Assembly: GCF_000585495.1 (NCBI RefSeq)
Contig: NZ_CP007264.1
Coordinates: forward strand, 496,001 to 560,000
DNA from: Thermococcus nautili
GTDB lineage: Archaea > Methanobacteriota_B > Thermococci > Thermococcales > Thermococcaceae
Reading direction: 5' to 3'
Length of the DNA: 64,000 bases
In this document: positions 1 to 64,000 of the stretch, one piece after another
Position numbering within the stretch: position 1 is the first letter of the stretch
How the letters are laid out: every line of letters begins with the position of its first letter
The notes under the pieces: model-generated
What the model was told of the DNA's origin: nothing
Database searches by the model: none
The model's input: the letters and a program-made list of their open reading frames with translations, nothing else
Translations under genes and position numbers: made by a program

Positions 1-2560
1 TTTCTCCATCGACCTCGAACTCGACCTGTCCGGTCTCCTTGAGCGCCTTGGCAACCTCATCGGCGTGCTCCTTGAGGTAGGCGGTAATCTTCGGAACGAG
101 CTTTCCGTAGCGCGGCCCGACTGTCCTGAAGTTGGGCTTTATCTCGGTTATGCGCTCCTCTAAAGCCGGCTCGCCCCTGATGACCTCAAGCCTCTCGATG
201 TTCATCGTTCCGGCTATGTCCCTCTCGATGGCCTTGAGCTTCTCGTAGGAGTCTGTTGCGTAGATGGCCACGTGCTTGAGCTTGGCGTTGAGGGCGAGGC
301 CGTGGGAGTTCTTGTAGCGCCTTATCGCGCCGACTATTTCCCTCGCCAGCTCACCGAGCTTCTCGGCCTCTTCGTCAAGTCTGTCCTCCCTGAACTTCGG
401 CCAGTCGAGGAGGTGGACGCTTTTAGCGCCAACCCGCTCGCGGAAGAGGTTCTGGTAGAGCTCCTCGGTGATGTGCGGGACGAAGGGCGCCATCAGGAGC
501 ATCAGGTTGTAGAGGAGCTCGTAGAGCGCCGTCTTAGCCTTCAGCTTGCTCTCCTCGTCGTCGCCGTAGAGGCGGTACTTAATCATCTCGATGTAGTCAT
601 CTGCCACCTCGTGCCAGACGAAGGTTATCAGCTCGCGCGTGAGCAGGTTGAAGCGGTAGCGCTCCATCTCCTCCGTGGCGAACTTGATGAGCCTGTGGAG
701 CCTGCTGAGAATCCAGCGGTCGAGTGGTTCGAGCTCCTCGGGCGCTTTGGCCGGGTCGAAGTCGGCCAAATGGCGCTCGGCGAAGCGGTAGATGTTCCAG
801 ACCTTCTGCAGGAAGCGGAAGTTGTAGTCAACGGTCTCCCACTTGAACGGGTGGTCCTCTCCGGGCGGGGCGAGGGCCGTCCAGAGCCTCAGAGCGTCGG
901 CGCCGTACTTCGGAATGACCTCGTCAGGGGCAACGACGTTGCCGTAGCTCTTGCTCATCTTCCTTCCATCGGGTCCGGCGACCATTCCGTTAATGAGGAC
1001 GTCGCGCCAGGGCTTCTGGCCGGTGAGCATGTAGGTCCTGAATATCGTGTAGAATGCCCACGTCCTTATGATGTCGGTTCCCTGGGGCCTGAGCGCGGTC
1101 GGGAAGTTGTGCTCGAACCAGCGCTTCGCTTCCTCGTCGCCCTTAATCGCGTCGTGCCACCTGCTTATTATCAGCGGGGTTATGCTCGAGTCGACCCAGC
1201 AGTCGAGAACATCAGTTACCGGCTTCGGCTCGCTTCCGTCGGAGCACTTCCTCGGAGGCTTGTCAAAGCGCGGGTCAACCGGAAGCTCCTCCTCGTCGGG
1301 CAGTATTATCTCGCCGTTATCGCAGACCCAGAAGGGAATCGGCGTTCCAAAGACCCTCTGCCTGCTTATGACCCAGTCCCAGTCCATGCTCTCGGCCCAG
1401 TCCTTGAGGCGAAGGAACATGTCCTCGGGATACCAGTTGATTTCCTTCGCGACCTTGACTATCTCGTCCGTGAAGTCCTTGACCTTGATGAACCACTGCT
1501 TCTTGGGGAGTAACTCAATCGGGGCCATACAGGAGCTCCTCTCGGTGTGTCTGAGAACGCGGTGCCTTATCTTCTCCTTCTTGTACAAGAGCCCCATCTT
1601 CTCAAGGTCTTCCGCAATCTTCTTCCTCGCTTCCTCGGTCTTGAGGCCGGCGTAAGGCCCGGCGTTCTCGTTCATGGTTCCGTCCTCGTTGATTGCTATG
1701 ATGACCGGCAGGTTGTAGCGCTTCTGCCAGACGACGTCCTGCTCGTCGCCGTAGGTACAGTTGTAGACCGCTCCGGTTCCAAAGCTCGGGTCAACGTCCT
1801 CGTCAGCCAGAACTGGCACTTCCCTCTCGAATATCGGGAGCTTGACCTTCTTGCCGACGACGTCTTTGTAGCGCTCGTCCTCCGGGTGGACGAAGACGGC
1901 AACACAAGCGGGCATCAGCTCGGGCCTCGTCGTCGCTATCGGGACGTAACCGGAACCATCGGCAAGCGGGAGCTTGATGTAGTAGAGGAAGCCGTCTTCT
2001 TCAACGTAGCCGACCTCAGCCTTGGCAAGGCTCGTCCTACAGCGCGGGCACCAGTAAACGGGGTGCTCGGCCTGGTAAAGGAGGCCCTTCTTGTAGAACT
2101 CGATGAGGGACTTTTGGACTGCTGCCTTGTACCAGTCGTCCATCGTGTGATACTCTAAGTCCCAATCCGCTGAATAGCCTATTCTGATGAACTGGTTGCG
2201 CATGGCCTCGATGGCCTGCCAGGTCCACTCAACGCACTTCTGGAGGAACTTCTCTGGTTCATCTTTGCTTATTCCGAACTCCTTCTCGACCTTAAGCTCG
2301 GTAGGAAGCCCGTGGTTGTCGAAGCCCTGCGGGAAGAGCACGTTGTAGCCGGTCATTCTCTTATAGCGCGCGATGATGTCAATCCAGGTGTGGCTGAGCA
2401 CGTGACCGAGGTGGAGCGTTCCGCTAGTGAACGGGGGCGGGGTGTCAATCGCGTAGCTTGGCCTCTTCTCGTCGAGCTCGTACTTGTAGATTTTCTCATC
2501 GAGCCAGAACTTCTGCCACTTGGGCTCAATCTCGTTCGGGTTGTAGTTCTTCGGGAGCAT
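1..2560 (-). CDS. valS: Valyl-tRNA synthetase, C-terminal end cut by window edge
   Basis: Class I aminoacyl-tRNA synthetase that charges tRNA-Val in the cytoplasm. The reading frame stays open from an ATG at 2560 to the left edge (about 853 codons), so only the last residues and the stop are missing. The class I signatures are visible: HLGH at about residue 49 (the HIGH motif) and KMSKS at about residue 533, with the long CP1 editing domain between them and the anticodon-binding domain after. The start is supported by AGGTGATAAG directly before ATG. This ribosome-binding site lies inside the last codons of the upstream transporter gene, so the two are probably co-transcribed. Confidence 0.97.
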   Translation of the reverse strand, partial: MLPKNYNPNEIEPKWQKFWLDEKIYKYELDEKRPSYAIDTPPPFTSGTLHLGHVLSHTWIDIIARYKRMTGYNVLFPQGFDNHGLPTELKVEKEFGISKDEPEKFLQKCVEWTWQAIEAMRNQFIRIGYSADWDLEYHTMDDWYKAAVQKSLIEFYKKGLLYQAEHPVYWCPRCRTSLAKAEVGYVEEDGFLYYIKLPLADGSGYVPIATTRPELMPACVAVFVHPEDERYKDVVGKKVKLPIFEREVPVLADEDVDPSFGTGAVYNCTYGDEQDVVWQKRYNLPVIIAINEDGTMNENAGPYAGLKTEEARKKIAEDLEKMGLLYKKEKIRHRVLRHTERSSCMAPIELLPKKQWFIKVKDFTDEIVKVAKEINWYPEDMFLRLKDWAESMDWDWVISRQRVFGTPIPFWVCDNGEIILPDEEELPVDPRFDKPPRKCSDGSEPKPVTDVLDCWVDSSITPLIISRWHDAIKGDEEAKRWFEHNFPTALRPQGTDIIRTWAFYTIFRTYMLTGQKPWRDVLINGMVAGPDGRKMSKSYGNVVAPDEVIPKYGADALRLWTALAPPGEDHPFKWETVDYNFRFLQKVWNIYRFAERHLADFDPAKAPEELEPLDRWILSRLHRLIKFATEEMERYRFNLLTRELITFVWHEVADDYIEMIKYRLYGDDEESKLKAKTALYELLYNLMLLMAPFVPHITEELYQNLFRERVGAKSVHLLDWPKFREDRLDEEAEKLGELAREIVGAIRRYKNSHGLALNAKLKHVAIYATDSYEKLKAIERDIAGTMNIERLEVIRGEPALEERITEIKPNFRTVGPRYGKLVPKITAYLKEHADEVAKALKETGQVEFEVDGE

Positions 2561-2564
2561 CTTA

Positions 2565-3710
2565 TCACCTTCCACAGGGTTTTTCCATGATGTTACCCCC
2601 TTCGCCGGGGGCGCTTAAAAAGGTTAATCCCCAGATTGGCAGGGCTGAAAGGGCCCCGGTCAGGCCGGCCACGAGGTAGGCCGTGCCGAGTCCGAACTTT
2701 CCGGCGAGCAGGCCTATCGCGACGTTTGCAATTGCCGTGAACCCGCTTCCTAAGGTGCTCAGCGTTGAGCTGACCGTCGAGCGGACTTCCGAGGGAATGA
2801 GGTCGTTCCTGAGGACGGCTATCAGCGGTCCCCTTGTCCCGAGGGTAACCTCGACCGCGAAGAGGAGGGCCACGCTCCCCCAGAGGTCGGGTACGAGGCC
2901 AAGGAGAGCAACCTCAACGCCGAGCAGGGCCGATGTCAGAGCAACGGTTTTCGGAGACGGTTCGAGCTTCTTCGCCAGCAACGCGCCGAGGGAAGTCGAG
3001 AGCAGCATCGTCGCGAAGAGCGGTCCGAGGGCTTCATCCGGCAGCCCTTTGGCCTTCAGCAGGAGCATCCAGAACGTGAAGAACGCCCGTCCAGTAAAGC
3101 TCAGCAGGAACGAAGAGAGGAGGAGCAGGTGCAGTCCCCTATTTTCAAAGACCACATGCAGGCCTCTGCGCAGTATCCCAGAGTAGCCAAGTTCCGCCTT
3201 GCCCCTGTTGTCTGGCAAGAGGAGGGAGGCCATAACGCTGGAGGCCATCGCGAGAAGCCCCGCAGTAATCACTGGGACGTTCGGAGCTAATCCCGCGAGT
3301 ACACCGCCGAGGAAACCGCCTGCGAACCTGACCGGTCCGGAAAGGGCCTTCAGCCTGCTCAGGACGTCCTTTACCAGCTTTCTGTCTCCAAGGGCATCGT
3401 AGAGCCAGGGAACCATCGTCCCGCTGACGAGGGCGCTTCCAAGGCCGGAGAGGGACGCACCCGCGAGGACGCCCCAGAGCCCTCTTGAAAGGCCTATGAC
3501 AACCAGTCCAAGGCCGAAGAGGGAGCTTCCGATTGAGTAAACCCGGACCCTGCCGTGCCTGTCCGCGAGACCGCCGGTCGGGAAGTCCGTGAGGAGCTGG
3601 GCAATCTCTGAAACGCTCTGAACCAGCCCAATCTCAGAAAAGCTCAGGCCAACCGACTTAAGCCAGAGGCTCAGGTACGGCCCAAGAACCGCTGAGCTCA
3701 GCGAGCCCAC
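2565..3710 (-). CDS. Major facilitator superfamily transporter, N-terminus uncertain
   Basis: About 380 residues with roughly 11-12 hydrophobic segments and the MFS loop 2-3 motif (GGLADRHGRVRV at about residues 46-57), so an integral membrane transporter of unknown substrate. The first usable start is a GTG at 3710, but this cuts into the first membrane helix. The same frame stays open upstream to a stop at 3774-3776 and encodes a basic stretch followed by more hydrophobic residues, as expected for a true N-terminus. That extension contains no ATG, GTG or TTG; CTG at 3740 is the only near-start. A TATA-like CTTTTAAA lies near 3803. Either a rare start is used or a small frameshift has removed it. 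Four bases separate it from valS. Confidence 0.85.
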   Translation of the reverse strand: MGSLSSAVLGPYLSLWLKSVGLSFSEIGLVQSVSEIAQLLTDFPTGGLADRHGRVRVYSIGSSLFGLGLVVIGLSRGLWGVLAGASLSGLGSALVSGTMVPWLYDALGDRKLVKDVLSRLKALSGPVRFAGGFLGGVLAGLAPNVPVITAGLLAMASSVMASLLLPDNRGKAELGYSGILRRGLHVVFENRGLHLLLLSSFLLSFTGRAFFTFWMLLLKAKGLPDEALGPLFATMLLSTSLGALLAKKLEPSPKTVALTSALLGVEVALLGLVPDLWGSVALLFAVEVTLGTRGPLIAVLRNDLIPSEVRSTVSSTLSTLGSGFTAIANVAIGLLAGKFGLGTAYLVAGLTGALSALPIWGLTFLSAPGEGGNIMEKPCGR

Positions 3711-3823
3711 TAAAGCCGTCGCCGTGTAGCGCCATTTCAGACCACGCTCCCGTCTTTCCGTGGACGATAGGCATCACCCGTGCACTGAAATGGGGAGGGG
3801 TTTAAAAGTTTTTGCATTGCCCC

Positions 3824-4570
3824 TTATTTCACTGCCACCAGCCAGTACCTCCTGTCGTTGGGCCTCAGCTCGTGAAGGTTTCCGTAGATTTTAACCTTCC
3901 TGAAGTGCCTCTCAGCTAAAAGCCTCATCTCCCTCGGCGTGTATATGTTGAGTTCGTCGTCCACCATGAAGGCCCTAACGCTCCCGTTCGGTTTGATTAT
4001 CTGCACGAGCCTCTTGAAGCGGAGCTTCTGAAAAGCCGGCTCCACCTCGCGCCAGTCGGTTATGACCAGCCTTTCATCACCCCTTCTCTCATCCCATACT
4101 ATTGGACTGTCCCTTCCGCCGTAGTACCAGCATGGGAAGTCCGCTATGAAGACCCCGCCCGGTTTCAGCGCCTGTTTTACAGAATTAAATAATTGTTGAA
4201 TTGCGGAATCATCGAAATACATGATTGATGAGAAGAAGGTCGTTACCGCATCGAACTCCCCCTCGAAATCGAGCTCAAGTGCGTTTCCTCGAATGAACTC
4301 GACATTAAGCCCTTCCCTTTCGGCCTTTCTTCTCGCAACTGCCAGCATCTCCTCGTGGAGGTCGAGGCCCGTAACTTCGTAACCGCGCCTTGCAAGTTCG
4401 AGCGTTGGAATCCCGGTTCCGCAGGCGAGGTCGAGGATTTTCTTTACTCCCCTTTCGGCCTCTTTCCGGAACAGCTCCTCCACGAAGTCAATCTCATCCT
4501 TAACCCGCTCGGCCCTTCGCCTGTAAATCGCGTCGTAGTACTCGGCCAGAACGGTGTAGAGCTCGTGCAT
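3824..4570 (-). CDS. SAM-dependent class I methyltransferase
   Basis: A 248-residue soluble protein with a Rossmann-type methyltransferase fold. Motif I (DLACGTG) sits at residues 47-53, followed by an acidic motif II (DLHEEML) and a GNALEL segment that would position the adenine of S-adenosylmethionine. The C-terminal half looks like small-molecule methyltransferases of the UbiE/Methyltransf_25 type. The substrate cannot be told from sequence. The ATG at 4570 has AGGTGG seven bases before it. It lies just upstream of the cobalamin genes on the same strand, but a 45-base gap with a short direct repeat separates it from them, so a role in corrinoid metabolism is not established. Confidence 0.88.
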   Translation of the reverse strand: MHELYTVLAEYYDAIYRRRAERVKDEIDFVEELFRKEAERGVKKILDLACGTGIPTLELARRGYEVTGLDLHEEMLAVARRKAEREGLNVEFIRGNALELDFEGEFDAVTTFFSSIMYFDDSAIQQLFNSVKQALKPGGVFIADFPCWYYGGRDSPIVWDERRGDERLVITDWREVEPAFQKLRFKRLVQIIKPNGSVRAFMVDDELNIYTPREMRLLAERHFRKVKIYGNLHELRPNDRRYWLVAVK

Positions 4571-4615
4571 GGTACCACCTAAGTGAAGTCGAGTTCAATC
4601 TTAACGAGTTCAATC

Positions 4616-5584
4616 TTAAAATCCTTCTCCCAGCTCCCTGAACGCTCCAATAAGCCTGTCGTTCTCTTCTGGCTTCCTCACCGAGAAGCGCACGTATTCC
4701 GGCAGTCCGAAGCTCGCACAGCTTCTCACGAGGATTCCGCGCTTCTTCATGGCTTCAACGAACTTCCCAGCGTTCCCGACGCGCTTGATGAAGAAGTTTG
4801 CGTCGCTTTTAACGTTTAAGGTTTTTTCAAGCCTCTCCTTTTCGCGCCAGATTATGGGCATCGTCTTCCTGAGGTGCTCGAAGCCATCTTCAATTAGGAA
4901 TTCGAGAAAGGCAACTCCCGTTGAGCCTATGCTCCATGGCATCCTAACGCTCCTGAAGGCCTCTTCAAAGCCGAGAACGTAGCCGACCCTTATTCCCGGC
5001 AAACCGTAGCTCTTGGTAAAGGTTCTGAGCTTCACGATGTTCTCTCCCTCAGGACTCTCCGGTTTTTTCACGAAGTCTATGAAGGCCTCGTCGAGGACGA
5101 GGAGCGCCCCTCTGTCTTCCACCGCATCGAGGAGTGGCTTGAGCTCCCTAACATGGTAGAACCTGCCATCAGGGTTGTTGGGGTTGCAGAAGAAAACGAC
5201 CGAGCCTCTCTTGACGAGTTCTGCCAGCTTTCCCGGCTCGTTCGGGCCTTTGACGACTCTCGCTCCAAAAATTCTCGCTGTTCTCTCGTACTCGCCGTAG
5301 GTGTGCTCCGGTATTATCGCCTTCTTCCCGCGGAGCGCGAGGATTCCGAGCAAATAGAGCGCCTCAGTGATGCCGGCCGTTACGGTTAGAGGCTCGCCAA
5401 CAAGCCCTTCCAGCTCTTCCTCAAGCCTCTCGTAGTAGGGGTAGCGGTTGCTGATTTCTCTCGCGCGTTTGAACATCTCGCCGAGCCACTCCGGAGGGTA
5501 GGGGTTCAGCGACGCCGAGAAGTCGAGCAAACCTTCCTCCCTCGCGCCTCCGTGATAGGTCGAGAACTTCACGGGCTCAAGCAT
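4616..5584 (-). CDS. cobD: CobD-like threonine-phosphate decarboxylase / histidinol-phosphate aminotransferase family
   Basis: A 322-residue fold-type I PLP enzyme. Visible features are NPNNPDG at residues 134-140, the PLP-contacting D-E-A at about 165-167, and the Schiff-base lysine K191 in TKSYGLPG. The N-terminus (H-G-G then [11 protein letters not shown]) is characteristic of CobD, which makes (R)-1-amino-2-propanol phosphate, the linker of the cobalamin nucleotide loop. HisC is the alternative, but the gene overlaps the end of cbiB by 16 bases and CbiB consumes the CobD product, so CobD is preferred. The ATG at 5584 is chosen because the family N-terminus begins there; an upstream in-frame ATG at 5629 would overlap cbiB further. 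No sign of damage. Confidence 0.85.
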
Positions 5585-6453
5585 GGGCACACCCCCGTTG
5601 CGAGGAGTAAAAGGACGATTCCGACCCATTCGGCAACGACCAGCCAGTAGACCCTCAGGGCCCTCCTTATGTCCTCGTTTTTCGGCTCGCTCCCCGGAAA
5701 GCGGTAAACGCCGGGTTTCTCAAGCCAGACTCCAAGAACGGCGCTCATAGCTGACATCGGCTTGTCGGAGTTTATCTTGAACTTTGCAAGGCGGTAGTGC
5801 CCGAGAACCTTCAAACCGCCGAGCGGGAGGTAGAGGAGGACCGTTAGCCTCGCCGGAATGAAGTTAAGTACGTCGTCCAGCCTCGCTGAAAACTTGCCGA
5901 AGAACTCGTAGCGCTCGCTCCGGTAGCCGAGCATTGCATCGAGCGTGTTCACCGCGCGGTAGAGCAGAGCTCCCGGGAGGCCGAAGAGGAGGAAGTAGAA
6001 CAGCGGAGCGATTACGGAGTCGTTGAGGTTTTCAGCCAAGCTCTCTATCGAGGCGGAGTTGAGGTGAGCTTCATCGAGGGTTTCAACGTTCCTGCTCACT
6101 ATCATCGAGACGGCCCTTCTCTTTGCTTCGATGTCCTCAGTTACAGTCCTCGCTATGTGCTCGTGGAGGCTCCTTACCGCGAAGGAGCTTTTCAGGAGGT
6201 AAACCGCGAGGGCGTAGTTCAGCGGGAAGGGGAGGTAGCGAGGAAGGAGCGAGAGGGCTAACGCGAAGGCAATGACGAGCAGGGCCGTTAAAGCTCCTGC
6301 GAGGAAATCGGAGAGGGGGCCTTTTCTTTTCCACTTCCTGTCGAGAAAGTCCGCTATCCTCCCGAACCAGACTACGGGATGGAGCTTAACAGGTGGTTCC
6401 CCAAGGAGGAGGTCCCAGAGGAGCGCGAGGAGAAAAACGATTAGGGAGTCCAT
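5569..6453 (-). CDS. cbiB: Adenosylcobinamide-phosphate synthase CbiB
   Basis: A 294-residue integral membrane protein that joins aminopropanol phosphate (or aminopropanol) to adenosylcobyric acid. The family signature is clear: [22 protein letters not shown] near the N-terminus, [12 protein letters not shown], then [13 protein letters not shown] and the substrate-binding [12 protein letters not shown]. Four to six hydrophobic segments are visible and the length is usual for the family. The ATG at 6453 follows GGGGG. Its start overlaps the 3' end of the UDG-like gene by 13 bases and its end overlaps cobD, so udg-cbiB-cobD form one tight minus-strand operon. Confidence 0.96.
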
Positions 6454-7187
6454 CCCCCAAAGGCCCCCCTGATTTTAGCGTACTCGGCGAGCATCTCATC
6501 ATTCGGCTCGCGGACTCCGTGACGCACGTACCAGGCCGGATGTCTCAGGTACTCCACCTCAAAGCCGAGCTCCCTCAAGGCCCTTTCGGCGGTTCTGCCG
6601 AGGGCAAAGACGGCTTCCGGCTCGAGGATTTCGAGTTCCCTCGCGAGGAGCTCGTAGGCGCCTTCTGGAACGCGGGACAGCCTGTTGCTCGGAGGGTTGC
6701 ACTTCACGACGTTGGTTATGTAAACGAAGTCCGGATTAATGCCGAGGTGGAAGAGAACTTTCCTGAGTAAACTCCCGGAGGCGTCACGGTAGAAGCACAC
6801 GCCGGTTTTTCCGCAACCTCTCCTCCCCGGCGCTTCGCCCACGAGGACGACCCTGGAACCCGTCCAGCCGTTGGCAAAGGGCAGTCCCTCGAACTTACCG
6901 ACCTGGAGCTGGTAGCGCAGGTTCTCTCTACCACAGAAGTACTCGGGGTCCGTTAGAAGGGAGCAGTAGAGGGCCGAGAGGTCTATCGCCCGGGCCTCTG
7001 AGGACTCATCGGTCACCAAAAACCTTTCCTTAGGGTTGTAAATCGTCCGAGCGTAGGTTCCGTAGGTTTTCTCATCCAGACTCAGGAAATCGCGCCAGGT
7101 TTTCAGCGAAAGCGGCCTGGTCAGAAAGTTTCGCGGGTTAACGTAGACGTCGCCGACCCTCTGGAGTTCATCAATCCGAATCAGCAT
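6441..7187 (-). CDS. Uracil-DNA glycosylase superfamily protein (divergent family 4-like)
   Basis: A 248-residue protein with the UDG superfamily core: GEAPG at 117-121, [11 protein letters not shown] at 156-166 and a histidine motif HPAW near the C-terminus. Family 4 and 5 enzymes are iron-sulfur proteins that excise uracil from DNA. Cysteines at 75, 85, 125, 131 and 163 could hold a cluster, though the spacing is not the textbook family 4 pattern, and the usual residues after GEAPG are replaced by [10 protein letters not shown]. Activity and cluster are therefore inference. An ATG at 7187 gives the expected N-terminus; a longer frame upstream overlaps the divergent 7230 gene and is unlikely. 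First gene of the udg-cbiB-cobD operon. Confidence 0.75.
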
Positions 7188-7229
7188 AATGGATAAAAGC
7201 TCCAAACCCTTTATAGGCTTGGTGGTTGG

Positions 7230-7877
7230 ATGAAGGGAGTCGCCTTTTTCTCCGGCGGTAAGGACGGCCTCTACGCGGTTCACCTTGCTGAGAGGAACGG
7301 AATCGAGGTTCCCCACCTCCTCGCGCTCAAAACGACTATAGGCCTCTCGCCCCACTGGGAGAACTTCTCAGCCCTCAAAACGCTCGCCGGTGCGATGGGG
7401 AAGGAACTGCTCACCTTCGACATGAGCAGAGGGAGCAAGGCACTAGCGGAATTCATAGCTTCGCTGGACGTTGACTACCTGATAGCGGGCGACGTTCTGC
7501 TTGAGGACCACCTGAGGTGGATTGAGCGCCTCGCGGAAGAAGCCGGAGTCAAACCCCTTGAACCGCTCTGGGGGCGAAACACTAAGGAGCTCGCCGAGGA
7601 AATCTTGAATGCGGGCTTTGAGTACGCGATAATAGCCGTGAACCGCGAAAAGCTCGGCAAAGAGTGGCTCGGCTACACCTTCCGCTCGGTCGCCGACCTA
7701 GAGCTTTTCCTCGAAAGAAACCCCGATGTTGACCCGGTCGGCGAGTTCGCGGAGTTTCACACCGTTGTTTTAGCGTCTCCGCTCTTTGAGGGGCGCTTTG
7801 CCCTTGAAATCCTCTCGACCGAGGAGAGCGAGAGGTATCACTGGGTTAGGTTCGAGCTAAGAAAGGAGAAAAGGTAA
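7230..7877 (+). CDS. Dph6-like PP-loop ATP pyrophosphatase
   Basis: A 215-residue N-type ATP pyrophosphatase. The PP-loop is at residues 8-13 (SGGKDG, with glycine where the family normally has serine). LEPLWGR in the middle and EFHTVVL in the C-terminal half are marks of the diphthine-ammonia ligase family (Dph6, MJ0570-type), which amidates the diphthamide precursor on EF-2. The usual GEGGE preceding the histidine is altered to VGEFAE. It is divergent from udg-cbiB and sits inside the B12 region, so it may be a paralogue acting on another carboxylate rather than the housekeeping Dph6. The ATG at 7230 follows GGTGGTTGG. Confidence 0.75.
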   Translation: MKGVAFFSGGKDGLYAVHLAERNGIEVPHLLALKTTIGLSPHWENFSALKTLAGAMGKELLTFDMSRGSKALAEFIASLDVDYLIAGDVLLEDHLRWIERLAEEAGVKPLEPLWGRNTKELAEEILNAGFEYAIIAVNREKLGKEWLGYTFRSVADLELFLERNPDVDPVGEFAEFHTVVLASPLFEGRFALEILSTEESERYHWVRFELRKEKR

Positions 7878-7911
7878 ATATGGGCGGGGCTAAAATATTG
7901 TGGGTGATAGA

Positions 7912-8145
7912 ATGGGTGAGATAGTGCTCAGGATAACCGTCCCTGAGGGCTGGAGTGAGGAGATGAGAAAGGCCCTAGAGCGAAGGCTTGTCGTGGACGT
8001 TGCGCGGGAGCTCCAGAAGAGGGTTGAAGAGGCGAAGCGGTTCGAGGAAATCGTGAGGAACATCAAGATAGAGGACGAAGAAGAGGCCAAGGCGCTTGAA
8101 GCCGAGATTGCGAGGGAGATAGCCAGGCGCTACGGAGTGGTCTGA
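7912..8145 (+). CDS. Putative antitoxin of a PIN-type toxin-antitoxin pair
   Basis: A 77-residue highly charged protein, mostly predicted helix with many Glu, Arg and Lys, and a short beta-like N-terminus (EIVLRITVPEGW) that resembles the DNA-binding arm of ribbon-helix-helix antitoxins. It ends one base before the ATG of the adjacent PIN-domain gene, the usual antitoxin-toxin order. GGTGATAGA before the ATG at 7912 decides the start over an in-frame GTG at 7900. Assignment rests on context and composition; no residue proves function. Expected to bind and neutralise the downstream RNase and to autoregulate the pair. Confidence 0.7.
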   Translation: MGEIVLRITVPEGWSEEMRKALERRLVVDVARELQKRVEEAKRFEEIVRNIKIEDEEEAKALEAEIAREIARRYGVV

Positions 8146-8577
8146 ATGGAGGTCGTACTGGACTATAACGTCGTTTTTTCGGCCCTTTACAACAGAGGCG
8201 TTGCCTACAAACTTTTCATGCTGAACCACGTGACGAGGGACGTTGAATTTTTAGTTCCCGACTACTTCTGGGAGGAAGTCGAGCGAAAAAAAGACCGCCT
8301 CGCCAGATTGACTCGCCTAACAGACGAGGACTTCGAATTCATTCTCAGGATTATCAAGTCCCAGACGATAACGATGCCGGAGCACGTTGTTAAGGCGGGC
8401 ATAGGAGAGGCACTCCCCCTGTCTCCCGACCCAAAAGATGTCCCTTACGTTGCCCTTGCGCTCGCACTTAATCTTCCACTTGTTACGGGTGATTTAAAGC
8501 TGAAAAACGCCATCAAAGATAGAATCGTCGTCTATTCTCCGTCGGAGCTGTTAAAACTCATGGGTGGCTCGGTATGA
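8146..8577 (+). CDS. PIN-domain ribonuclease toxin
   Basis: A 143-residue PIN-domain protein of the COG1569/DUF type. The N-terminal VLDYNVVFSAL supplies the first acidic residue (D5), and the C-terminal block SPDPKDVPYVALALALNLPLVTGD supplies further acidic residues (D108, D112 and the TGD aspartate). These are the metal ligands expected for a VapC-like endoribonuclease. It directly follows the putative antitoxin and its last bases overlap the ATG of cobZ (ATGA), so translation of the toxin and cobZ could be coupled. Such toxins cleave specific RNAs; the target here is unknown. Confidence 0.8.
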   Translation: MEVVLDYNVVFSALYNRGVAYKLFMLNHVTRDVEFLVPDYFWEEVERKKDRLARLTRLTDEDFEFILRIIKSQTITMPEHVVKAGIGEALPLSPDPKDVPYVALALALNLPLVTGDLKLKNAIKDRIVVYSPSELLKLMGGSV

Positions 8578-8984
8578 CCCCCGAAGAACTCCTCTTTAAG
8601 CTTGAATCCAAAGGAGTAACCCTCGAAAAGATGCTCGACACCGCGTTAGAGCTCTACATCGGCGACGAGCGCGAGAAAGTCAGGAAAAGGCTGAGGGAGC
8701 TGATGCTGAGGTATCTGGGCGACATCAACGTCCAGGCTCTGCTCCTTTCGGCTCTACTGCTCGAGGAGAACTTCAAGGTTGAGGGCGACCCCGTGAACCT
8801 CGTGGCCGACGAGCTCATCGGCATAAACATCGCCGAGCTCATAGGCGGGAAGATGGCGCTCTTCAACTTCTTCTACTACGACACCAGAAAGCCCGGAATT
8901 TTAGCCGAGCTTCCGCCTTTCCTCGACGATGCGATAGGTGGCTTTATAGCGGGCTGTATGACGAGGCTGTTCGAGGAGGTGTAG
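8574..8984 (+). CDS. cobZ: Alpha-ribazole phosphatase CobZ (PgpA-like)
   Basis: A 136-residue protein of the PgpA/CobZ family. The conserved half is recognisable: VADELIG then a central [10 protein letters not shown] and [10 protein letters not shown] near the C-terminus, corresponding to the ADE, D-x-x-KP and DD-x-x-AG motifs. Archaeal CobZ (known from Methanosarcina) removes the phosphate from alpha-ribazole phosphate in the last steps of cobalamin synthesis. The alternative, phosphatidylglycerophosphatase A, is less likely because cobS begins two bases after its stop. Start overlaps the PIN gene stop by 4 bases. Confidence 0.8.
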
Positions 8985-8986
8985 CG

Positions 8987-9682
8987 GTGCGTAATCTTCT
9001 ACCCTTCTTCACGCGGATTCCGGTCAAAGGTGACTTCGAGAGGGTTAAAAATGAGCTCTGGGCTCTCCCGCTGTTGGCGCCCCTAACGTCGGCCCTGGCG
9101 ACGCTCGTTCTTTACCTGAAACTCCCACTGAGCAACGTCTTAGCCCTCCTATCCCTCTACCTCACGATAGGCCTCCTCCACCTTGACGGTTTGGCTGACT
9201 GGGCCGACGGGGTTATGGTCAAGGGAGACCGCGAGAGAAAGATTAAGGCCATGAAGGACCTCAACACAGGCATAGCCGGGATTTTCGCCGTCGTCATGGT
9301 TCTCTTCCTGCAGGTTTACTCCCTTCCCTTCCTCCCGTTCTACGCACTCTACTTGGCTGAGCTGAACTCCAAGTTCGCCATGCTCTTCGCCCTCGCAACT
9401 AAAAAGCCCCTCGGTCGGGGCCTTGGGGCGTACTTCATGGAGGGCATGAACGGAAGGCAGCTGGCCATCGGAACGGTCCTCTACCTCCTCCTGCTCCTGC
9501 CAATAGTCTATATCGAACCCCTCTCGCTCGCGTCTCTCTTAGGCCTCCTTGCGGGAGCCTACGTCGTTCACCTCTCGCTGGAGAACTTCAGCGGGCTGAA
9601 CGGTGACTGCATCGGGGCTGTGGCAGAGATAACGAGGGCCGGGGCGCTCCTGGGAATGGCGGTGGTTTGGCAAGTGATTTAA
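8987..9682 (+). CDS. cobS: Adenosylcobinamide-GDP ribazoletransferase CobS
   Basis: A 231-residue polytopic membrane protein that joins adenosylcobinamide-GDP with alpha-ribazole (or its phosphate) to complete cobalamin. The N-terminal FFTRIPV and the acidic motif [14 protein letters not shown] are signatures of the CobS/CobV family; a second motif ([18 protein letters not shown]) is near the C-terminus. Six or so hydrophobic segments are visible. The start is GTG at 8987, preceded by GGAGGTG. It follows cobZ immediately, so the two probably form one transcript with the upstream toxin-antitoxin pair. Confidence 0.96.
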
Positions 9683-9714
9683 AGGAAAGACACTAAAGGT
9701 TGAACGGTGGGAGA

Positions 9715-9924
9715 ATGGAGGACATAGAGAAGATATTCACAAAACTCCCCCCAGAGGCGAGAAAAGAGCTGTTGGATTACGCCGAGTTCTTGCTCGCAAA
9801 GTACGGGGCAAGGAAAAGAAAGGGGTTCAGCTTTACTTGGGCGGGGAAGCTGAAGGACGTTAAAATGACATCAGTGGAGCTTCAGCACAGGGCCCTGGAG
9901 TGGCGGAGCGATGTATCTGATTGA
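9715..9924 (+). CDS. DUF2281-like antitoxin
   Basis: A 69-residue protein beginning MEDIEKIFTKLPPEARKELLDYAEFLL, the hallmark helix of DUF2281-type antitoxins (PPE-x-x-x-E-L-x-D-Y/F-x-E-F-L). The C-terminal basic and tryptophan-containing tail would be the toxin-wrapping part. It overlaps the start of the adjacent VapC gene by 14 bases. The ATG at 9715 follows GGTGGGAGA; an in-frame TTG at 9700 is less likely. The gene separates cobS from cobY and is the second TA module in the B12 region. Confidence 0.85.
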   Translation: MEDIEKIFTKLPPEARKELLDYAEFLLAKYGARKRKGFSFTWAGKLKDVKMTSVELQHRALEWRSDVSD

Positions 9925-10291
9925 CACCAACGTTTTCCTTGAAATCCTGTTGGGTCAGAAAAAATCCGAGGTTGCAAAGCGGTTTTTGAGTTCGCACGTT
10001 GGAGACCTTGCAATGAGCGATTTCACGCTTCATTCCATCGGAGTGATTCTTTTCAGGCTCAAGAGGCCAGAGTTATTTTTGGAGTTCATCAACGACACAC
10101 TGCCCAATATCGAAGTTGTAACGCTTCCAACTCCCGACTATCCCCGTGTTGTTGAATTTCACGAAAAGTACGGACTCGACTTCGATGATGCTTACCAGTG
10201 CGCAGTCGCAACGACTCATGGTCTAACAATCGTAACCATGGACGAAGACTTCAGAAAGGCTCCCTACGCAGTTAAAGTAATTTTTCTCTGA
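9911..10291 (+). CDS. vapC: VapC-type PIN-domain ribonuclease toxin
   Basis: A 126-residue PIN protein. MYLIDTNVFLEILLG provides the N-terminal aspartate D5, LDFDDAYQCAVA the central acidic pair (about 95-96) and VTMDEDF the C-terminal aspartate, a complete PIN active site. It should be an Mg-dependent endoribonuclease held inactive by the overlapping DUF2281 antitoxin. It ends 15 bases before cobY. Codon use looks like that of its neighbours, so any insertion of the pair into the cob genes is not recent by this measure. Confidence 0.9.
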   Translation: MYLIDTNVFLEILLGQKKSEVAKRFLSSHVGDLAMSDFTLHSIGVILFRLKRPELFLEFINDTLPNIEVVTLPTPDYPRVVEFHEKYGLDFDDAYQCAVATTHGLTIVTMDEDFRKAPYAVKVIFL

Positions 10292-10306
10292 TTCAGGGGA
10301 TTGCCG

Positions 10307-10846
10307 ATGATAATCATCATGGCCGGCGGGCGTTCGAGCAGAATGGGGCGGGAAAAGCCCGTCCTGAAAGTGGGCGGAGTGCCGATGCTACTCCGCGTTT
10401 ATAGCGAGGCCAAAAAGGTCGGTGAGACAGTTGTCGCCCTCTCAAAAAATGCGCCGAAAACGAGGGAGCTATGCCTCCACGAGGGGATTCCCTTCGTTGA
10501 GACGCCGGGAAGGGACTACGTTGAGGACGTTAAGTGGCTCCTCCGCAAGTTCGGGCCATTTATCAGCGTCTCCGCGGATTTGCCCTTCGTCAAGGCGAGC
10601 GACATAGCGCGGATTTCAAAGGCCTTTGATAGAAAAACGAGCCTGACTGGAGTTTTACCGCTAAAGCTGGTTCCGAAGGATTTGAAGCCCGTCGTTTACA
10701 GGGGCTACGTGATAGTTGGCTTAAACGCCGTCGGAACCGATGGCGAGAGGTTCTTCGAGCTGAGAAACCCGTTGCTCGCTTTGAACGTCAACACGCCGGA
10801 AGAGTTAAAGCTCGCGGAGAGGATAGCGGGGCTGGTGGGAAGATGA
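10307..10846 (+). CDS. cobY: Adenosylcobinamide-phosphate guanylyltransferase CobY
   Basis: A 179-residue nucleotidyltransferase starting MIIIMAGGRSSRMG, the GTP-binding loop of the MobA/CobY fold, with EKPVLKVGGVPML following. CobY is the archaeal, non-homologous replacement for bacterial CobU and transfers GMP from GTP to adenosylcobinamide phosphate. MobA is the other option, but the short length and the cobS/cobQ/cobT neighbours favour CobY. ATG 10307 is preferred over TTG 10301 because AGGGG lies at the right spacing. Its stop overlaps the next gene by 4 bases. Confidence 0.9.
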   Translation: MIIIMAGGRSSRMGREKPVLKVGGVPMLLRVYSEAKKVGETVVALSKNAPKTRELCLHEGIPFVETPGRDYVEDVKWLLRKFGPFISVSADLPFVKASDIARISKAFDRKTSLTGVLPLKLVPKDLKPVVYRGYVIVGLNAVGTDGERFFELRNPLLALNVNTPEELKLAERIAGLVGR

Positions 10847-11055
10847 GGGGGAGCGAGGTTAAGGGAGCGGTAGCGTTCGTCATCTTCCTGGCGCTCGCCG
10901 TGCTGTTCCTCCTTGGTTTCCTGCTCTTTGCGGTGGTTTTAATCGCGGTTGGCCTGCTGGTCTTCATCGGGTTCTACATATACATTCGCCTGAAGCTCTG
11001 GTGGGTGAGGAGGCATCCGCCGAAGGAGCTTGAGAGGCCGGAGGATTATTTTTGA
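10843..11055 (+). CDS. Small membrane protein
   Basis: A 70-residue protein with two closely spaced hydrophobic segments (about residues 9-30 and 33-52), then a basic cytoplasmic tail ending in [12 protein letters not shown]. Start codon overlaps the cobY stop (ATGA), so it is almost certainly translated with cobY. Its 3' end overlaps the convergent cobQ by 10 bases. I do not recognise the family. Its position suggests an accessory membrane protein near CbiB and CobS, which are also membrane enzymes, but nothing in the sequence shows this. Confidence 0.75.
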
Positions 11056-12503
11056 AGTCCCAGCTCCCCTAAAATCCTCTCAACGTCAAGGTTCTCCTCA
11101 ACAACCCTCGCGAACCTCTCGATTTCTCCCTCGATGCTCCAGCGCTCAACTGAAATCGGCTCAAGGCCCTTCTCCGCCCGCAGAAAGTTGAGGAAGCGCT
11201 CCGTGAAGGCGAAGTTGTGGAATATTCCGTGAAGGTAAGTTCCAAAGGCCCTCTCGCCTATCGCCCCCTCCGGCTCGAAGGCTCTGACGCCGTTGATTGC
11301 CTTAATCACCGAGAACGGCCTTTTTGAGGCGCTCCTTCCGAAGCGTATCTCGTAGCTCTCGACGGCCATTCCTTTAGCGGGTTCCCAGAGGACTTCCGCA
11401 CTCAGGTGGTTCGTCCTCTTGGTTTTCTCGAAGACGGTCTTGGCTGGAAGAAGGCCTATTCCCTCAACGGTTCCGCGCTTGGACTCGATTGTGTCGACAA
11501 TCTTCTCCCCGAGCATCTGGAAGCCGCCGCAGATTCCGACTACAAAGGAACCCTCGCGGTGGGCCTCTATTATCGCGTCCTCAAAGCCCTCCCTCCTCAG
11601 CCATAGCAAATCCTCGACCGTGTTCTTGCTTCCCGGGATTATTATCACGTCCCCCTTGATTTCCTCCGGCCTCGTCACATAGTCAACGCCGTTCGCCCAG
11701 TGCAGGGGCTCGAAGTCGGTAAAGTTGCTTATGTGGGGAAGCTTGATTATCTGTATGTGAAGCTCGCCATTCACTTTGGGGAACTCCGCTAAGGAATCTT
11801 CTTCGGGAAGGCGGTGCTCGACGTAAGGAATAACACCGAGGGTCGGCTTTCCGTAGCGCTTCCCAAGGTAATCAAAGCCCGGCCTTAGGAGAGAAGCGTC
11901 CCCGCGGAACTTGTTGAAGACGAAGCCGATTATTGCGTCCCTTTCCTCCGGTTTCAGAAGCTCCATCGTGCCGACTATTGAGGCAAAGCTTCCTCCCCGG
12001 TCTATGTCGGTAACGAGGATTCCCTTCGCCTTTGCGTGGAGCATGACGCGCGTGTTGGCTATGTCGTAGTCCCAGAGGTTAATCTCGACAGGACTGCCGG
12101 CCCCTTCAATTATGACGAGGTCGTGGTTCTCCTTCAGCTCGTCCAGAACGGCCATCACCTTCCTGAAGAGTTCCTCCTTCCGCGAGAGCATGTATTCGCG
12201 AGCTGAGACGCTCCCAATCGGCTTCCCCATGAAAACGACCTGGCTCCTCATATTTCCTTCGGGCTTGAGCAGAATCGGGTTGAACCTAACGCTCGGCTTT
12301 TTCCTGCACGCTATCGCCTGCAGATACTGTGCCCTGCTTATCTCCCCTCCTTCAATGCTCGGGGCCGAGTTCAGGCTCATGTTCTGGCTCTTGAAGGGAA
12401 CGACGTCGTAGCCGAGGTTCGAGAAAATCCTGCATAAGGCAGTAACGAGGAGCGACTTGCCTGCTCCCGAGGACGTTCCGAGGACCATTAGCGCTTTTCC
12501 CAT
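11046..12503 (-). CDS. cobQ: Cobyric acid synthase CobQ/CbiP
   Basis: A 485-residue glutamine amidotransferase that amidates the b, d, e and g side chains of adenosylcobyrinic a,c-diamide to give cobyric acid. The N-terminal P-loop of the dethiobiotin-synthetase fold is GTSSGAGKS at residues 9-17. The C-terminal triad-type glutaminase has [12 protein letters not shown] with the nucleophilic cysteine, and a later YLHGIFHN with the histidine. The ATG at 12503 was chosen because GGGGTTGGAG precedes it; the in-frame TTG at 12515 would remove that signal. Convergent with cobY and divergent from cobT. Confidence 0.96.
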
Positions 12504-12557
12504 CTCCAACCCCAAAGCCTATAAGCGGGACTGGATAAAAACTCCACGGTGGTTGGA

Positions 12558-13559
12558 ATGGAGAGCCTCTTCCTTCTCGTCCTGGGCAACACCGAGATAA
12601 GCACCGTGCCGGGGATAAGCGTTGCCGGAGCGACGCCGGAGCTGACGAAGCTGACGCCGGTGGCCGACGCGGAGTACCTCTTCCACGAGAAGCCCCTGAC
12701 TATTGACGTGATTCCCATAACGCCCGAAGGCCATCCAACGCCGGCCATAATCACCAAAGCCGCGAGGGAGCTTGCGGAGTTCCCGGTCCTCGTCGTCAGG
12801 GGAGGAACATATTTAGCCCCTCTCGTCCCGCACGTCCACATCAGCGACGCCGTCGGGCGGGACTTCAGGAAGGAGCCTGCACTTCCCGAGTTCGGCGATA
12901 TAATCAAGCGCGCCAAGCTCTTCGGCGAGGAACTGAACAAGACGCCGGTGAAGGAGCTCGTAATCGGAGAATCGACGCCGGGAGGGACGACAACTGCTCA
13001 GGCCGTCCTATGGGCGCTCGGCTACGAGGCGAGAACCAGCTCGGCCTCACCGGACAACCCGCAGAGCCTGAAGGAGAAGGTCATCGCCGAAGCGTTCAAA
13101 AGGGCAGGAGTTGAGAAAGGTCAGCTGAAGGACAACCCCCTCGAAGCCCTCAGGCAGTTCGGCGACCCTATGATGGCCACCGTAATCGGCATTGCGCTCG
13201 GCTTTAGGAAGGATATCGTTTTAGCGGGCGGGACGCAGATGCTGGCAGTTTCGGCGCTCCTTAAGGCCCTCGGCGAGGATTTAAGCAGGTTCATGATTGC
13301 CACGACCAGGTGGGTCGTGAATGACAAGAGCGCAACCTTCATCGAGACCGCGAAGGAAATCGGGATAGTGACATATTCGGCCGATTTGGACTTCTCGAAG
13401 AGCGAATTCAAGGGATTGAGAGACTACGAGAGGGGCTACGTCAAGGAAGGCGTTGGAGCAGGAGGGGCGACGTGGCTGGCAGTTAAGGCCGGCTTCTCAC
13501 CAGAAGATGTCAGCGCGAAGGTCGAGGAGCTGTACAGAAGGCTCATGGAGATGAAGTGA
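12558..13559 (+). CDS. cobT: Archaeal CobT-type nicotinate-nucleotide phosphoribosyltransferase
   Basis: A 333-residue protein of the archaeal CobT-like family (TIGR00303, MJ1598-type), which activates the lower-ligand base by transferring phosphoribose from nicotinate mononucleotide. Recognisable blocks are [39 protein letters not shown], and a C-terminal glycine-rich [12 protein letters not shown]. The ATG at 12558 follows CGGTGGTTGGA; a GTG at 12549 lies within the ribosome-binding site. Together with cobY, cobS and cobZ it completes the nucleotide-loop pathway. Confidence 0.9.
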
Positions 13560-13621
13560 GTTCCCGCAGGAGTTCAGCTTTTATTTATCCAGCTTTTCCG
13601 ACTTTTGTAAGGTTAGAAACG

Positions 13622-13834
13622 TCAGTACTCAAACTCATAGTCTCTCTCACTCATCTCGCGGATTACCTCTGTTATATCCTTCACGTCCTCTTCGACCTTC
13701 AGTTCCTCCTCCGCGAGTCGAATTAGGTCCTCAAGGGTTACCCTGCCCTTTCGAATCTCCTTCAGCCGTATTTTCAGCAGGAGGTTCTGTGCGTCGAGGA
13801 ACAGCTTCTCTACCTGAGCCTCAACGTCCTCCAT
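13622..13834 (-). CDS. Small acidic helical protein, unknown
   Basis: A 70-residue protein, strongly charged and probably all helical, with pattern EAQVEKLFLDAQNLLLKIRLKE and a C-terminal acidic half. GGTGAGAGA before ATG supports expression. It resembles a solitary antitoxin in size and composition, but no partner toxin is adjacent, so I leave the function open. It is convergent with cobT and lies downstream of a membrane-protein gene on the same strand. Confidence 0.65.
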   Translation of the reverse strand: MEDVEAQVEKLFLDAQNLLLKIRLKEIRKGRVTLEDLIRLAEEELKVEEDVKDITEVIREMSERDYEFEY

Positions 13835-13900
13835 TCTCTCACCGGTCCTAATAGGAACCGAAACTATTTAACCCTTCCCGCATCACGGAAGCACGGCACT

Positions 13901-14269
13901 TCAAACCCCCGGTTCCCCCGCGCGCTCCTTCTTCAGGGCGTCCATCGCGTGGATAAGCACGAAGGCGAGGGTAGAGACGACGGCCACACCGACGGCCGGC
14001 TGGGAGCGCTTCGCGAGGAGGGCCGCGGGAATGGCAAAGGCGTAGAGAAGGGCAACGTCGAGGAGTGCCTTCTTCAGGTGTAGCTTCCGCCCAACGAGCG
14101 CGCCGATGTTGATGAGGATGTATCCTACCGCAAGTATCGTGCCGGCGTAGAGGGGAAGCAGGGCAATGCCTCTGCTTGAGCCCACGAGGTAGTAGAAGAT
14201 TGCTCCGATGGCGATTGCTCTCGCGACGTTCACCAGTAACCGCCGCAAATGTCCCCACCAACGAAGCAC
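13901..14269 (-). CDS. Small integral membrane protein, unknown
   Basis: A 122-residue protein with four hydrophobic segments (about 15-32, 36-57, 66-84 and 90-108) and basic ends. No family recognised. The frame opens with GTG at 14269, but a TATA-like TTTAAATAC lies only about 20 bp upstream, so translation may start at GTG 14233 instead. Its neighbours are cbiZ upstream on the same strand and the 70-residue acidic protein downstream; co-transcription is possible but not shown. Confidence 0.65.
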   Translation of the reverse strand: MLRWWGHLRRLLVNVARAIAIGAIFYYLVGSSRGIALLPLYAGTILAVGYILINIGALVGRKLHLKKALLDVALLYAFAIPAALLAKRSQPAVGVAVVSTLAFVLIHAMDALKKERAGEPGV

Positions 14270-14324
14270 TACTAAATAAAGTATTTAAATCTTTCCTTAG
14301 GTAGTAGGGCTTGACGGTGAGGCC

Positions 14325-14912
14325 TCAACATCTCGTCCTCTCCCACTTTCTTACGCTCTCCTCAAGCGCCCCCCTGACCGCCCTGCCGATGCTTATGCCG
14401 AGCTTCGTCGCCGTTCCAGCCCACTCCGTTTCGCCCTCGAATGCGAAAACCCCGATGCCGTCGCTCGTCGTCCCTGTGGCGCTGTATCCGAGGCTCAGGA
14501 GGGTGTAGGTTTTTGCCTCAGTTGCCGTCATTATCGCGTTCGCCATCGCGCCGACCGTAAGGCCCTCCTCGATGACGAGGGCGACGTTTATCGTCCCAGG
14601 CTCCCACGGTGGTGGCTCTTCGCCTGCTATTGCCGGGTTTGTGATTCCTGCGGTAATGTAGGCTGTAACGTTCCCGCTTCTTGAAACCGAGAGCACTTTG
14701 CCGATGTCCGCGGCCGTCATGAAGCCGACGAAGTTTTTCAAACCGTTTTCGCGCTCGAAGGCGAGGCAGTCGGCTTTGTAGTCGCCGGAGTAGTTCTTTG
14801 GAACCTTCATGAAGAAGAAGCCGTTTGCTCGGGTTAGACCTCCCCTATGGGGCGCGTTGCTGAGGGAGAGCATCAGCTCATCGAAGGGCAGGATGAAGTG
14901 GTTGGGCGCCAT
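14325..14912 (-). CDS. cbiZ: Adenosylcobinamide amidohydrolase CbiZ
   Basis: A 195-residue enzyme that cleaves the aminopropanol amide of adenosylcobinamide to give adenosylcobyric acid, allowing salvage of external cobinamide through CbiB. The diagnostic segments are present: LSNAPHRGGL, TAADIGKV, TAGITNPAIAGE and YSATGTTSDGIGVF, the last being the most conserved CbiZ block. Length is usual for an unfused archaeal CbiZ. A TATA box (GGTTATATC, near 14940) lies about 25-30 bp before the ATG and no Shine-Dalgarno is seen, so the mRNA may be nearly leaderless. It ends the cluster of cobalamin genes. Confidence 0.93.
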   Translation of the reverse strand: MAPNHFILPFDELMLSLSNAPHRGGLTRANGFFFMKVPKNYSGDYKADCLAFERENGLKNFVGFMTAADIGKVLSVSRSGNVTAYITAGITNPAIAGEEPPPWEPGTINVALVIEEGLTVGAMANAIMTATEAKTYTLLSLGYSATGTTSDGIGVFAFEGETEWAGTATKLGISIGRAVRGALEESVRKWERTRC

Positions 14913-15020
14913 GATAATGCCCTAAACCTTGGGAGATATAACCCTTCCTCTGGTGAGGTTAAACGCTTCCATTTGCTGAAAGGTTATTAAGCCAGGCGAA
15001 GATTTTACCCCGGTGGTAAT

Positions 15021-15536
15021 ATGGGCGTTGAGGAGCACAAGAGAAAGGCACCCAAGAAGTTCCGCTTTGCTGTCATAACTGTGAGCGACACCGCGAGCAG
15101 GGGCGAGAAGGAGGATAAAAGCGGGAAGTTCCTCATCGAGGAGCTGGAGAAGGCGGGACACGAGCGGGTTCTCTACAGGGTCGTGCCGGACGAGAAGATG
15201 GCGATAATCGGGGCGGTCGTTGAGGCCTTCGAGAGGGGAGCAGAAGTCGTCGTTACCTCCGGCGGAACGGGGATAGCGAGCAGGGACGTGACGATAGAGA
15301 GCCTGAGGCCTCTTTTCGATAAGGAGCTAACGGGCTTTGGTGAAATCTTCAGGCTGATGAGCTACGAGGAGATAGGCACGGCCGCAGTCATGACGAGGGC
15401 AACTGCGGGCGTCATCAGGAGCTCGGGAAGGGTGATGGCGGTCTTCTGCCTCCCTGGAAGCCTTGGAGCCGCGAAGACCGGAATAAAGATTATCCTCAAG
15501 GAGGCCGGCCACGTCCTCAAGCACGGGAGGGAGTAA
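15021..15536 (+). CDS. moaB: Molybdopterin adenylyltransferase-type protein MoaB
   Basis: A 171-residue MoCF-fold protein. Visible motifs are VSDTASRGEKEDKSG near residue 20, TSGGTGIASRD in the middle (nucleotide-binding TGGTG-type loop) and FCLPGSLGAAKTG near the end. Members adenylate molybdopterin before metal insertion; in Thermococcales the metal is mostly tungsten. GGTGGTAAT precedes the ATG. It lies about 330 bases before moeA, the partner that inserts the metal, with a decayed toxin-antitoxin pair in between. Confidence 0.94.
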   Translation: MGVEEHKRKAPKKFRFAVITVSDTASRGEKEDKSGKFLIEELEKAGHERVLYRVVPDEKMAIIGAVVEAFERGAEVVVTSGGTGIASRDVTIESLRPLFDKELTGFGEIFRLMSYEEIGTAAVMTRATAGVIRSSGRVMAVFCLPGSLGAAKTGIKIILKEAGHVLKHGRE

Positions 15537-15577
15537 CCTTATAGCTTGTTACTCCGTATCCCCGAAGGGTGAAGCTG

Positions 15578-15718
15578 ATGGAGAGCGTTAATGATGTTAA
15601 GAAACACGTTCCCCCGAAGGACGAGAGAGTAAAGGCCCTTCGAAAGTTGCGGGGGGCACTTGGAACGTTCGACGAGGAGACGATTCAGTGGGCCATTCGG
15701 GAGGCTGAGGAGATTTGA
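15578..15718 (+). CDS. Short antitoxin-like protein (46 residues), probably a vapB remnant
   Basis: An ATG at 15578 preceded by GAAGGGTGAAGCTG opens a 46-codon frame rich in Lys, Glu and Arg, ending IREAEEI. The C-terminal pattern (L-R-G-x-L-G-x-x-D-E-E-T-I-x-x-A-I-R-E-A-E) is like the toxin-binding tail of VapB antitoxins. The normal N-terminal DNA-binding half is short or missing. It is directly followed by the C-terminal piece of a PIN toxin. Probably non-functional, though a small peptide could still be made. Confidence 0.5.
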   Translation: MESVNDVKKHVPPKDERVKALRKLRGALGTFDEETIQWAIREAEEI

Positions 15719-15864
15719 AGGACGTTGTCTTCATGGAGAAATATCACCTAATGCCCTCCGATGCCCAGATAGTTCTCACCTGCAAGAGCTACGGCATTGA
15801 TAAGATTGCAACCTTTGATTCCGACTTTATGAGAGTTGATTTTCTCAAAGTCTTGGGGGTGTGA
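15715..15864 (+). pseudogene. C-terminal fragment of a VapC (PIN) toxin
   Basis: The frame encodes about 49 residues containing LMPSDAQIVLTCKSYGI and IATFDSDF, which align by eye with the last 50 residues of the intact VapC at 57915-58367 (LMPRDAQIVATCLLNGI, IATFDNDF). The N-terminal half with the first catalytic aspartate is absent, so a deletion has removed roughly 90 codons. It overlaps the end of the antitoxin-like frame, as in a normal vapBC pair, and ends three bases before the ATG of moeA. Dead as a nuclease. Confidence 0.7.
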
Positions 15865-15866
15865 AA

Positions 15867-17057
15867 ATGAGAGAATTCAAGCGCCTCACTCCCTACAGAG
15901 AGGCACTGAAGTTGCTCCTCGACGACCTGAATGAGATTGGGGAAACCGAGGAAGTTCCGCTGGAAGAGGCTCTCGGCAGAGTTCTGGCTGAGGATATAGT
16001 TTCGCCGATAGACAGCCCACCCTTTGACCGTTCGGCAGTTGACGGCTACGCCCTCCGCGCAGAGGACACCTTCCCCGCGAGGGAATACAATCCTGTGGAG
16101 TTGATGGTCGTTGACGAGATTGTCGCCGGCGAGGAAAGTAAAGCGAAAGTGGAACCCGGGACGGCGGTAAAGCTCATGACAGGCTCGAAGATGCCCGAGG
16201 GAGCGAACGCGGTTCTGATGCAGGAGATGGCAGAGCGCGAGGGAGACGTGATAAGGGTTCTCCGCCCCGTTGCTCCGGGCCAGAACGTTGCCTTCGCCGG
16301 CGAGGACGTGAAGAAGGGGGAGGTAATCCTGCGGAAGGGACAGGTTCTCAGGCCTCAAGACTTGGCACTCCTCAAGAGCGTGGGTTTCAGGACTGTTAAG
16401 GTCAGGAGGAAGCCCCGGGTTGGGATAATCGTAACCGGCGACGAGCTGATTGAGGAGTTCGACGAGGAGGCGTTGAAAGCCGGTAAAATCCTCGAGAGCA
16501 ACTCGGTCATGCTGAAGGGCCTCGTGAGGCAGTACTTCGGCGAGCCGGTTTTTTACGGCGTCGTTCCCGACAACGAAGACGCGATAAGGAATGCAATCGA
16601 GAGGGCGAAGGCCGAGAACGACCTCGTGCTCGTCACCGGCGGTTCGGCCTTTGGAGACAGGGACTTCGCCCACAGGTTCGTTAACCTGCTCTTCCACGGG
16701 ACGACGATAAAGCCGGGCCGGCCGATAGGCTACGGCGAGAGGGTCTTCATAATGAGCGGCTATCCCGTGGCGGTCTTTGCGCAGTTCCACCTTTACGTCA
16801 AGCACGCCCTGGCGAAGCTCGTTGGGGTGAGGAACTATGAGGTTCGCGTTAAGGCAACGCTAACCGACAGGATTCCCAGCCAGCTTGGAAGGCACGAGTT
16901 CGTCAAGGTCTGGTACGAGAACGGAAGGGCAAGGCCTATCAGGAAGAAAGGTAGCGGGATAATAAGCTCGCTCGTTGAGAGCAACGGGTACGTGGAAATC
17001 CCGGAGGACAGTGAGGGGTATCTCGAGGGAGAAGAGGTTTGGGTAACGTTGTACTAA
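15867..17057 (+). CDS. moeA: Molybdopterin molybdenumtransferase MoeA
   Basis: A 396-residue protein that inserts Mo or W into adenylated molybdopterin. The order of domains is typical: N-terminal PLEEALGRVLAEDI and PPFDRSAVDGYALR, the MoCF-like domain with IIVTGDEL and VTGGSAFGDRDF, FHGTTIKPGRP, and a C-terminal beta domain ending EEVWVTLY. The ATG at 15867 is preferred to GTG 15861, which lies in the end of the PIN remnant. Ends tail to tail with a small minus-strand gene, overlapping by 4 bases. Confidence 0.95.
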   Translation: MREFKRLTPYREALKLLLDDLNEIGETEEVPLEEALGRVLAEDIVSPIDSPPFDRSAVDGYALRAEDTFPAREYNPVELMVVDEIVAGEESKAKVEPGTAVKLMTGSKMPEGANAVLMQEMAEREGDVIRVLRPVAPGQNVAFAGEDVKKGEVILRKGQVLRPQDLALLKSVGFRTVKVRRKPRVGIIVTGDELIEEFDEEALKAGKILESNSVMLKGLVRQYFGEPVFYGVVPDNEDAIRNAIERAKAENDLVLVTGGSAFGDRDFAHRFVNLLFHGTTIKPGRPIGYGERVFIMSGYPVAVFAQFHLYVKHALAKLVGVRNYEVRVKATLTDRIPSQLGRHEFVKVWYENGRARPIRKKGSGIISSLVESNGYVEIPEDSEGYLEGEEVWVTLY

Positions 17058-17263
17058 AGGTCCCCCACCAACATCCCGCTGTCCGGGACCTTTATAATTT
17101 CTCTAACATCCTCTGGAAGTTCTTCAATAATCTCCAATTCTTTTTGGGTAATATCCTGAATTATCTCCATGACCTCGCGCTTTCTCTGTTCCAATATGTC
17201 ATAGACTGGATTATCCCTAAGCCAAGGTATAATTTCTTTAACATTTTGCTCGGGAGGTTTCAT
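17054..17263 (-). CDS. Small charged protein, unknown
   Basis: About 69 residues from ATG 17263 (a longer start at 17281 adds six residues). The protein is rich in Glu, Ile and Lys, with a helical block EQRKREVMEIIQDITQKELEIIEELPEDV. The gene and its upstream flank are clearly more AT-rich than the surrounding genes. It resembles a small regulatory or antitoxin-type protein but I recognise no family. It is convergent with moeA and lies downstream of the H/ACA RNA on the same strand. Confidence 0.5.
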   Translation of the reverse strand: MKPPEQNVKEIIPWLRDNPVYDILEQRKREVMEIIQDITQKELEIIEELPEDVREIIKVPDSGMLVGDL

Positions 17264-17410
17264 AAGACCACTCTCAGTCATGGCATTATCTATTATGCGT
17301 TTCGTATTAATAACATTTTCTGTTCACTTTTTGCACATTAATTTTAGTGGTAAGCAAAAATAGAAAACAAACCAATTAGGAACAGACTTGATAACCGGAA
17401 CAAGCAGCGA

Positions 17411-17625
17411 AATGTCGCCCGCCCGTAACGCCCGCCCTCATCGAAGGCAACGCCACACTCAGGCGGGTTAACCCAGGCGGGCGAGAACTGTGCCCGGCCT
17501 GGGTTTCCCGCGGTCATCGTGCTCCGGGACGCGGAAGGCCCTCCCGCGGGGACCTCGCTGAGGCCGGGCTGTAGCCCCCGCATCGCCCCCCGGTTCATTC
17601 TCCCCGGGGTCCTCGCGCGGGGGCA
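17411..17625 (-). ncRNA. Triple-hairpin H/ACA guide RNA
   Basis: A very GC-rich block with no convincing gene. Read on the minus strand it folds as three consecutive hairpins, each with a 8-9 bp lower stem (17624-17617 with 17581-17574; 17569-17561 with 17500-17492; 17483-17476 with 17423-17416), an internal loop, a 6-7 bp upper stem, and an apical K-turn or K-loop with tandem G-A pairs and TGA. Each hairpin is followed by ACA (17572-17570, 17491-17489, 17415-17413). The distance from the upper stem to ACA is exactly 15 nt in all three, the geometry of pseudouridylation guides. A TATA box lies about 25 bp upstream. Multi-hairpin H/ACA RNAs are known in Pyrococcus and Archaeoglobus. Confidence 0.88.
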
Positions 17626-17645
17626 TTGTTAGGTAGGGGGCGCGG

Positions 17646-17653
17646 TTTATAAA
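17646..17653 (-). promoter_or_regulatory. TATA box of the H/ACA RNA
   Basis: TTTATAAA within a GGTTTATAAACC palindrome, just beyond the stop of the DUF835 gene. Archaeal transcription starts about 25 bp downstream, which is at 17620-17625, exactly where the first hairpin begins. Downstream of the RNA a T-rich run (TTTTCTATTTTT on the minus strand, near 17355-17370) could end transcription. Confidence 0.7.
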
Positions 17654-17656
17654 CCC

Positions 17657-18751
17657 TCACTCGAGGAGTTTTCTTAACTGGTTGAAGAGGCGCTCTTCAA
17701 CGCTGTTCCTGTCTATTACGAGAATTAAAGTGCCTCCTTTGACCATAACTAGGTCCCTAAGCTTGGATAGAAACTTCATGAGGGAATCCCATGAGTTATA
17801 CATGCTCAGGTATTCAATGCAATCAAGAACGACAACACCAGGAATTCCCATTCTAGCGGTTTCCTCCAGATATTGGAAGGTTATTTCAGTCATTTTTGCG
17901 AGCTCTGTTGGATTAAGCGTTCCTGCTATGTTCTCCCGTCTAAATGGAACCGCCGTTACAAAGTATGTTCTCCATCCTTCGCGGGAGTACTCCAAGTCCC
18001 TTAAAAACGCCAATACTGGTGCATTTTCAAGCTTTGGTAGCAGGGTCTCAAACTCTTTTGGCTGGACTATAATCGTGCCGCTGTGTATCTCCGGGGCCTT
18101 CACATCAATGCTTCCCTCAAGGAATTCCCTCGTGGATGTAAGCCGATACATTGAGTACGCCATCATAACCGTTAGGGCCGTTGAGAGGGTAAACCCTATG
18201 GGAAGGTACCACTCGTAGAGGCCAAAAAGCGCTGCTGGAACGAGATGGAGGCCAAAAAGAAGAACGCTGAGATAGAGCACCTTTGCGGGTTTCTTGTAAA
18301 TGGCCTCTATGGGTTTCAGCAGAACACCACTCGCAAAAACAAAGGCACCGCTTACACCGAGAGAAACCCCAGCAGTTAGGGCCCAGTCGGCGTTACCCGT
18401 AAACCTATACACGGCAACGACGAATCCGTAGAATATCGGCGCCATCAGGCCCATTTTTTTGAGGGTTGAGTGGGACAGCGGTATCGATTCCTCCTCAAGG
18501 AGCCTAACTGCACCAACGAACATGAGCATTGCAAAAATTGTCAGAGAAAGTTCGGCTATTGTCTGTAGAACGCGATTCGTAGATGCAGAAAGGGCAACCA
18601 TTATGAAATCCGCAATCCATGCCACAGAGAAAAACAGAGCCGACCTGCGCCTGCGCTTTAGGTACACCCTCATTATCAGTGCAAAGGCCGTGAGGTCAGC
18701 TATCATGACGAGAAGCCCGCTGACAAAGGGCATTATGTCATTTACCCCCAT
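17657..18751 (-). CDS. Membrane protein with C-terminal DUF835 domain
   Basis: A 364-residue protein. About seven hydrophobic segments fill the first 220 residues, with short basic loops such as KRRRRS. The last 130 residues form a soluble DUF835 domain, recognisable by YFVTAVPFRRENIAG, GVVVLDCIEYLSMYNSW and GGTLILVIDRNS. DUF835 is a Thermococcales-rich domain of unknown function that resembles a degenerate RecA-like or sensory fold. The ATG at 18751 follows GAGGAGGGTTGTTC and lies inside the end of the upstream gene, so the two overlap by 14 bases and are probably coupled. Likely a membrane sensor, by inference only. Confidence 0.8.
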   Translation of the reverse strand: MGVNDIMPFVSGLLVMIADLTAFALIMRVYLKRRRRSALFFSVAWIADFIMVALSASTNRVLQTIAELSLTIFAMLMFVGAVRLLEEESIPLSHSTLKKMGLMAPIFYGFVVAVYRFTGNADWALTAGVSLGVSGAFVFASGVLLKPIEAIYKKPAKVLYLSVLLFGLHLVPAALFGLYEWYLPIGFTLSTALTVMMAYSMYRLTSTREFLEGSIDVKAPEIHSGTIIVQPKEFETLLPKLENAPVLAFLRDLEYSREGWRTYFVTAVPFRRENIAGTLNPTELAKMTEITFQYLEETARMGIPGVVVLDCIEYLSMYNSWDSLMKFLSKLRDLVMVKGGTLILVIDRNSVEERLFNQLRKLLE

Positions 18752-19790
18752 GAACAACCCTCCTCGGGTCGGTAAAGCCGTCCCATCTAAACGGTCCGGC
18801 CGGCGGAGCCCGGACGGCGGTTTCCTCTTCAATCTTCACAACGAGCACCTCCGGTCTGGCTATAACCACGGCCAGCAAACCCCTTTCTCCGTAGTCCACC
18901 ACGCGGTACCCATCCTCGGTTTTCCTGACTGGGAAAATCAGGGTGAATGGCCAGTTGGGATAGTAGGATATCCCCCTTCTCCCGGGAACCCCAACGAGGT
19001 CACCGAAGAGGTAGTAGCCGTAGAGCGGGACTGCCCTGGCGTTTGGAAACTTCTCCTCAACTTCCTTAAGAAAAACGACGTCTGTTCCAACACCGCTTAG
19101 AATAACTGCCTCTATATCCTCCGATGCGCTTTCAAAGAGCCCGATTAAAGGTGGTGCGGTTCTCGCAAGGTTTATCCTGTCCCTCCTAAGCACGCGCTCG
19201 GTGTAGCGGACGAGCGGGTTGAGAATTCTCAGGACTTCCTCAACTCCTTTCTCCTCCAAAACCCTCTTCAGCCCGTCGGTTTCCATTCCTATGAAGTACA
19301 GGTAGCCACCGTAGCTCCACACGAGCTCGCTTATCTCGTCCTGATACCAGCCGTAGGGCCCGTGCGCAAGGGCACGCATCCTGCCCGGGGGAAACGTTTC
19401 GTTCAGGCCGTAAAGTTCGTCGAGGGCAGATTTAAGGTACGAGACGAGGTATCTCACGTATTCCCTGTCCCAGTGTCCGATGGCTCTCTCGCGCGTAGTC
19501 CCTGAGGACTGATAAAAGCGAACCCTGCCGGGGTAGCCCTCTGGTAGAAAATCGGGCCAGTTGGCACGTAGGTAATCTTCTTCTACGAGAAAGCCCCTGT
19601 TGAGCATGTTTTTGACTGTCTCAATGACGGTGTTCCCCACAATTTCCTCATCGGCAACATGGAAGCTCTTCCAATAGGGTGTGTGTTTGAGGTGATAACG
19701 GATGGTTCTTTTGAGGTGGCTTAGAACTTCGTCTTCTTCGACTTTAAGGGGTTCCTCGATTAGACCTTTCGGAACATCTTCGTACGTCAT
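18738..19790 (-). CDS. Truncated-type adenylate-forming (PaaK/LuxE-like) protein
   Basis: A 350-residue protein related to phenylacetate-CoA ligase and LuxE-type acyl-protein synthetases: an N-terminal helix with HTPYWKSF, a phosphate-binding loop FYQSSGTTRERAIGH at about residues 92-106, and a middle region VEAVILSGVGT-like (EAVILSGVGTD). It lacks the C-terminal swivel domain present in the 432-class neighbour. The substrate is unknown. It is divergent from the PaaK-like gene at 19908 and overlaps the DUF835 gene. A TATA-like GCTTATATT at 19813-19821 is about 25 bp before the ATG, so the leader is very short. Confidence 0.75.
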   Translation of the reverse strand: MTYEDVPKGLIEEPLKVEEDEVLSHLKRTIRYHLKHTPYWKSFHVADEEIVGNTVIETVKNMLNRGFLVEEDYLRANWPDFLPEGYPGRVRFYQSSGTTRERAIGHWDREYVRYLVSYLKSALDELYGLNETFPPGRMRALAHGPYGWYQDEISELVWSYGGYLYFIGMETDGLKRVLEEKGVEEVLRILNPLVRYTERVLRRDRINLARTAPPLIGLFESASEDIEAVILSGVGTDVVFLKEVEEKFPNARAVPLYGYYLFGDLVGVPGRRGISYYPNWPFTLIFPVRKTEDGYRVVDYGERGLLAVVIARPEVLVVKIEEETAVRAPPAGPFRWDGFTDPRRVVHGGK

Positions 19791-19907
19791 GGCATGTAAT
19801 TGTTCACAGGAGAATATAAGCCTTTCTTAAACGTCTTTCTAAACGAGAGTTGCATTTTGAACCCATAGGGTTAAATAAACCAACGCCCAATGTTGATGGG
19901 TGACGCC

Positions 19908-21188
19908 ATGCCCACCGTTATATATCGCAAAACCCTGCTGGAGGGGTTTAAATACACCCTGAGCAAGGCCGTGGAAACGACTCCGTTCTGGAAAGAGAAA
20001 TTCGAGGGTCTTGACCTGGACGGGATTTCTCCAGAAACCCTCGGCGAACTAACGGCCAGGGTAACAATCAAGCCCCACGACCTTTACGAGAGGTCCCGCG
20101 TTTGGCCGGACTACATACGGGAGGGCCGTCTCTTCCACGCGGTTATGCGAACCAGTGGGACGACCGGCCGGCCGAAGAGGGTGCCTTTCACCCCGGACGA
20201 CAAGAGACGAACCGCACGCCAGATGGCGCCGTGGGTCAACGAGTACTTCGAGAAGGGCGAGAGAGTTGCTTCCTTCTTCCCGCCGCTGCCGTCTTCATCG
20301 GGCACCTTCGCACTGAGCGGGCTTGAGAACAACAACGCTGGAGTTGCGTACTTCCAGGTGCCGATTACTTACCTCCAGAACAGGGAACTCCTTCTCAAGG
20401 AGCTTGAGGACATAAAGCCAACCTCGATATGGGCCCTAACTGCCACCGCCTACAACCTCGGCCTCATCCTGCCGGAGAAGCTCAGAGAGGACGTTAAAAC
20501 GATAGTCGTCGGCGGTGAGACGCTCACACCAGAGCTGGCCAAGGCCACCCTTGAGCTGTTCCCTAACGCCGTCGTCATAGACAACTTTGGCTCGACGGAG
20601 GACGACGTTACCGGCTTCAGGATAGTTACAAAGAAAGGCACAACACCGTTCCACTTCGGGGAGTCCGTAATAGTCCTCGAAGATACAGGCGACGAGGATT
20701 ATCCTGAATACAAGAGGCTCTACATCACAAAGGTCATGAGCGAGGGCGAGCTGACTGGATTACCTCTCTTCAACTACGACATCGGCGATTTGGCGAGGCT
20801 CGAAAACGGCGAAGTCGTCAGCATAATCCGCGTTAAAGACGTCGTCGTCCTCTCCGGGGCAAAGCTCCACATAGACCAGGTCATGGAGATAGTCTACGGC
20901 CATCCCGAGCTCAAGGACTTCGTGATGCTCTACCACCCGCTCTCGCCGGACAACCCGAGGCCCAAGGTGGTCATAAGGGTTGCCTACGAGGGCGAAAAAC
21001 CGGCTGGAATCGAGGATGAGGTGAGGGAGCTCATCTACGAGGCCAACAATCCGGTTCGCTACGAGGTCGAGGAAGCGAAGAGCTCGGAGCTCATAATCGA
21101 GGCAGTCCCGCTGGAAAAGCTCCGTGAGGGCCTCACAGTCAGGCCTGGGAAGACCAAGAGAATATACGTCGCCGGAAAGGACTTCTGA
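19908..21188 (+). CDS. Phenylacetate-CoA ligase-like (PaaK / F390 synthetase family) enzyme
   Basis: A 426-residue adenylate-forming enzyme. Features in order are the N-terminal TTPFWKEKFEG, P-loop-like MRTSGTTGRPKRVPFT at about 76-91, VVGGETLT, IDNFGSTED (the acyl-adenylate motif) and NYDIGDLARL with the ribose-binding aspartate, then a C-terminal lid ending GKTKRIYV with a candidate catalytic lysine. Such enzymes activate aryl or fatty acids with ATP, then transfer to CoA or another acceptor. The ATG at 19908 follows GGGTGACGCC; an upstream ATG at 19890 lacks a signal. A TATA box (GGTTAAATAAACC) is near 19870-19880. Divergent paralogue of the 350-residue protein. Confidence 0.85.
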   Translation: MPTVIYRKTLLEGFKYTLSKAVETTPFWKEKFEGLDLDGISPETLGELTARVTIKPHDLYERSRVWPDYIREGRLFHAVMRTSGTTGRPKRVPFTPDDKRRTARQMAPWVNEYFEKGERVASFFPPLPSSSGTFALSGLENNNAGVAYFQVPITYLQNRELLLKELEDIKPTSIWALTATAYNLGLILPEKLREDVKTIVVGGETLTPELAKATLELFPNAVVIDNFGSTEDDVTGFRIVTKKGTTPFHFGESVIVLEDTGDEDYPEYKRLYITKVMSEGELTGLPLFNYDIGDLARLENGEVVSIIRVKDVVVLSGAKLHIDQVMEIVYGHPELKDFVMLYHPLSPDNPRPKVVIRVAYEGEKPAGIEDEVRELIYEANNPVRYEVEEAKSSELIIEAVPLEKLREGLTVRPGKTKRIYVAGKDF

Positions 21189-21267
21189 TTTTCTTCCCTT
21201 TAACCACCTTGTCATAATGCCGAAAAGTTATTTAAGGCCTTTCTCAGATTTCCAGCCGGTGGTGGGA

Positions 21268-22515
21268 ATGGCGAAAGCGAAGATTATCCACGACGGAATT
21301 CACGGTAGCATGAAGGTCACGGGGGTAATCCTCGAACTCGTCAAAACGCCCGAGTTCCAGAGGCTCAGGCACATAAGACAGCTCGGTCTGGCGTACCTCG
21401 TCTATCCCGGCGCCAATCACTCGCGCTTCGAGCACTCCCTTGGAACGTGGCACATAGCAAAGCGCCTCTCCGACGAGGTCGGGCTCGATGAAGACGAAAG
21501 TCTGCTCCTCCAGGTCGGCGCTCTGCTTCACGACATCGGGCACGGGCCCCTAAGCCACACCTTCGAGGGAATCTACAGGCACTACGTGAAGGAGCGCGAC
21601 CACATGCGCCTCGGCCAGGACATCATAACCGGAAGGATAAACATCACCGGCGATGAGGACGGGGGGAAGATTCCGGAGATACTGGAAAACCACGGAATTG
21701 AGCCGAGGGAAGTGGCGGACCTAATCCTCGGCAGGGCGAAGAAGCCCTACCTTGGCCAGATGCTCCACGGGGGAGTTGACGTTGACCAGCTCGACTACCT
21801 CATCAGAGACGCCCACTACACCGGCGTCGCGCACGGAATAATAGACCTTGAGAGGCTCCTCAAGGTGCTCGAAATCCACGATGACGAGCTCGTCGTCGAC
21901 GAGAAGGGTGTTGAAGCCGTCGAGGGAATGATGGTGGCGCGCTCGCTGATGTACTCGCGCGTTTACTTCCACCACACGGTGAAGATTGCCGAGGGCATGC
22001 TGACAAGAGCCCTGGAGTTCGCCCTTGAAGAGGACCACCTATGGGACTTCTGGAAGATGACCGACTGCCGGGTTCTGGTCGAGCTAGAGGACTTGGAAGG
22101 CCTGCCGGCGGAGCTGACGAGGCGCGTCCTTTACAGGAAGCTCTACAAGGCCGCGGTTCTCGCGAGTGCGGAGGAGCTCAGTCCTGAGGAAAAGAGGGAG
22201 TTGCTATCGGCTTACAGAAACGTCAAGAGGAGGCAGGAGCTTGAGAGGGCCCTGGCGGAAGCCGTTGGTGCAAGCGAGGGAGAGGTAATCCTCGAGTTCA
22301 GCATAGCCGACCTGATGCTCAGCGAGCCGAGGCTGAAGGAGACCGGAATAAAGGTGCTCCTTGAAAACGGCGAGGTTCAGCCCCTCTCGAAGGTAACTCC
22401 TCTGGCGAACGCCCTCAAGAGGAGGCAGACCCCTAGGTGGGCCGTTCTCATAGCCTCACCGGAGAAGTACGTCGGAAAGCTTCGCGAGAGCTGGAGAAAG
22501 GTGCTCTTCAGCTGA
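21268..22515 (+). CDS. HD-domain phosphohydrolase (dGTPase-like)
   Basis: A 415-residue HD superfamily protein. H..RFEHSLGTWHIA supplies the first histidine, LLHDIGHGPLSHTFE the HD pair with the downstream histidine, and DVDQLDYLIRDAHYTG the last aspartate, giving the full metal-binding set of dNTP triphosphohydrolases (SAMHD1/YwfO type). The C-terminal third is helical and may oligomerise. ATG 21268 is preceded by GGTGGTGGGA; a much longer frame upstream overlaps the PaaK-like gene and is not used. It converges with the HTH regulator, overlapping by 8 bases. Substrate specificity cannot be read from sequence. Confidence 0.88.
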   Translation: MAKAKIIHDGIHGSMKVTGVILELVKTPEFQRLRHIRQLGLAYLVYPGANHSRFEHSLGTWHIAKRLSDEVGLDEDESLLLQVGALLHDIGHGPLSHTFEGIYRHYVKERDHMRLGQDIITGRINITGDEDGGKIPEILENHGIEPREVADLILGRAKKPYLGQMLHGGVDVDQLDYLIRDAHYTGVAHGIIDLERLLKVLEIHDDELVVDEKGVEAVEGMMVARSLMYSRVYFHHTVKIAEGMLTRALEFALEEDHLWDFWKMTDCRVLVELEDLEGLPAELTRRVLYRKLYKAAVLASAEELSPEEKRELLSAYRNVKRRQELERALAEAVGASEGEVILEFSIADLMLSEPRLKETGIKVLLENGEVQPLSKVTPLANALKRRQTPRWAVLIASPEKYVGKLRESWRKVLFS

Positions 22516-23464
22516 AGAGCTTCGCCTTTATCTCCTTTTTGAGCTCCTCAATCATCTCAATGAGCTCGTCGGCGTCCCTGACTTCCCTGAGGCTCTCCTT
22601 CGGGATTATGGGAACCTCCTTGACGACTTCGGTCTTGGTCTTCTCAAGGATGAACACGCCGTCGGAGTTGATTATCCGACCAACCTCTGCCACCATCTCG
22701 GCCCTCTTCACCGTCGAGCGGGTCTTCCTCTCGTCTATCCCCGTCAGGATTCTGAACTCGTCGCCCTTTGAAACCGCGTTGAACGGGGCCTTCTTAACCT
22801 TCACGAGGCCGAGACCGAGGCGCTTCAGCCTCTCGAAGACCTCCTTTTCAAGGGGGCTCTCGGGCTTAACGTCGAGCTTCGCCTCGACCCTCGCGTTCAG
22901 AACGTCAATCGGCTCGGCTAAAGCCTCGTCGAAGAGCTCTTCGAGCCTAATCGCCACCTCAAGTGAAACGGCCTGCTCACCGCGCTCGTAGTTGAGGAGG
23001 GTCTTTCTTGAAACCCCGAGGAGCTGTGCCAGCTCGTTGACCGAGTAACCGTGCCTCTCGCGAAGCTCCCTGAGAAGTTCGCCGTTTATCCGGACGTAAA
23101 GCCCACCGCGCTCCGCGAAGATGGCCGGTAGCTCGTTGTTGGTGAGGACGTCGTAGAGCGTTTCAGGTCTCAAAGCGTAGATTCCGAAGCGCTCGTAAAC
23201 AACTCCCTCCTCAAGCTCCGCGTTCTTTGAGCGGAGGCCCACTATGAGGGGGGAGGCGTTGAAGAACTTCGCGAGCCTCTTCAAATCCTCGGCCTGCTCC
23301 TCGGTAACGGTGTCTATGTTCGCGACGACCTTGAGGAAGAGAAGAACCACTAACCGGCTCGCGACTATGTCGAAGCAGGAACCTCTAAACTCAAGGCGGG
23401 CCGTTTTGTAGCCCGCGCTCCTGAGTATTGCCTCAACGGTTTTGATGAGCTTCTCCCTTTCCAT
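22508..23464 (-). CDS. Archaeal HTH-type transcriptional regulator
   Basis: A 318-residue protein of the archaeal family with a Cro/C1-type helix-turn-helix in the middle: LRELRERHGYSVNELAQLLGVSRKTLLNYERG at about residues 130-160. The N-terminal 120 residues look like a nuclease-derived or ligand-binding alpha/beta domain (FDIVASR, VVANIDTV). The family is widespread in Euryarchaeota; its targets are unknown to me. The ATG at 23464 lies about 25 bp after a TATA-like CTTTATTAAGC (23486-23496) and has no Shine-Dalgarno, so the mRNA is probably leaderless. Divergent from the acetyltransferase gene. Confidence 0.88.
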   Translation of the reverse strand: MEREKLIKTVEAILRSAGYKTARLEFRGSCFDIVASRLVVLLFLKVVANIDTVTEEQAEDLKRLAKFFNASPLIVGLRSKNAELEEGVVYERFGIYALRPETLYDVLTNNELPAIFAERGGLYVRINGELLRELRERHGYSVNELAQLLGVSRKTLLNYERGEQAVSLEVAIRLEELFDEALAEPIDVLNARVEAKLDVKPESPLEKEVFERLKRLGLGLVKVKKAPFNAVSKGDEFRILTGIDERKTRSTVKRAEMVAEVGRIINSDGVFILEKTKTEVVKEVPIIPKESLREVRDADELIEMIEELKKEIKAKLFS

Positions 23465-23510
23465 CGGGTTTAAATACTCGTAAGGGCTTAATAAAGTTAA
23501 GGTGCACCCG

Positions 23511-24044
23511 ATGAGGCCGGTCGTTCTCAAAGGCAACCTCGTTTCGCTCGCCGTTCCGCTGAGAGACGACGTGAGGAAAGCGTGGCTCTGGTTCAACGAC
23601 AGGAGCGTGAGGCTCTTCTTAACGGCCCCAGAGGAAGTCTTCTTCTTTGAGGACGAGATGGAATGGTATGAGAGGATTAGAAAGGCAAAGGAGCGCGAGA
23701 AAGTCTTTTCGATAGTGGAGAACTCAACTTCTTCCCTCGTCGGTTTCATAGGGCTCCACAGGATAGACCACCGCGACGGAAGGGCAGAGCTTGGTTACTT
23801 CCTCGGAAGGGAGCACTGGGGGAGGGGCTATGGAAGCGAGGCGGTGAAGTTGGCCCTCGATTACGCCTTCAACTGGCTCAACCTCAGGAAGGTCTACGCG
23901 AGGGTTTACGAGCCGAACGTTGCCTCGATAAAGGTCCTTGAGAAGAACGGCTTCGAACTCGTTGGGAGGCTGAGAAAACACCACCACGTTCCGGGCTACG
24001 GCTTCGTGGACGAGCTGATTTTTGAAAGGTTTAGAGAAGAATAG
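23511..24044 (+). CDS. GNAT-family N-acetyltransferase (RimJ/RimL-like)
   Basis: A 177-residue acetyltransferase. The acetyl-CoA-binding motif A is LGREHWGRGYGSEAVKLAL at about residues 101-119, followed by the B motif NVASIKVLEKNGFELVGRLRKH. The arrangement resembles RimJ/RimL and ribosomal-protein or small-molecule acetyltransferases; the substrate is unknown. AAGGTG six bases before the ATG at 23511 sets the start (GTG 23502 is in the signal). GTTTAAATACTC at 23468-23479 is a suitable TATA box on this strand, inside the same short divergent promoter region as the HTH regulator. Confidence 0.88.
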   Translation: MRPVVLKGNLVSLAVPLRDDVRKAWLWFNDRSVRLFLTAPEEVFFFEDEMEWYERIRKAKEREKVFSIVENSTSSLVGFIGLHRIDHRDGRAELGYFLGREHWGRGYGSEAVKLALDYAFNWLNLRKVYARVYEPNVASIKVLEKNGFELVGRLRKHHHVPGYGFVDELIFERFREE

Positions 24045-24054
24045 GGAAAGAAGC

Positions 24055-24705
24055 TCACTCGAGCTTCTTGTAGCAGAACCACCAGTCGTAGCACTCGATT
24101 TCGCCCTTGGCCTTGGCCTCTTCCCTGGCCTTCTTCTCCTCGATAGTGCTGGCCGGCGGGATGATGACCTTGTCGCCGATGAGCTCGTTCTCGGGCCACT
24201 TGTGCGGAAGGGCAACTCCCTTCTCGTCGCTGACCTTGAGGGCCTTGACGAGCCTGAGTATCTCGTCCCAGTCCCTGCCGACCTCGGCCGGGTAGTAGAC
24301 GATGGCCCTGATGACGCCCTTATCGTCGACGATGAAGACGGCCCTGGCGGTTATCGTTGCTCCGCTCGGAATCATGCCGAGCTTCTCGGCGAGCTCACCG
24401 CGGTCGTCGGCTATGACCGGGAACTCAATCTCGACGCCGAGGTTCTCCTTTATCCACTCCATCCACTTGATGTGGCTGAAGACCTGGTCAACGCTCAGTC
24501 CAATCGGCTCGACGCCGAGCTCCCTGAACTTGTCGAGCCTCTTCTGCATGGCGTAGAACTCGGTCGTACAGACCGGGGTGAAGTCGGCCGGGTGGCTGAA
24601 GAGTATGAACCACTTGCCCTTCTCGGCGAAGTAGTCGGGGAGCTTTATCACTCCGTGGGTGGTCTTAACCTCAACCTCTGGGAACTTTTCTCCTATGACG
24701 ACCAT
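24055..24705 (-). CDS. Peroxiredoxin, archaeal Prx6 type
   Basis: A 216-residue thiol peroxidase that reduces hydrogen peroxide and organic peroxides. The active site is PADFTPVC with the peroxidatic cysteine at 46, followed by TTEF. The extra C-terminal cysteines at 205 and 211 match the archaeal thioredoxin peroxidases (ApTPx, PH1217), which can form a disulfide with Cys46. Highly similar in layout to the Pyrococcus enzyme. A strong TATA box (CTTATATATT, 24761-24770) lies about 25 bp before the expected start of a 30-base leader. GAGGTGATGAAAG precedes the ATG. Confidence 0.96.
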
Positions 24706-24760
24706 CTTTCATCACCTCTTCTTTTTGTGTGTCGTCTTCACTATAAACCTCATAGGTTCG

Positions 24761-24770
24761 AATATATAAG
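24761..24770 (-). promoter_or_regulatory. TATA box of the peroxiredoxin gene
   Basis: CTTATATATT on the minus strand with a purine-rich element upstream (GAAAGA), a strong archaeal core promoter. The rest of the 24771-24918 gap is AT-rich and holds the 3' end region of the oxidoreductase gene. It contains TGTGT and ACACA arms around 24873-24888, but nothing I can name. Confidence 0.6.
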
Positions 24771-24918
24771 TCTTTCGGTTCGTTTTTGGGCAAAAACTTG
24801 GCGGATAAACAAAGGCCTTTTAAACCCAGTGAGGAGAAGTCCAGACTCGCTTAAAAATGGTTGTCATTGTGTAAACTGACACAAATTTCTATTGTCAAAA
24901 TTGGGGTCATTGTAATAT

Positions 24919-26838
24919 TCATTCGCCTTTAAGCTTCCTAACCTCGACCCACGTTGAATGGTACGCTGAGCCGTTCCCGTAATCCTCGACCGTCTCATCA
25001 GTCGTCAGGAAGTTGGCGTTCCAGCCGAGGAGCCTGACCCAGAAGGCCTTGTAGAGCAGGACAACTCCTCTCGGAACGTCGTCGCTGAGCTTTGCAAGGG
25101 TTTTTATCCGGCCGTAGTCATTGAAGACCTCGACCGTCTCGCCGTCTTCAATGCCCCTCTCCTCCGCGTCAACAGGGTTGATATAAAGGTTGGGGTCAAT
25201 CATTCCGTAGGTGTTGTGGTACTGGCTCGTTATCGTCATTCTATAGGTTGGCGTGAGCAGGCGGAGCGGATACTTTCCTTTAAACTTCCTGTATTGGGGA
25301 AACGGACTCAGGCCCCTCTCAACGGCCCTCCGCGAAAAGAACTCGATTTTTCCGCTCGGAGTTTCCCACCTTCTCGGCTTTTCCGGAATCTTGACGAAGC
25401 CCTTTGCCTTCAGCTCCTCCCAGCTCAGCCCGTTGAGCTCAAGGACCTTTCGAATTACCTCCTCGTCGCTCTCGTAGAGGTGGGGATTTTTAATACCCAG
25501 CGCTCTTGCGAGCAGTCTCGTTACCTCGCTGTTGCTCCTGCCGTACAGCCTCGCGACCGGCTCGTTTAAAGCTACGTAGCGGTGGTAATAGCTGTCAACT
25601 ATGTCAAGCCTCTCGAAGAAGGTATTGGCGGGCAAAACGACGTCCGAGTAGAGGGCCGTGTCTGTGAGAAAGATGTCGTGCGTAACGACGAAGACGTCGC
25701 TCTCGCTTAAGGCCTTTCTCAGCCGGTTCTGGTTCGGCAGGCTCGCTAGGGGGTTGGAGTTGTAGACGTAGAGGAACTTAATCTCGCCCCGCTCGATGTA
25801 CTCCGCCAGCTTCATCTGGGGGATTCTCTTTGCCGGCTTCGTCCTCAGGAACGCGCCTTCTGCGTAGGACTTGTCTATCGTTTTCATGTCGTAGATGAAG
25901 CCGAAACGGTGGCCGACGAGGGCGGGAAGGACTGCTATCGCCCTCACAGCCTCCCCTCCGGCAAGGGAGCGCTGGAATCCGTAGCCGATGTGAACCACTC
26001 CCCTCTTCTCCGCGAACTCCCGCGCGAAGGCCTCTATCTCCTCGACGCTCAGCCCGGTTTCCCTGCTTACATAATCAAGCGATAGCGTTTTTACATAATT
26101 CCTGAATTCCTCAAAACCGTAAACGTTCCCGCGGACGAAGGCCCTATCGTAAAGCCCCTCCTCGATGATGACCTTCGCAACTCCCAGAGCTAAAAGGACG
26201 TCCGTGTCGGGCCTCACCTGAAAGAACCTGTCGCTTCTCCTGGCCGTTTCGGTCCTGACGACGTCAACCGTCCAGATTTCAAGGCCGTGCCTCTTGGCGA
26301 GGGCGAAGCCGTGAAGGTTCGTCCAGAAGGCGTTTATCCCCCAGTAGACGACTAACCGCTGGTCCTTAAGCTCCTCCGGGTCGAGACCGACGGCGGTTCC
26401 ATAGACGTCTTTTAACGCCTCCTGCCCGGCCCTGTCGCAGATTCCGTAGTCGAGCACGGCGGTGTTGAGGTAGTGGAAGAGCCTCAGCGGAAACGCGTAG
26501 TTCACGACTCCCCTGTCGCCGGCGTACTGGTAAACGAGAACGCTCTCGCTCCCGTGCTTTTCGATGGTCTCTTTAAGCTTCTTCGCTACGAGGCCTATTG
26601 CCTCTTCCCAGCTCGCTTCTCTGAAGGAACCGCTCCCCCTCCCGCTGGTTCGGATTAGAGGGTTCTTTAGCCTGTCCTCCGAGTGGAACCACTTCGGGAG
26701 CAGAGCGCCTTTGGGACAGAGAAAGCCGGCCGTTATCGGGTGCTCCGGATTGCCCCTAACCCTGAGCCTTCCGTCTCTGAGCTCGCTCACCATCGAGCAG
26801 GTGTCGTAGCAGTCCCGCATGCAGACGGAGAAGGGCAT
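24919..26838 (-). CDS. Molybdopterin (tungsten/molybdenum) oxidoreductase, FdhA-like
   Basis: A 639-residue protein of the DMSO reductase/formate dehydrogenase superfamily. Cysteines 6, 10, 14 and 41 form the N-terminal [4Fe-4S] motif, and GICDRAG at 132-138 offers Cys134 as a possible metal ligand. Further blocks are VYNSNPLAS, VTHDIFLTDTALYSDVVLPAN and a C-terminal cofactor-binding domain (PTYRMTITSQYHNTYG, NPVDAEERGIEDGE). No signal peptide, so cytoplasmic. The substrate (formate, aldehyde, polysulfide or other) is not determined. ATG 26838 is favoured by GTGAT upstream; GTG 26847 overlaps the gins stop by 4 bases. moaB and moeA in this window could supply its cofactor. Confidence 0.88.
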   Translation of the reverse strand: MPFSVCMRDCYDTCSMVSELRDGRLRVRGNPEHPITAGFLCPKGALLPKWFHSEDRLKNPLIRTSGRGSGSFREASWEEAIGLVAKKLKETIEKHGSESVLVYQYAGDRGVVNYAFPLRLFHYLNTAVLDYGICDRAGQEALKDVYGTAVGLDPEELKDQRLVVYWGINAFWTNLHGFALAKRHGLEIWTVDVVRTETARRSDRFFQVRPDTDVLLALGVAKVIIEEGLYDRAFVRGNVYGFEEFRNYVKTLSLDYVSRETGLSVEEIEAFAREFAEKRGVVHIGYGFQRSLAGGEAVRAIAVLPALVGHRFGFIYDMKTIDKSYAEGAFLRTKPAKRIPQMKLAEYIERGEIKFLYVYNSNPLASLPNQNRLRKALSESDVFVVTHDIFLTDTALYSDVVLPANTFFERLDIVDSYYHRYVALNEPVARLYGRSNSEVTRLLARALGIKNPHLYESDEEVIRKVLELNGLSWEELKAKGFVKIPEKPRRWETPSGKIEFFSRRAVERGLSPFPQYRKFKGKYPLRLLTPTYRMTITSQYHNTYGMIDPNLYINPVDAEERGIEDGETVEVFNDYGRIKTLAKLSDDVPRGVVLLYKAFWVRLLGWNANFLTTDETVEDYGNGSAYHSTWVEVRKLKGE

Positions 26839-26843
26839 GGCAA

Positions 26844-27410
26844 TCACGGGGAAATCTTGACCTTGAAGGCAATGTCCCTCTCGACGAGAACCTTTCCTAT
26901 CTCCTCTGGCAGAACCGCCATGTCCCAGGCCTTGAAGGGTCCGTACTCCCTCAGGTCGGGCCCGAGAATCGCTGGAAGCTCGGCGGTGACGATGTAGGCT
27001 TCCCGCAGTGGTCTTTTAGTTGGTGTTTCAGCCTCGCCCGGCTCGGGTTCGACCTCCGGAAGCTCTTCCCCGACATCTGGAAGCTCCTCGCGCTCGACGA
27101 AGGCCCTGAGAATCCTGAAAATCCTCCTCTCCTCGTCGGTCATCTCAGCTATGGTCCCCTCGACGGCGAGGTCAACAATCTTGTGGAGGCGGAGCTTGAT
27201 TATCTCCTTCATCAGCTCCTCCGCTATCTTGAGCTGGGCTAAGTAAAGTCTCTCCTCGACGCTTTCTCCCCTCTCGCGGGAGCTCTCGGCGCTCAGTTTG
27301 AGGGCCTTGATTAGGCTGTCGAACTCCCTGTAAAAGTCATCGTCTAACTCCGTCAGTTCGACGCTGGAAAGCTCTTGCTCAAGCAGTTCCCTGAGCTTGA
27401 CGATGTCCAT
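26844..27410 (-). CDS. gins51: Replication factor GINS subunit Gins51 (Gins15)
   Basis: A 188-residue subunit of the archaeal GINS complex, which links the MCM helicase to the replisome. The N-terminal helical A domain (LRELLEQELSSVELTELDDDFYREF) and the C-terminal small B domain (RPLREAYIVTAELPAILGPDLREYGPF then VLPEEIGKVLVERD) are in the order of the Sld5/Psf1-type subunit. An acidic, proline-rich linker (about 125-150) joins them. AGGTGGTGGC precedes the ATG. PCNA is immediately upstream on the same strand, the arrangement known in Thermococcales, so both sliding clamp and GINS are made together. Confidence 0.92.
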   Translation of the reverse strand: MDIVKLRELLEQELSSVELTELDDDFYREFDSLIKALKLSAESSRERGESVEERLYLAQLKIAEELMKEIIKLRLHKIVDLAVEGTIAEMTDEERRIFRILRAFVEREELPDVGEELPEVEPEPGEAETPTKRPLREAYIVTAELPAILGPDLREYGPFKAWDMAVLPEEIGKVLVERDIAFKVKISP

Positions 27411-27440
27411 GCCACCACCTCAGAGAAAAGGAAAGGGAAA

Positions 27441-28190
27441 TCACTCCTCGACGCGCGGGGCGAGGAGGAACACGAGCCTTCCTTCGTCCCTAATCATGTA
27501 CTCCATCTGGAGGGGCATCTCGTTGCCGAAGCGGAGGATTACCTCATCGGCCTTGCCGATGCCCTTTATCATGTCGCTGAGGTAGCTGATTCCGTAGGCA
27601 CTCTTGGTTTCCTCCTCGACCTCGAGGTCAAGCAAGCCTTCGTCCTCAAGGGTGAGCTTAATCTCAACCTCGTTGGTCTCGCCCTCGGCCTTCATGACGA
27701 ACTCGCTCTCGGTGGCGATGAACTTTATGGCGTCGCTGACGAGGGAGGCGTCCTTAACGGCCTCCTTGAGGACCTCGCCGAGGACGACGACCTTAGCGGT
27801 GAACGGGAGCTCCGGGAGGTCGAGCTCAAGCTCCTCAACGTCTATGAGCGGAAGGCGGAACGTTCTCTTTGCCGTTCCCTCGAAGGTTATCTCAAGGAAG
27901 TTCTCGTCGCCCTTCCTGAGGATGAGCGTGTCCTTGGCCTTTCCGCGCTTGAGTATCTTCTTGAACTGGTCCATGTTGATTCCAACGGTTTCCGGCTCCT
28001 CGACTTCGTACTTGGAGAATATGCTCTCCGGGAGGTTGAGGTCTATGAGAACGACCCTGCTCGGGTCCATCGCGCGCATGCTTATGCCTTCCTCGGTGAA
28101 CTTGAAGGCGGCCTCGTCTATCAGGTTGCTCGCTGTCGCGATAAGGTCGGCAAACTCCTTGGCACCGTCAAAAACGACCTCGAACGGCAT
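27441..28190 (-). CDS. pcn: DNA polymerase sliding clamp PCNA
   Basis: A 249-residue clamp that forms a trimeric ring around DNA for PolB, PolD, FEN1 and ligase. The sequence from MPFEVVFDGAKEF to LLAPRVEE matches the known Pyrococcus and Thermococcus PCNA along its whole length; SRVVLIDLNLP and the interdomain loop with DVEELELDLPELPF are easily recognised. The ATG at 28190 is chosen because GGAGGG is correctly spaced; an ATG six bases earlier is too close. The gene follows the 53-residue protein by two bases. Confidence 0.98.
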   Translation of the reverse strand: MPFEVVFDGAKEFADLIATASNLIDEAAFKFTEEGISMRAMDPSRVVLIDLNLPESIFSKYEVEEPETVGINMDQFKKILKRGKAKDTLILRKGDENFLEITFEGTAKRTFRLPLIDVEELELDLPELPFTAKVVVLGEVLKEAVKDASLVSDAIKFIATESEFVMKAEGETNEVEIKLTLEDEGLLDLEVEEETKSAYGISYLSDMIKGIGKADEVILRFGNEMPLQMEYMIRDEGRLVFLLAPRVEE

Positions 28191-28192
28191 CT

Positions 28193-28354
28193 TCATCCCT
28201 CCAGTATTTTAAGCATGAGTCTAACCCTTTCTTTTCCGCGGAATAAATAAGCTTTTCCGTTGTCGGTATCGGGAACCCTGCGGTAGGCTTCCTCAAGCTC
28301 CTTCAGGGCCTTCCTCGCGAGCCTGACGAGGGTTTCGCGCTCAAGCTCGTTCAC
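28193..28354 (-). CDS. Small helical protein between TFS and PCNA
   Basis: A 53-residue basic protein (LERETLVRLARKALKELEEAYRRVPDTDNGKAYLFRGKERVRLMLKILEG). The start is GTG at 28354 overlapping the TFS stop by 4 bases (GTGA); upstream in-frame ATG at 28369 would overlap TFS more. It contains a likely helical hairpin and no cysteines. I do not recognise the family. Its place between a transcription factor and the sliding clamp, with coupled starts, suggests a housekeeping nucleic-acid role, but this is inference. Confidence 0.7.
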   Translation of the reverse strand: MNELERETLVRLARKALKELEEAYRRVPDTDNGKAYLFRGKERVRLMLKILEG

Positions 28355-28683
28355 TCGTAGGCCCTCCATACGTGGCCACACTTGGTGCACTTGTAGAATA
28401 TCGTGCTCGGCTCATCGCCTGCCCTCGTCTGCATCTCCCACCAGTAGGCCGTGTCGTTACCGCACTTGGGGCAGGTGACCTTGGTGGTCGGCAGGGTCTT
28501 GACGTCCTGCTCGATGACTACTATCTCCTCGTCCGGCTTGTGCTCGACCTTCTGCGTTATCCTGGTTTTATCCCTGTCCTTCTCCTCGTCAAAGGGCTCC
28601 TCGTAGCCACAGACGCGACAGACCCAGACCTTCTTCTTCCGGTCCGGGAGCATAAGGTTACCGCACTTCGGACAGAACTTCAT
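28351..28683 (-). CDS. tfs: Transcription factor S (TFIIS/RPB9-like)
   Basis: A 110-residue transcript-cleavage factor for archaeal RNA polymerase. Two zinc ribbons are visible: CPKCGN (4-9) with CRVCGY (22-27), and CPKCGN with CTKCGHVW near the end. The C-terminal ribbon carries the acidic hairpin RAGDEPST, whose D-E pair reaches the polymerase active site in TFIIS. GGAGGGATGCTC before the ATG sets the start. First gene of the TFS-53aa-PCNA-GINS51 run. Confidence 0.96.
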   Translation of the reverse strand: MKFCPKCGNLMLPDRKKKVWVCRVCGYEEPFDEEKDRDKTRITQKVEHKPDEEIVVIEQDVKTLPTTKVTCPKCGNDTAYWWEMQTRAGDEPSTIFYKCTKCGHVWRAYE

Positions 28684-28774
28684 GAGCATCCCTCCAGCCG
28701 GGGGTTGGGTATGTGGGTGGAGAATAAAAAGTTTTGCCAGAAACTCTGGAGAAGACAGGAAAAATTAAGAGGTA

Positions 28775-29200
28775 TCAGCCTTCGACGTAGAACTCGGCGC
28801 TCACGGTGAGGGTCATTTGTTGAGTTGAAACTTTCTTCACTATCTTATAATGGCCAGATGAGAGCTTCAGCTGGGAGAGGCTGACCTTCTGGGTCCAGCT
28901 CTTCCCGGGTTCAAGCTGAACAACCGACTGAATGAACATTAGGTCAACGTTTACCTTGACCCACTCGCCGTTTTCCTCCCGGTAGAGCTCGAAGGGATAG
29001 CCAACGGTAACGGTCTCGTTGCCGTTGTTGGTAACTGTCAGGACCATCGTGTCCGTCGGCGAGTAGCGCTCCCTATCGAGGGAAAGATTAATCGGGGCCT
29101 TCTTCCCCTGTGACGCTTCGGCCGAGCCGTTGGAACCAATGAGGAAATAACCCGCCACCAGCCCAGCGATTATTAGAACCGCAAGGACTGCCCTCTTCAC
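28775..29200 (-). CDS. Secreted or membrane-anchored Ig-like domain protein
   Basis: A 141-residue protein with an N-terminal hydrophobic segment (KRAVLAVLIIAGLVAGYFLIG), then a single beta-rich domain starting NLSLDRERYSPTD. The pattern Y-S-P-T-D then VTNNGNETVTVGYPFELYREENGEW, ending SGHYKIVKKV, resembles the bacterial Ig-like domains of the Big_14 type. It would sit outside the membrane, anchored by the N-terminal segment. Start is GTG at 29200 after GGTGGTGTCC. Its upstream region holds a pseudoknot-forming sequence. No enzymatic motif is present. Confidence 0.75.
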   Translation of the reverse strand: MKRAVLAVLIIAGLVAGYFLIGSNGSAEASQGKKAPINLSLDRERYSPTDTMVLTVTNNGNETVTVGYPFELYREENGEWVKVNVDLMFIQSVVQLEPGKSWTQKVSLSQLKLSSGHYKIVKKVSTQQMTLTVSAEFYVEG

Positions 29201-29320
29201 GGACACCACCAAGATAAACTCACCACAAGAGTAATTAACGCTTTCGTTCGTTTCAAAATGATTTGAAGGGGTTTGATTTTAGCCGTGATTTAAGCCCCTT
29301 ATTTGACCCCCTGATTTTAC

Positions 29321-29373
29321 GCGCACGGTTACGGTGCCTGGCGGGGGTGCGCGGTGAATGAAGGCCAGGCACC
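29321..29373 (-). other. H-type pseudoknot-forming element
   Basis: Two perfect interleaved complementary pairs lie within 53 bases. Arm a (29364-29373) pairs with a' (29333-29342), 10 bp; arm b (29347-29352) inside that loop pairs with b' (29321-29326) outside it, 6 bp. In the order a-b-a'-b' this is an H-type pseudoknot on either strand. A TATA-like GTTATAAGC (about 29397-29405, minus) lies about 25 bp before arm a, so the minus-strand RNA would begin with the knot and run toward the Ig-like protein gene. It may be a cis-regulatory leader or a small RNA; the remaining gap sequence is AT-rich with no other structure. Confidence 0.55.
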
Positions 29374-29488
29374 GCTGGAAACGCCTTGAGAAGGAAGCTT
29401 ATAACTTTTTCTTCAAGAAAATCCGAGACCGTTGGAGAATCCTTGGAAGTAAACCAAGGTAAGAATGGAAAAGCTGGAGGGAGCCCAA

Positions 29489-30772
29489 TCACTCCCTGAG
29501 CGGCAGGCCATGGTCGAAGGAGTAGTAGACCTTCTGGAACTCGGCGCGGAAGCCGTAGACGTCGCGCCTGACCTTGGCCGGGTCCTCCTTGTCGATGAGG
29601 ACGCGGCGGATGAACCTGGCAATCTCCTTCATGTCGTCCTCGAACATTCCAACCCTCGTCATCTCCTGGACGCCTATGCGCAGACCGCTCGGCTCGTTGA
29701 CCTTCTCAAGCGGGTCCCAGGGCAGAAGGTTCTTGTTGAGGATTATGCCGGCCTCTTCAAGGAGCGGTGCCGCCCAGCCTCCGGCAGCGGGGTGGAGGTC
29801 GCTGACGTCAACGATGACCTGGTGGCTCTCGGTGTAGCCCTTGTCCTCACCGATGACCTTGAAGCCCTCCTCTGCAAGGGCCTCGGCCAGAGCTTTCGCG
29901 TTCTTGACTATCTGGGCGGCGTACTTCTCACCGTACTCGAGCATCTCGGCCGCGGTGAGGGTCTTTCCGGCCATGTGGTGGAGGTGGTGGTTGCTAAGAA
30001 CTCCAGGGAAGATGGCCCACTGGAGCTTGGCTATCTCCTCGGTCTCGCCGAAGCGCTTGTAGATTATGACACCTCCCTGAGGTCCGGGGAAGGTCTTGTG
30101 GGTCGAGGCGGTGATTATGTCGGCACCCTCGCGAAGCGGGTCCTGGAACTGCTTTCCGGCGATGAGTCCAAGGACGTGGGCGCCGTCGTACATGACGTAG
30201 GCGCCGACCTCTTTAGCTACGGGCGCGAGCTCCTTGACCGGGTGCGGGAACGGGAAGAGCGAGCCACCGAAGACGACTATCTTGGGCTCGAGCTCGCGGA
30301 TGAGCTTCTCGGCCTTGTCAACGTCGATGTTGAACTCCTCGTTGTCGAAGGGCCAGGTGTGAACTTCGAGACCCCTCATTCCAGCCGCTCCGAAGGGCAT
30401 GTGGCTTATGTGGCCACCGTGGCTGGTGTGGAGAACTATCGCCTTGTCTCCCGGCTGGGTGAGGCCGAAGAAGACAGCCTGGTTGGCGTTGGTTCCGGAA
30501 ATCGGCCTGAGGTCGGCGAAGTCGCTCTGGAAGAGCTTGGTGAAGAGCTCGACGCCGATGAGCTCGACCTCGTCAACGTACTTACAACCCTGATAGTACC
30601 TCTGCTTTGGCCAGCCCTCGGCGTACTTGTGCATGAAACCGCTCGCGACTGCCCTGGTAACCGTCGGAGAAGTCACGTTTTCGCTTGCTATGAGGTTTAT
30701 CGTGTGGGCCCTCCAGTGCTCGTGGTCCTCAATAAACCCCAAAACCTTGTCGCGGTATTCACGGTAGCTCAT
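29489..30772 (-). CDS. glyA: Serine hydroxymethyltransferase
   Basis: A 427-residue PLP enzyme that interconverts serine and glycine using a pterin one-carbon carrier (a modified folate in Thermococcales). IASENVTSPTVTRAV, the YYQGCKYVDEVE substrate region, TSHGGHISH, and ITASTHKTFPGPQGG with the PLP lysine are all present. The ATG at 30772 with AGGTG upstream fits the family N-terminus; a longer frame reaching 30886 runs through the promoter and is not used. The TATA box GGTTTATATCC is at 30805-30815. Divergent from the RNA methyltransferase gene. Confidence 0.97.
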   Translation of the reverse strand: MSYREYRDKVLGFIEDHEHWRAHTINLIASENVTSPTVTRAVASGFMHKYAEGWPKQRYYQGCKYVDEVELIGVELFTKLFQSDFADLRPISGTNANQAVFFGLTQPGDKAIVLHTSHGGHISHMPFGAAGMRGLEVHTWPFDNEEFNIDVDKAEKLIRELEPKIVVFGGSLFPFPHPVKELAPVAKEVGAYVMYDGAHVLGLIAGKQFQDPLREGADIITASTHKTFPGPQGGVIIYKRFGETEEIAKLQWAIFPGVLSNHHLHHMAGKTLTAAEMLEYGEKYAAQIVKNAKALAEALAEEGFKVIGEDKGYTESHQVIVDVSDLHPAAGGWAAPLLEEAGIILNKNLLPWDPLEKVNEPSGLRIGVQEMTRVGMFEDDMKEIARFIRRVLIDKEDPAKVRRDVYGFRAEFQKVYYSFDHGLPLRE

Positions 30773-30804
30773 CGCGGACACCTCGGTTGTGCTTCGAACG
30801 ACGG

Positions 30805-30849
30805 GGATATAAACCTTACCACACCTGTGCACACGTGCAGAGTTGTGCA
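30805..30849. promoter_or_regulatory. glyA promoter with three GTGCA repeats
   Basis: The minus-strand TATA box of glyA is at 30805-30815. Immediately upstream of it are three direct copies of GTGCA at 30827-30831, 30835-30839 and 30845-30849, the first within the palindrome TGTGCACA. They sit between the two divergent promoters, where archaeal regulators commonly bind. No known regulator motif is recognised. Confidence 0.45.
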
Positions 30850-30895
30850 TTATCGGCCTCGAAGGGTTCTTAAGCGGGACACTCAAGCGAAGAAC

Positions 30896-32158
30896 ATGCC
30901 CTCTGGAAGAATCCGCAAACTCAGCGACGACGGCCTCGGGGTTCTTTGTGCGGGGAGCAAGACCGTTTACATCCCCTTCGCTTACCCCGGCGACATGGTT
31001 AGGGTCAAATCAACGAGAAGGCGCTTCGGCAGACTAATCGCGAGGGACTTCGAGCTTCTTGAGCCTTCCCCGCTGAGGGTTCTTCCGAGGTGCCGGCACT
31101 TCGGGAAGTGCGGCGGCTGTCTCTGGCAGGGGCTGAAGTACAAGGCCCAGCTCAAACTCAAGGCCGAACTCTTCGAGCGAATCACCGGAATAAGGGCCGA
31201 AATTAAGGGCTCGCCCAAAATTTGGGGCTTCCGCAACTTCAGCAACTTCATCGTGACGACCAACGGCGTTGGCCTCAAGGAATACGGAAACCCCCTTGGC
31301 GTTGTGGACCTTTCGGAGTGCCCTGTCTTCTCGAAGAGAACCCCCGAATACCTGCGCGCCCTCCGCGACTTTCTGGCGGAAACGGGGCTTGGGCCGTGGG
31401 ATTTGAGGAGAAAAGCCGGCGACGTTCACTACCTCCAGGTCAGGGAGGGCAAGTTCACTGGAGAGGTCATGGTAAACCTCATAGCCCATCGCAGGCCCGC
31501 TGAAGAAACAGCCGAGGCCTTCAGGGACTACTTCTCCTTCGCGGATTCCCTTTACTGGAGCCTCAAGGCCGACGACCGGGACGACCCGCGCGGAGAACCC
31601 CTGCACGTTGCGGGGAGCCACTTCATAAGGGAGCGGATTGATGACGTGGTGTATCTCATCCACCCCAACAGCTTCTTCCAGACCAACAGCCACGCCCTTG
31701 AGCTTCTCCTCAGGGCAGTTGGGAACTTCACCGACGGCGAAAGGGTTCTCGACCTTTACTCCGGTGTTGGCACCTTCGGTGTCTGGCTGGCGAAGAGGGG
31801 CTTTGCCGTTGAAGGGGTCGAGGTTAACCCCTTTGCGGTTGAAATGGCCAACAGAAACGCCGAGCTGAACTGGGTAAACGCCCAATTCCGCGTTGGGAGG
31901 GCTGAGGAGACCCCGATAGGCGACTACGACACCGTGATAGTGGACCCACCTCGGAGGGGACTGAAGGAAGCCGGGGAACTGCTGGTGAAAAGTGGAGCTG
32001 AAAGGGTCGTTTACGTCTCCTGCAATCCAAAGGCGTTCAGGCTCGACTATGAGAACCACCTGAAAAAGGCTTACCGTGTGGAGGAAGCGGTTCTCGTGGA
32101 CATGTTCCCGCACACGCCCCACGTCGAGGCGATTGTTGAGCTCACCCGGAGACGTTAG
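30896..32158 (+). CDS. TrmA/RlmD-family RNA (uracil-C5) methyltransferase
   Basis: A 420-residue SAM-dependent m5U methyltransferase. It has an N-terminal TRAM-like domain, iron-sulfur cysteines 66, 72 and 75 (CRHFGKCGGC) with a fourth near LSECPVF, then the Rossmann domain with DLYSGVGTFG, and the nucleophile in VYVSCNPKAF followed by DMFPHTPHVE. Pyrococcus has two such paralogues, one for tRNA U54 and one for rRNA; I cannot say which this is. A weak TATA (TTCTTAAGC) is about 26 bp before the ATG and no Shine-Dalgarno is present, so the mRNA is probably leaderless. Confidence 0.92.
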   Translation: MPSGRIRKLSDDGLGVLCAGSKTVYIPFAYPGDMVRVKSTRRRFGRLIARDFELLEPSPLRVLPRCRHFGKCGGCLWQGLKYKAQLKLKAELFERITGIRAEIKGSPKIWGFRNFSNFIVTTNGVGLKEYGNPLGVVDLSECPVFSKRTPEYLRALRDFLAETGLGPWDLRRKAGDVHYLQVREGKFTGEVMVNLIAHRRPAEETAEAFRDYFSFADSLYWSLKADDRDDPRGEPLHVAGSHFIRERIDDVVYLIHPNSFFQTNSHALELLLRAVGNFTDGERVLDLYSGVGTFGVWLAKRGFAVEGVEVNPFAVEMANRNAELNWVNAQFRVGRAEETPIGDYDTVIVDPPRRGLKEAGELLVKSGAERVVYVSCNPKAFRLDYENHLKKAYRVEEAVLVDMFPHTPHVEAIVELTRRR

Positions 32159-32198
32159 GTTTTTAAATCCCCTTTTGTACTAACAACGGTGGGATTCT

Positions 32199-32987
32199 AT
32201 GGTTTTGGGTGGGAGGAAGAAGTTAAAATTCATAAACGGAATACATCACGGGAGTCACCTCGACACCGTCTGCACCTCCCAGAGGGTGGGGTTGAATCTT
32301 ATCGAGGATGCCGTTCTCGGGAAGTACCCAGCCAGGAGCGTTGAGTTCGAAAAGAAAAAGCTCCTCGGAAAGGAAAAGCTCTCCTATGAAGTTGTGGACG
32401 TCCCCCTAGCCCGCGGCCTGGTTCTCAGAGTCGTAAAGCGCGACATGGAACCGGTCACGGCTTTTCCTGTTCTTGAGGGGGTAACGGTTGAGTTCGAGGT
32501 TGAAGAAGTCCTTGAGTGGAAGAAGTGGCCCGAAGCTAACGTCTCGGGGGCGGTTTTAAACGAATATTCCCCCGCGGTTACATTCTATGCAACCGACTAC
32601 ATCGAAAGGAAGAAAGCCTATCTAAACTCCGAGAAGCTCAACGTTAAGCTGGCTTTCCTTGTGTACACGGGGACGGCGGAGGAGCTCAAGAGGGAAACCA
32701 CGAAACTGCCCGACGGTAAAGAGGTCGTCATCGACCTCAACGAGGCCGAGATACTTCTTCCAGCGGCGGTAAGCGTTCAGGGGGCTTTTATAGACGACTA
32801 CGTCATGACCGCTCATGTCCTTGAGCTTGAGGAAGTCGAAACGCCCTGCGGGGCTGGCTACATGATGCTCCTCAGCAACGAGCCCATCGGAAAGGTCAGG
32901 GCCTTCGCGCTGAAGGAGAACCTGGAGGGAGAAATCGAGAAAGGCGCGAGCCTGAAGCTCGCCGGATGGCTTCAGGGTGGGCTTTGA
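32199..32987 (+). CDS. Conserved hypothetical protein (262 residues)
   Basis: A soluble alpha/beta protein without signal peptide or membrane segments. Short conserved-looking stretches include FINGIHHGSHLDTVCTSQRVGLNL at the N-terminus and ETPCGAGYMMLLSNEP near the end. No catalytic motif is recognised. GGTGGGATTCT precedes the ATG at 32199, and a TATA-like GGTTTTTAAATCC at 32157-32168 suits its own transcription. Downstream the zinc-ribbon gene converges on it. Function unknown. Confidence 0.75.
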   Translation: MVLGGRKKLKFINGIHHGSHLDTVCTSQRVGLNLIEDAVLGKYPARSVEFEKKKLLGKEKLSYEVVDVPLARGLVLRVVKRDMEPVTAFPVLEGVTVEFEVEEVLEWKKWPEANVSGAVLNEYSPAVTFYATDYIERKKAYLNSEKLNVKLAFLVYTGTAEELKRETTKLPDGKEVVIDLNEAEILLPAAVSVQGAFIDDYVMTAHVLELEEVETPCGAGYMMLLSNEPIGKVRAFALKENLEGEIEKGASLKLAGWLQGGL

Positions 32988-32996
32988 CTTTGCTTT

Positions 32997-33173
32997 TCAA
33001 TCGAAGTCCCATATAGTCCTTCCTTCGTAGAACAGCATCACGTAGCCGCAGTTTTTGCATATCACAATCTTGACCTTATGGGCGGTGAAGCCCCACTTGC
33101 TGTCGAGCTTTCCCTCCTCAACCTGGAAATCAGTTCCCCCACAGAGCGGGCACTTAAGCCGTCTGCCCTCCAT
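32997..33173 (-). CDS. Small zinc-ribbon protein
   Basis: A 58-residue protein with two CxxC knuckles, CPLCGG at about 8-13 and CKNCGY at about 39-44, so a single zinc-binding ribbon, followed by VMLFYEGRTIWDFD. Such proteins are common in Thermococcales and often bind nucleic acid or other proteins. The ATG at 33173 follows GGTGAACACT; an in-frame start 12 bases earlier is less well placed. Tail to tail with the 262-residue gene. Confidence 0.85.
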   Translation of the reverse strand: MEGRRLKCPLCGGTDFQVEEGKLDSKWGFTAHKVKIVICKNCGYVMLFYEGRTIWDFD

Positions 33174-33222
33174 AGTGTTCACCACGGATGATAGGAAAGA
33201 AGAATATAAAAGTCTGTCGGAA

Positions 33223-36200
33223 TCAAACCGCCCTCCAGAAGGGGTCCTCCTTGGCCTTGACCTTGGCGGTCATCTTGAGGGCCCTCATGTCGCTCTCATC
33301 GAGCTCGTTCTTGAGCTGTTTGAGAAGTATTATGACGTCGTTCTTGGTGAGGTCAACGTAGAGGGTCTCGCCGGGGTGGATGTGCCTGCCGACGATGGCA
33401 CCTTCAATGGCTATCGCGACGGCGTCGCCCTTCTTGGCCTCCTGAACGAAGTCGTTCTTGTTCTTGATGGACTTGATGACGCCGACTTTCTCGCCCGTTT
33501 CCTTGATGAGGGTCACTCCCGGCTTTATCCTGCCCTCAAGGACCTCAACACCGACTATTGCCGGCTTGCTCCTCCTGAAGACGTAGCGCTCGTCAGGGTA
33601 GAGCCTGATGACGCCCGGGAAGGTGACGTTCTTGAGGAGCTCGCGCTTCTTCTTTTCCTCTTCCGCCTTGACCCAGGCCTCGTAGTCCTCTATGAGCTTG
33701 TAGATGATGTTCCCGACGAAAATCGGCACCCCCTTGGCCTTCGCGACCTCTTCTGCATCTTCGTTCACCTTGACGTTGAAGCCGAGAACGACGCCGTACT
33801 TCGGCTCCTCCTCCCGGACGCTCAAAGCCTCCATGACGTCGGTCTTGCTGATGTTTCCAACGTCGGCCTTCCTTATCGGAATGCCCTTCTCCTGGAGCTC
33901 CTTGCTCAAAGCTTCGAGGCTTCCGAGGGTGTCGGCCTTGACGATGACGCCTATTTTACCAGTGCTTATGACGACGCTCTGTATCTGGTTCAGGATTTCC
34001 TGCTTGGCCCTCTCCACTTCCTCCTCGCTCCTCGCCGCTATTACCGGTGAACCGGCCAGAGCCTCTTCGAGACCCGGTGCGGCTATCTTCACACCGGCAG
34101 CGGCGGTGACCTCGTCAACTTGGTCAAAGCGGAAGCGCGGGTCGCGAATCTCGTCGAGGGGCTTCGGCTTGAGCAGGGCGCGGATTTTGGTCACTATCGC
34201 CTTGTCCTTTCCGCCGACCACTATTGTGTCGTCCTTCCTCAGCGTTCCATCGTAGATTATGACGTCTATCGTTGTTCCGAGGCCCATCTCCTCCCTGACC
34301 TCGAGAATCGTTCCGCGCGCCGGTCCCTCGACCTCTATCTTGAGCTTCTGCTCGAGGTACTTCTGGCTGAGACCCGCGATGAGAACGAGAAGCTCGGGAA
34401 CGCCGATGCCGTATTTGGCCGAAATCGGGACTATCGCCAGCTCGCGCGTGAAGTCCTGAACGCGGTCGAAGCGGTTTGCCTGGAAGCCGAGCTCGTAGAA
34501 CTTGCCGATGAGCTCCCAGAGCTTGGTTTCGAGCTCCTGAACGGCCCTCTGGTCCTGCTTCTTAATGTTGACCAAAAACGGCTCGTCCTCCTCGACCACC
34601 CAGCCCTTTATCCTGTCTATCTTGTTTGCTGCCACTATGAAGGGCGTCCTGTACCTCCTGAGTATCTCGATGCTCTCTATGGTCTGGGGCTGAAAGCCCT
34701 CGTTTATGTCAACGACGAGGACGGCCAAATCGGCTAAGCTACCTCCCCTCGCGCGCAGGCTTGTGAAGGCTTCGTGACCGGGTGTATCGATGAAGAGCAG
34801 GCCCGGAAGCTTTATCTCGCCCTTCCAGAGCTTTATGAGCGGTCCGGCGAGCTGTTTGACGACGTCAATCGGAACCTCCGTCGCTCCGATGTGCTGGGTT
34901 ATTCCGCCCGCTTCCTTGCCGGCGACGTTCGTCCGCCTAATCCTGTCGAGGAGCGTCGTGTTGTGGACGAGTATCCCGTTGGCGACGAAGTTGTGGGTCT
35001 CGGTGGTTAGGTCGTAGACGTAGCCGTCGTAGTCGAACTCCTCGACTTCCTCAACGGGGATGAAAACGAAGTTCTCGGCGAGGTTGCGGACGTAGGCGAC
35101 ATCGCTTGAATCGAACTCCCTGTTGCGCCAGACCTCAAGGAGCTCCCTTCCGAGTTCCGTAAGCTTTCCGTCCTTTATCAGGCCGTCCTTTTCGAGGGCT
35201 TTGAGGTAGTTGTGGTCCCCGGACTTGCCCTCAAGCACCGCGAGCTTCCTCGCGAGCGTTGGGGAGCCCCTCTCGATTGCATCGAGAATCCTCATCAGGG
35301 TCTCGTAGCTCGGCGCCTCGCTGGACTCGTACTTTGAGTAGAACGGAACGAAGGAGTTGAGCTCCGTCCTCGTGAACCCGAAGAGGAGCCTGAGGCGCTT
35401 GAGCTCCTCAAATATCGGGTAGGTTTCGCTCTTCTTGCTCCTCTCTATCACCCTTTCAAGGCGCTCGGCCTTCTCCTTCACGGTAAACCCGATGAACCGC
35501 CTGAACGCCTCAAGGTTCCTCCTGCCCGAAATCACGAGGGTTGTGTATTCCGAACGGTAGAGCTTTGAAACTATGCCGAACCTGAGAAGGACGAGTGAAA
35601 GCCCCTCAAGGAACTCCCGAGATGCACTCGTCACTTCGATTCTGACGTCCTTGAGGCTTACGTGTCCGTCGGCGTCGAAGTATCCCCTGAGGAACTCGGC
35701 AACGTATTCCCTCGGTGCGACGAAGAGAACGTTCGGAACCTTTATGCTCCTCGCCTTCTGCCTCTCTGGATAGTCAAAGAGGGCGCGGATGAGCCTTATC
35801 AGGGCGTTCTTTCCATTCCTGATTTCAATCTCCCATGAGGTTTTTCTCCTCACTCTGACGAGCTCGACGCCAAGGGCCTCCACTGCCTTGAGCCTCTCAA
35901 ATACCTCAACGTCGTTGTTGGCTATCTTCTCCTGGCTCCCGTCGCCAAACATGACGCCGGCGAAGTAGAAGAGGGCCTTCCATTCATCGTCCGTTTTCGG
36001 GAGTCTGATGTAGTGGACCGGCTTGCCTGAGCGGTGAATTCTCGGTGTGAACGCTATCCTCTCAACTCTCTCCCAGAGGCCTTCAAGGTCCTCGGCGCGG
36101 AAAACGTTGGAGCGGACCTTGTACTCCTTTTCTCCTTTGAACCTGTCCCTAATCTCATTGAGAACGTCTTCCTCAAGCTTCACTATAAGTTCTGGAGTCG

Positions 36201-36651
36201 AGAGCTTTCTTCTCACAAAGCGCTCAAAGACGTCCCTCTTCTCGTTGGCATGGATGAACCTCGGAACCGCGACGTAGTCGCCGGGCCTGAGCTGGTCCGC
36301 CCGTTTCCATCCCATCGTCGTGAGGAACGGATGCTCCGGAGTCACAGAAACGCTGTGCCAGTTCTTCAGTCTGACTCTCACCATCTTGCCCCTGTGCCTG
36401 ATGCGCCACACGTGGGTTCCTGTGTGTAGAGAAACTCTTGCATCCCCTCCTGCAGACGTTATCGGGAGTGAAAGCTCCCTGATTTCCTTTTCATCGTCGC
36501 GCTCAACAACCCTCTTTCCAATCCTGAAGAGCTCTTCGAGCGTTATCCTCCCAAGGCCCGGGACGACGACGGTCTCGCTCGGGAGCAGGCACTTGCCGTG
36601 GTCAACATGACCGAGAACCGCTATGATGGGCTGTCTAATCCTCTTTGCCAT
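33223..36651 (-). CDS. infB: Translation initiation factor IF-2 (aIF5B) with intein
   Basis: A 1142-residue precursor. The host protein (598 residues after splicing) is the GTPase that joins ribosomal subunits and positions initiator tRNA. Its G1 loop GHVDHGK-TTLLD is interrupted by the intein. G3 (DTPGHEAF) and G4 (ANKIDR) follow, then the beta-barrel domains and the C-terminal domains. The ATG at 36651 is chosen because CAGGTGATGAAG precedes it; a frame start at 36675 lacks that signal. It follows ndk in the L7Ae operon order with the membrane-protein gene diverging upstream. Without splicing the P-loop would be broken, so splicing is essential. Confidence 0.97.
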   Translation of the reverse strand: MAKRIRQPIIAVLGHVDHGKCLLPSETVVVPGLGRITLEELFRIGKRVVERDDEKEIRELSLPITSAGGDARVSLHTGTHVWRIRHRGKMVRVRLKNWHSVSVTPEHPFLTTMGWKRADQLRPGDYVAVPRFIHANEKRDVFERFVRRKLSTPELIVKLEEDVLNEIRDRFKGEKEYKVRSNVFRAEDLEGLWERVERIAFTPRIHRSGKPVHYIRLPKTDDEWKALFYFAGVMFGDGSQEKIANNDVEVFERLKAVEALGVELVRVRRKTSWEIEIRNGKNALIRLIRALFDYPERQKARSIKVPNVLFVAPREYVAEFLRGYFDADGHVSLKDVRIEVTSASREFLEGLSLVLLRFGIVSKLYRSEYTTLVISGRRNLEAFRRFIGFTVKEKAERLERVIERSKKSETYPIFEELKRLRLLFGFTRTELNSFVPFYSKYESSEAPSYETLMRILDAIERGSPTLARKLAVLEGKSGDHNYLKALEKDGLIKDGKLTELGRELLEVWRNREFDSSDVAYVRNLAENFVFIPVEEVEEFDYDGYVYDLTTETHNFVANGILVHNTTLLDRIRRTNVAGKEAGGITQHIGATEVPIDVVKQLAGPLIKLWKGEIKLPGLLFIDTPGHEAFTSLRARGGSLADLAVLVVDINEGFQPQTIESIEILRRYRTPFIVAANKIDRIKGWVVEEDEPFLVNIKKQDQRAVQELETKLWELIGKFYELGFQANRFDRVQDFTRELAIVPISAKYGIGVPELLVLIAGLSQKYLEQKLKIEVEGPARGTILEVREEMGLGTTIDVIIYDGTLRKDDTIVVGGKDKAIVTKIRALLKPKPLDEIRDPRFRFDQVDEVTAAAGVKIAAPGLEEALAGSPVIAARSEEEVERAKQEILNQIQSVVISTGKIGVIVKADTLGSLEALSKELQEKGIPIRKADVGNISKTDVMEALSVREEEPKYGVVLGFNVKVNEDAEEVAKAKGVPIFVGNIIYKLIEDYEAWVKAEEEKKKRELLKNVTFPGVIRLYPDERYVFRRSKPAIVGVEVLEGRIKPGVTLIKETGEKVGVIKSIKNKNDFVQEAKKGDAVAIAIEGAIVGRHIHPGETLYVDLTKNDVIILLKQLKNELDESDMRALKMTAKVKAKEDPFWRAV
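34960..36591 (-). mobile_element. IF-2 intein with LAGLIDADG homing endonuclease (544 residues)
   Basis: The intein starts at Cys21 of the precursor (after GHVDHGK) and ends with VHN before Thr of TTLLD. Block A is CLLPSETVVV; block B has SVTPEHPFL with the conserved T-x-x-H; the C-terminal blocks are YVYDLTTETHNFVANG and ILVHN. The endonuclease motifs are FYFAGVMFGDGS (block C, about 209-220) and FLRGYFDADGHVS (block E, about 300-312), with acidic residues retained, so the endonuclease may be active. Full-sized inteins at this site are known from Methanocaldococcus, and shorter ones from Pyrococcus. Confidence 0.95.
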
Positions 36652-36742
36652 CTTCATCACCTGAGCATAACTCATGGCTGGCCTTTTAAAGGGTTCGGGG
36701 CAAGGATTAAAAAGGCTGGTGGTAACTCTCGACGGTGGTGAG

Positions 36743-37609
36743 ATGATAGCGCTCGCACTCGGCGTGATTGTTGGCCTTGGGCTCGCGTTCCTGCTTGGAA
36801 AGGTGAAGGGCAGAAGCTACGAGCTGACGATGGCCCTCTACACTCCTCTGTTCGTCTACATAATCGCCGACGGCCTTTCAATGAACGTGAGCGGAAACAT
36901 ATTTGTGAGCACGCCGTTCGGTGACTTTCAGCCAGGGGAGCTTGCAGGAGTCCAAACGTTTCTTGCGCTCATTCTGACTATTATCTACGCTGGCTTCCGA
37001 GGAAAGAGAGCCCTCACCGTTGATGAGTTCCCGAGCGTCTCACTTTTGACGTGGATACTAATCGCCTTTGGAATTGGGTTGGCCGCCAGTGAAAGCCAAG
37101 TACTGCTCATCCCGGGCCTTGCGCTTTATATTCTACTCGGGGCACTATCCCGGAGAAACCCCCTCGGGTGGCTCAGGGCAACTCCGTGTCAGGGAGAACT
37201 TGCCGACATCGTCGGTTCTCGCGGTCTATCGTGTCTAACTGATGAAGACGGTCTCACTATATATCGGGTTGAGAACACCCTGGTCGTCGGCGGAAGACTC
37301 CCGCGGGAGTTTTCCCGGTGGAAGGACGTGGTGGAGTGTATGGCTGACCCTGGAACCGGCCGGACGCTCCGTGTCATATCTTACCTCGTCCCGCTGGCAC
37401 TTCCTTTCATCGGGGTTCTGATGGGCCCAGGAGTCCTCACGGCACTGGTTCTCGCGGTGCTCGCAGTTCCGCTTTACTTCGGCCTGCTGATAATCTCTGT
37501 CAGGAAGACGAGGTCGGCGATGGAACGGGAATGCGAGGAGGTCATTGATGAATATGCCAAGTTTGTCCGGGAGAGAAAGAGGGGAAAGAGGGAGTTCGTT
37601 ATCGGCTAA
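36743..37609 (+). CDS. Membrane protein, unknown
   Basis: A 288-residue protein with a signal-anchor-like first helix, about five hydrophobic segments in the first 130 residues, a soluble stretch (ELADIVGSRGLSCLTDEDGLTIYRVENTLVVGGRLPREF), then two further membrane segments and a charged cytoplasmic tail. No transporter or enzyme family is recognised. The ATG at 36743 follows GGTGGTGAG; a frame start at 36674 would overlap the infB promoter region. Divergent from infB and convergent with ndk. Confidence 0.75.
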   Translation: MIALALGVIVGLGLAFLLGKVKGRSYELTMALYTPLFVYIIADGLSMNVSGNIFVSTPFGDFQPGELAGVQTFLALILTIIYAGFRGKRALTVDEFPSVSLLTWILIAFGIGLAASESQVLLIPGLALYILLGALSRRNPLGWLRATPCQGELADIVGSRGLSCLTDEDGLTIYRVENTLVVGGRLPREFSRWKDVVECMADPGTGRTLRVISYLVPLALPFIGVLMGPGVLTALVLAVLAVPLYFGLLIISVRKTRSAMERECEEVIDEYAKFVRERKRGKREFVIG

Positions 37610-37624
37610 TCTTTCTTTTCTCAT

Positions 37625-38149
37625 TTATCTCTCAAGGCAGTCCATCGTGTCAAGGTACTCCTTCCTTGCCCTCGCGTGGGTGTGGTAGAACCAGTCCGCC
37701 GCTTTACAGTAGCTGTAGAGCTCCTCCGGCTTGAAGTAGAGGCTTATCTCTCTTTCGGCGCTCTCTGGGCTGTCGGAGGCGTGGATGACGTTGTATATCG
37801 CATCGCCGACGTCGAGGCCGTAGTCGCCCCTTATGCTTCCGGGCTCAGCATCCTTCGGGTCGGTGGCGCCGGCCATCTTCCTGACGACGCTTATGGCGTA
37901 TCTGCCCTCCACGACCATCACGACGCTCGGGGCCTTGGTGATGTAGTCTATCAGAGCCTCGAAGAAGGGCTTGCCCCTGTGCTCCTCGTAGTGCTTTTCG
38001 GCGAGCTCGCGGTCAATCCATATCATCTTCATTCCCACTATCTTGAGGCCCCTCTTCTCAAAACGGCTTATGATTTCGCCCATGAGGCCTCTGACAACGG
38101 CGTCCGGCTTCAGAATAACGAGGGTTCTCTCTATTTGCTTGTCGGCCAT
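37625..38149 (-). CDS. ndk: Nucleoside diphosphate kinase
   Basis: A 174-residue enzyme that moves the terminal phosphate between nucleoside tri- and diphosphates. The active histidine is in [16 protein letters not shown], and [13 protein letters not shown] and [21 protein letters not shown] are classic. Length is a little above bacterial Ndk, with a C-terminal extension typical of Thermococcales. The start is ATG 38149 after GGTGTTGCCG. It sits in the conserved L7Ae-S28e-L24e-Ndk-IF2 cluster. Confidence 0.97.
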
Positions 38150-38243
38150 CGGCAACACCGCTTATAGAATGGGGCGCGCGGTTAATAGGTTTTTTGGAGT
38201 CCTGGTAGAAACGTCAAAGTGTAAAGGATTGAAAAGAAAGAAA

Positions 38244-38447
38244 TCACTTCCTCTTGGCCCTCTGAAGGCGAGCCTCCTGGAAGGCCTTGGTCCACTTGAG
38301 CTTCCTCGGGTTCCTGCCCATGAAGTAGTACTTCTCGCACTTGCTGGAGCAGAAGAAGAGCACTCTGCCGTCGTTCCTGACGAACATCTTGCCCGTTCCC
38401 GGCTCGAACTCCCTTCCGCAGTAGGAGCAGACGTTCCAGCGGGCCAT
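38244..38447 (-). CDS. rpl24e: 50S ribosomal protein L24e
   Basis: A 67-residue zinc-ribbon ribosomal protein. [19 protein letters not shown] has the first CxxC, and [11 protein letters not shown] the second, CxxxC. Basic C-terminus (ARLQRAKRK) for rRNA binding. The start is ATG 38447 following GAGGCGTTGAAA; two bases separate it from the rps28e stop, so the two are translated from one mRNA. Confidence 0.97.
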
Positions 38448-38449
38448 TT

Positions 38450-38662
38450 TCAACGCCTCCTCCTGATTTCTCTCGCCTCACGCTCGGTCTCCCTGAGGAT
38501 GACTATGTCGCCGACGCGAACGGGACCCTTAACGTTCCTCCTGATGACGCGACCCTTGTCGCGCCCCTCGAGGATTCTGACCTTGACCTGGGTAACGCCA
38601 CCGGTGACGCCGGTTCTTCCAACGATTTCGATAACCTCGGCGGGGTAGCCTTCGTCGCTCAT
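38450..38662 (-). CDS. rps28e: 30S ribosomal protein S28e
   Basis: A 70-residue S1-like small-subunit protein: [32 protein letters not shown] and the strongly conserved C-terminal [14 protein letters not shown]. Standard length. GAGGTGTGAG before ATG. Second gene of the L7Ae operon. Confidence 0.98.
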
Positions 38663-38729
38663 ACCTCACACCTCTGAAAGACTCGCGGGATGAACCTTAA
38701 ACCTTTCGTGATAAGGAAGGAAAAGGAGC

Positions 38730-39101
38730 TCACTTCATGAGCTCCCTAACCTTCGTGGCAATCTCCTCAACGAGCTCGCGGGCCTTGCCGGGCTCGATGA
38801 TGGCGACGCTCGCGGCCGGAACCTCGATTCCAGCGGCGGCGCCGAGTTCCTTCTTGCTCGGAACGTAGATGTACGGAATCTCCTTCTCCTCACAGAGCGG
38901 CGGAAGGTGGGCAACTATCTCCTCGGGGTCAACGTCCTCGGCAATTATAACGAGCTTGGCCTGGCCCCTCTCGACGGCCTTGGTGGTCTCGTTGGTACCC
39001 TTCCTTATCCTTCCGGTGTCGCGAGCAATCTCGACGGCCTCAAGGGCCTTCTCGGCAAGCTCCTGGGGAACCTCAAACTTCACGTAGCTCGGCTTCGCCA
39101 T
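38730..39101 (-). CDS. rpl7ae: Ribosomal protein L7Ae (K-turn binding, sRNP core)
   Basis: A 123-residue protein that binds K-turns in 23S rRNA, C/D and H/ACA guide RNAs and RNase [33 protein letters not shown] is the RNA-binding block and [14 protein letters not shown] the conserved C-terminal loop. GGAGGGATGAAAG precedes the ATG. The predicted leader (about 35 bases) contains a K-loop-like element, so the protein may regulate its own mRNA. Three guide RNAs that would use it lie in this window. Confidence 0.98.
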
Positions 39102-39104
39102 CTT

Positions 39105-39139
39105 TCATCCCTCCGAAACCTCATCGTTCATCCAGTTTT
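39105..39139 (-). promoter_or_regulatory. Possible L7Ae-binding K-loop in the rpl7ae leader
   Basis: The TATA box TTTTAAAT (about 39160-39167) predicts transcription from about 39138. The leader then begins with AAAACT (39139-39134), which can pair with GGTTT (39120-39116). The loop between them reads GGATGAACGATGA, with GGA on one side and TGA on the other, as in a K-loop. The Shine-Dalgarno GGAGGG follows within a few bases. Autoregulation of archaeal L7Ae through a leader K-turn has been reported in other archaea; here it is inferred from the fold. Confidence 0.45.
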
Positions 39140-39176
39140 GCGAGGGGAGTTTGGGCGAGAATTTAAAAGGGTTTCG

Positions 39177-40358
39177 CTATCTCACCTTCCTCAAAACGAA
39201 CTCGCAGTGTTCTGCCCCCATCGCCTCGCACTTGGTCTCTTCTCCCTCCCAGCGCTCTCCCGTGAATTCTGTGAGGAACTGGGCAAGCGAGCCGGCGTAG
39301 TTGGGGTGGAACGGATAAGGATAACCTTTTCCGCTCGGGAACAGGTTTGTGCCCCTAATTATTATCACGGAATCCGAGAGCTCAACGAGCTCAAGTTTTC
39401 CGCCCCCACTGGCAATCGTGAACTTGAAAATATCCTCAAGGGCTTCTTCTATGCTAGTGTTATGCCTCTTCGAGTACTCGCCATAACCAATAAACTGCTT
39501 CTTGCCCCAAGTGTAGAGGAGTTCTTTCCCTTTTTCGGGTCCGAGGAAGTCGTAAACAGTTTCTATGAGGCTCCTCTCGGTCACTTCCTCCAGTATTTGA
39601 ACCCTTAAATCCTTCAGCCAGATAGTTCCGTTCTCACCAGCCCTGAGCTGAGCCTTCAACCCCTCAAGGCTCTGGTAGTGCTCTTTCATTGGACTAATAC
39701 CATTCCGGGTTCTCATGTAGGCGAACTTTGGCTCAACGACACGAAGGGGCTGGAGGGAGCGCTTGACTTCCACTACTCCCTTGGAAACCTCAACAACGTA
39801 GTCAAAGGGGATTAATATTGCGGCTAGGTCTGATTTTTCGAACACATCAGAACAGACCGCGACAAAAGTCGTCTTTCCGAGGGACTTGACAGAATTAACG
39901 AGCCTCACAACGGCTTTTATGTAAATCTTCGGACTGGACTGAAGGGTGTACTGGGAGGTAACATCGTCTATGACCAGAATATCGTACTCGTCCCCCTGAA
40001 GGGCCTCCCTTATGATTGCCGTCGTTATGCCCAAATCCAGCGGGTTTGGAAGGACGTTCCGCCCGCCCTGAATGCCCTGGCCGTAGAGGTTCGAGTAGCC
40101 GTCCAGTATCGTCAGAGAGTCGTCGAGAAACGGCTCGTAGTCTATACCGTGATTCCTAAGCTCCTTGAGAAGCGTGGACGGCGGCTGTCTGAAGTCGACC
40201 ACTAGAACCCGCTTGCCGGCTTTGAGGGCCTCAAGGACCGCCTGATGCATTAGGATGACGTTATCGTACTCTATTGAGCCTACGAAGGCAACGCTTGAGC
40301 CCTCCTCAACACCACCCCCCAGGATGTCGTCAAGCTGTCTCACTCCCAGTGATAGCAT
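39177..40358 (-). CDS. KaiC/RecA-like domain protein with C-terminal V4R domain
   Basis: A 393-residue protein. The first 230 residues follow the KaiC/GvpD RecA fold (LDDILGGGVEEGSSVAFVG, then the Walker B-like YDILVIDDVT), but the Walker A position reads GSIEYDNVI and lacks GKT, so ATP hydrolysis is doubtful. The last 150 residues form a V4R (4-vinyl-reductase-like) small-molecule domain ending TGERWEGEETKCEAMGAEHCEFVLRKV, whose Cys and Cys-His set could bind a metal. A TATA box (GGTTATAAG) lies near 40390-40400. Probably a sensor or regulatory protein; function unknown. Confidence 0.75.
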   Translation of the reverse strand: MLSLGVRQLDDILGGGVEEGSSVAFVGSIEYDNVILMHQAVLEALKAGKRVLVVDFRQPPSTLLKELRNHGIDYEPFLDDSLTILDGYSNLYGQGIQGGRNVLPNPLDLGITTAIIREALQGDEYDILVIDDVTSQYTLQSSPKIYIKAVVRLVNSVKSLGKTTFVAVCSDVFEKSDLAAILIPFDYVVEVSKGVVEVKRSLQPLRVVEPKFAYMRTRNGISPMKEHYQSLEGLKAQLRAGENGTIWLKDLRVQILEEVTERSLIETVYDFLGPEKGKELLYTWGKKQFIGYGEYSKRHNTSIEEALEDIFKFTIASGGGKLELVELSDSVIIIRGTNLFPSGKGYPYPFHPNYAGSLAQFLTEFTGERWEGEETKCEAMGAEHCEFVLRKVR

Positions 40359-40475
40359 TTTATCACCTCTGGAGCCTCTGCAGGCCTTCTTATAACCTTT
40401 GCGTGTAGTACGATGCGCATTAGAAAAGGTGCATAAAGGTTCAGAATAAACCCAAAGAGGAAGCAGACGGGACGA

Positions 40476-40534
40476 TATCAGTAGCGGCCAAGCTCATCAT
40501 CCCTGGGGTCAGAAAATAAAGAAACTCATCACGG
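40476..40534 (-). ncRNA. C/D box guide RNA downstream of the zinc-ribbon gene
   Basis: On the minus strand: C box GTGATGA (40532-40526), a 13-nt spacer, D' box CTGA (40512-40509), 8 nt, C' box ATGATGA (40500-40494), a 12-nt guide GCTTGGCCGCTA, and D box CTGA (40481-40478). All four boxes are perfect and the spacing is canonical for archaeal 2'-O-methylation guides. The first spacer is almost all A/T and may not guide; the second is GC-rich. The terminal stem is weak. It begins about 12 bases after the stop of the 203-residue gene, so it may be processed from that mRNA. Confidence 0.75.
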
Positions 40535-40544
40535 CATCACGCGG

Positions 40545-41159
40545 TTAACTGTTCTCCCTATCGTAGCCCCTGTAAATCTCAAGACTCCTCCTCGCCCTCG
40601 CGCGGGGAATGTGGTGTCCCATGAGGGCGACTATTCCATCGGCTTTGGCCTTTCCGTGGTGGAGCATCTTCCTCTCTGTCTTAATCTTCTCAATCCTGAA
40701 GGTGTAGCCCCCGACTTCAACCACCTCTCCGACCGCGAACTCCTCATCCCTCGGCACCTTGACGCGGAAGGACTGCGTGAGCCCCTTCGGCATGTAGATG
40801 GACACCTTGATGACCTTTGGATACGTCAGGCTCTCGCCCCAGAGAGTCACTATCTCGCCGACCTTCGCCCGGTTCACCCTCTTTCCGCCTTCAAGCTCGA
40901 TTCCGGTAATCCTCACCTCGTCTTCCTCGGTCTCGACGATGTCGCCGACCCTAATCTCCTCGCCCTCCGGGAGCTCGGCCTCGCTCTTGAAGCTCCTCTC
41001 GTGCTTGCTGACGATGAGCGGAACCTTAACGAGCTTTGGAAGCGTCACGTGCCATACGTTGCCACATTCGTTACAGCGAAGGGTAAGCTCCCTTCCGCGC
41101 TCCTTGATGACCTCAACGTCATCGCTACCGCACTCGGGACAGATGAAGTACTCCTCCAT
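40545..41159 (-). CDS. HVO_0476-family zinc-ribbon protein
   Basis: A 204-residue protein with an N-terminal zinc ribbon (CPECGSDDVEV and CNECGNVW, about residues 6-36), then two similar beta-barrel or KOW-like repeats (EIRVGDIVETEEDEVRITGIELEGG and EFAVGEVVEVGGYTFRIEKIKTE). The layout is that of the archaeal HVO_0476 family, thought to bind nucleic acid; its role is unknown. ATG 41159 follows GGTGAGAGAC and a TATA box CTTTATAAGT is at 41191-41200. A C/D box RNA follows its stop. Confidence 0.85.
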   Translation of the reverse strand: MEEYFICPECGSDDVEVIKERGRELTLRCNECGNVWHVTLPKLVKVPLIVSKHERSFKSEAELPEGEEIRVGDIVETEEDEVRITGIELEGGKRVNRAKVGEIVTLWGESLTYPKVIKVSIYMPKGLTQSFRVKVPRDEEFAVGEVVEVGGYTFRIEKIKTERKMLHHGKAKADGIVALMGHHIPRARARRSLEIYRGYDRENS

Positions 41160-41295
41160 GTCTCTCACCAGAGGGGAAGAGTGGCGGGGGACTTATAAAG
41201 GTTCTTTAAATGGTCAACTCAACTTTACCAAATTCTGCAAAAATTGTAAAGTCAAGTTTGCCAAAACCTAAGAAAGGAAGCAAGAACAGGCCGGC

Positions 41296-43191
41296 TCAGA
41301 GCTGGCTCCCTTCCTCGGGGTTCTTAATCTTCAACAGCGGGCAGACCTCCATGCACTCCCTGCAGTGCGTACAGCGGTTCCAGTCCACCACTATCTTCCT
41401 GCTGAGCGGGTCTATGCTCAAAGCTTCCTCCGGGCACTTGCCGACGCAGACGCCACAGCCAACGCACTCGTAGGCCCTCTTGACGAGGTGGTAGGCGCTG
41501 ACCGCTTCCCCCTCGTCCGGCGCCTTAGCTTTCCTCGTCCCCGTGAAGAACTCGACGTTTCCAGCCCTTACGACGTCCCCCTCAACGCTCACCTCGCCAA
41601 GTATCGGCGCGACCTGGAGGAGGCGCTTCTTGTTGAGGATTGTGTTGAACTCCAGCTCGTAGCCCTCGCCTGTCTCCCCAATTTTAACCTTAACCGGCTC
41701 CCATGAGCGCTCCTCGGGAATATCGACGCCAAGCTTTCTCGCTATGGCCTTTTCCCCTTTACTCAGCTTCTTCCAGCGCCAGAAGCCGTAGGTAATCCAC
41801 TCCTCCGGAAGGGCAAAGCGCTTCCTCCAGTGCTCCAGAGCCTTCCGCCACTTCTCCCAGAGCTCGGGCTTCTCCCTCTTGAGCCTCTCGAATTCTGCTA
41901 GCGAAGCGCTCGGGCAGAGGAAACAGCCTATCCTGTCGAAGCCCCTCTCGTAGAGCGGGTTGTAGGGCAGTTTCCTGCTGAAGATGTAGAGCCACACCTC
42001 AATCGCGCGCCAGTGGAATATCGGGGAAGCTCCAATCTCGTTGGGCACCCACTCGTTCCTCCACACGCGCGGCTGCTTAAACCTCTTTATGCTCTCGTAT
42101 TTCCTCTGACCGACGAACATGAGCACTCCTTTCGGATAGTTCTCCTTTATCGCCAGAGTTATCGGGCCGAGCTTCGTGACCTTACAGCACCAGCGGTAGT
42201 CGCGGCCCGGCGGTGAGAAAACGTAGAGCGCCCTCCAGAAGGCGTCTCCAGCGTCCGCAACGACGAACTTTATACCCTTCGGCTCAAGCTCTTTCCTCAG
42301 CTTCTCCACGTACTCCACAGTTTCGGGGAACTCGATTCCGGTGTTGTTGAAGAAGACGGTGAAGTCCCCACCAAACTCCTCCAGGGCCAGCCCGAGAACG
42401 GCCAAGCTGTCCTTTCCGCCGGAGAAGGCAACGGCCACCGGCAGGTCTGAATATTTGTTCGCGACCCTTCGCATGAACTCCCGGCTTTTGGCAACCTTCT
42501 CCTCGAGTGCTATCGCATTCGCCCTTAGAACGTCCTCCATCGTCGCCTTTCTTCCCTCACGGTAGTTGACGCTCTTCTGCCTCTTGGGCTTGACCCCCGT
42601 TCCGCGTTCGCCCCGGATTAAAGCGGAATAGTCCTTCTTCGCTATTCCCGTCGCGAAGACCTTGCCGTCCTCGGAGACGAGAATCACGTCGTCGTTCACC
42701 CTTATGCTCGGGTCGGCTTCAAGGACGCCGACAGCCAGGAGGTTCGCACCGTTCTTTATCGGCTCGACGGCGCCTTTATCGACTATAACCCACTTCTTCA
42801 TCTTCTTTCCAAAGCGCTTCCAGAGCGCTATGGCGCCTTCAACCTTCAGGCCTGCCCTCCAGCGGAGCTCAATCGGGTCGAACTTGACGTAACCAAAGAC
42901 GTAGCCGTCCACAATGATTTCATAGGCCTCGTCCTCGCTCGGGAGCTTGTTGAGGAGGACGACCTTTCCGTCAAGGACTTCACCGATGTCAACGCCAAAG
43001 TGCTCCGCGAAGACCGACTTTATGAACTCCAGGTCCTTCTCAAAGGCGAACCTCAAATCGCCTGGAGGGGTTATGTTCAGCCTGAAGACGCCCTCCTTTC
43101 CGTGAACGGCACAGCTATCGCCTATGAGCGGGACGTTGCATTTCTCGCACCAGTTTATGTACGCCTTTCCAAGGAAAACCGGTCTCCCCAT
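41296..43191 (-). CDS. Multidomain PAPS reductase-like PP-loop protein with PUA and ferredoxin domains
   Basis: A 631-residue fusion. From the N-terminus: a zinc ribbon (C15, C18, C27, H30), an alpha/beta region, a PUA domain (about 133-205), a PAPS-reductase-type PP-loop SGGKDS at 257-262 with RWCCKVTKLGP and FDRIGCFLCPSA cysteines, and a C-terminal two-cluster ferredoxin (CVGCGVCVGKCP and CTHCRECMEVCP). The PUA domain points to RNA as substrate, so a tRNA or rRNA thiolation or a sulfur-transfer role is more likely than assimilatory sulfate reduction. Conserved in Thermococcales and methanogens. TATA box GGTTTATAAACC at 43221-43232. Confidence 0.85.
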   Translation of the reverse strand: MGRPVFLGKAYINWCEKCNVPLIGDSCAVHGKEGVFRLNITPPGDLRFAFEKDLEFIKSVFAEHFGVDIGEVLDGKVVLLNKLPSEDEAYEIIVDGYVFGYVKFDPIELRWRAGLKVEGAIALWKRFGKKMKKWVIVDKGAVEPIKNGANLLAVGVLEADPSIRVNDDVILVSEDGKVFATGIAKKDYSALIRGERGTGVKPKRQKSVNYREGRKATMEDVLRANAIALEEKVAKSREFMRRVANKYSDLPVAVAFSGGKDSLAVLGLALEEFGGDFTVFFNNTGIEFPETVEYVEKLRKELEPKGIKFVVADAGDAFWRALYVFSPPGRDYRWCCKVTKLGPITLAIKENYPKGVLMFVGQRKYESIKRFKQPRVWRNEWVPNEIGASPIFHWRAIEVWLYIFSRKLPYNPLYERGFDRIGCFLCPSASLAEFERLKREKPELWEKWRKALEHWRKRFALPEEWITYGFWRWKKLSKGEKAIARKLGVDIPEERSWEPVKVKIGETGEGYELEFNTILNKKRLLQVAPILGEVSVEGDVVRAGNVEFFTGTRKAKAPDEGEAVSAYHLVKRAYECVGCGVCVGKCPEEALSIDPLSRKIVVDWNRCTHCRECMEVCPLLKIKNPEEGSQL

Positions 43192-43245
43192 GCTCTCACC
43201 TGAGCCTGAGAGGGTGAGGGGGTTTATAAACCCGGTGGCGTCCTA

Positions 43246-43267
43246 AGTTTTACATCTTTGTAAAACT
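43246..43267. promoter_or_regulatory. Perfect 9-bp inverted repeat, possible operator
   Basis: AGTTTTACA and its exact complement TGTAAAACT separated by four bases. It lies about 14 bp upstream of the TATA box of the PAPS-reductase-like gene, a position typical for archaeal activators, and about 190 bp before the peptide-binding protein gene. The rest of the 43192-43460 gap is AT-rich, with a likely TATA box ATTTAAGA at 43411 for the downstream gene. Confidence 0.5.
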
Positions 43268-43460
43268 ACGGACTGTGGTGGGAAAATAAAGTCTACACTT
43301 TCAATGAAGGAGCATTCAAAGACTTATTAATCCCACGCTTTAACTGCCAAGACATTAACGCCAAATTGTGTCTATTAGGGACATTTTAAGACTAAAAATG
43401 TGACAGCAAGATTTAAGAAGGTCCATAATTACGAGGAATAGCAGGCATGGAGGTGAGCAC

Positions 43461-45929
43461 ATGAAAAGGAGCATTGGGGTAGCGCTCGTGTTGTTGGTTC
43501 TCGCGAGCGCACTTGCGGTGTCAAATCCCGTTGGGGCACAGAGTGTTCAGGGAGATAAGCTCAGAATAGTACAGCTCGCCGCCCAGGGCAGTCTCTTCAT
43601 GGGCGTCTTTAACCCGTCCCCGAGCGGAATGACTGACACGTACACGAGCAGGGTCTGGTACTTCCTCAACGACCCCGCCGTTGTTACCGGTTCGGACGTT
43701 CAGTATCACAGCTACAGGTGCCAGCTCGTTGACGTTAAGTACAACGTTCAGGTTCCAAGCGGTGCCGTGGTTTGGAACGGAACCCAGAAGAAGTGGGTTT
43801 CACCCAACACCGGAAAAATAGCCAAGAGTGCCGTTACTTGGAAGTGCGGCCTTGGAACCTGGGTTGACGGCCAGAAGATAACGCTCGCCGACTACTTATT
43901 CGCCTACGCAATGGACTGGGAGTGGGCATATCAGGACGATAAGGACGACAAGTACTACAGTGAAGACTGGGCAAACGCACTTCAGAGCGTTCTCTCGAAG
44001 GTTCTTGGTCTCAAAATTGACGAAGTCACCGATGACTACATCGAGTACACTATCTATCAGGACTACGTTGTCCCCTACAGCAAATGGGGAACTGCCGTTG
44101 GAAATTACTACGTCAAGCCGGCCCTTCCGTGGGAGCTTTACAACGTTATGAGCGAGATGGTTGCCCACGGCGTTAACGGTAAGGCATTCTCCTGGAGCGA
44201 GCAGCCCCAGAACGGATTCCAGATTGACATGATTGACCCCGACCAGATGAAGTACTTCAAAGCCGAAGCCCAGGCCCTTCTGGAGAATCCGATACCTCTA
44301 TGGCTCGGCGAGAAGAGCGGCATAGATGCATACCTTCAGATGTGGGGCGTTGACGCTGCTAAGGCAGGAATAACCACCGACCTCGCCAAGGAGGGCTACG
44401 AGAGCGTCATCAGCTGGGTTGACAAGTACAACAACGCACTCATCAGCGACGGTCCGTACTACGTTGAGAAGTACGACCCCAAGGCAATGACGCTCGTTCT
44501 TAAGCTCGCCAACAACAAGAGGATTGGCTATCCGGGAGAGGTTGATGGAAAGAAGCTTCCGTGGGACCCGTACTGGAAGGAGATTGACATCTACGGAACC
44601 CTCAGCGCTCAGACCGCCGTCCTGGCAGTTGCTAAGGGCGAGTACGACCTCTACTGGTACGCGGTGACCTACAACGAGTTCCAGAACATTCTTGAGCAGT
44701 ACGGCAAGAGCCTTAACCCAATCAAGAGCATCGCCGTCTGGTGGAGCCTTAACGTCAACTTCGCGGGCAACCAGAGCACTGGGCTCGTGGATACCCCCAG
44801 CGGAGTGCAGTTCAACCCGTTTGCACTTCGTGAGGTCAGGTTCGCCCTTAACTGGCTCATCAACAGGCAGTACATCGTCAGCCAGATACTCCAGGGAAGC
44901 GGTGCACCCCTTTATGGCCCCGAAGTCAGCGGACAGATAGATGCCTACGCCAGAATTTCAACCGTGGCGAAGGCCATGAGCATAACCCCGCAGGGTGACG
45001 AGAACTATGCAATTGAACTCATAGACCGTGCGATGAACGCCGCCGCGGAGAAGCTCAAGGTTGAGGGCCACAAGCTTGAGAAGAAGGATGGCGTCTGGTA
45101 CTTTGATGGAAAGCCTGTCACAGTCAAGATTATCGCCCGTGTTGAGGACAAGAGGCTTGATGAGGGTAAGTACATTGCTCAGATACTTCAGAAGGCCGGC
45201 TTCAAGGTTGACCTCCTCCAGTGGCAGAGAACCCAGGCCAACAAAGCAGTTTACAGCAGTGACCCAACCACCCTCCAGTGGAACATCTACACCGAGGGAT
45301 GGGTTGTTAGGGGAATTCACCCGGTGACCAGCACTGCCACCGACTTCTGGTTCCTCGACTACTACGTTGCCCCGAACTTTGGAGCAGGAAGCAAGAACCC
45401 ATACACCCTGCGTCAGGTCGTTGATGTCGTCTCAAACGGCGACGTCGGTAAGTTCATAACTTCCCTTGGACTGACCTACTACAACACTCCGGATAAGCTC
45501 AAGCCGCTCCTTGACTGGACCGGCTACGACTTTGACATGCTCCTATTCCAGAACAGCTGGACGAAGGGCGGTAAAACCATCAGCATTGAGAGCCTCGACC
45601 AGTTCTGGGACCTCTACAAGCTCGCCTACGCACTCCACCTCTACAACGCCCCCAGAATCTACACAGTAGAGACCTGGAGGTTCTTCCTCACCAACAGCAG
45701 GATAACCGTCGAGATGCCCGACCCAATAAGCGGTGTTGGTAGCTTTGTCTCAGCCAGGTCAGTCAAGCCAGCATCTGAAGAAAAGCAGACTTCAACCGGT
45801 GAATCGGAGACCCCAGGAGAGCAGACCAGCACTCCGACCTCAACCGCTAAGGAGAAGGGCGGAATCTGCGGACCGGCCGCGATAGTCGGACTCGCCATAG
45901 CCCCGCTCCTCCTCAGGAGGAGGCGCTGA
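43461..45929 (+). CDS. ABC-type peptide-binding protein with CGP-CTERM surface anchor
   Basis: An 822-residue family 5 (OppA/DppA-type) extracellular solute-binding protein. The N-terminal signal peptide is KRSIGVALVLLVLASALAVS, cleaved near AQS. The two-lobed binding domain fills about 30-760, with SDGPYYVEKYDP, the block around NPFALREVRFALNWLINR, and late motifs. A Thr/Ser/Glu-rich linker (about 765-800) leads to GICGPAAIVGLAIAPLLLRRRR-type ending: CGP, a hydrophobic helix and four arginines, the Thermococcales CGP-CTERM sorting signal. It should be fixed to the cell surface. GGAGGTGAGCAC precedes the ATG. No permease or ATPase genes adjoin it here, only a tRNA downstream. Confidence 0.92.
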   Translation: MKRSIGVALVLLVLASALAVSNPVGAQSVQGDKLRIVQLAAQGSLFMGVFNPSPSGMTDTYTSRVWYFLNDPAVVTGSDVQYHSYRCQLVDVKYNVQVPSGAVVWNGTQKKWVSPNTGKIAKSAVTWKCGLGTWVDGQKITLADYLFAYAMDWEWAYQDDKDDKYYSEDWANALQSVLSKVLGLKIDEVTDDYIEYTIYQDYVVPYSKWGTAVGNYYVKPALPWELYNVMSEMVAHGVNGKAFSWSEQPQNGFQIDMIDPDQMKYFKAEAQALLENPIPLWLGEKSGIDAYLQMWGVDAAKAGITTDLAKEGYESVISWVDKYNNALISDGPYYVEKYDPKAMTLVLKLANNKRIGYPGEVDGKKLPWDPYWKEIDIYGTLSAQTAVLAVAKGEYDLYWYAVTYNEFQNILEQYGKSLNPIKSIAVWWSLNVNFAGNQSTGLVDTPSGVQFNPFALREVRFALNWLINRQYIVSQILQGSGAPLYGPEVSGQIDAYARISTVAKAMSITPQGDENYAIELIDRAMNAAAEKLKVEGHKLEKKDGVWYFDGKPVTVKIIARVEDKRLDEGKYIAQILQKAGFKVDLLQWQRTQANKAVYSSDPTTLQWNIYTEGWVVRGIHPVTSTATDFWFLDYYVAPNFGAGSKNPYTLRQVVDVVSNGDVGKFITSLGLTYYNTPDKLKPLLDWTGYDFDMLLFQNSWTKGGKTISIESLDQFWDLYKLAYALHLYNAPRIYTVETWRFFLTNSRITVEMPDPISGVGSFVSARSVKPASEEKQTSTGESETPGEQTSTPTSTAKEKGGICGPAAIVGLAIAPLLLRRRR

Positions 45930-45960
45930 GCTTTCTTTTCTTTTCATTCCCACCGCAACT

Positions 45961-45969
45961 TTTATAAAA
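45961..45969 (+). promoter_or_regulatory. TATA box of tRNA-Arg
   Basis: TTTATAAAA about 24-30 bp before the first base of the tRNA, the normal archaeal spacing. It lies 31 bases after the stop of the peptide-binding protein gene, so the tRNA has its own promoter. Confidence 0.7.
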
Positions 45970-45992
45970 CTGCCCCGGCACCTTAGGAGCGA

Positions 45993-46069
<77 letters not shown>

Positions 46070-46090
46070 GAACTCTTTTCGGTGGTGACC

Positions 46091-46378
46091 ATGGAGCTCA
46101 GGGAATTCCAGAATATGATTCGGGAGATTTACTTCCACAAGGATTCAAAGAGGGGAGTAGAGAAAACCTTCCTCTGGTTCGTCGAGGAAGTTGGAGAGCT
46201 GAGCGAGGCGATAAGGAAAAACGACCGCGAGGCTATGGAGGAAGAATTTGCCGACGTTTTGGCGTGGCTCGCGAGCTTAGCCAATCTACTCGGCGTTGAT
46301 TTGGAGGAAGCGGCTAAGAAGAAGTACCCCGGCGTCTGCCCCTACTGCGGGAAGAAGCCGTGTGAATGCGAGGAGTAG
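46091..46378 (+). CDS. MazG-like nucleotide pyrophosphohydrolase
   Basis: A 95-residue protein. WFVEEVGELSEAIRKND and EEEFADVLAWLASLANLLGVDLEEA give the ExxE and ExxD metal-binding sets of the MazG/dUTPase-like all-alpha family, which hydrolyse dNTPs to dNMPs and cleanse the nucleotide pool. Unusually, it ends in a small cysteine cluster CPYCGKKPCECEE, a likely zinc knuckle common in archaeal forms. GGTGGTGACC precedes the ATG, 21 bases after the tRNA. Confidence 0.9.
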   Translation: MELREFQNMIREIYFHKDSKRGVEKTFLWFVEEVGELSEAIRKNDREAMEEEFADVLAWLASLANLLGVDLEEAAKKKYPGVCPYCGKKPCECEE

Positions 46379-46576
46379 TTCTGACACTCCAGTCCCAGCT
46401 CTTTCCTAGCTTCTTCCCAAAGAATCCAGTTTTCAGGGGTCTCTTGCTCATTTCCACCCCCATGCTCCTATCGTCATGGGTGCTTGAATCTTCCTCCCTT
46501 TTCGACCGCCATCTGAACGAAAAGACTTTTATACTCCTCCGTGAACTATTCTATGCAGTAATCCGAGGTGATGTGC

Positions 46577-47996
46577 ATGGAGCTTTTGGAATTCGCGGTC
46601 GAAAAGGCCCTTGAGCTTGGGGCCAGCTACGCCGAGGCCCGCTACGAGGAGAAGAGCGGGACGCACTTAGCGATGAAGAACGGTTCTCCCGAGGGAATGG
46701 ACATTGAGGCCGACAGGGGAATCGGGATAAGGGTTCTCGCCAACGGCGGAATGGGATTCGCGAGCACGAACGTTCTGACAAGGGAAAGCGTTGCCGAGGC
46801 CGTTAAGAGGGCCGTCAAGCTGGCGAAAGCGGCTTCCCAGGTTAGAAACGAGCCGATTGAGTTCAGCGAGGAGGACTTCCACCGCGTTTCCTACAAGGTC
46901 AAGATGAAGAAGGACTTCAGGGACATTTCCCCTGAGGAGAAGCTCGAAATCCTCAGGAAAATCGAGGAGGAGGTTAAGGCCACAGGCGTCAACGTGCCGA
47001 TGCGCTATTTAATGTACTCCGACCAGCTCTGGAAGAAGGTCTTCGTCAACAGCGAAGGCGCCTACGTGAAGAGCAAAAATCCCGCGCGTTTCCGTTGTCT
47101 ACAACCTCGTCGTCTTCGAGAACGGCCAGATGGAGCAGGCGCCCTTCGTCCAGAGGGCATTCTCGGGCGGTTTTGAGCTAATCGAGAAGGACGAGCCCTG
47201 GAACTGGGCGGTGAAGGACGTCAAAGCCCTGAAAAGGCTCATAACCGAGGGCAAGAAGCCACCGGAGGGAAGGGTTGACCTCGTCATAAGCCCCGAAGTT
47301 GCTGGCATAGCGGTTCACGAGAGCGTCGGCCACCCCTACGAGTCCGACAGGATTTTTGGCAGGGAGGCCGCCCAGGCTGGAGAGAGCTTTGTCAAGCCCG
47401 ACATGCTCGGCGAGAGAATCGGGAGCGATGTAGTCACTGTCATAGACGACCCGACGATTCCAAACAGCTGGGGCTTCTACCTCTACGACGACGAGGGCGT
47501 AAAGGCGAGACCGCGCTACCTGATTAGGAACGGAATCATAACCGAGTTCCTAACCAACAGGGAGTACGCGGCAAAGCTCGGCCAGCGCTCGAACGCGGCC
47601 GCGAGGGCGATAAACTACAACCGCGAGCCGATAGTGAGGATGGCCAACACCTACCTCGCGCCCGGTGACCACTCCTTCGAGGAGCTGATTGAGGACATAA
47701 AGCTCGGCGTCTACATGGTGTCCTTCAACGAGTGGAACATAGACGACAGGCGCTACCAGCAGAGGTACATCGGCAGAGAGGCCTACCTCATCGAGAACGG
47801 CGAGATAAAGCATCCGGTCAGGAGGCCAATCCTCGAGATAACCACGAGAGCCCTTTGGAGCAGTGTTGACGCCGTAGGCAAAGACGTTGAGTTCTACCCC
47901 GGAACCTGTGGCAAGGGCGAGCCGGGACAGGGCGTCCCCGTCTGGATGGGTGGAGCGCACGCGAGGCTTAGGGACATACCTCTGAGGAGGCCGTGA
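46577..47996 (+). pseudogene. tldD: TldD metalloprotease homologue, frameshifted in this sequence
   Basis: Two consecutive frames together make a complete TldD-type protein of about 472 residues. The first (46577 to the break) gives MELLEFAVEKALELGASYAEARYE up to GAYVKSK; the second continues SVVYNLVVFENGQMEQAPFVQRAFSGG to the stop, including HESVGH with its HExxxH zinc motif. The switch occurs at AGCAAAAATCCC (47072-47083): with four A residues instead of five (47075-47079) the frame would be continuous. Either a sequencing error in the homopolymer, a genuine disabling insertion, or programmed shifting. TldD pairs with TldE to degrade peptides. ATG follows GAGGTGATGTGC. Confidence 0.85.
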
Positions 47997-48006
47997 GGTG
48001 GTGGCG

Positions 48007-49329
48007 ATGTTCGAGCTTAACGAGTTCATACTCAAAAAAGCTGAAGAGCTTGGCTTCGGCGACGTCGTCGTTCTGAGCTATGAAACGAACCGTAGGCAGG
48101 TGCGCTTTGCGAACAACGAGATTACCGTTGCCAAGCACTGGCACGAGAGGAAGGTGGAACTCTTCGTGGAGAAGGACAAGAGGATAGCGAGCACAACCAT
48201 AACCGAGCTGAGCGAGGAGAACGTCGAGCGGGTTTTGAAGACCCTCAAGAAGAACATCGAGAACCTCTCGCCCAAGGAGGACTACTACGGCATCGCCGAG
48301 GGGCCGTTCCAGTATAAAGACATCCCCGAGACCTTCGATAAGGCGATAGTTGAGCTCGACGAGCCGAACGACTACGTCGAGATTGCCATAAACACCGCCC
48401 TGAGTGAGGGAGCGAAGCGCGTCGCTGGCGTTCTCTACACCGACCACAACAGGCTTTACCTGACCACGAGCAACGGGGTGGAGGCCTTTGACGAGGGAAC
48501 GGGGATAGAGATAAGCGTCAGGGCCTTCGTGGGCGACCTTGAGAGCGGACACGGAACCTGCTCCGCGAGGGTTCTGAAGAAGTTCGACCCCGAGCTTGCC
48601 GGAAGGAAGGCCGGCGAGATTGCCCACATGGCGAAAGACCCTGTTCAGGGGCCGGAGGGAAGGTTCGACGTCATCTTCGACCCGCTCGCCTTCGCGAACC
48701 TGCTCAGCTACATGGGCTTCATGCTCTCAGCCTACGCGGCCGAGGCGGGCTTCTCGTTCCTGGCCGGAAAGCTGGGCCAGAAGGTCGCGAGCGAGCTGGT
48801 AACGCTCAAGGATATAGGCAACCTGCCCAACGGCTATGGAAGCAGGAAGTTCGACGACGAGGGCGTTCCGACGAGGGAGACCACCGTCATAGAGAACGGG
48901 ACATTCAAGACGTTCCTCCTCAACACGAGCCTCGCCAAGAAGTACGGAACGGAGACAACCGCCAACGCCGGCTTGATAATGCCGAGGCCCTGGAACCTCG
49001 TCCTCGAACCGGGCGACTACTCCAAGGCCGAGCTGTTCAGCGAGGTTAAGCGGGGCATCTACATCACCAACGTCTGGTACACCAGATTCCAGAACTACGT
49101 GACCGGCGATTTCTCGACGATACCGCGCGACGGAATCTTCCTGGTCGAGAACGGCGAGTTCAAGCCGATAAGGAATATCCGCGTCAGCGACAACCTTCAG
49201 AGGATTCTGAGCAACGTAGTTGCCATAGGCAACGAGCCGTTCCAGGTGCACTGGTGGGAGGTTTCGAGGCCTGTCATTACGCCCTACGTTCTCGTCAAGG
49301 ACGTTGGAATAACGAGGGCGACGAAGTGA
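48007..49329 (+). CDS. tldE: TldE/PmbA-type metalloprotease partner
   Basis: A 440-residue protein of the PmbA/TldE family, the non-catalytic partner of TldD. ETNRRQVRFANNEIT near the start, GEIAHMAKDP, FDVIFDPLAFANLLSYM, and the C-terminal YTRFQNYVTGDFSTIPRDGIFLVENGE and PITPYVLVKDVG-like end are typical. Intact, unlike tldD just before it (10 bases between stop and ATG), so the pair is an operon. Known role of the complex elsewhere is maturation of peptides such as microcin B17 and CcdA degradation; its archaeal role is peptide breakdown. Confidence 0.92.
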   Translation: MFELNEFILKKAEELGFGDVVVLSYETNRRQVRFANNEITVAKHWHERKVELFVEKDKRIASTTITELSEENVERVLKTLKKNIENLSPKEDYYGIAEGPFQYKDIPETFDKAIVELDEPNDYVEIAINTALSEGAKRVAGVLYTDHNRLYLTTSNGVEAFDEGTGIEISVRAFVGDLESGHGTCSARVLKKFDPELAGRKAGEIAHMAKDPVQGPEGRFDVIFDPLAFANLLSYMGFMLSAYAAEAGFSFLAGKLGQKVASELVTLKDIGNLPNGYGSRKFDDEGVPTRETTVIENGTFKTFLLNTSLAKKYGTETTANAGLIMPRPWNLVLEPGDYSKAELFSEVKRGIYITNVWYTRFQNYVTGDFSTIPRDGIFLVENGEFKPIRNIRVSDNLQRILSNVVAIGNEPFQVHWWEVSRPVITPYVLVKDVGITRATK

Positions 49330-49346
49330 TTCTCTTTATCCTTTTT

Positions 49347-50525
49347 CTAGCTATACCTCAGATGCTCAATTTTTCCCTGAAGGAGCTTAAAGAAAGCCCC
49401 CGTGGAGAGGAAAAACAGTGCAAACAATAATCTCGCCCTTGAAAGCCCGAGAAAGTCCGTTGCAAAGCCGTAGGCAGTGTAGAACGCCGATGTTGCGAGG
49501 GCCAGAACCATGTTCCTGAGCGATATGACCGTTGCCCTCTTCTCGCTTGAAACCCTTCTCTGGAACTCCACCGAGAAGTTGAAGGTGAAGGCGGAGGCGA
49601 AGAGCGTCGCGGTTATTCCAAGGAGCACTATGAGGAAGGGGTTTGGATACAGAACGGAGATAACCGTTGCAAGGGGCACTCCAACGGGCGCAGACTCGTG
49701 CAGGGCTCTGCCAACCCTTCCCCTGAGCGCCACGCCGAGGTATCTCGGAAGGACCTTCACGAGCACCTCAACGACCCCAAGGATTCCGAGGGTTCCCATA
49801 ATCGTCGTGCCGAGGTAGAGGGCCAGGACGTTTCCAAGGTAGGGCTCGAAGAACTTCCTGAACTGGCTGAGGGCGAGGGTGACGGAGAGGAGGTAAGCGA
49901 TAAGCCACGCTATTTCCGGTTTCTTCAACTCGCGCCACGCGCCGAGAACGTGGAGCGTGTAAGATGTCTCCGGCCGTGAGAACCCCATCTCGGGTATGCT
50001 GAAGGCAACTGGAATCGCCAGGACCTGAAGGAGGGCTGTGAGGAGTATCGCAACTTTAAAGCCCAAAAACTGAGCAATGAAACCTCCAAGGATTGTTGTT
50101 GTGGAGCTCACGATAAGTGAAATTTTCTGGGCCGACCTCCAGATTTCTTTGAACTGGCCTTCCAGGCCCTCGGCCTTGAGGTTGTCAAACAACCACGCCT
50201 GAAAGCTCCCGCTCACGAAGGACGCCCCAAGGGTTCCGAGGAGCTCCGAGGCGAGGAGAACCCAGAAATTCCTGAGGAAGAGCAGTAGAAGCGTCGCAAG
50301 AGGTATTATCGAAAGCCCGACGAGAACGCTCGCCTTTCGGCTCACCTTGTCGCCGACAACACCGGTGGGAACCTCGAAGAGGAAGAAGCCCAGCCCACCC
50401 AGGGCTGTGGCCAGGCCTATCTCACCGTAGCTCAGCCCCTGGGAGAGGTAGTAGATTACCGCAATGTTTCCGAGGAATCCCGCATAAGTGAGGGCGAAAA
50501 GGAGCTTAAAGCGCTTGAGCCACAT
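49347..50525 (-). CDS. Major facilitator superfamily transporter
   Basis: A 392-residue protein with about 12 hydrophobic segments. GEIGLATALGGLGFFLFEVPTGVVGDKVSRKASVLVG contains the loop 2-3 motif G-D-K-x-S-R-K-A. The sequence resembles the first MFS protein of this window in layout (FEVPTG, FVSGSFQAWLFDNL) and probably exports small molecules. GGGTGAGAGA precedes ATG. Last gene in a run with the PF06695-type protein and PAP2 phosphatase (gaps of 4 bases or overlap). Confidence 0.88.
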   Translation of the reverse strand: MWLKRFKLLFALTYAGFLGNIAVIYYLSQGLSYGEIGLATALGGLGFFLFEVPTGVVGDKVSRKASVLVGLSIIPLATLLLLFLRNFWVLLASELLGTLGASFVSGSFQAWLFDNLKAEGLEGQFKEIWRSAQKISLIVSSTTTILGGFIAQFLGFKVAILLTALLQVLAIPVAFSIPEMGFSRPETSYTLHVLGAWRELKKPEIAWLIAYLLSVTLALSQFRKFFEPYLGNVLALYLGTTIMGTLGILGVVEVLVKVLPRYLGVALRGRVGRALHESAPVGVPLATVISVLYPNPFLIVLLGITATLFASAFTFNFSVEFQRRVSSEKRATVISLRNMVLALATSAFYTAYGFATDFLGLSRARLLFALFFLSTGAFFKLLQGKIEHLRYS

Positions 50526-50529
50526 TCTC

Positions 50530-50991
50530 TCACCCGAACAGCCCCAGTGCCGGCAGAACAGTTACCGCCATGCTCAAAAGCCCGCCGAGGATTAAGGCAG
50601 GAACCGTCTGCTTTTTCTCGATTCCGAGGAGGTAAGCGGCCAAAGCCCCGGTCCATATCCCGGTTCCCGGCAGTGGTATGGCAACGAAGATTGTGAGGCC
50701 GATGAAGCCCCATTTCTCCACGTAGGGGTGCGCCTTTTTCCTGACCCTCTCGACGTAGTAGAGGTAGAAGTGAGCCACCTTTCTGAGGGGCGTTTTTTCG
50801 AGCCAGAGCATGATTCGGTCTATGTAGGGGAGCAGTGCCGGCAGGAGGAGCGAGAGAAGCAGAACGCCGAGGGAAGCGCTCAGGAGGGTTTCCCAGAGGG
50901 GATAACCCCGCCCGATGCCGTAGACTATCGCGTACCTCCCTTCAAACGTTGGCACGAGGGAGAGCAGGAAGACCTCAAGAAAGCTACTCAA
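50530..50991 (-). CDS. Small multidrug export-type membrane protein (COG2426)
   Basis: A 153-residue protein with four to five hydrophobic segments. SLVPTFEGRYAIVYGIGRGYP at the N-terminus and GLTIFVAIPLPGTGIWTGALAAYLLGIEKKQT are the signature of the Sm_multidrug_ex (PF06695, COG2426) family, whose transport function is not proven. The start is TTG at 50991, with GGGGGCG upstream, overlapping the PAP2 gene by 8 bases. Confidence 0.85.
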   Translation of the reverse strand: MSSFLEVFLLSLVPTFEGRYAIVYGIGRGYPLWETLLSASLGVLLLSLLLPALLPYIDRIMLWLEKTPLRKVAHFYLYYVERVRKKAHPYVEKWGFIGLTIFVAIPLPGTGIWTGALAAYLLGIEKKQTVPALILGGLLSMAVTVLPALGLFG

Positions 50992-51592
50992 CGTCGAACG
51001 CCCCCAGCCCGAGCCTTGAGATTACCCGCCTGTAGAGCGGAAGCCACGAGTCCTGGGTGGCCTTGACGATACTATAGACCCAGGGAGCGAGGAGCAGGCT
51101 GAAGAGGACGTCGCCGAACCAGTGGACGTGGAGGAGCAACCGCGTCATCGCAACGCCGAGCGCGAAGAGAACCGCCAGGGGAGTTGCCCGCTTCCAGCGG
51201 TTCGAGGCGTAGACCGCGATTATTGCTCCTCTGTAAGTGTGGCCCGATGGAAAGGAGAAGCCCCCGTGGTTGCGGGGTCTCGGCTCGTTGATTGCGACCT
51301 TGAGAACCCCGACTATGACAAGGCCGATGACTGCCGAGACGAGGAAAACGAGCGTCTCTCGCGATAGCTTTCCGGAGTTCCTGACGTCGAGGAGTACTGT
51401 GAGGAGGGAAAAGGCGATTAGAAAGACGTCACCCCCGAATGCCGTTAGGACGCTCAGCAAACTTGGACTTGGGGATGGAAGGAGAGAATCAACTTTGGTG
51501 TTGATGCCTTTCATTAGCCCCGCGAGCTGGAGGATAAGAACGAGCGCCAGCAGCGCCGTGTTCAGCAGGAGCTTTTCCCTTAATTTGAGCAT
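50984..51592 (-). CDS. PAP2-family membrane phosphatase
   Basis: A 202-residue membrane enzyme. The three phosphatase motifs are visible: K-V-A-I-N-E-P-R-P-R (C1) at about 107-116, SFPSGHTY (C2) and HVHWFGDVLFS (C3, with the nucleophilic histidine). It should dephosphorylate a lipid phosphate or pyrophosphate such as polyprenyl pyrophosphate at the membrane. Six hydrophobic segments. The region before the ATG has GGAGGG, though at long spacing. First gene of the three-gene membrane operon. Confidence 0.9.
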   Translation of the reverse strand: MLKLREKLLLNTALLALVLILQLAGLMKGINTKVDSLLPSPSPSLLSVLTAFGGDVFLIAFSLLTVLLDVRNSGKLSRETLVFLVSAVIGLVIVGVLKVAINEPRPRNHGGFSFPSGHTYRGAIIAVYASNRWKRATPLAVLFALGVAMTRLLLHVHWFGDVLFSLLLAPWVYSIVKATQDSWLPLYRRVISRLGLGAFDVE

Positions 51593-51626
51593 GGTTGAGG
51601 AAAAGACGCCCTCCTAAAAAGCTTTT

Positions 51627-52208
51627 CTAAATCAGCCCCTCGTTGTAGAGGCCGTGGTAAACCTTGAGAAGGGCCTGCTGGACTCTCTTCGGTCCGAAGG
51701 TTCTGACGGCCTTTCCGAGGCCCTCGTTGTAGATACGGCGCATTATGAAGTCCGTTTCGCGGTTGAAGTTGAGCCTGTCCTGGTTTTCGAGGTAGAGGCG
51801 CGCTATCTCCTCCGGCTCGCGGTAGTTGAGGCCCTTGAGCCACTTGAGGGGGATTCCGTCTTTAAACCGCTTCACAACTTCGAAGCCTATTATCGTAACC
51901 TCGTCGTCCCCGTAGAGCTCGCCGTAGATTTTGTTCAGCTCCCTGAGGAGCTCCTTAACGTCGGAGAAGCCGTCGAGCTTGGCGTCTTCGTTGGTGAGTT
52001 CCCTAACCTTCTTCCGCTCGACCTTTGTGATTCTGACCTTCGCTATGGCAGTGTCGCTCGGCGTTATCACGAGGTAAACCTCGCTCCCGGGCTTCGCCTC
52101 GTAGCTACCGTAGCGTATCGTCGTGACCTTGTCTCCCCTCAGGATTCTCGACTTGTAGGCGGAGTCAATCAGCATGAACTTCCGAATCTGAACGCTCTTT
52201 TTCCTCAT
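51627..52208 (-). CDS. ASCH-domain protein
   Basis: A 193-residue protein. The first 110 residues are an ASCH (PUA-like beta-barrel) domain: [39 protein letters not shown] with the conserved K-T-x-R pattern, then [16 protein letters not shown]. The C-terminal 80 residues are helical and basic ([36 protein letters not shown]). ASCH domains bind RNA or act as N4-acetylcytidine amidohydrolases; the role here is unknown. ATG 52208 overlaps the end of the HAD gene by 44 bases; ATG 52175 is an alternative. Confidence 0.85.
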
Positions 52209-52893
52209 TGTTGAGTCCCCTCACAATCTTCGGAACCTCTTCAAGGCTCTCAATCGTGAAGTCGGCGTAGTCGAGGTAGTCGAGCTCCCGGTCGCGGTAT
52301 TTTCCATACCTGAACCAGACGGTTCTCATTCCCACCTGCTTGGCCCCGTAGATGTCGGAGTAGAGCCTGTCGCCGACCATTATGGCCTCTTCCGGTTTAA
52401 CACCGAGCTTCTTGAGGGCCCGCTTAAAAATCTTCGGATGGGGCTTCTTGACGCCAAGGTAATCCGAGATGAAGACGTCGTCGAAGAACTCGTCCAGCTC
52501 GAGGCGGAGTATCTTCTCCCACTGCTTTATCGGGTCTCCGTCGGTGATTATCGCGAGGATGTAGCCGTCCTTCTTGAGCTCGAGGAGAACCTTCCTCGCG
52601 CCCCGGACGCTCTTCAGGTAGGCGAACTTCGTGTTGTGGTAGGCTATAACGCCTGAAGCAACCCACTTAGGGTTGTTTGGAAGTTCCAAACGCCTCAGCA
52701 GATAGTCAAAATGCCTGTTGAAGTTGCTACCGTACTCCGCTATCAGCTCAAGGAGCTCGTTGTAAGCCGTCTCGAAGTCAACGGGAAGACCGTGGCGTAT
52801 CATGTTCTCTATCGCGTTTCGACGCGCCATCTCAGCCAAGCGGGTGGTGTCAACAATCGTGTCGTCAAGGTCAAACAGGACGGCCCTAATCAT
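52165..52893 (-). CDS. HAD-superfamily hydrolase
   Basis: A 242-residue phosphatase of the TIGR02253 type. Motif [10 protein letters not shown] (8-16) contains the nucleophilic aspartate, motif II is AIITDGD, motif III includes the lysine of [15 protein letters not shown], and motif IV is [16 protein letters not shown]. The cap between motifs I and II is helical. Substrate unknown. The ATG follows GGGGTCGGGGT. Overlaps the ASCH gene, so the two are probably cotranscribed. Confidence 0.92.
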
Positions 52894-52924
52894 ACCCCGA
52901 CCCCTTAGGTTTATTCTCGGCGGA

Positions 52925-53326
52925 CTATTTAACGTTGCCGATGTCGAGAAAGAGGCCTCTCTTCCCTTTGGCCTGTTTTTTCGCCTCTCTCATGGCCCTG
53001 AAGTACTCATCCTCCCGTCTCAGCTCATCAAGGAGCTCCTCCAGTGTCCACTTGAGGTTCGTCTCGGTCGTCGTCGCAAAGATTACCCTTCCCTCGGCCA
53101 GCTTCCTGACCTCATTTATAACCCTCTTGATACCCTCGTTGTCGAGGCCGTGCATTATGACGAACCTTTCACCGGCCCAGTCAAGGTTCCCGCCCTCCGT
53201 TGTCCTCTCCAGTATCTCCGCCAGGGTGAGCTTTCTGAAGTGCTCGGGAACCGGCAGAACCGGGTAACCGAGCTCTGCAATCCTCTCGATTTCATCTTCG
53301 GTAAAACCTATCAGGAGCAACTTCAT
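52925..53326 (-). CDS. DUF3783-domain protein
   Basis: A 133-residue protein beginning [27 protein letters not shown], then [27 protein letters not shown] and [30 protein letters not shown], which is the DUF3783 pattern. No known activity. The ATG overlaps the sir2 stop by 4 bases, so it is translationally coupled to the deacetylase. Confidence 0.8.
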
Positions 53327-54075
53327 TTCAACCCCCTCACGAGCTCAACGAGCTTTGGAAGCACTTCGCCCGCCTTCCCGCGCAGGAAAACGTCCGCAAT
53401 CGGCGTTATTCCGCTCCTCTCAACGTTTACCTCTATGACCCTACCGCCGTGCTCCTTAACGATGTAGGGGATGTATGCGGCGGGATAAACAACTCCGCTC
53501 GTCCCGACGACGATGACCACGTCGGCCTTCTCCGCCAGCCGAAAGGCCTCTTCCAGAGCATCCCTCGGCAGGGCCTCTCCGAACCAGACCACGTCGGGCC
53601 TGAGGAGGGAACCGCAACGGGGGCACCTCGGGAGGTCCTTTGAGTCCACGAACTCATAAACCCGACCGCTTTCCTTCAGGTTCTCCCTGTAATCGCAGGA
53701 AGTACAGCGAACCCGGAAGATGTTTCCGTGGAGCTCTATGAGGTTTCTGGTTCCAGCTTCTCTATGCAAATCGTCAACGTTCTGGGTTATCACCGCCCTT
53801 AGAAGCCCCATCCGCTCAAGCTCCGCCAGAGCATAGTGGGCTGGGTTCGGCTTCGCATCCAGAATCTTGCGCATCCTCCACCGGTAGAACTCCCAGACGA
53901 GGTGGGGGTCCCGCTTGAAAGCCTCGGGTGTTGCAAGCTCTTCCGGTCGGTAGCGCTTCCACAGGCCGTTGAAGCCCCTGAACGTTGGGACACCGCTCTC
54001 CGCACTGATTCCCGCGCCGGTAAAGGCTATCGCAAAGCGCGACCTTGCCAGGATTTTAGCGGCATGGCTCAGCAT
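53323..54075 (-). CDS. Sir2-type NAD-dependent protein deacetylase
   Basis: A 250-residue sirtuin. [15 protein letters not shown] (21-35), [12 protein letters not shown], the general base histidine in [11 protein letters not shown], zinc cysteines CTSC and [20 protein letters not shown] and [15 protein letters not shown] are all present. Archaeal homologues deacetylate chromatin proteins such as Alba or act as deacylases. A TATA-like TTTTTAAG lies about 25 bp upstream and no Shine-Dalgarno is seen, so the mRNA is probably leaderless. Divergent from the amino-acid permease. Confidence 0.95.
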
Positions 54076-54208
54076 GGTGGTATCTCGACCGGAAACTTAA
54101 AAATTCTATCCAACCCACCGGGCGGTCGAAGGATATTAGAAACCTCCTTCAACCTTCCGAGCGAGGGTTTAAATTGTGTTCATCGGGACATTGAGCGGGG
54201 GTGAGAGA

Positions 54209-55396
54209 ATGCCCGTTTCGGAAGGGGTTGAGAGAAGGAAGGTTACCACCTCACACGGTCGTTATTACTCAGCCCGTATAGCGGCGCAGAGGAGGAAAAA
54301 GCTCATCCTGATTCAGAACCTCAGGAAGAGGAAGTGCGTTAGGGGTCTTAGGATAAGCACGATTCGCGTTGAGAAGAAGCGCATAACCAAAGGGGAAGCG
54401 CTGGCCATCCTCGTGGGGACGCAGATAGGCGCGGGAGTGCTGGGACTGCCTTACGCGGCGAGCAAGGTCGGCCTCATACCTGCCCTGGCAGTGCTCATCG
54501 GCGTGATGTTCCTGATGCTCTGGACAGGCTTCATCGTCCTCAAGTTCTCAGCCGGAATGGGCGGGGCGCAGATGAGTACCATAGCCCAGCGCGTCCTCGG
54601 AAAGGCCGGCGGCTGGCTGATGTACGTCAGCATATTCATCATGAGCTTCGGAGCAATCCTCGCCTACATAGCGGGAATGGGAAGCGTCTTCGCGAGCCTC
54701 TTCGGGATAAGCGAAACGGCCGGAGCGTTCATATTCTGGGTTCTCGCCTCGATAGTCGTTTACCGCGGTCTTGAGGCAAGTGGAAAGACCGAGCTGGCGA
54801 TGAGCTACGTCATGCTGGCGCTCTTCATAGCGGTCACCCTCATGCTCGTTCCCCACGCGAAGCTGAGCAACGGCCTCTACACCGACCTCTCGGGAATCCT
54901 CAGCATAACCGGTGTGGCAATCTTCGCCCTTGGTTGCCACACGGTGATTCCGGACGTCTACAAGGGCCTCGGAAGCTACGAGGAGACCAAGAAGGTCCTC
55001 GTCTGGGCATTCATCATTCCCACGGCCATCTACGCGATATTCATGGTCGCCTTCCTCCTCGCCTTCGGCAGGAACACGCCCCAGATAGCAACGCAGGGCC
55101 TTGAGAGCCTCTACGGCCACCTTGGAAGAATCGTCGGCAACCTCATCCCGCTCCTGGCAATAACCACGAGCTACATCGGAATCGCCCTTGCACAGCAGAG
55201 CAACAACGAGGAGTTCGTCAAGCTCAAGAGGCCGATAGCGTGGGGCCTAACGGTCATTCCACCTGCAATCGTGTACTTTGCCGGCGTCAAGAACTTCGCT
55301 GACGTCCTGGCCTTCGCGGGGGACACCGGAGACATGATGGCCTTCATAATCCTGCCGATACTCATCTGGCTCGTTGACAGGCTGAGAAAACGCTAA
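54209..55396 (+). CDS. Amino-acid permease of the aromatic/hydroxy amino acid family
   Basis: A 395-residue transporter with 11 hydrophobic segments. [27 protein letters not shown] is the helix 1 signature of the AAAP/HAAAP superfamily, with the unwound G-x-G. There is an unusual N-terminal extension of about 60 residues, very basic ([19 protein letters not shown]), that should stay in the cytoplasm. GGGGGTGAGAGA before ATG 54209 sets the start, and the TATA box GGGTTTAAATT is at 54165-54175. Substrate unknown. Confidence 0.9.
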
Positions 55397-55430
55397 AAGC
55401 GTCCCTTCTTTTCTTTATCCGGTGGTGGTC

Positions 55431-56438
55431 ATGCCGAAGGTCTTCATCACGCGCGCCATTCCCGAGAACGGCATCGAGATGCTGAAGGAGCACTTTGAGG
55501 TCGAGGTCTGGCCGGAAGAAAGGGAAATTCCCCGGGAGGTTCTCCTCGAGAAGGTTCGCGACGTAGATGCCCTCGTCACGATGCTCAGCGAGAGGGTTGA
55601 TAAAGAGGTCTTCGACAACGCGCCAAGATTAAGAATAGTTGCCAACTACGCCGTCGGCTACGACAACATAGACGTTGAAGAGGCAACGCGGAGGGGAATC
55701 TACATAACGAACACTCCAGACGTCCTCACCGACGCGACGGCGGACTTCGCGTGGACACTTTTGCTTGCAACGGCGAGGCGTTTAATCGAGGCCGATAACT
55801 TCACCCGCTCCGGCGAGTGGAAGAAGCGCAGTATTGCCTGGCATCCGCGCTGGTTCTTGGGCTATGACGTTTACGGCAAAACCATCGGAATCATCGGCTT
55901 CGGCAGAATCGGACAGGCGGTGGCGAGAAGGGCTAAGGGCTTCGGCATGAGAATCCTCTACTACTCCCGCACGAGGAAGCCAGAGGCGGAGAAGGAACTC
56001 AACGCAGAGTTCAAACCTCTCTACGAGCTCCTGAGCGAGAGCGACTTCGTGGTTCTGGCCGTTCCTCTAACGAAGGAAACCTACCACATGATAGGCGAGC
56101 GGGAGCTCAAGCTCATGAAGGAAACGGCAATTCTCGTGAACATAGCGCGCGGAAAGGTCGTTGACACCGATGCGCTCATCAGGGCCCTTAGGGAGGGCTG
56201 GATTGGCGGAGCTGGTTTAGACGTCTACGAGGAGGAGCCGTACTACAACGAAGAGCTCTTCAGCCTGAGGAACGTGGTCTTGGCGCCCCACATCGGCAGC
56301 GCGACCTTTGGAGCGAGGGAAGGAATGGCCGAGCTCGTGGCGAGGAACCTCATCGCATTCAAGAACGGCCAGATTCCGCCGACGCTCGTGAACAGAGAAG
56401 TGGTAAATGTCAGGAAGCCGGGGTTCGAGGAACGTTAG
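55431..56438 (+). CDS. gyaR: Glyoxylate reductase / D-2-hydroxyacid dehydrogenase
   Basis: A 335-residue NAD(P)H-dependent enzyme. The nucleotide-binding loop is [17 protein letters not shown], and the catalytic set is seen in [14 protein letters not shown] (Arg), DVYEEEP (Glu) and LAPHIGSAT (His). It is very close to the characterised Thermococcus litoralis glyoxylate reductase as I recall it. GGTGGTGGTC precedes ATG 55431. Single-gene unit by its spacing; convergent with the DUF234 ATPase, with a 4-base overlap. Confidence 0.95.
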
Positions 56439-57790
56439 AGCGAAAAGTCCCCCAGGTCCCAGACGAGCCAGCCTTCTTTCCTCAGCTTCTCTTTCCCTTC
56501 AACGCTCTTAGCAACCAAGCCGTAATAGTGCTCCCAGTCATCAAGTCCCACAAGCTCGGCCTTCCTCTCCAGGTCCTTCAGAATTCCCCGCGCTTCCCTT
56601 TCGCTCAGTTTCTTCCACTTCACCTCAACGAAGAGCGCCCGCTTTTCCCACTCGTTCAAAGCGACCAAATCGATTTCCTCACCCTTGCGCCACCATCTAC
56701 CGATTTTTGTGAAGCGGAACGGAAGCTCCCCTCTTCTGTTCAGCTCGATGAGGAACTCCCTCGCAATTTGCTCGAAAACGAAGCCGAGGTACTCGTTGAA
56801 GTTCCGCTTAATGTCGTCAACAACGTCAATCCCCATCTCGATTTCGCTCCTCCGCGGATAGACGAAGCGGAACCAGAAGTTGAAGAGGTTGTCCGCTATG
56901 CGGTAGCGTCCCCGCTTTCCTCCAGTTACGGGCAGTTCCTCGGTAACGTAGCCCATCTCCTGGAGGACGAGCAGGTACTTGCCGAGTGAGTTTTTCTCTA
57001 TTCTCGCTTTGTCCGCTATCTCCCCAAAGCGGGTGTAGCCGAGCGCTATCGCCCTGAGGATTGAGAAGTAGCGCGAGACGTCGCGGAGCTCCTCCTTGAG
57101 GAGGTATTTCGGCTCGTCGTAGTACTTGGCGCCCTTCGAGAGGAGCAGGAATCTGAGGTTGTCCCAGAAGTCAAGCTCGGGATTGTAGTCGGCCCAGTAC
57201 TGGGGAACCCCACCGAAGACGGAATAGACGTAAACCGCCTCTTCAGTGCTCAGCGAGTGGAACTTCCTGACCTTAAAAAAGTTCATCTCCTCGACCTTCC
57301 ACGCCCCGGTTCTCCGCCCGTATATCGGCGATTTGGCTGAAAGAACGCCCTCCATGAAGGAAACCAGCGAGCCGCAGAGAACGAGCATTATCTTCGTCTT
57401 CGAAAGGTGCAAATCCCAGTACTTCTGGAGGACGCTGAGGAATTCCCTGTGGGCCTTGGCCACATACTGAACCTCGTCTACCACCACGACGAGCCTCTCC
57501 CCGCTTTTTCCCGCGAGGTAAGTGAAAAACGCTTTCCAGCTCTGGAGCGGGTTCTCCCGCAGGAACGGGTCGTTGAAGTACTCCGCCAATCTCTCCGAGA
57601 AATCCTCCAAGATGGTCTCGCTCTCCTCCGCGAGGAGATAAATTCCCCCGACCTCTGAGAGGAACCTTTGAAGGAGGTACGTCTTGCCTATCCTCCTCCT
57701 GCCGTAGAGGATTATCAGCTCCGGCTTCCCCGAGGCGTACCTCGACCTCATGAACTCGAGCTCGCTCTCGCGGTCAATGAACTTACTCAT
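56435..57790 (-). CDS. Archaeal AAA ATPase with C-terminal DUF234 nuclease-like domain
   Basis: A 451-residue protein. Walker A is GRRRIGKT at 30-37 and Walker B is [13 protein letters not shown] winged-helix follows ([28 protein letters not shown]), then DUF234 with [26 protein letters not shown], a D-x-n-E-x-K set typical of PD-(D/E)xK nucleases. Such ATPases are abundant in Thermococcales and may be linked to mobile elements. Two starts are possible (57799 or 57790); the TATA box CTTTATAAG is about 26 bp from the first, and no Shine-Dalgarno is seen, so it is probably leaderless. Confidence 0.88.
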
Positions 57791-57818
57791 GAGTATCATA
57801 CTTGTGAGTACGTTTCAT

Positions 57819-57830
57819 GGCTTATAAAGT
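57819..57830. promoter_or_regulatory. Shared palindromic TATA box for DUF234 ATPase (-) and C/D RNA (+)
   Basis: GCTTATAAAG reads as a TATA box on both strands. On the minus strand it is about 25 bp from the ATPase start, with the repeated TGAGTA half-sites (57788-57812) around the start. On the plus strand it is about 27-35 bp before the C box of the guide RNA. A bidirectional core promoter is the simplest reading. Confidence 0.5.
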
Positions 57831-57857
57831 TTTTGAGGTTCAGGGTTTTTAGTTTCG

Positions 57858-57918
57858 GTGGCGATGATGACGACACCCTCGGCTGACGGTGATGAGCTGG
57901 ACCCGTGCCTGAGCCTAT
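57858..57918 (+). ncRNA. C/D box 2'-O-methylation guide RNA
   Basis: C box ATGATGA (57864-57870), 12-nt guide CGACACCCTCGG, D' box CTGA (57883-57886), 2-3 nt, C' box GTGATGA (57889-57895), 13-nt guide GCTGGACCCGTGC, D box CTGA (57909-57912). GGC before the C box can pair with GCC after the D box. All four boxes are perfect and spacings are canonical. Guided sites would be five nucleotides from the D and D' boxes in targets with sequences CCGAGGGUGUCG and GCACGGGUCCAGC. Overlaps the very end of the antisense vapC. Preceded by its own TATA box. Confidence 0.85.
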
Positions 57919-58367
57919 CGAATAACAGAGAGCTCATCAACGTCATCGAAGTCGTTGTCAAAGGTTGCTATTTTCTTTATTCCATTTAGAAGGCAGGTGG
58001 CGACAATCTGGGCATCTCTTGGCATCAAACCGTATTTGACGGCATAGCTTTGGACAAGCCCCAGACTCGTTGCGTCCTCAACGAGTTCAACGTCATATTG
58101 AAAAATCAATGCAAGTACCGATGTAAAAGCCTCGTCTATCAACGCCCTGCCCTCACGCGTCTTCAGATATCTTTTTGCATCATATCTGTTGCGAATCCCA
58201 GCTTTTTCCGAGAGAAACTTTCTTAAAACGACATAAGTTGCTTCTTCCACCGTTGAAAATGACGTGGCCAGCATTCCTCGGTTTTTCTCAAGAACTTGGA
58301 ACGCCCGCTCCGTTAGGGAAGTCTCAAAGAGGTAGTTGTAAAACACGTTGGAATCAACGTAAATCAC
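57915..58367 (-). CDS. vapC: VapC-type PIN-domain ribonuclease toxin
   Basis: A 150-residue PIN protein. MIYVDSNVFYNYL has the N-terminal aspartate D5, EEATYVVLR a conserved glutamate, GLMPRDAQIVATCLLNGI and IATFDNDFDDV the C-terminal acidic residues. The start is GTG 58367 overlapping the vapB stop (GTGA). Its C-terminal half is like the remnant between moaB and moeA, which suggests a common family. Neighbouring C/D RNA is antisense to its last codon. Confidence 0.92.
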   Translation of the reverse strand: MIYVDSNVFYNYLFETSLTERAFQVLEKNRGMLATSFSTVEEATYVVLRKFLSEKAGIRNRYDAKRYLKTREGRALIDEAFTSVLALIFQYDVELVEDATSLGLVQSYAVKYGLMPRDAQIVATCLLNGIKKIATFDNDFDDVDELSVIR

Positions 58368-58540
58368 CGGCCTACCTCCCCGGCGTACTCCTCAAGCTCC
58401 TCGGCGCTTGCTCTTCCAAGCATTCCGGGGCGGACTTTCTTTTTCATTGCCTTTGCGAGAAACTCTGCGTCAACTTCAAGGAATTTTTTGAGCCGTTCAA
58501 TGTCAACTCCCGCCGGAACCTTTATCGTTATCTCCTCCAT
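58364..58540 (-). CDS. vapB: VapB-type antitoxin (58 residues)
   Basis: From ATG 58540 after AGGTGGGAGC: MEEITIKVPAGVDIERLKKFL, then a helical, basic part and an acidic tail SAEELEEYAGEVGR ending at the GTGA overlap with vapC. The beta-strand start followed by two helices fits a ribbon-helix-helix DNA-binding fold, and the tail would clamp the toxin. Usual partner order and overlap make the assignment secure, though no domain-specific residue is diagnostic. Confidence 0.85.
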   Translation of the reverse strand: MEEITIKVPAGVDIERLKKFLEVDAEFLAKAMKKKVRPGMLGRASAEELEEYAGEVGR

Positions 58541-58591
58541 GCTCCCACCTAATGGGAATTCAATGGAGTTGTATAAATTCCTATCGAAGTT

Positions 58592-59314
58592 TCACCCTTC
58601 TTCTATAATCGCCTTGAACCTCTTCGCGTCCCAGCACATGTCGGTGTTGTTGAAGAAGACGAAGCTCTCGCCCCTGTTCCAGCCGAGGACGCGCTCCCTG
58701 ATTCTTTGCAGTTCCTCATCGCTGTAGGAGTGCCGGTAGATTATCCGCCCGTTCTCGTAGCGCCCGTGAAGGCGGTAGTAGTTCGTCTCACCGCTGTGGA
58801 GCGGAATCCTCACGAGCGGGTCGGTAACGTCTATGACGTCGAAGGCCCTAACGAATCTTTTCACGCCCTTCTCGCTCCAGCCCCTCAGCTCAACGGCTAT
58901 CTCGAAGCTTCCCCTGTCAATCATCTCGAAGAACCTTTCCGCGTTGGTGAAGCTCTCCTCGCTCTCCTTGAAGCTCTTTGGCAATTGAATTAGAATGAAG
59001 CGCGCGCCAAGGATTTCGGCTTTCTTCAGCGTCAGGCGCCAGAAGTGAAGGACGTCGCCCTTGGGCCTCAAAAGGCCGACGTTTTTGCTCGGCTTCACGT
59101 TGCTTCTCCGCCACGTCGGGCTGTTTGGAGGGTGTGTTACGCCCTGAAAAGCCTTCATCGCGAAGGTAAAGCCCTCGGGAGCTTCCTTCCTCCAGCGCTC
59201 GAGGGTTTTCTCCCCAAGGATTCTGTAAAAGGTCTGCTGAACCTCAACGGCATCGAAGTCCCGGAAATACTTCGCCCTTCCCTCGCAGAAGCCACACGTT
59301 CCGACCCTAATCAT
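58592..59314 (-). CDS. DUF72-family protein
   Basis: A 240-residue TIM-barrel-like protein. MIRVGTCGFCEGRAKYFRDFDAVEVQQTFYRI at the start, FTFAMKAFQGVTHP, LGARFILIQLPKSF, and the C-terminal YYRLHGRYENGR and FVFFNNTDMCWDAKRF are the DUF72 pattern. Function unknown; bacterial members may act on nucleic acid or in sugar metabolism. Three starts (59323 GTG, 59320 ATG, 59314 ATG) lie together; AGTGATGGAG favours 59314. It overlaps the nurA stop or follows it directly, so it is in the same transcript. Confidence 0.88.
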   Translation of the reverse strand: MIRVGTCGFCEGRAKYFRDFDAVEVQQTFYRILGEKTLERWRKEAPEGFTFAMKAFQGVTHPPNSPTWRRSNVKPSKNVGLLRPKGDVLHFWRLTLKKAEILGARFILIQLPKSFKESEESFTNAERFFEMIDRGSFEIAVELRGWSEKGVKRFVRAFDVIDVTDPLVRIPLHSGETNYYRLHGRYENGRIIYRHSYSDEELQRIRERVLGWNRGESFVFFNNTDMCWDAKRFKAIIEEG

Positions 59315-59319
59315 CTCCA

Positions 59320-60558
59320 TCACTCCAGCGGTTCCCTTCCGTAGCGCAGGAAGTTCAGGTAAGCCTCGTCCTCGCCAACTATCGCGCTCAGGATTGCATC
59401 AACGTACGCGTCGAACTCCCTCTTCTTGATTACGACTGAGTGGTGCGCGTACTCAAGCGGAATCACGTACTCATCTTCGGCCACTGAGAGGATTTTTGCC
59501 AGCGTCTCCTCGAAGTCCTGCCCCTCCGGAACCTCGAGGAGGTAAATCAATCCCCCGTCTGCGAAGCGGACGTAGGCCGGGTTAATTCTCGCGCCCTCTA
59601 TCTTCCTCCCGTCGAGGACGAGAATCTCGCGAAGGTTCTCGAAAAAGCCGTGCTCCATGAGGTCGAGGATTAGTTGAGCAAGGGCCTCCTTCTTGCCGAC
59701 CTTCGACGAGAAGCGCAGGTAACCGCTCCTATCGGTCAGCGAAGCAACGACCGGCGTGTCCACCATTATTGGAACTTTCTTCAGCTTCTCCCTCTCGGCC
59801 ACCGTCCCTATGACGTCGGAGCGGTAGAAGGTCTTGGCTATCGAGGCTATCTCGTTTCCCAAAAGCCTGTCGAGGGCGTGGAGGTATTCAAGGTATTCAA
59901 AGAGGACTATCAGGTTTTCGGCATCAACCACCCACCAGATTTTCCCGCGAATGCTCCGTGAGCCCTTCTCCTCCAGTATCTTGAAGATTGACTTTCCTTC
60001 CCTCCCGCGGGCGAGCAGAGATGGACCCGAGATGACGCCCTTTTTGAGCTCCCGCTTCCACTCCCTCCACTTGAGGTTCAGGGCATCAAGGAAGTCCAGC
60101 GAGGCCTCCAAAAGCGTCCTCCCGTGCCTCTCGTAGAGCTGGTTCGTGGTCGAGTTCGCGTAGCTCGGCGGTCTTATGAGGGCCCCGCTTATCGTGCCGT
60201 CCATGAGCACTAGGTCCGACATTTCCCCGACGAGGGCACCCATTCTTTTTTCTAAGGTATCCATGTGAACCCTTATCCTGTCGTCCGCGTTGCTGTAGGG
60301 GAAGAGCGCCCCGATGTCGTTCCAGTAGTAGAGGTCATCGCCGACCGCCGATGCAGAGACGGCGTAGATTATCGCCCCACTGAGCCTCTTGGCCATTCTA
60401 CTGCCGTCAACGGCGTAAACCTTAGCTTTCTTCGGCTCGGGCAGGCTCTCCCAGTGGTAGTGCTTCCTCACGAGGGGAACGAGCTTTCCGAGCTCTTTCC
60501 TGCTCTCCCTGAGGAAGTGCCTGATTTCCTCGAGGTGCCTGTCGTCAATACGCTCCAA
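59320..60558 (-). CDS. nurA: NurA 5'-3' nuclease
   Basis: A 412-residue DNA-end resection nuclease that works with HerA, Mre11 and Rad50. KVYAVDGSRMAKRL gives the conserved D-G-S motif, VVDAENLIVLFE and VDTPVVASLTDRSGYLRF further acidic positions, and YAHHSVVIKKREFD the C-terminal motif. Start: TTG 60558 follows GGAGGTGGAGAGCC, a very strong ribosome-binding site inside the rad50 3' end; an in-frame GTG at 60585 has no such signal. Overlaps rad50 by 14 bases. Confidence 0.92.
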   Translation of the reverse strand: MERIDDRHLEEIRHFLRESRKELGKLVPLVRKHYHWESLPEPKKAKVYAVDGSRMAKRLSGAIIYAVSASAVGDDLYYWNDIGALFPYSNADDRIRVHMDTLEKRMGALVGEMSDLVLMDGTISGALIRPPSYANSTTNQLYERHGRTLLEASLDFLDALNLKWREWKRELKKGVISGPSLLARGREGKSIFKILEEKGSRSIRGKIWWVVDAENLIVLFEYLEYLHALDRLLGNEIASIAKTFYRSDVIGTVAEREKLKKVPIMVDTPVVASLTDRSGYLRFSSKVGKKEALAQLILDLMEHGFFENLREILVLDGRKIEGARINPAYVRFADGGLIYLLEVPEGQDFEETLAKILSVAEDEYVIPLEYAHHSVVIKKREFDAYVDAILSAIVGEDEAYLNFLRYGREPLE

Positions 60559-63202
60559 GGCTCTCCACCTCCACCCTCGCTTCACCGGCGTTGGTAACCC
60601 TTATCACGTAATCGGCCGCGTCCTTCAGCTCCTCATCGTGCGAGACGATGATTACCTGCGGTATCTTCCTCAGCTGGCTCGATATAATCTCCACGAGCTT
60701 CTTCCTCCTCTCCTCGTCGAGGAAGGGCGTCGGCTCGTCCAATATGAGGAGCTCAAGGTTGCCCACCTTGTAGAGCGAGAGGGCCAGCCTAAAGGCCAGA
60801 CCGAGCGCTATTCTTTCTCCACCGCTGAGGAAGTCTATTCCCACCTCGTTGCCCGCGTAGAGGACTTTGAGCTCAATCCTCTCCTTTCCGTACTTCTTCT
60901 CGCGCCTCAGCCTTATCCCCTGATACTTGCCCTCGGTCATCTCCGAGAACAGCTCTCCGGCCAGCTTCTGCACCTCTTCAAGACCCCTCAGCTCCTCCTC
61001 CGCCTTCAGCCGGGCTATCTTCTCCCTAAAGGCCGTTATATCCGCGAGGGCCTTCTCGATGAGCTCGAGCTCCCTCTCGGCCCTTTCAATCTCCCCGAGG
61101 TTTGCCTTCAGCTCGTCTATCAGGCGAGCTATCTCGTCCCTTAGGCTCTCCGCTCCCTCAAGCTCGGCCCTCGCCCTCTCGAGGGCTCTCGATTTCTCAA
61201 GGTATTCCCTCTCGGCCCTCTCAAATTCCTCCTCCGAGAAGTCCTTTTTGGCTTCCTCCAGCTCTTCTCTCGCCTTTCCGAGCTCGGCCTTCAGGCACTC
61301 CATGTTCTCCCTTGACTCGTCGGCCTTCCTCCGCTCGATGTCGAGCTTCTTCTCGAGGGCTTCAATCCGTCTCGGAACGTCCTTCAGCGAGAGGAACTCC
61401 CGGTAGGGCTTCTCAAGCTCCCCAATCCTCTCCTCGACCTCTTCAAAGGAGCCGAATCCCCTCTCGGAGAGCCTCTTTAGAATATCGGCCTTTCTCTCCT
61501 CGAGGGCGTGGAGTTCATTCTTTACTTCTTCCGTTTCCTTCTCAAGGCCCTCAAGCTCCTCAAGCCTCTCCCTCACGCCCCGAATTTCCTTCTTGAGACC
61601 GATGAGCTTCTCCCTCGTTTCCTCGAAGAGTTCGGCGTCCTTTTCCAGTTCTTCAACGCCAAGCTCCTCAAGCTTTTCCTCAGCTTCTCTGAGCAGGTCA
61701 GCCGTCTTCTTGAGGCGGATTAGCTTTGGCTCCCTCGCGAGAAGCTTCCTGAGCTCGAGCTCGCGCTTTTTCAGCCTTTCAAGTTCCTTCTCGAGGGTTT
61801 TAACTTCTCCCTCAATCCTTGATATCTCCGACCTGTATTCGGTCAGGATTTCGCCTTCCTCGTGCTCGTCTATGGGTCTCCTGCAGAGAGGGCAGATTTT
61901 GGCCCCCTCCAGCCTCTCCATGTTGGCCCTAAGCTCCGCCTTTTTCCCCTTCAGCGAGGCTATTTTCTCCCTGACCTTCGAAATCTCCTCCTGGAGTTTT
62001 TCAAGCTCCTCCTTGGCTTTCTCGATTTCTTTGAGTTCCCTCTCAAGCTTCTCGACGGTGTAGCCGGCCCTCTCGAGTTCCTTCCTGTGCTTCTCGGCCT
62101 CACCGAGGATTGACAGGGCACGCTGGTAGAGCCGGTGCCTCTCCTTGAGCCTCTCGTATTCCCTCCTCGTCTCGGCCTCTTTCTTCTTCAGCTCCTCAAG
62201 CTTTTTCTCCAGCTCAGCACGCTTCGCCGTTTCCCTCTCGAGGGAGCGGAGCTTTTCTTTCAGAGAGGAAAGCCCAACCTCGACCTTCGAGAGCTCGTCC
62301 TTCAGCTTCAGCAGTTTACCGAGCTCGGTGTACTCCTCGGCGAGTGGCTTCAGCTCCTCGAGTCTCGCCTTCTTCTCCTCCAGCTCCTCGAGCTCGAGCT
62401 TCAGCTCCTCAATCCTCTTCTCCCTTTCCCTGAGGAGCTTTTCCTCGCTCGCCAGCGATTTTTCGAGGAGAGCTATCTTCTTCTCGAGGCCGGCTATCAG
62501 CTCTTTCCTCTCCTTCATCTCTTGATAGAGCTTGGAAAGCTTCTCCACCTCGGCCGAAAGCTCCCTTTCCCTCTTCCTCAGCTCGCTAATCTTCCTCAGC
62601 GTCTCGGCGAACCTCTTCTCGGCATCGCGGAGGTTCCCCTCGATTTCAGCTTTCCTCTCGATGAGCCTCTTGAGGTTCTCCTTCCTCCTCTTCAGCTCGC
62701 GGATTACCTCCCCCGAGTTCCTCTCGGCGTTCTTGTAGTCCTCTATACCGAGGACCTTGCGCAGAACCTTCTCCATGACCTCGCGGTTGGTGATTATGCC
62801 CTCAATCTCGCCCTGTCGAATGTAGAGCGCGTTCGTGTAGACCTGAAGGGGGTAAACGTTCCGCTCGACCCAGCGCGCTATGTCGGAGCTCTTCTCCGCG
62901 ATAAGCCTTCCGTTCTCGAGGAGCTCGCTCTTCTTCGTTGTTCGGGTTATGCGGTAGGTTTTGCCGTTGTGCTCGAACTCCAGGCTCAGGGAAAGCTCCC
63001 CGGTTCCGACGCGGGCGTTGGTAGCGAGATAACCCTTTGGGAAGCTCGGGTGCCCGAGGTAAAGCGAGGCGAAGATGGCCTCGAGGATTGAGCTCTTTCC
63101 CGCTCCATTCTGGCCGATTATCAGGTTTATGCCGTCGCTGAACTCGACAACGCTTTTCCTGTGGGCCCTGAAGTTCCGAATCTCAATTTTCCTGACCCTC
63201 AT
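60545..63202 (-). CDS. rad50: DNA double-strand break repair ATPase Rad50
   Basis: An 885-residue SMC-like ATPase. Walker A is GQNGAGKSS at 30-38, followed by long heptad-rich coiled coils on either side of the zinc hook CPLCRRPID near residue 435. The C-terminal half has the Q-loop, signature FLSGGERIALGLAF near 790 and Walker B LLILDEPTPFLDEE with the D-loop. The ATG overlaps the mre11 stop (ATGA). It bridges broken DNA ends with Mre11. Intact, with no sign of rearrangement. Confidence 0.98.
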   Translation of the reverse strand: MRVRKIEIRNFRAHRKSVVEFSDGINLIIGQNGAGKSSILEAIFASLYLGHPSFPKGYLATNARVGTGELSLSLEFEHNGKTYRITRTTKKSELLENGRLIAEKSSDIARWVERNVYPLQVYTNALYIRQGEIEGIITNREVMEKVLRKVLGIEDYKNAERNSGEVIRELKRRKENLKRLIERKAEIEGNLRDAEKRFAETLRKISELRKRERELSAEVEKLSKLYQEMKERKELIAGLEKKIALLEKSLASEEKLLREREKRIEELKLELEELEEKKARLEELKPLAEEYTELGKLLKLKDELSKVEVGLSSLKEKLRSLERETAKRAELEKKLEELKKKEAETRREYERLKERHRLYQRALSILGEAEKHRKELERAGYTVEKLERELKEIEKAKEELEKLQEEISKVREKIASLKGKKAELRANMERLEGAKICPLCRRPIDEHEEGEILTEYRSEISRIEGEVKTLEKELERLKKRELELRKLLAREPKLIRLKKTADLLREAEEKLEELGVEELEKDAELFEETREKLIGLKKEIRGVRERLEELEGLEKETEEVKNELHALEERKADILKRLSERGFGSFEEVEERIGELEKPYREFLSLKDVPRRIEALEKKLDIERRKADESRENMECLKAELGKAREELEEAKKDFSEEEFERAEREYLEKSRALERARAELEGAESLRDEIARLIDELKANLGEIERAERELELIEKALADITAFREKIARLKAEEELRGLEEVQKLAGELFSEMTEGKYQGIRLRREKKYGKERIELKVLYAGNEVGIDFLSGGERIALGLAFRLALSLYKVGNLELLILDEPTPFLDEERRKKLVEIISSQLRKIPQVIIVSHDEELKDAADYVIRVTNAGEARVEVESLGAY

Positions 63203-64000
63203 CGCCTACCACCCCTCAGCCACGCGTCGAGGCTCGACGGCTTTGCCGGCTTCGGTTTCTTTCCGGTCTTCTTCTCGGGTTTTGGCTTTTCCTGTTTCTC
63301 CCTCTTCGGAGTTGCTTTCACGTGCTTTTCCTCCTTCGGCGGTTTCTTTTCAACGTTTTCCGGTTTCCTCGGCTCTTCCGCTGGTTTACGGGCCCTTGCA
63401 CTCATCTCCGCCGGAACGCCGAGGCGGTACTTCTCAAGGAGCCAGTCCATGAACTCGTCGAGCGGGAACTCCTTGGGTTCACTCCTCAGGTGGAGGAAGA
63501 GCTCCCTCTCCCACTCGGTCAGTATCTCCTCGCCCACGCGCTCCTTCGAGATTATCGCCTCGCCCGTGACCCTGCTCCTGAAGGCGTAGTAGGCTATGCC
63601 TGAATCCTTCAGCAGGTCGTTGAACTCCGCCAAACTAACGCCACCCTTCACAGTTCCCTCGAGGTAGATGATTGCAACGGCCTCTTTCGGAATCAGTCCC
63701 GCTACCTCCTCGACCTTCCACCTGAGTTCGGCCTTTGAGTTTCCCGAAACCGTAACGCGGTAGAAGGGCCTCGTTTCGACCTCAACGAACTCCGGCCGGA
63801 AGTCCTCAACGATGTAGAAGCCCTTCGGCTGGTTGTTTTCCCTGACCCTCGGCTTCTTGTCCTTCTCGCCGTAGACTATTACGTGGCTTGCCTCCCTAAC
63901 GTCGGTTCTCTCGAGCGAACCGGGGTAAACGATTGGCCCGTTTAAGCCGGTCTGGTCTGGCTCGGCTATTTTCCTCACGTGGATGTGCCCGAGGGCGTAA
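63199..64000 (-). CDS. mre11: Mre11 nuclease, N-terminal part beyond window edge
   Basis: The C-terminal 266 residues of the Rad50 partner nuclease. The first visible residues YALGHIHVRK hold the last phosphoesterase motif (GHIH), then PDQTGLNGPIVYPGSLERTD, the capping domain (RPFYRVTVSGNSKAELRW), and a C-terminal tail rich in Lys, Pro and Glu (about residues 205-255 of the visible part) that binds the Rad50 coiled-coil base and DNA. Gene order mre11-rad50-nurA is the standard archaeal HerA locus; herA would be further right. Confidence 0.96.
   Translation of the reverse strand, partial: YALGHIHVRKIAEPDQTGLNGPIVYPGSLERTDVREASHVIVYGEKDKKPRVRENNQPKGFYIVEDFRPEFVEVETRPFYRVTVSGNSKAELRWKVEEVAGLIPKEAVAIIYLEGTVKGGVSLAEFNDLLKDSGIAYYAFRSRVTGEAIISKERVGEEILTEWERELFLHLRSEPKEFPLDEFMDWLLEKYRLGVPAEMSARARKPAEEPRKPENVEKKPPKEEKHVKATPKREKQEKPKPEKKTGKKPKPAKPSSLDAWLRGGRR

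Follow-up and report, generated by a model that had tools for sequence, protein, structure and literature searches.

HgcG of Thermococcus nautili, a three-hairpin H/ACA guide RNA with its own promoter and a predicted third target in 23S rRNA

The published rule for archaeal H/ACA guide RNAs places a K-turn or K-loop some 10 layers above the pocket, with the ACA box 14 to 16 nt from the upper stem. HgcG/Pab40 (P. abyssi Pab40, P. furiosus Pf7, and T. kodakarensis Tko1) is a named and studied family of such RNAs, whose Pyrococcus member has been published as the three-hairpin Pf7/Pab40, with a mapped 5' end and two targets demonstrated in vitro. RNA-seq of P. abyssi placed the Pab40 transcript start at 382,389, and Pa40.3/Pf7.3 is reported to target U2016 (PMC4652768). 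Further work demonstrated that Pab40 modifies P. abyssi U2588 in vitro and that the matching pseudouridine of T. kodakarensis, Psi2592, needs cbf5, nop10, and gar1 in vivo (PMC6138745). The literature ascribes an exceptional guide loop of 23 nt to the middle hairpin, Pab40.2. Relatives of the second and third hairpins (II and III) have been reported in Haloferax (Hvo1/Hvo2) and Archaeoglobus (Af4.3), and their targets are given as equivalent (2621 and 1956/1958 in Haloarcula numbering; 1970 for Af). These relatives are likened to HgcG by published description; in haloarchaea a long spacer separates the hairpins, or else the motifs are joined to other partners.

A Thermococcus member of the HgcG family

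The locus described here, on the minus strand of a T. nautili window (the whole 64,000-nt stretch of DNA that was analysed), is Thermococcus HgcG (Pab40/Pf7/Tko1), a three-hairpin archaeal H/ACA RNA. An earlier note, made from the sequence alone, had read 17411-17653 as a triple-motif H/ACA guide RNA expressed from a promoter of its own, had left the strand unstated, and had named a covariance search with archaeal H/ACA models as a check. The Rfam model HgcG/Pab40 (RF00064), searched against the whole window, scored 215.3 bits, far above its gathering score of 77 (E = 2.3e-61). The match encloses that interval, and all features lie on the minus strand (Table 1). The proposal is borne out by this match, by co-varying stems, and by motifs I and III, which reach published 23S sites that are pseudouridines in Pyrococcus/Thermococcus. 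The combination of a triple H/ACA guide and a promoter of its own is accordingly already known, in a named and studied family; the additions made here are a corrected structure for the middle domain and a sharper prediction of a target. The locus also makes a good positive control, being a named RNA gene whose structure and promoter were recovered without tools.

Table 1. Features of the HgcG locus and of other loci mentioned in the text (window positions unless marked as genome positions)
Feature	Position	Strand	Basis or detail
Full RF00064 match, including promoter	17408..17680	-	Model positions 1-276
Three tandem H/ACA hairpins	17627-17413	-
Purine-rich BRE-like stretch	17659-17654	-	Just upstream of TATA box
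TATA box TTTATAAA	17646..17653	-	Sequence
Hairpin I	17570..17627	-	Rfam match, covariation, target scan, numbering, published ortholog activity
Hairpin I pockets, productive register	17616-17611; 17586-17582	-	GCGAGG; GCGAU
Hairpin I ACA	17572-17570	-
Hairpin II	17489..17569	-	Covariation, target scan, pairing conservation
Hairpin II pockets, productive register	17560-17551; 17505-17499	-	CAGCGAGGUC; AACCCAG
Hairpin II apical UCCGCGU..CGGAG	17520-17540	-
Rfam version of the middle hairpin	17544-17560	-	CGAGG/CCUCG; rejected
Hairpin II ACA	17491-17489	-
Hairpin III	17413..17485	-	Target scan, covariation, numbering, published ortholog target
Hairpin III pockets, productive register	17475-17469; 17429-17425	-	UGGGUUA; GUUAC
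Hairpin III ACA	17415-17413	-
84-aa ORF	17344-17598	-	Set aside
DUF835 gene	17657-18832	-
Likely C/D box sRNA	57860-57915	+	ATGATGA, CTGA, TGATGA, CTGA in order
HgcE/Pab105 gene	genome 386772-386983	-	Spanned by a weak, sub-threshold HgcG-model match

The gene is present in one copy in the T. nautili genome and was found in 88 of 94 Thermococcaceae genomes, including all 74 near-complete ones (at least 90% complete and at most 5% contaminated); the six genomes without it are incomplete assemblies. The P. abyssi ortholog, at 382332-382604, is the published Pab40. By every test made, the T. nautili locus is orthologous to HgcG/Pab40, with which it shares its hairpins, their order, its pockets, the position of its promoter, and the 23S targets of hairpins I and III. 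The order of hairpins is identical in the 88 orthologs, with a gap of 0 nt between I and II throughout and of 0 to 4 nt between II and III. The 5' loop of hairpin I is 6 nt long in Thermococcus, whereas it is 8 nt long in HgcG/Pab40. T. nautili has a second multi-hairpin H/ACA guide, HgcE/Pab105 (RF00060), which has its own locus and other pockets and targets. An 84-aa open reading frame lying over the HgcG locus was set aside because the conserved structure accounts for the sequence.

Architecture, transcription, and the targets of hairpins I and III

The earlier note had described three hairpins each ending in ACA, each with a K-turn or K-loop containing tandem G-A pairs and with exactly 15 nt from upper stem to ACA, a geometry that it judged hard to get by chance. 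This description holds throughout. All three ACA boxes were located, all three hairpins contain the tandem G-A pairs (with UGA on the 3' strand), and the distance from the last Watson-Crick pair of the upper stem to the ACA is 15 nt in each of GGCGATGCGGGGGCT, AAACCCAGGCCGGGC, and CGTTACGGGCGGGCG. Published notation counts a 10-layer GA stem, in which the same distance reads 14 to 15, and the T. nautili hairpins conform to the published archaeal geometry. Hairpin I has a lower stem GCCCCCGC/GCGGGGGC and a K-loop, and hairpin III has a lower stem CGCCCGCC/GGCGGGCG and a K-turn.

That chance is a poor explanation for this geometry is evidenced not only by the Rfam E value but also by folding and by compensatory changes. 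When compared with 200 dinucleotide shuffles, hairpins I and III folded better than all of them and hairpin II better than 194 (z-scores of -4.6, -2.0, and -3.8 for I, II, and III). Covariation of the three stems in relatives, which the note had asked for, was examined in distinct versions of each hairpin (58 for I, 61 for II, and 79 for III), and compensatory changes were found in all three. All six core pairs in the upper stem of hairpin I, and 9 of 17 pairs in hairpin III, show changes on both sides; in hairpins II and III, compensatory changes were more numerous than in any of 500 shuffles. The apical loop of hairpin III, unlike that of hairpin II, is not near-invariant. A search with a hairpin III model had no matches among the other lineages sampled in the class, although the model is narrow and this is weak evidence of absence.

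A TATA box, placed by the note about 25 bp ahead of the first hairpin, is present as TTTATAAA, with its first T 29 nt upstream of the first stem base. A TATA-like box starts 27 to 32 nt upstream of this base in 81 of the 88 family members. Lack of a transcript from this strand had been named as grounds for rejecting the proposal; the P. abyssi ortholog is transcribed, and its published start, mapped on the P. abyssi sequence, is the first G of the hairpin I lower stem (PMC4652768). In T. nautili, leftward transcription from the TATA promoter of the gene would probably start at or beside the first stem base.

Judging from the family, L7Ae would bind each hairpin at its K-turn or K-loop, and Cbf5-Nop10-Gar1 would bind it at the pocket and the ACA box. 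Each pocket would then pair with the 23S rRNA sequences flanking a single uridine, and Cbf5 would isomerise that uridine to pseudouridine. Genes for Cbf5, Nop10, and Gar1 were found in the T. nautili genome. Function in T. nautili itself is presumed from the orthologs, and we consider it nearly certain that the locus is explained as an HgcG H/ACA RNA with its own TATA promoter, directing 23S pseudouridylation through its pockets.

Targets were sought by scanning the T. nautili 16S and 23S rRNAs with each pocket in several registers and comparing the scores with those of 200 shuffles. The best sites were all in 23S rRNA: U2591 for hairpin I, U2681 for hairpin II, and U2019 for hairpin III, which correspond to P. 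abyssi U2588, U2678, and U2016, respectively. One consistent numbering puts all six positions quoted in the literature on uridines. Shuffled pockets scored as well in 9.5% of cases for hairpin I and 6.5% for hairpin III, and in 0 of 200 for hairpin II. Taken alone, the scan is only suggestive for hairpins I and III, for each of which several registers were tried; the weight behind their targets is their agreement with published positions. Moreover, pairing of pocket and target is kept in 88, 88, and 87 of the 88 orthologs for hairpins I, II, and III. Hairpin I probably guides U2591, and hairpin III probably guides U2019, both being published targets for orthologs. U2019 lies in helix 69 of 23S rRNA, at what we take to be the equivalent of E. 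coli position 1915.

Pairing the pockets with rRNA was a check that the note itself had named. Its registers for hairpins I and III were off by about one base; it is the corrected registers that reach the published sites. Used exactly as written, the original register of hairpin I found no significant rRNA site and that of hairpin III found other sites. Of the three or more pseudouridines that it had envisaged, two have published counterparts in orthologs, and the site of the middle hairpin is a prediction.

Fold and predicted target of the middle hairpin

Hairpin II consists of a 9-bp lower stem, an upper stem CCCGCGG/CCGCGGG, a K-turn, and a conserved apical UCCG/CGGA hairpin. Rfam instead draws a hairpin CGAGG/CCUCG in the middle domain; 77.8% of its cells are paired, it shows no compensatory change, and its central pair fails to form in 16 of 18 sequences. 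Under the H/ACA model, 98.6% of cells are paired and double changes occur at 8 pairs, a result matched by none of 500 shuffles. Because the H/ACA stem co-varies and the Rfam hairpin does not, the earlier drawing of this hairpin improves on that of the database, and the middle-domain fold of RF00064 should be redrawn. The wider Thermococcaceae sample needs no 23-nt guide loop. The 88 genomes detected with a hairpin II model are the same ones that have HgcG; in other sampled families of the phylum this narrow model had no match, which is weak evidence of absence. The apical UCCGCGU..CGGAG sequence is nearly invariant among the 61 variants, beyond the needs of a K-turn.

With the fold redrawn, the prediction points to a uridine of the peptidyl transferase centre. 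We take U2681 to be the equivalent of E. coli U2586, beside the catalytic U2585. Its pairing with hairpin II, kept in all 88 orthologs, extends for 4 bp along the 5' pocket as far as a bulge, and for 5 to 7 bp on the other side. The 3'-pocket match is 7 bp in 61 sequences (including T. nautili), 6 bp in one, and 5 bp in 26, among them the Pyrococcus type; Thermococcus differs here from HgcG/Pab40, with 7 bp rather than 5 bp. The two duplex arms, at -9.5 and -9.4 kcal/mol, sum to a stronger pairing than those of hairpins I and III. U2681, near the catalytic centre, is thus the site that hairpin II most likely directs, and we put a real modification there at about even.

Published mapping bears on this prediction in two ways. 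Grosjean et al. (2008) proposed Haloarcula 2621 as the site of the haloarchaeal relative and noted that no modification had been found at the U2681-equivalent site in P. abyssi (PMC2584109). The T. kodakarensis mapping by primer extension used a primer (O-2941) complementary to 23S rRNA just upstream of the U2681 equivalent and, for this reason, could not have seen it. It is conceivable, though less likely than not, that the middle hairpin modifies a site unreported in Thermococcales, either U2681 (perhaps not in Pyrococcus) or, much less probably, U2588 by non-canonical pairing.

An alternative is that the middle hairpin has lost productive guide function and is retained for stability, L7Ae binding, or the folding of domain V rRNA. 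The absence reported in P. abyssi (PMC2584109) fits this idea, as does an apical sequence more constant than a K-turn requires. Moreover, pairing with U2681 requires hairpin II to open the tenth layer of its stem (a C.A or C.U mismatch), leaving a 9-layer stem, and the published rules describe 8-, 9-, or 11-layer stems as mostly non-productive. Nevertheless, all 88 orthologs conserve both pockets, the match to the rRNA site beats 200 of 200 shuffles and is stronger than in the two proven hairpins, and Hvo1, the haloarchaeal relative, has been assigned this site as well. We regard loss of guide function as rather unlikely.

The middle hairpin might instead guide U1935 (P. abyssi U1932) by folding differently, with a guide loop of 23 nt as modelled for Pab40.2. 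Pa40.2-L1932, with such a loop, is among the published guide:target pairs, and the AACCC of the 3' pocket pairs with GGGUU upstream of U1935 in all 88 orthologs. In the co-varying fold, however, the 5' pocket forms 0 bp of contiguous pairing in all 88, and the scan score is at chance. The 23-nt loop would also cost the conserved, co-varying upper stem and, by our reconstruction, uses a base inserted only in Pyrococcus. This reading is improbable in our view, and U2681 is the target that we prefer.

An orphan pseudouridine, at T. kodakarensis 2589 and P. abyssi 2585 (T. nautili U2588), lacks a published guide, and the 5' pocket of hairpin II, CAGCGAGGU (AGCGAGGU being invariant), matches 23S 2592-2600 as a perfect complement over 9 nt (-15.9 kcal/mol), just downstream of that uridine. 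The pocket sequence AGCGAGGUC is invariant in all variants, and the rRNA segment is the one bound by hairpin I. However, pairing here would leave more target bases unpaired than the usual two, sRNPs with known P. abyssi guide RNAs gave no modification of 2585 in vitro, the 3' pocket has no upstream pairing (-1.4 kcal/mol), and HgcG commonly shares 9-nt complements with rRNA, 16 being observed against a mean of 9.5 and a maximum of 23 in shuffles; on the last two grounds we do not propose the middle hairpin as the missing guide, a role that we judge very improbable. A pocket-pattern search of four genomes for a guide to the orphan site returned numbers of matches similar to those of a reversed control pattern.

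Neighbouring features

A DUF835 gene ends a few bases ahead of the HgcG promoter, and similar upstream coding ends occur in several other genomes, which suggests that the neighbourhood is conserved. On the other side of HgcG, beyond a small unassigned open reading frame, lies MoeA. Elsewhere in the window, three C/D-box Rfam families match weakly and below threshold (best E, 0.0055) at a likely C/D box sRNA, which has its box motifs in order.
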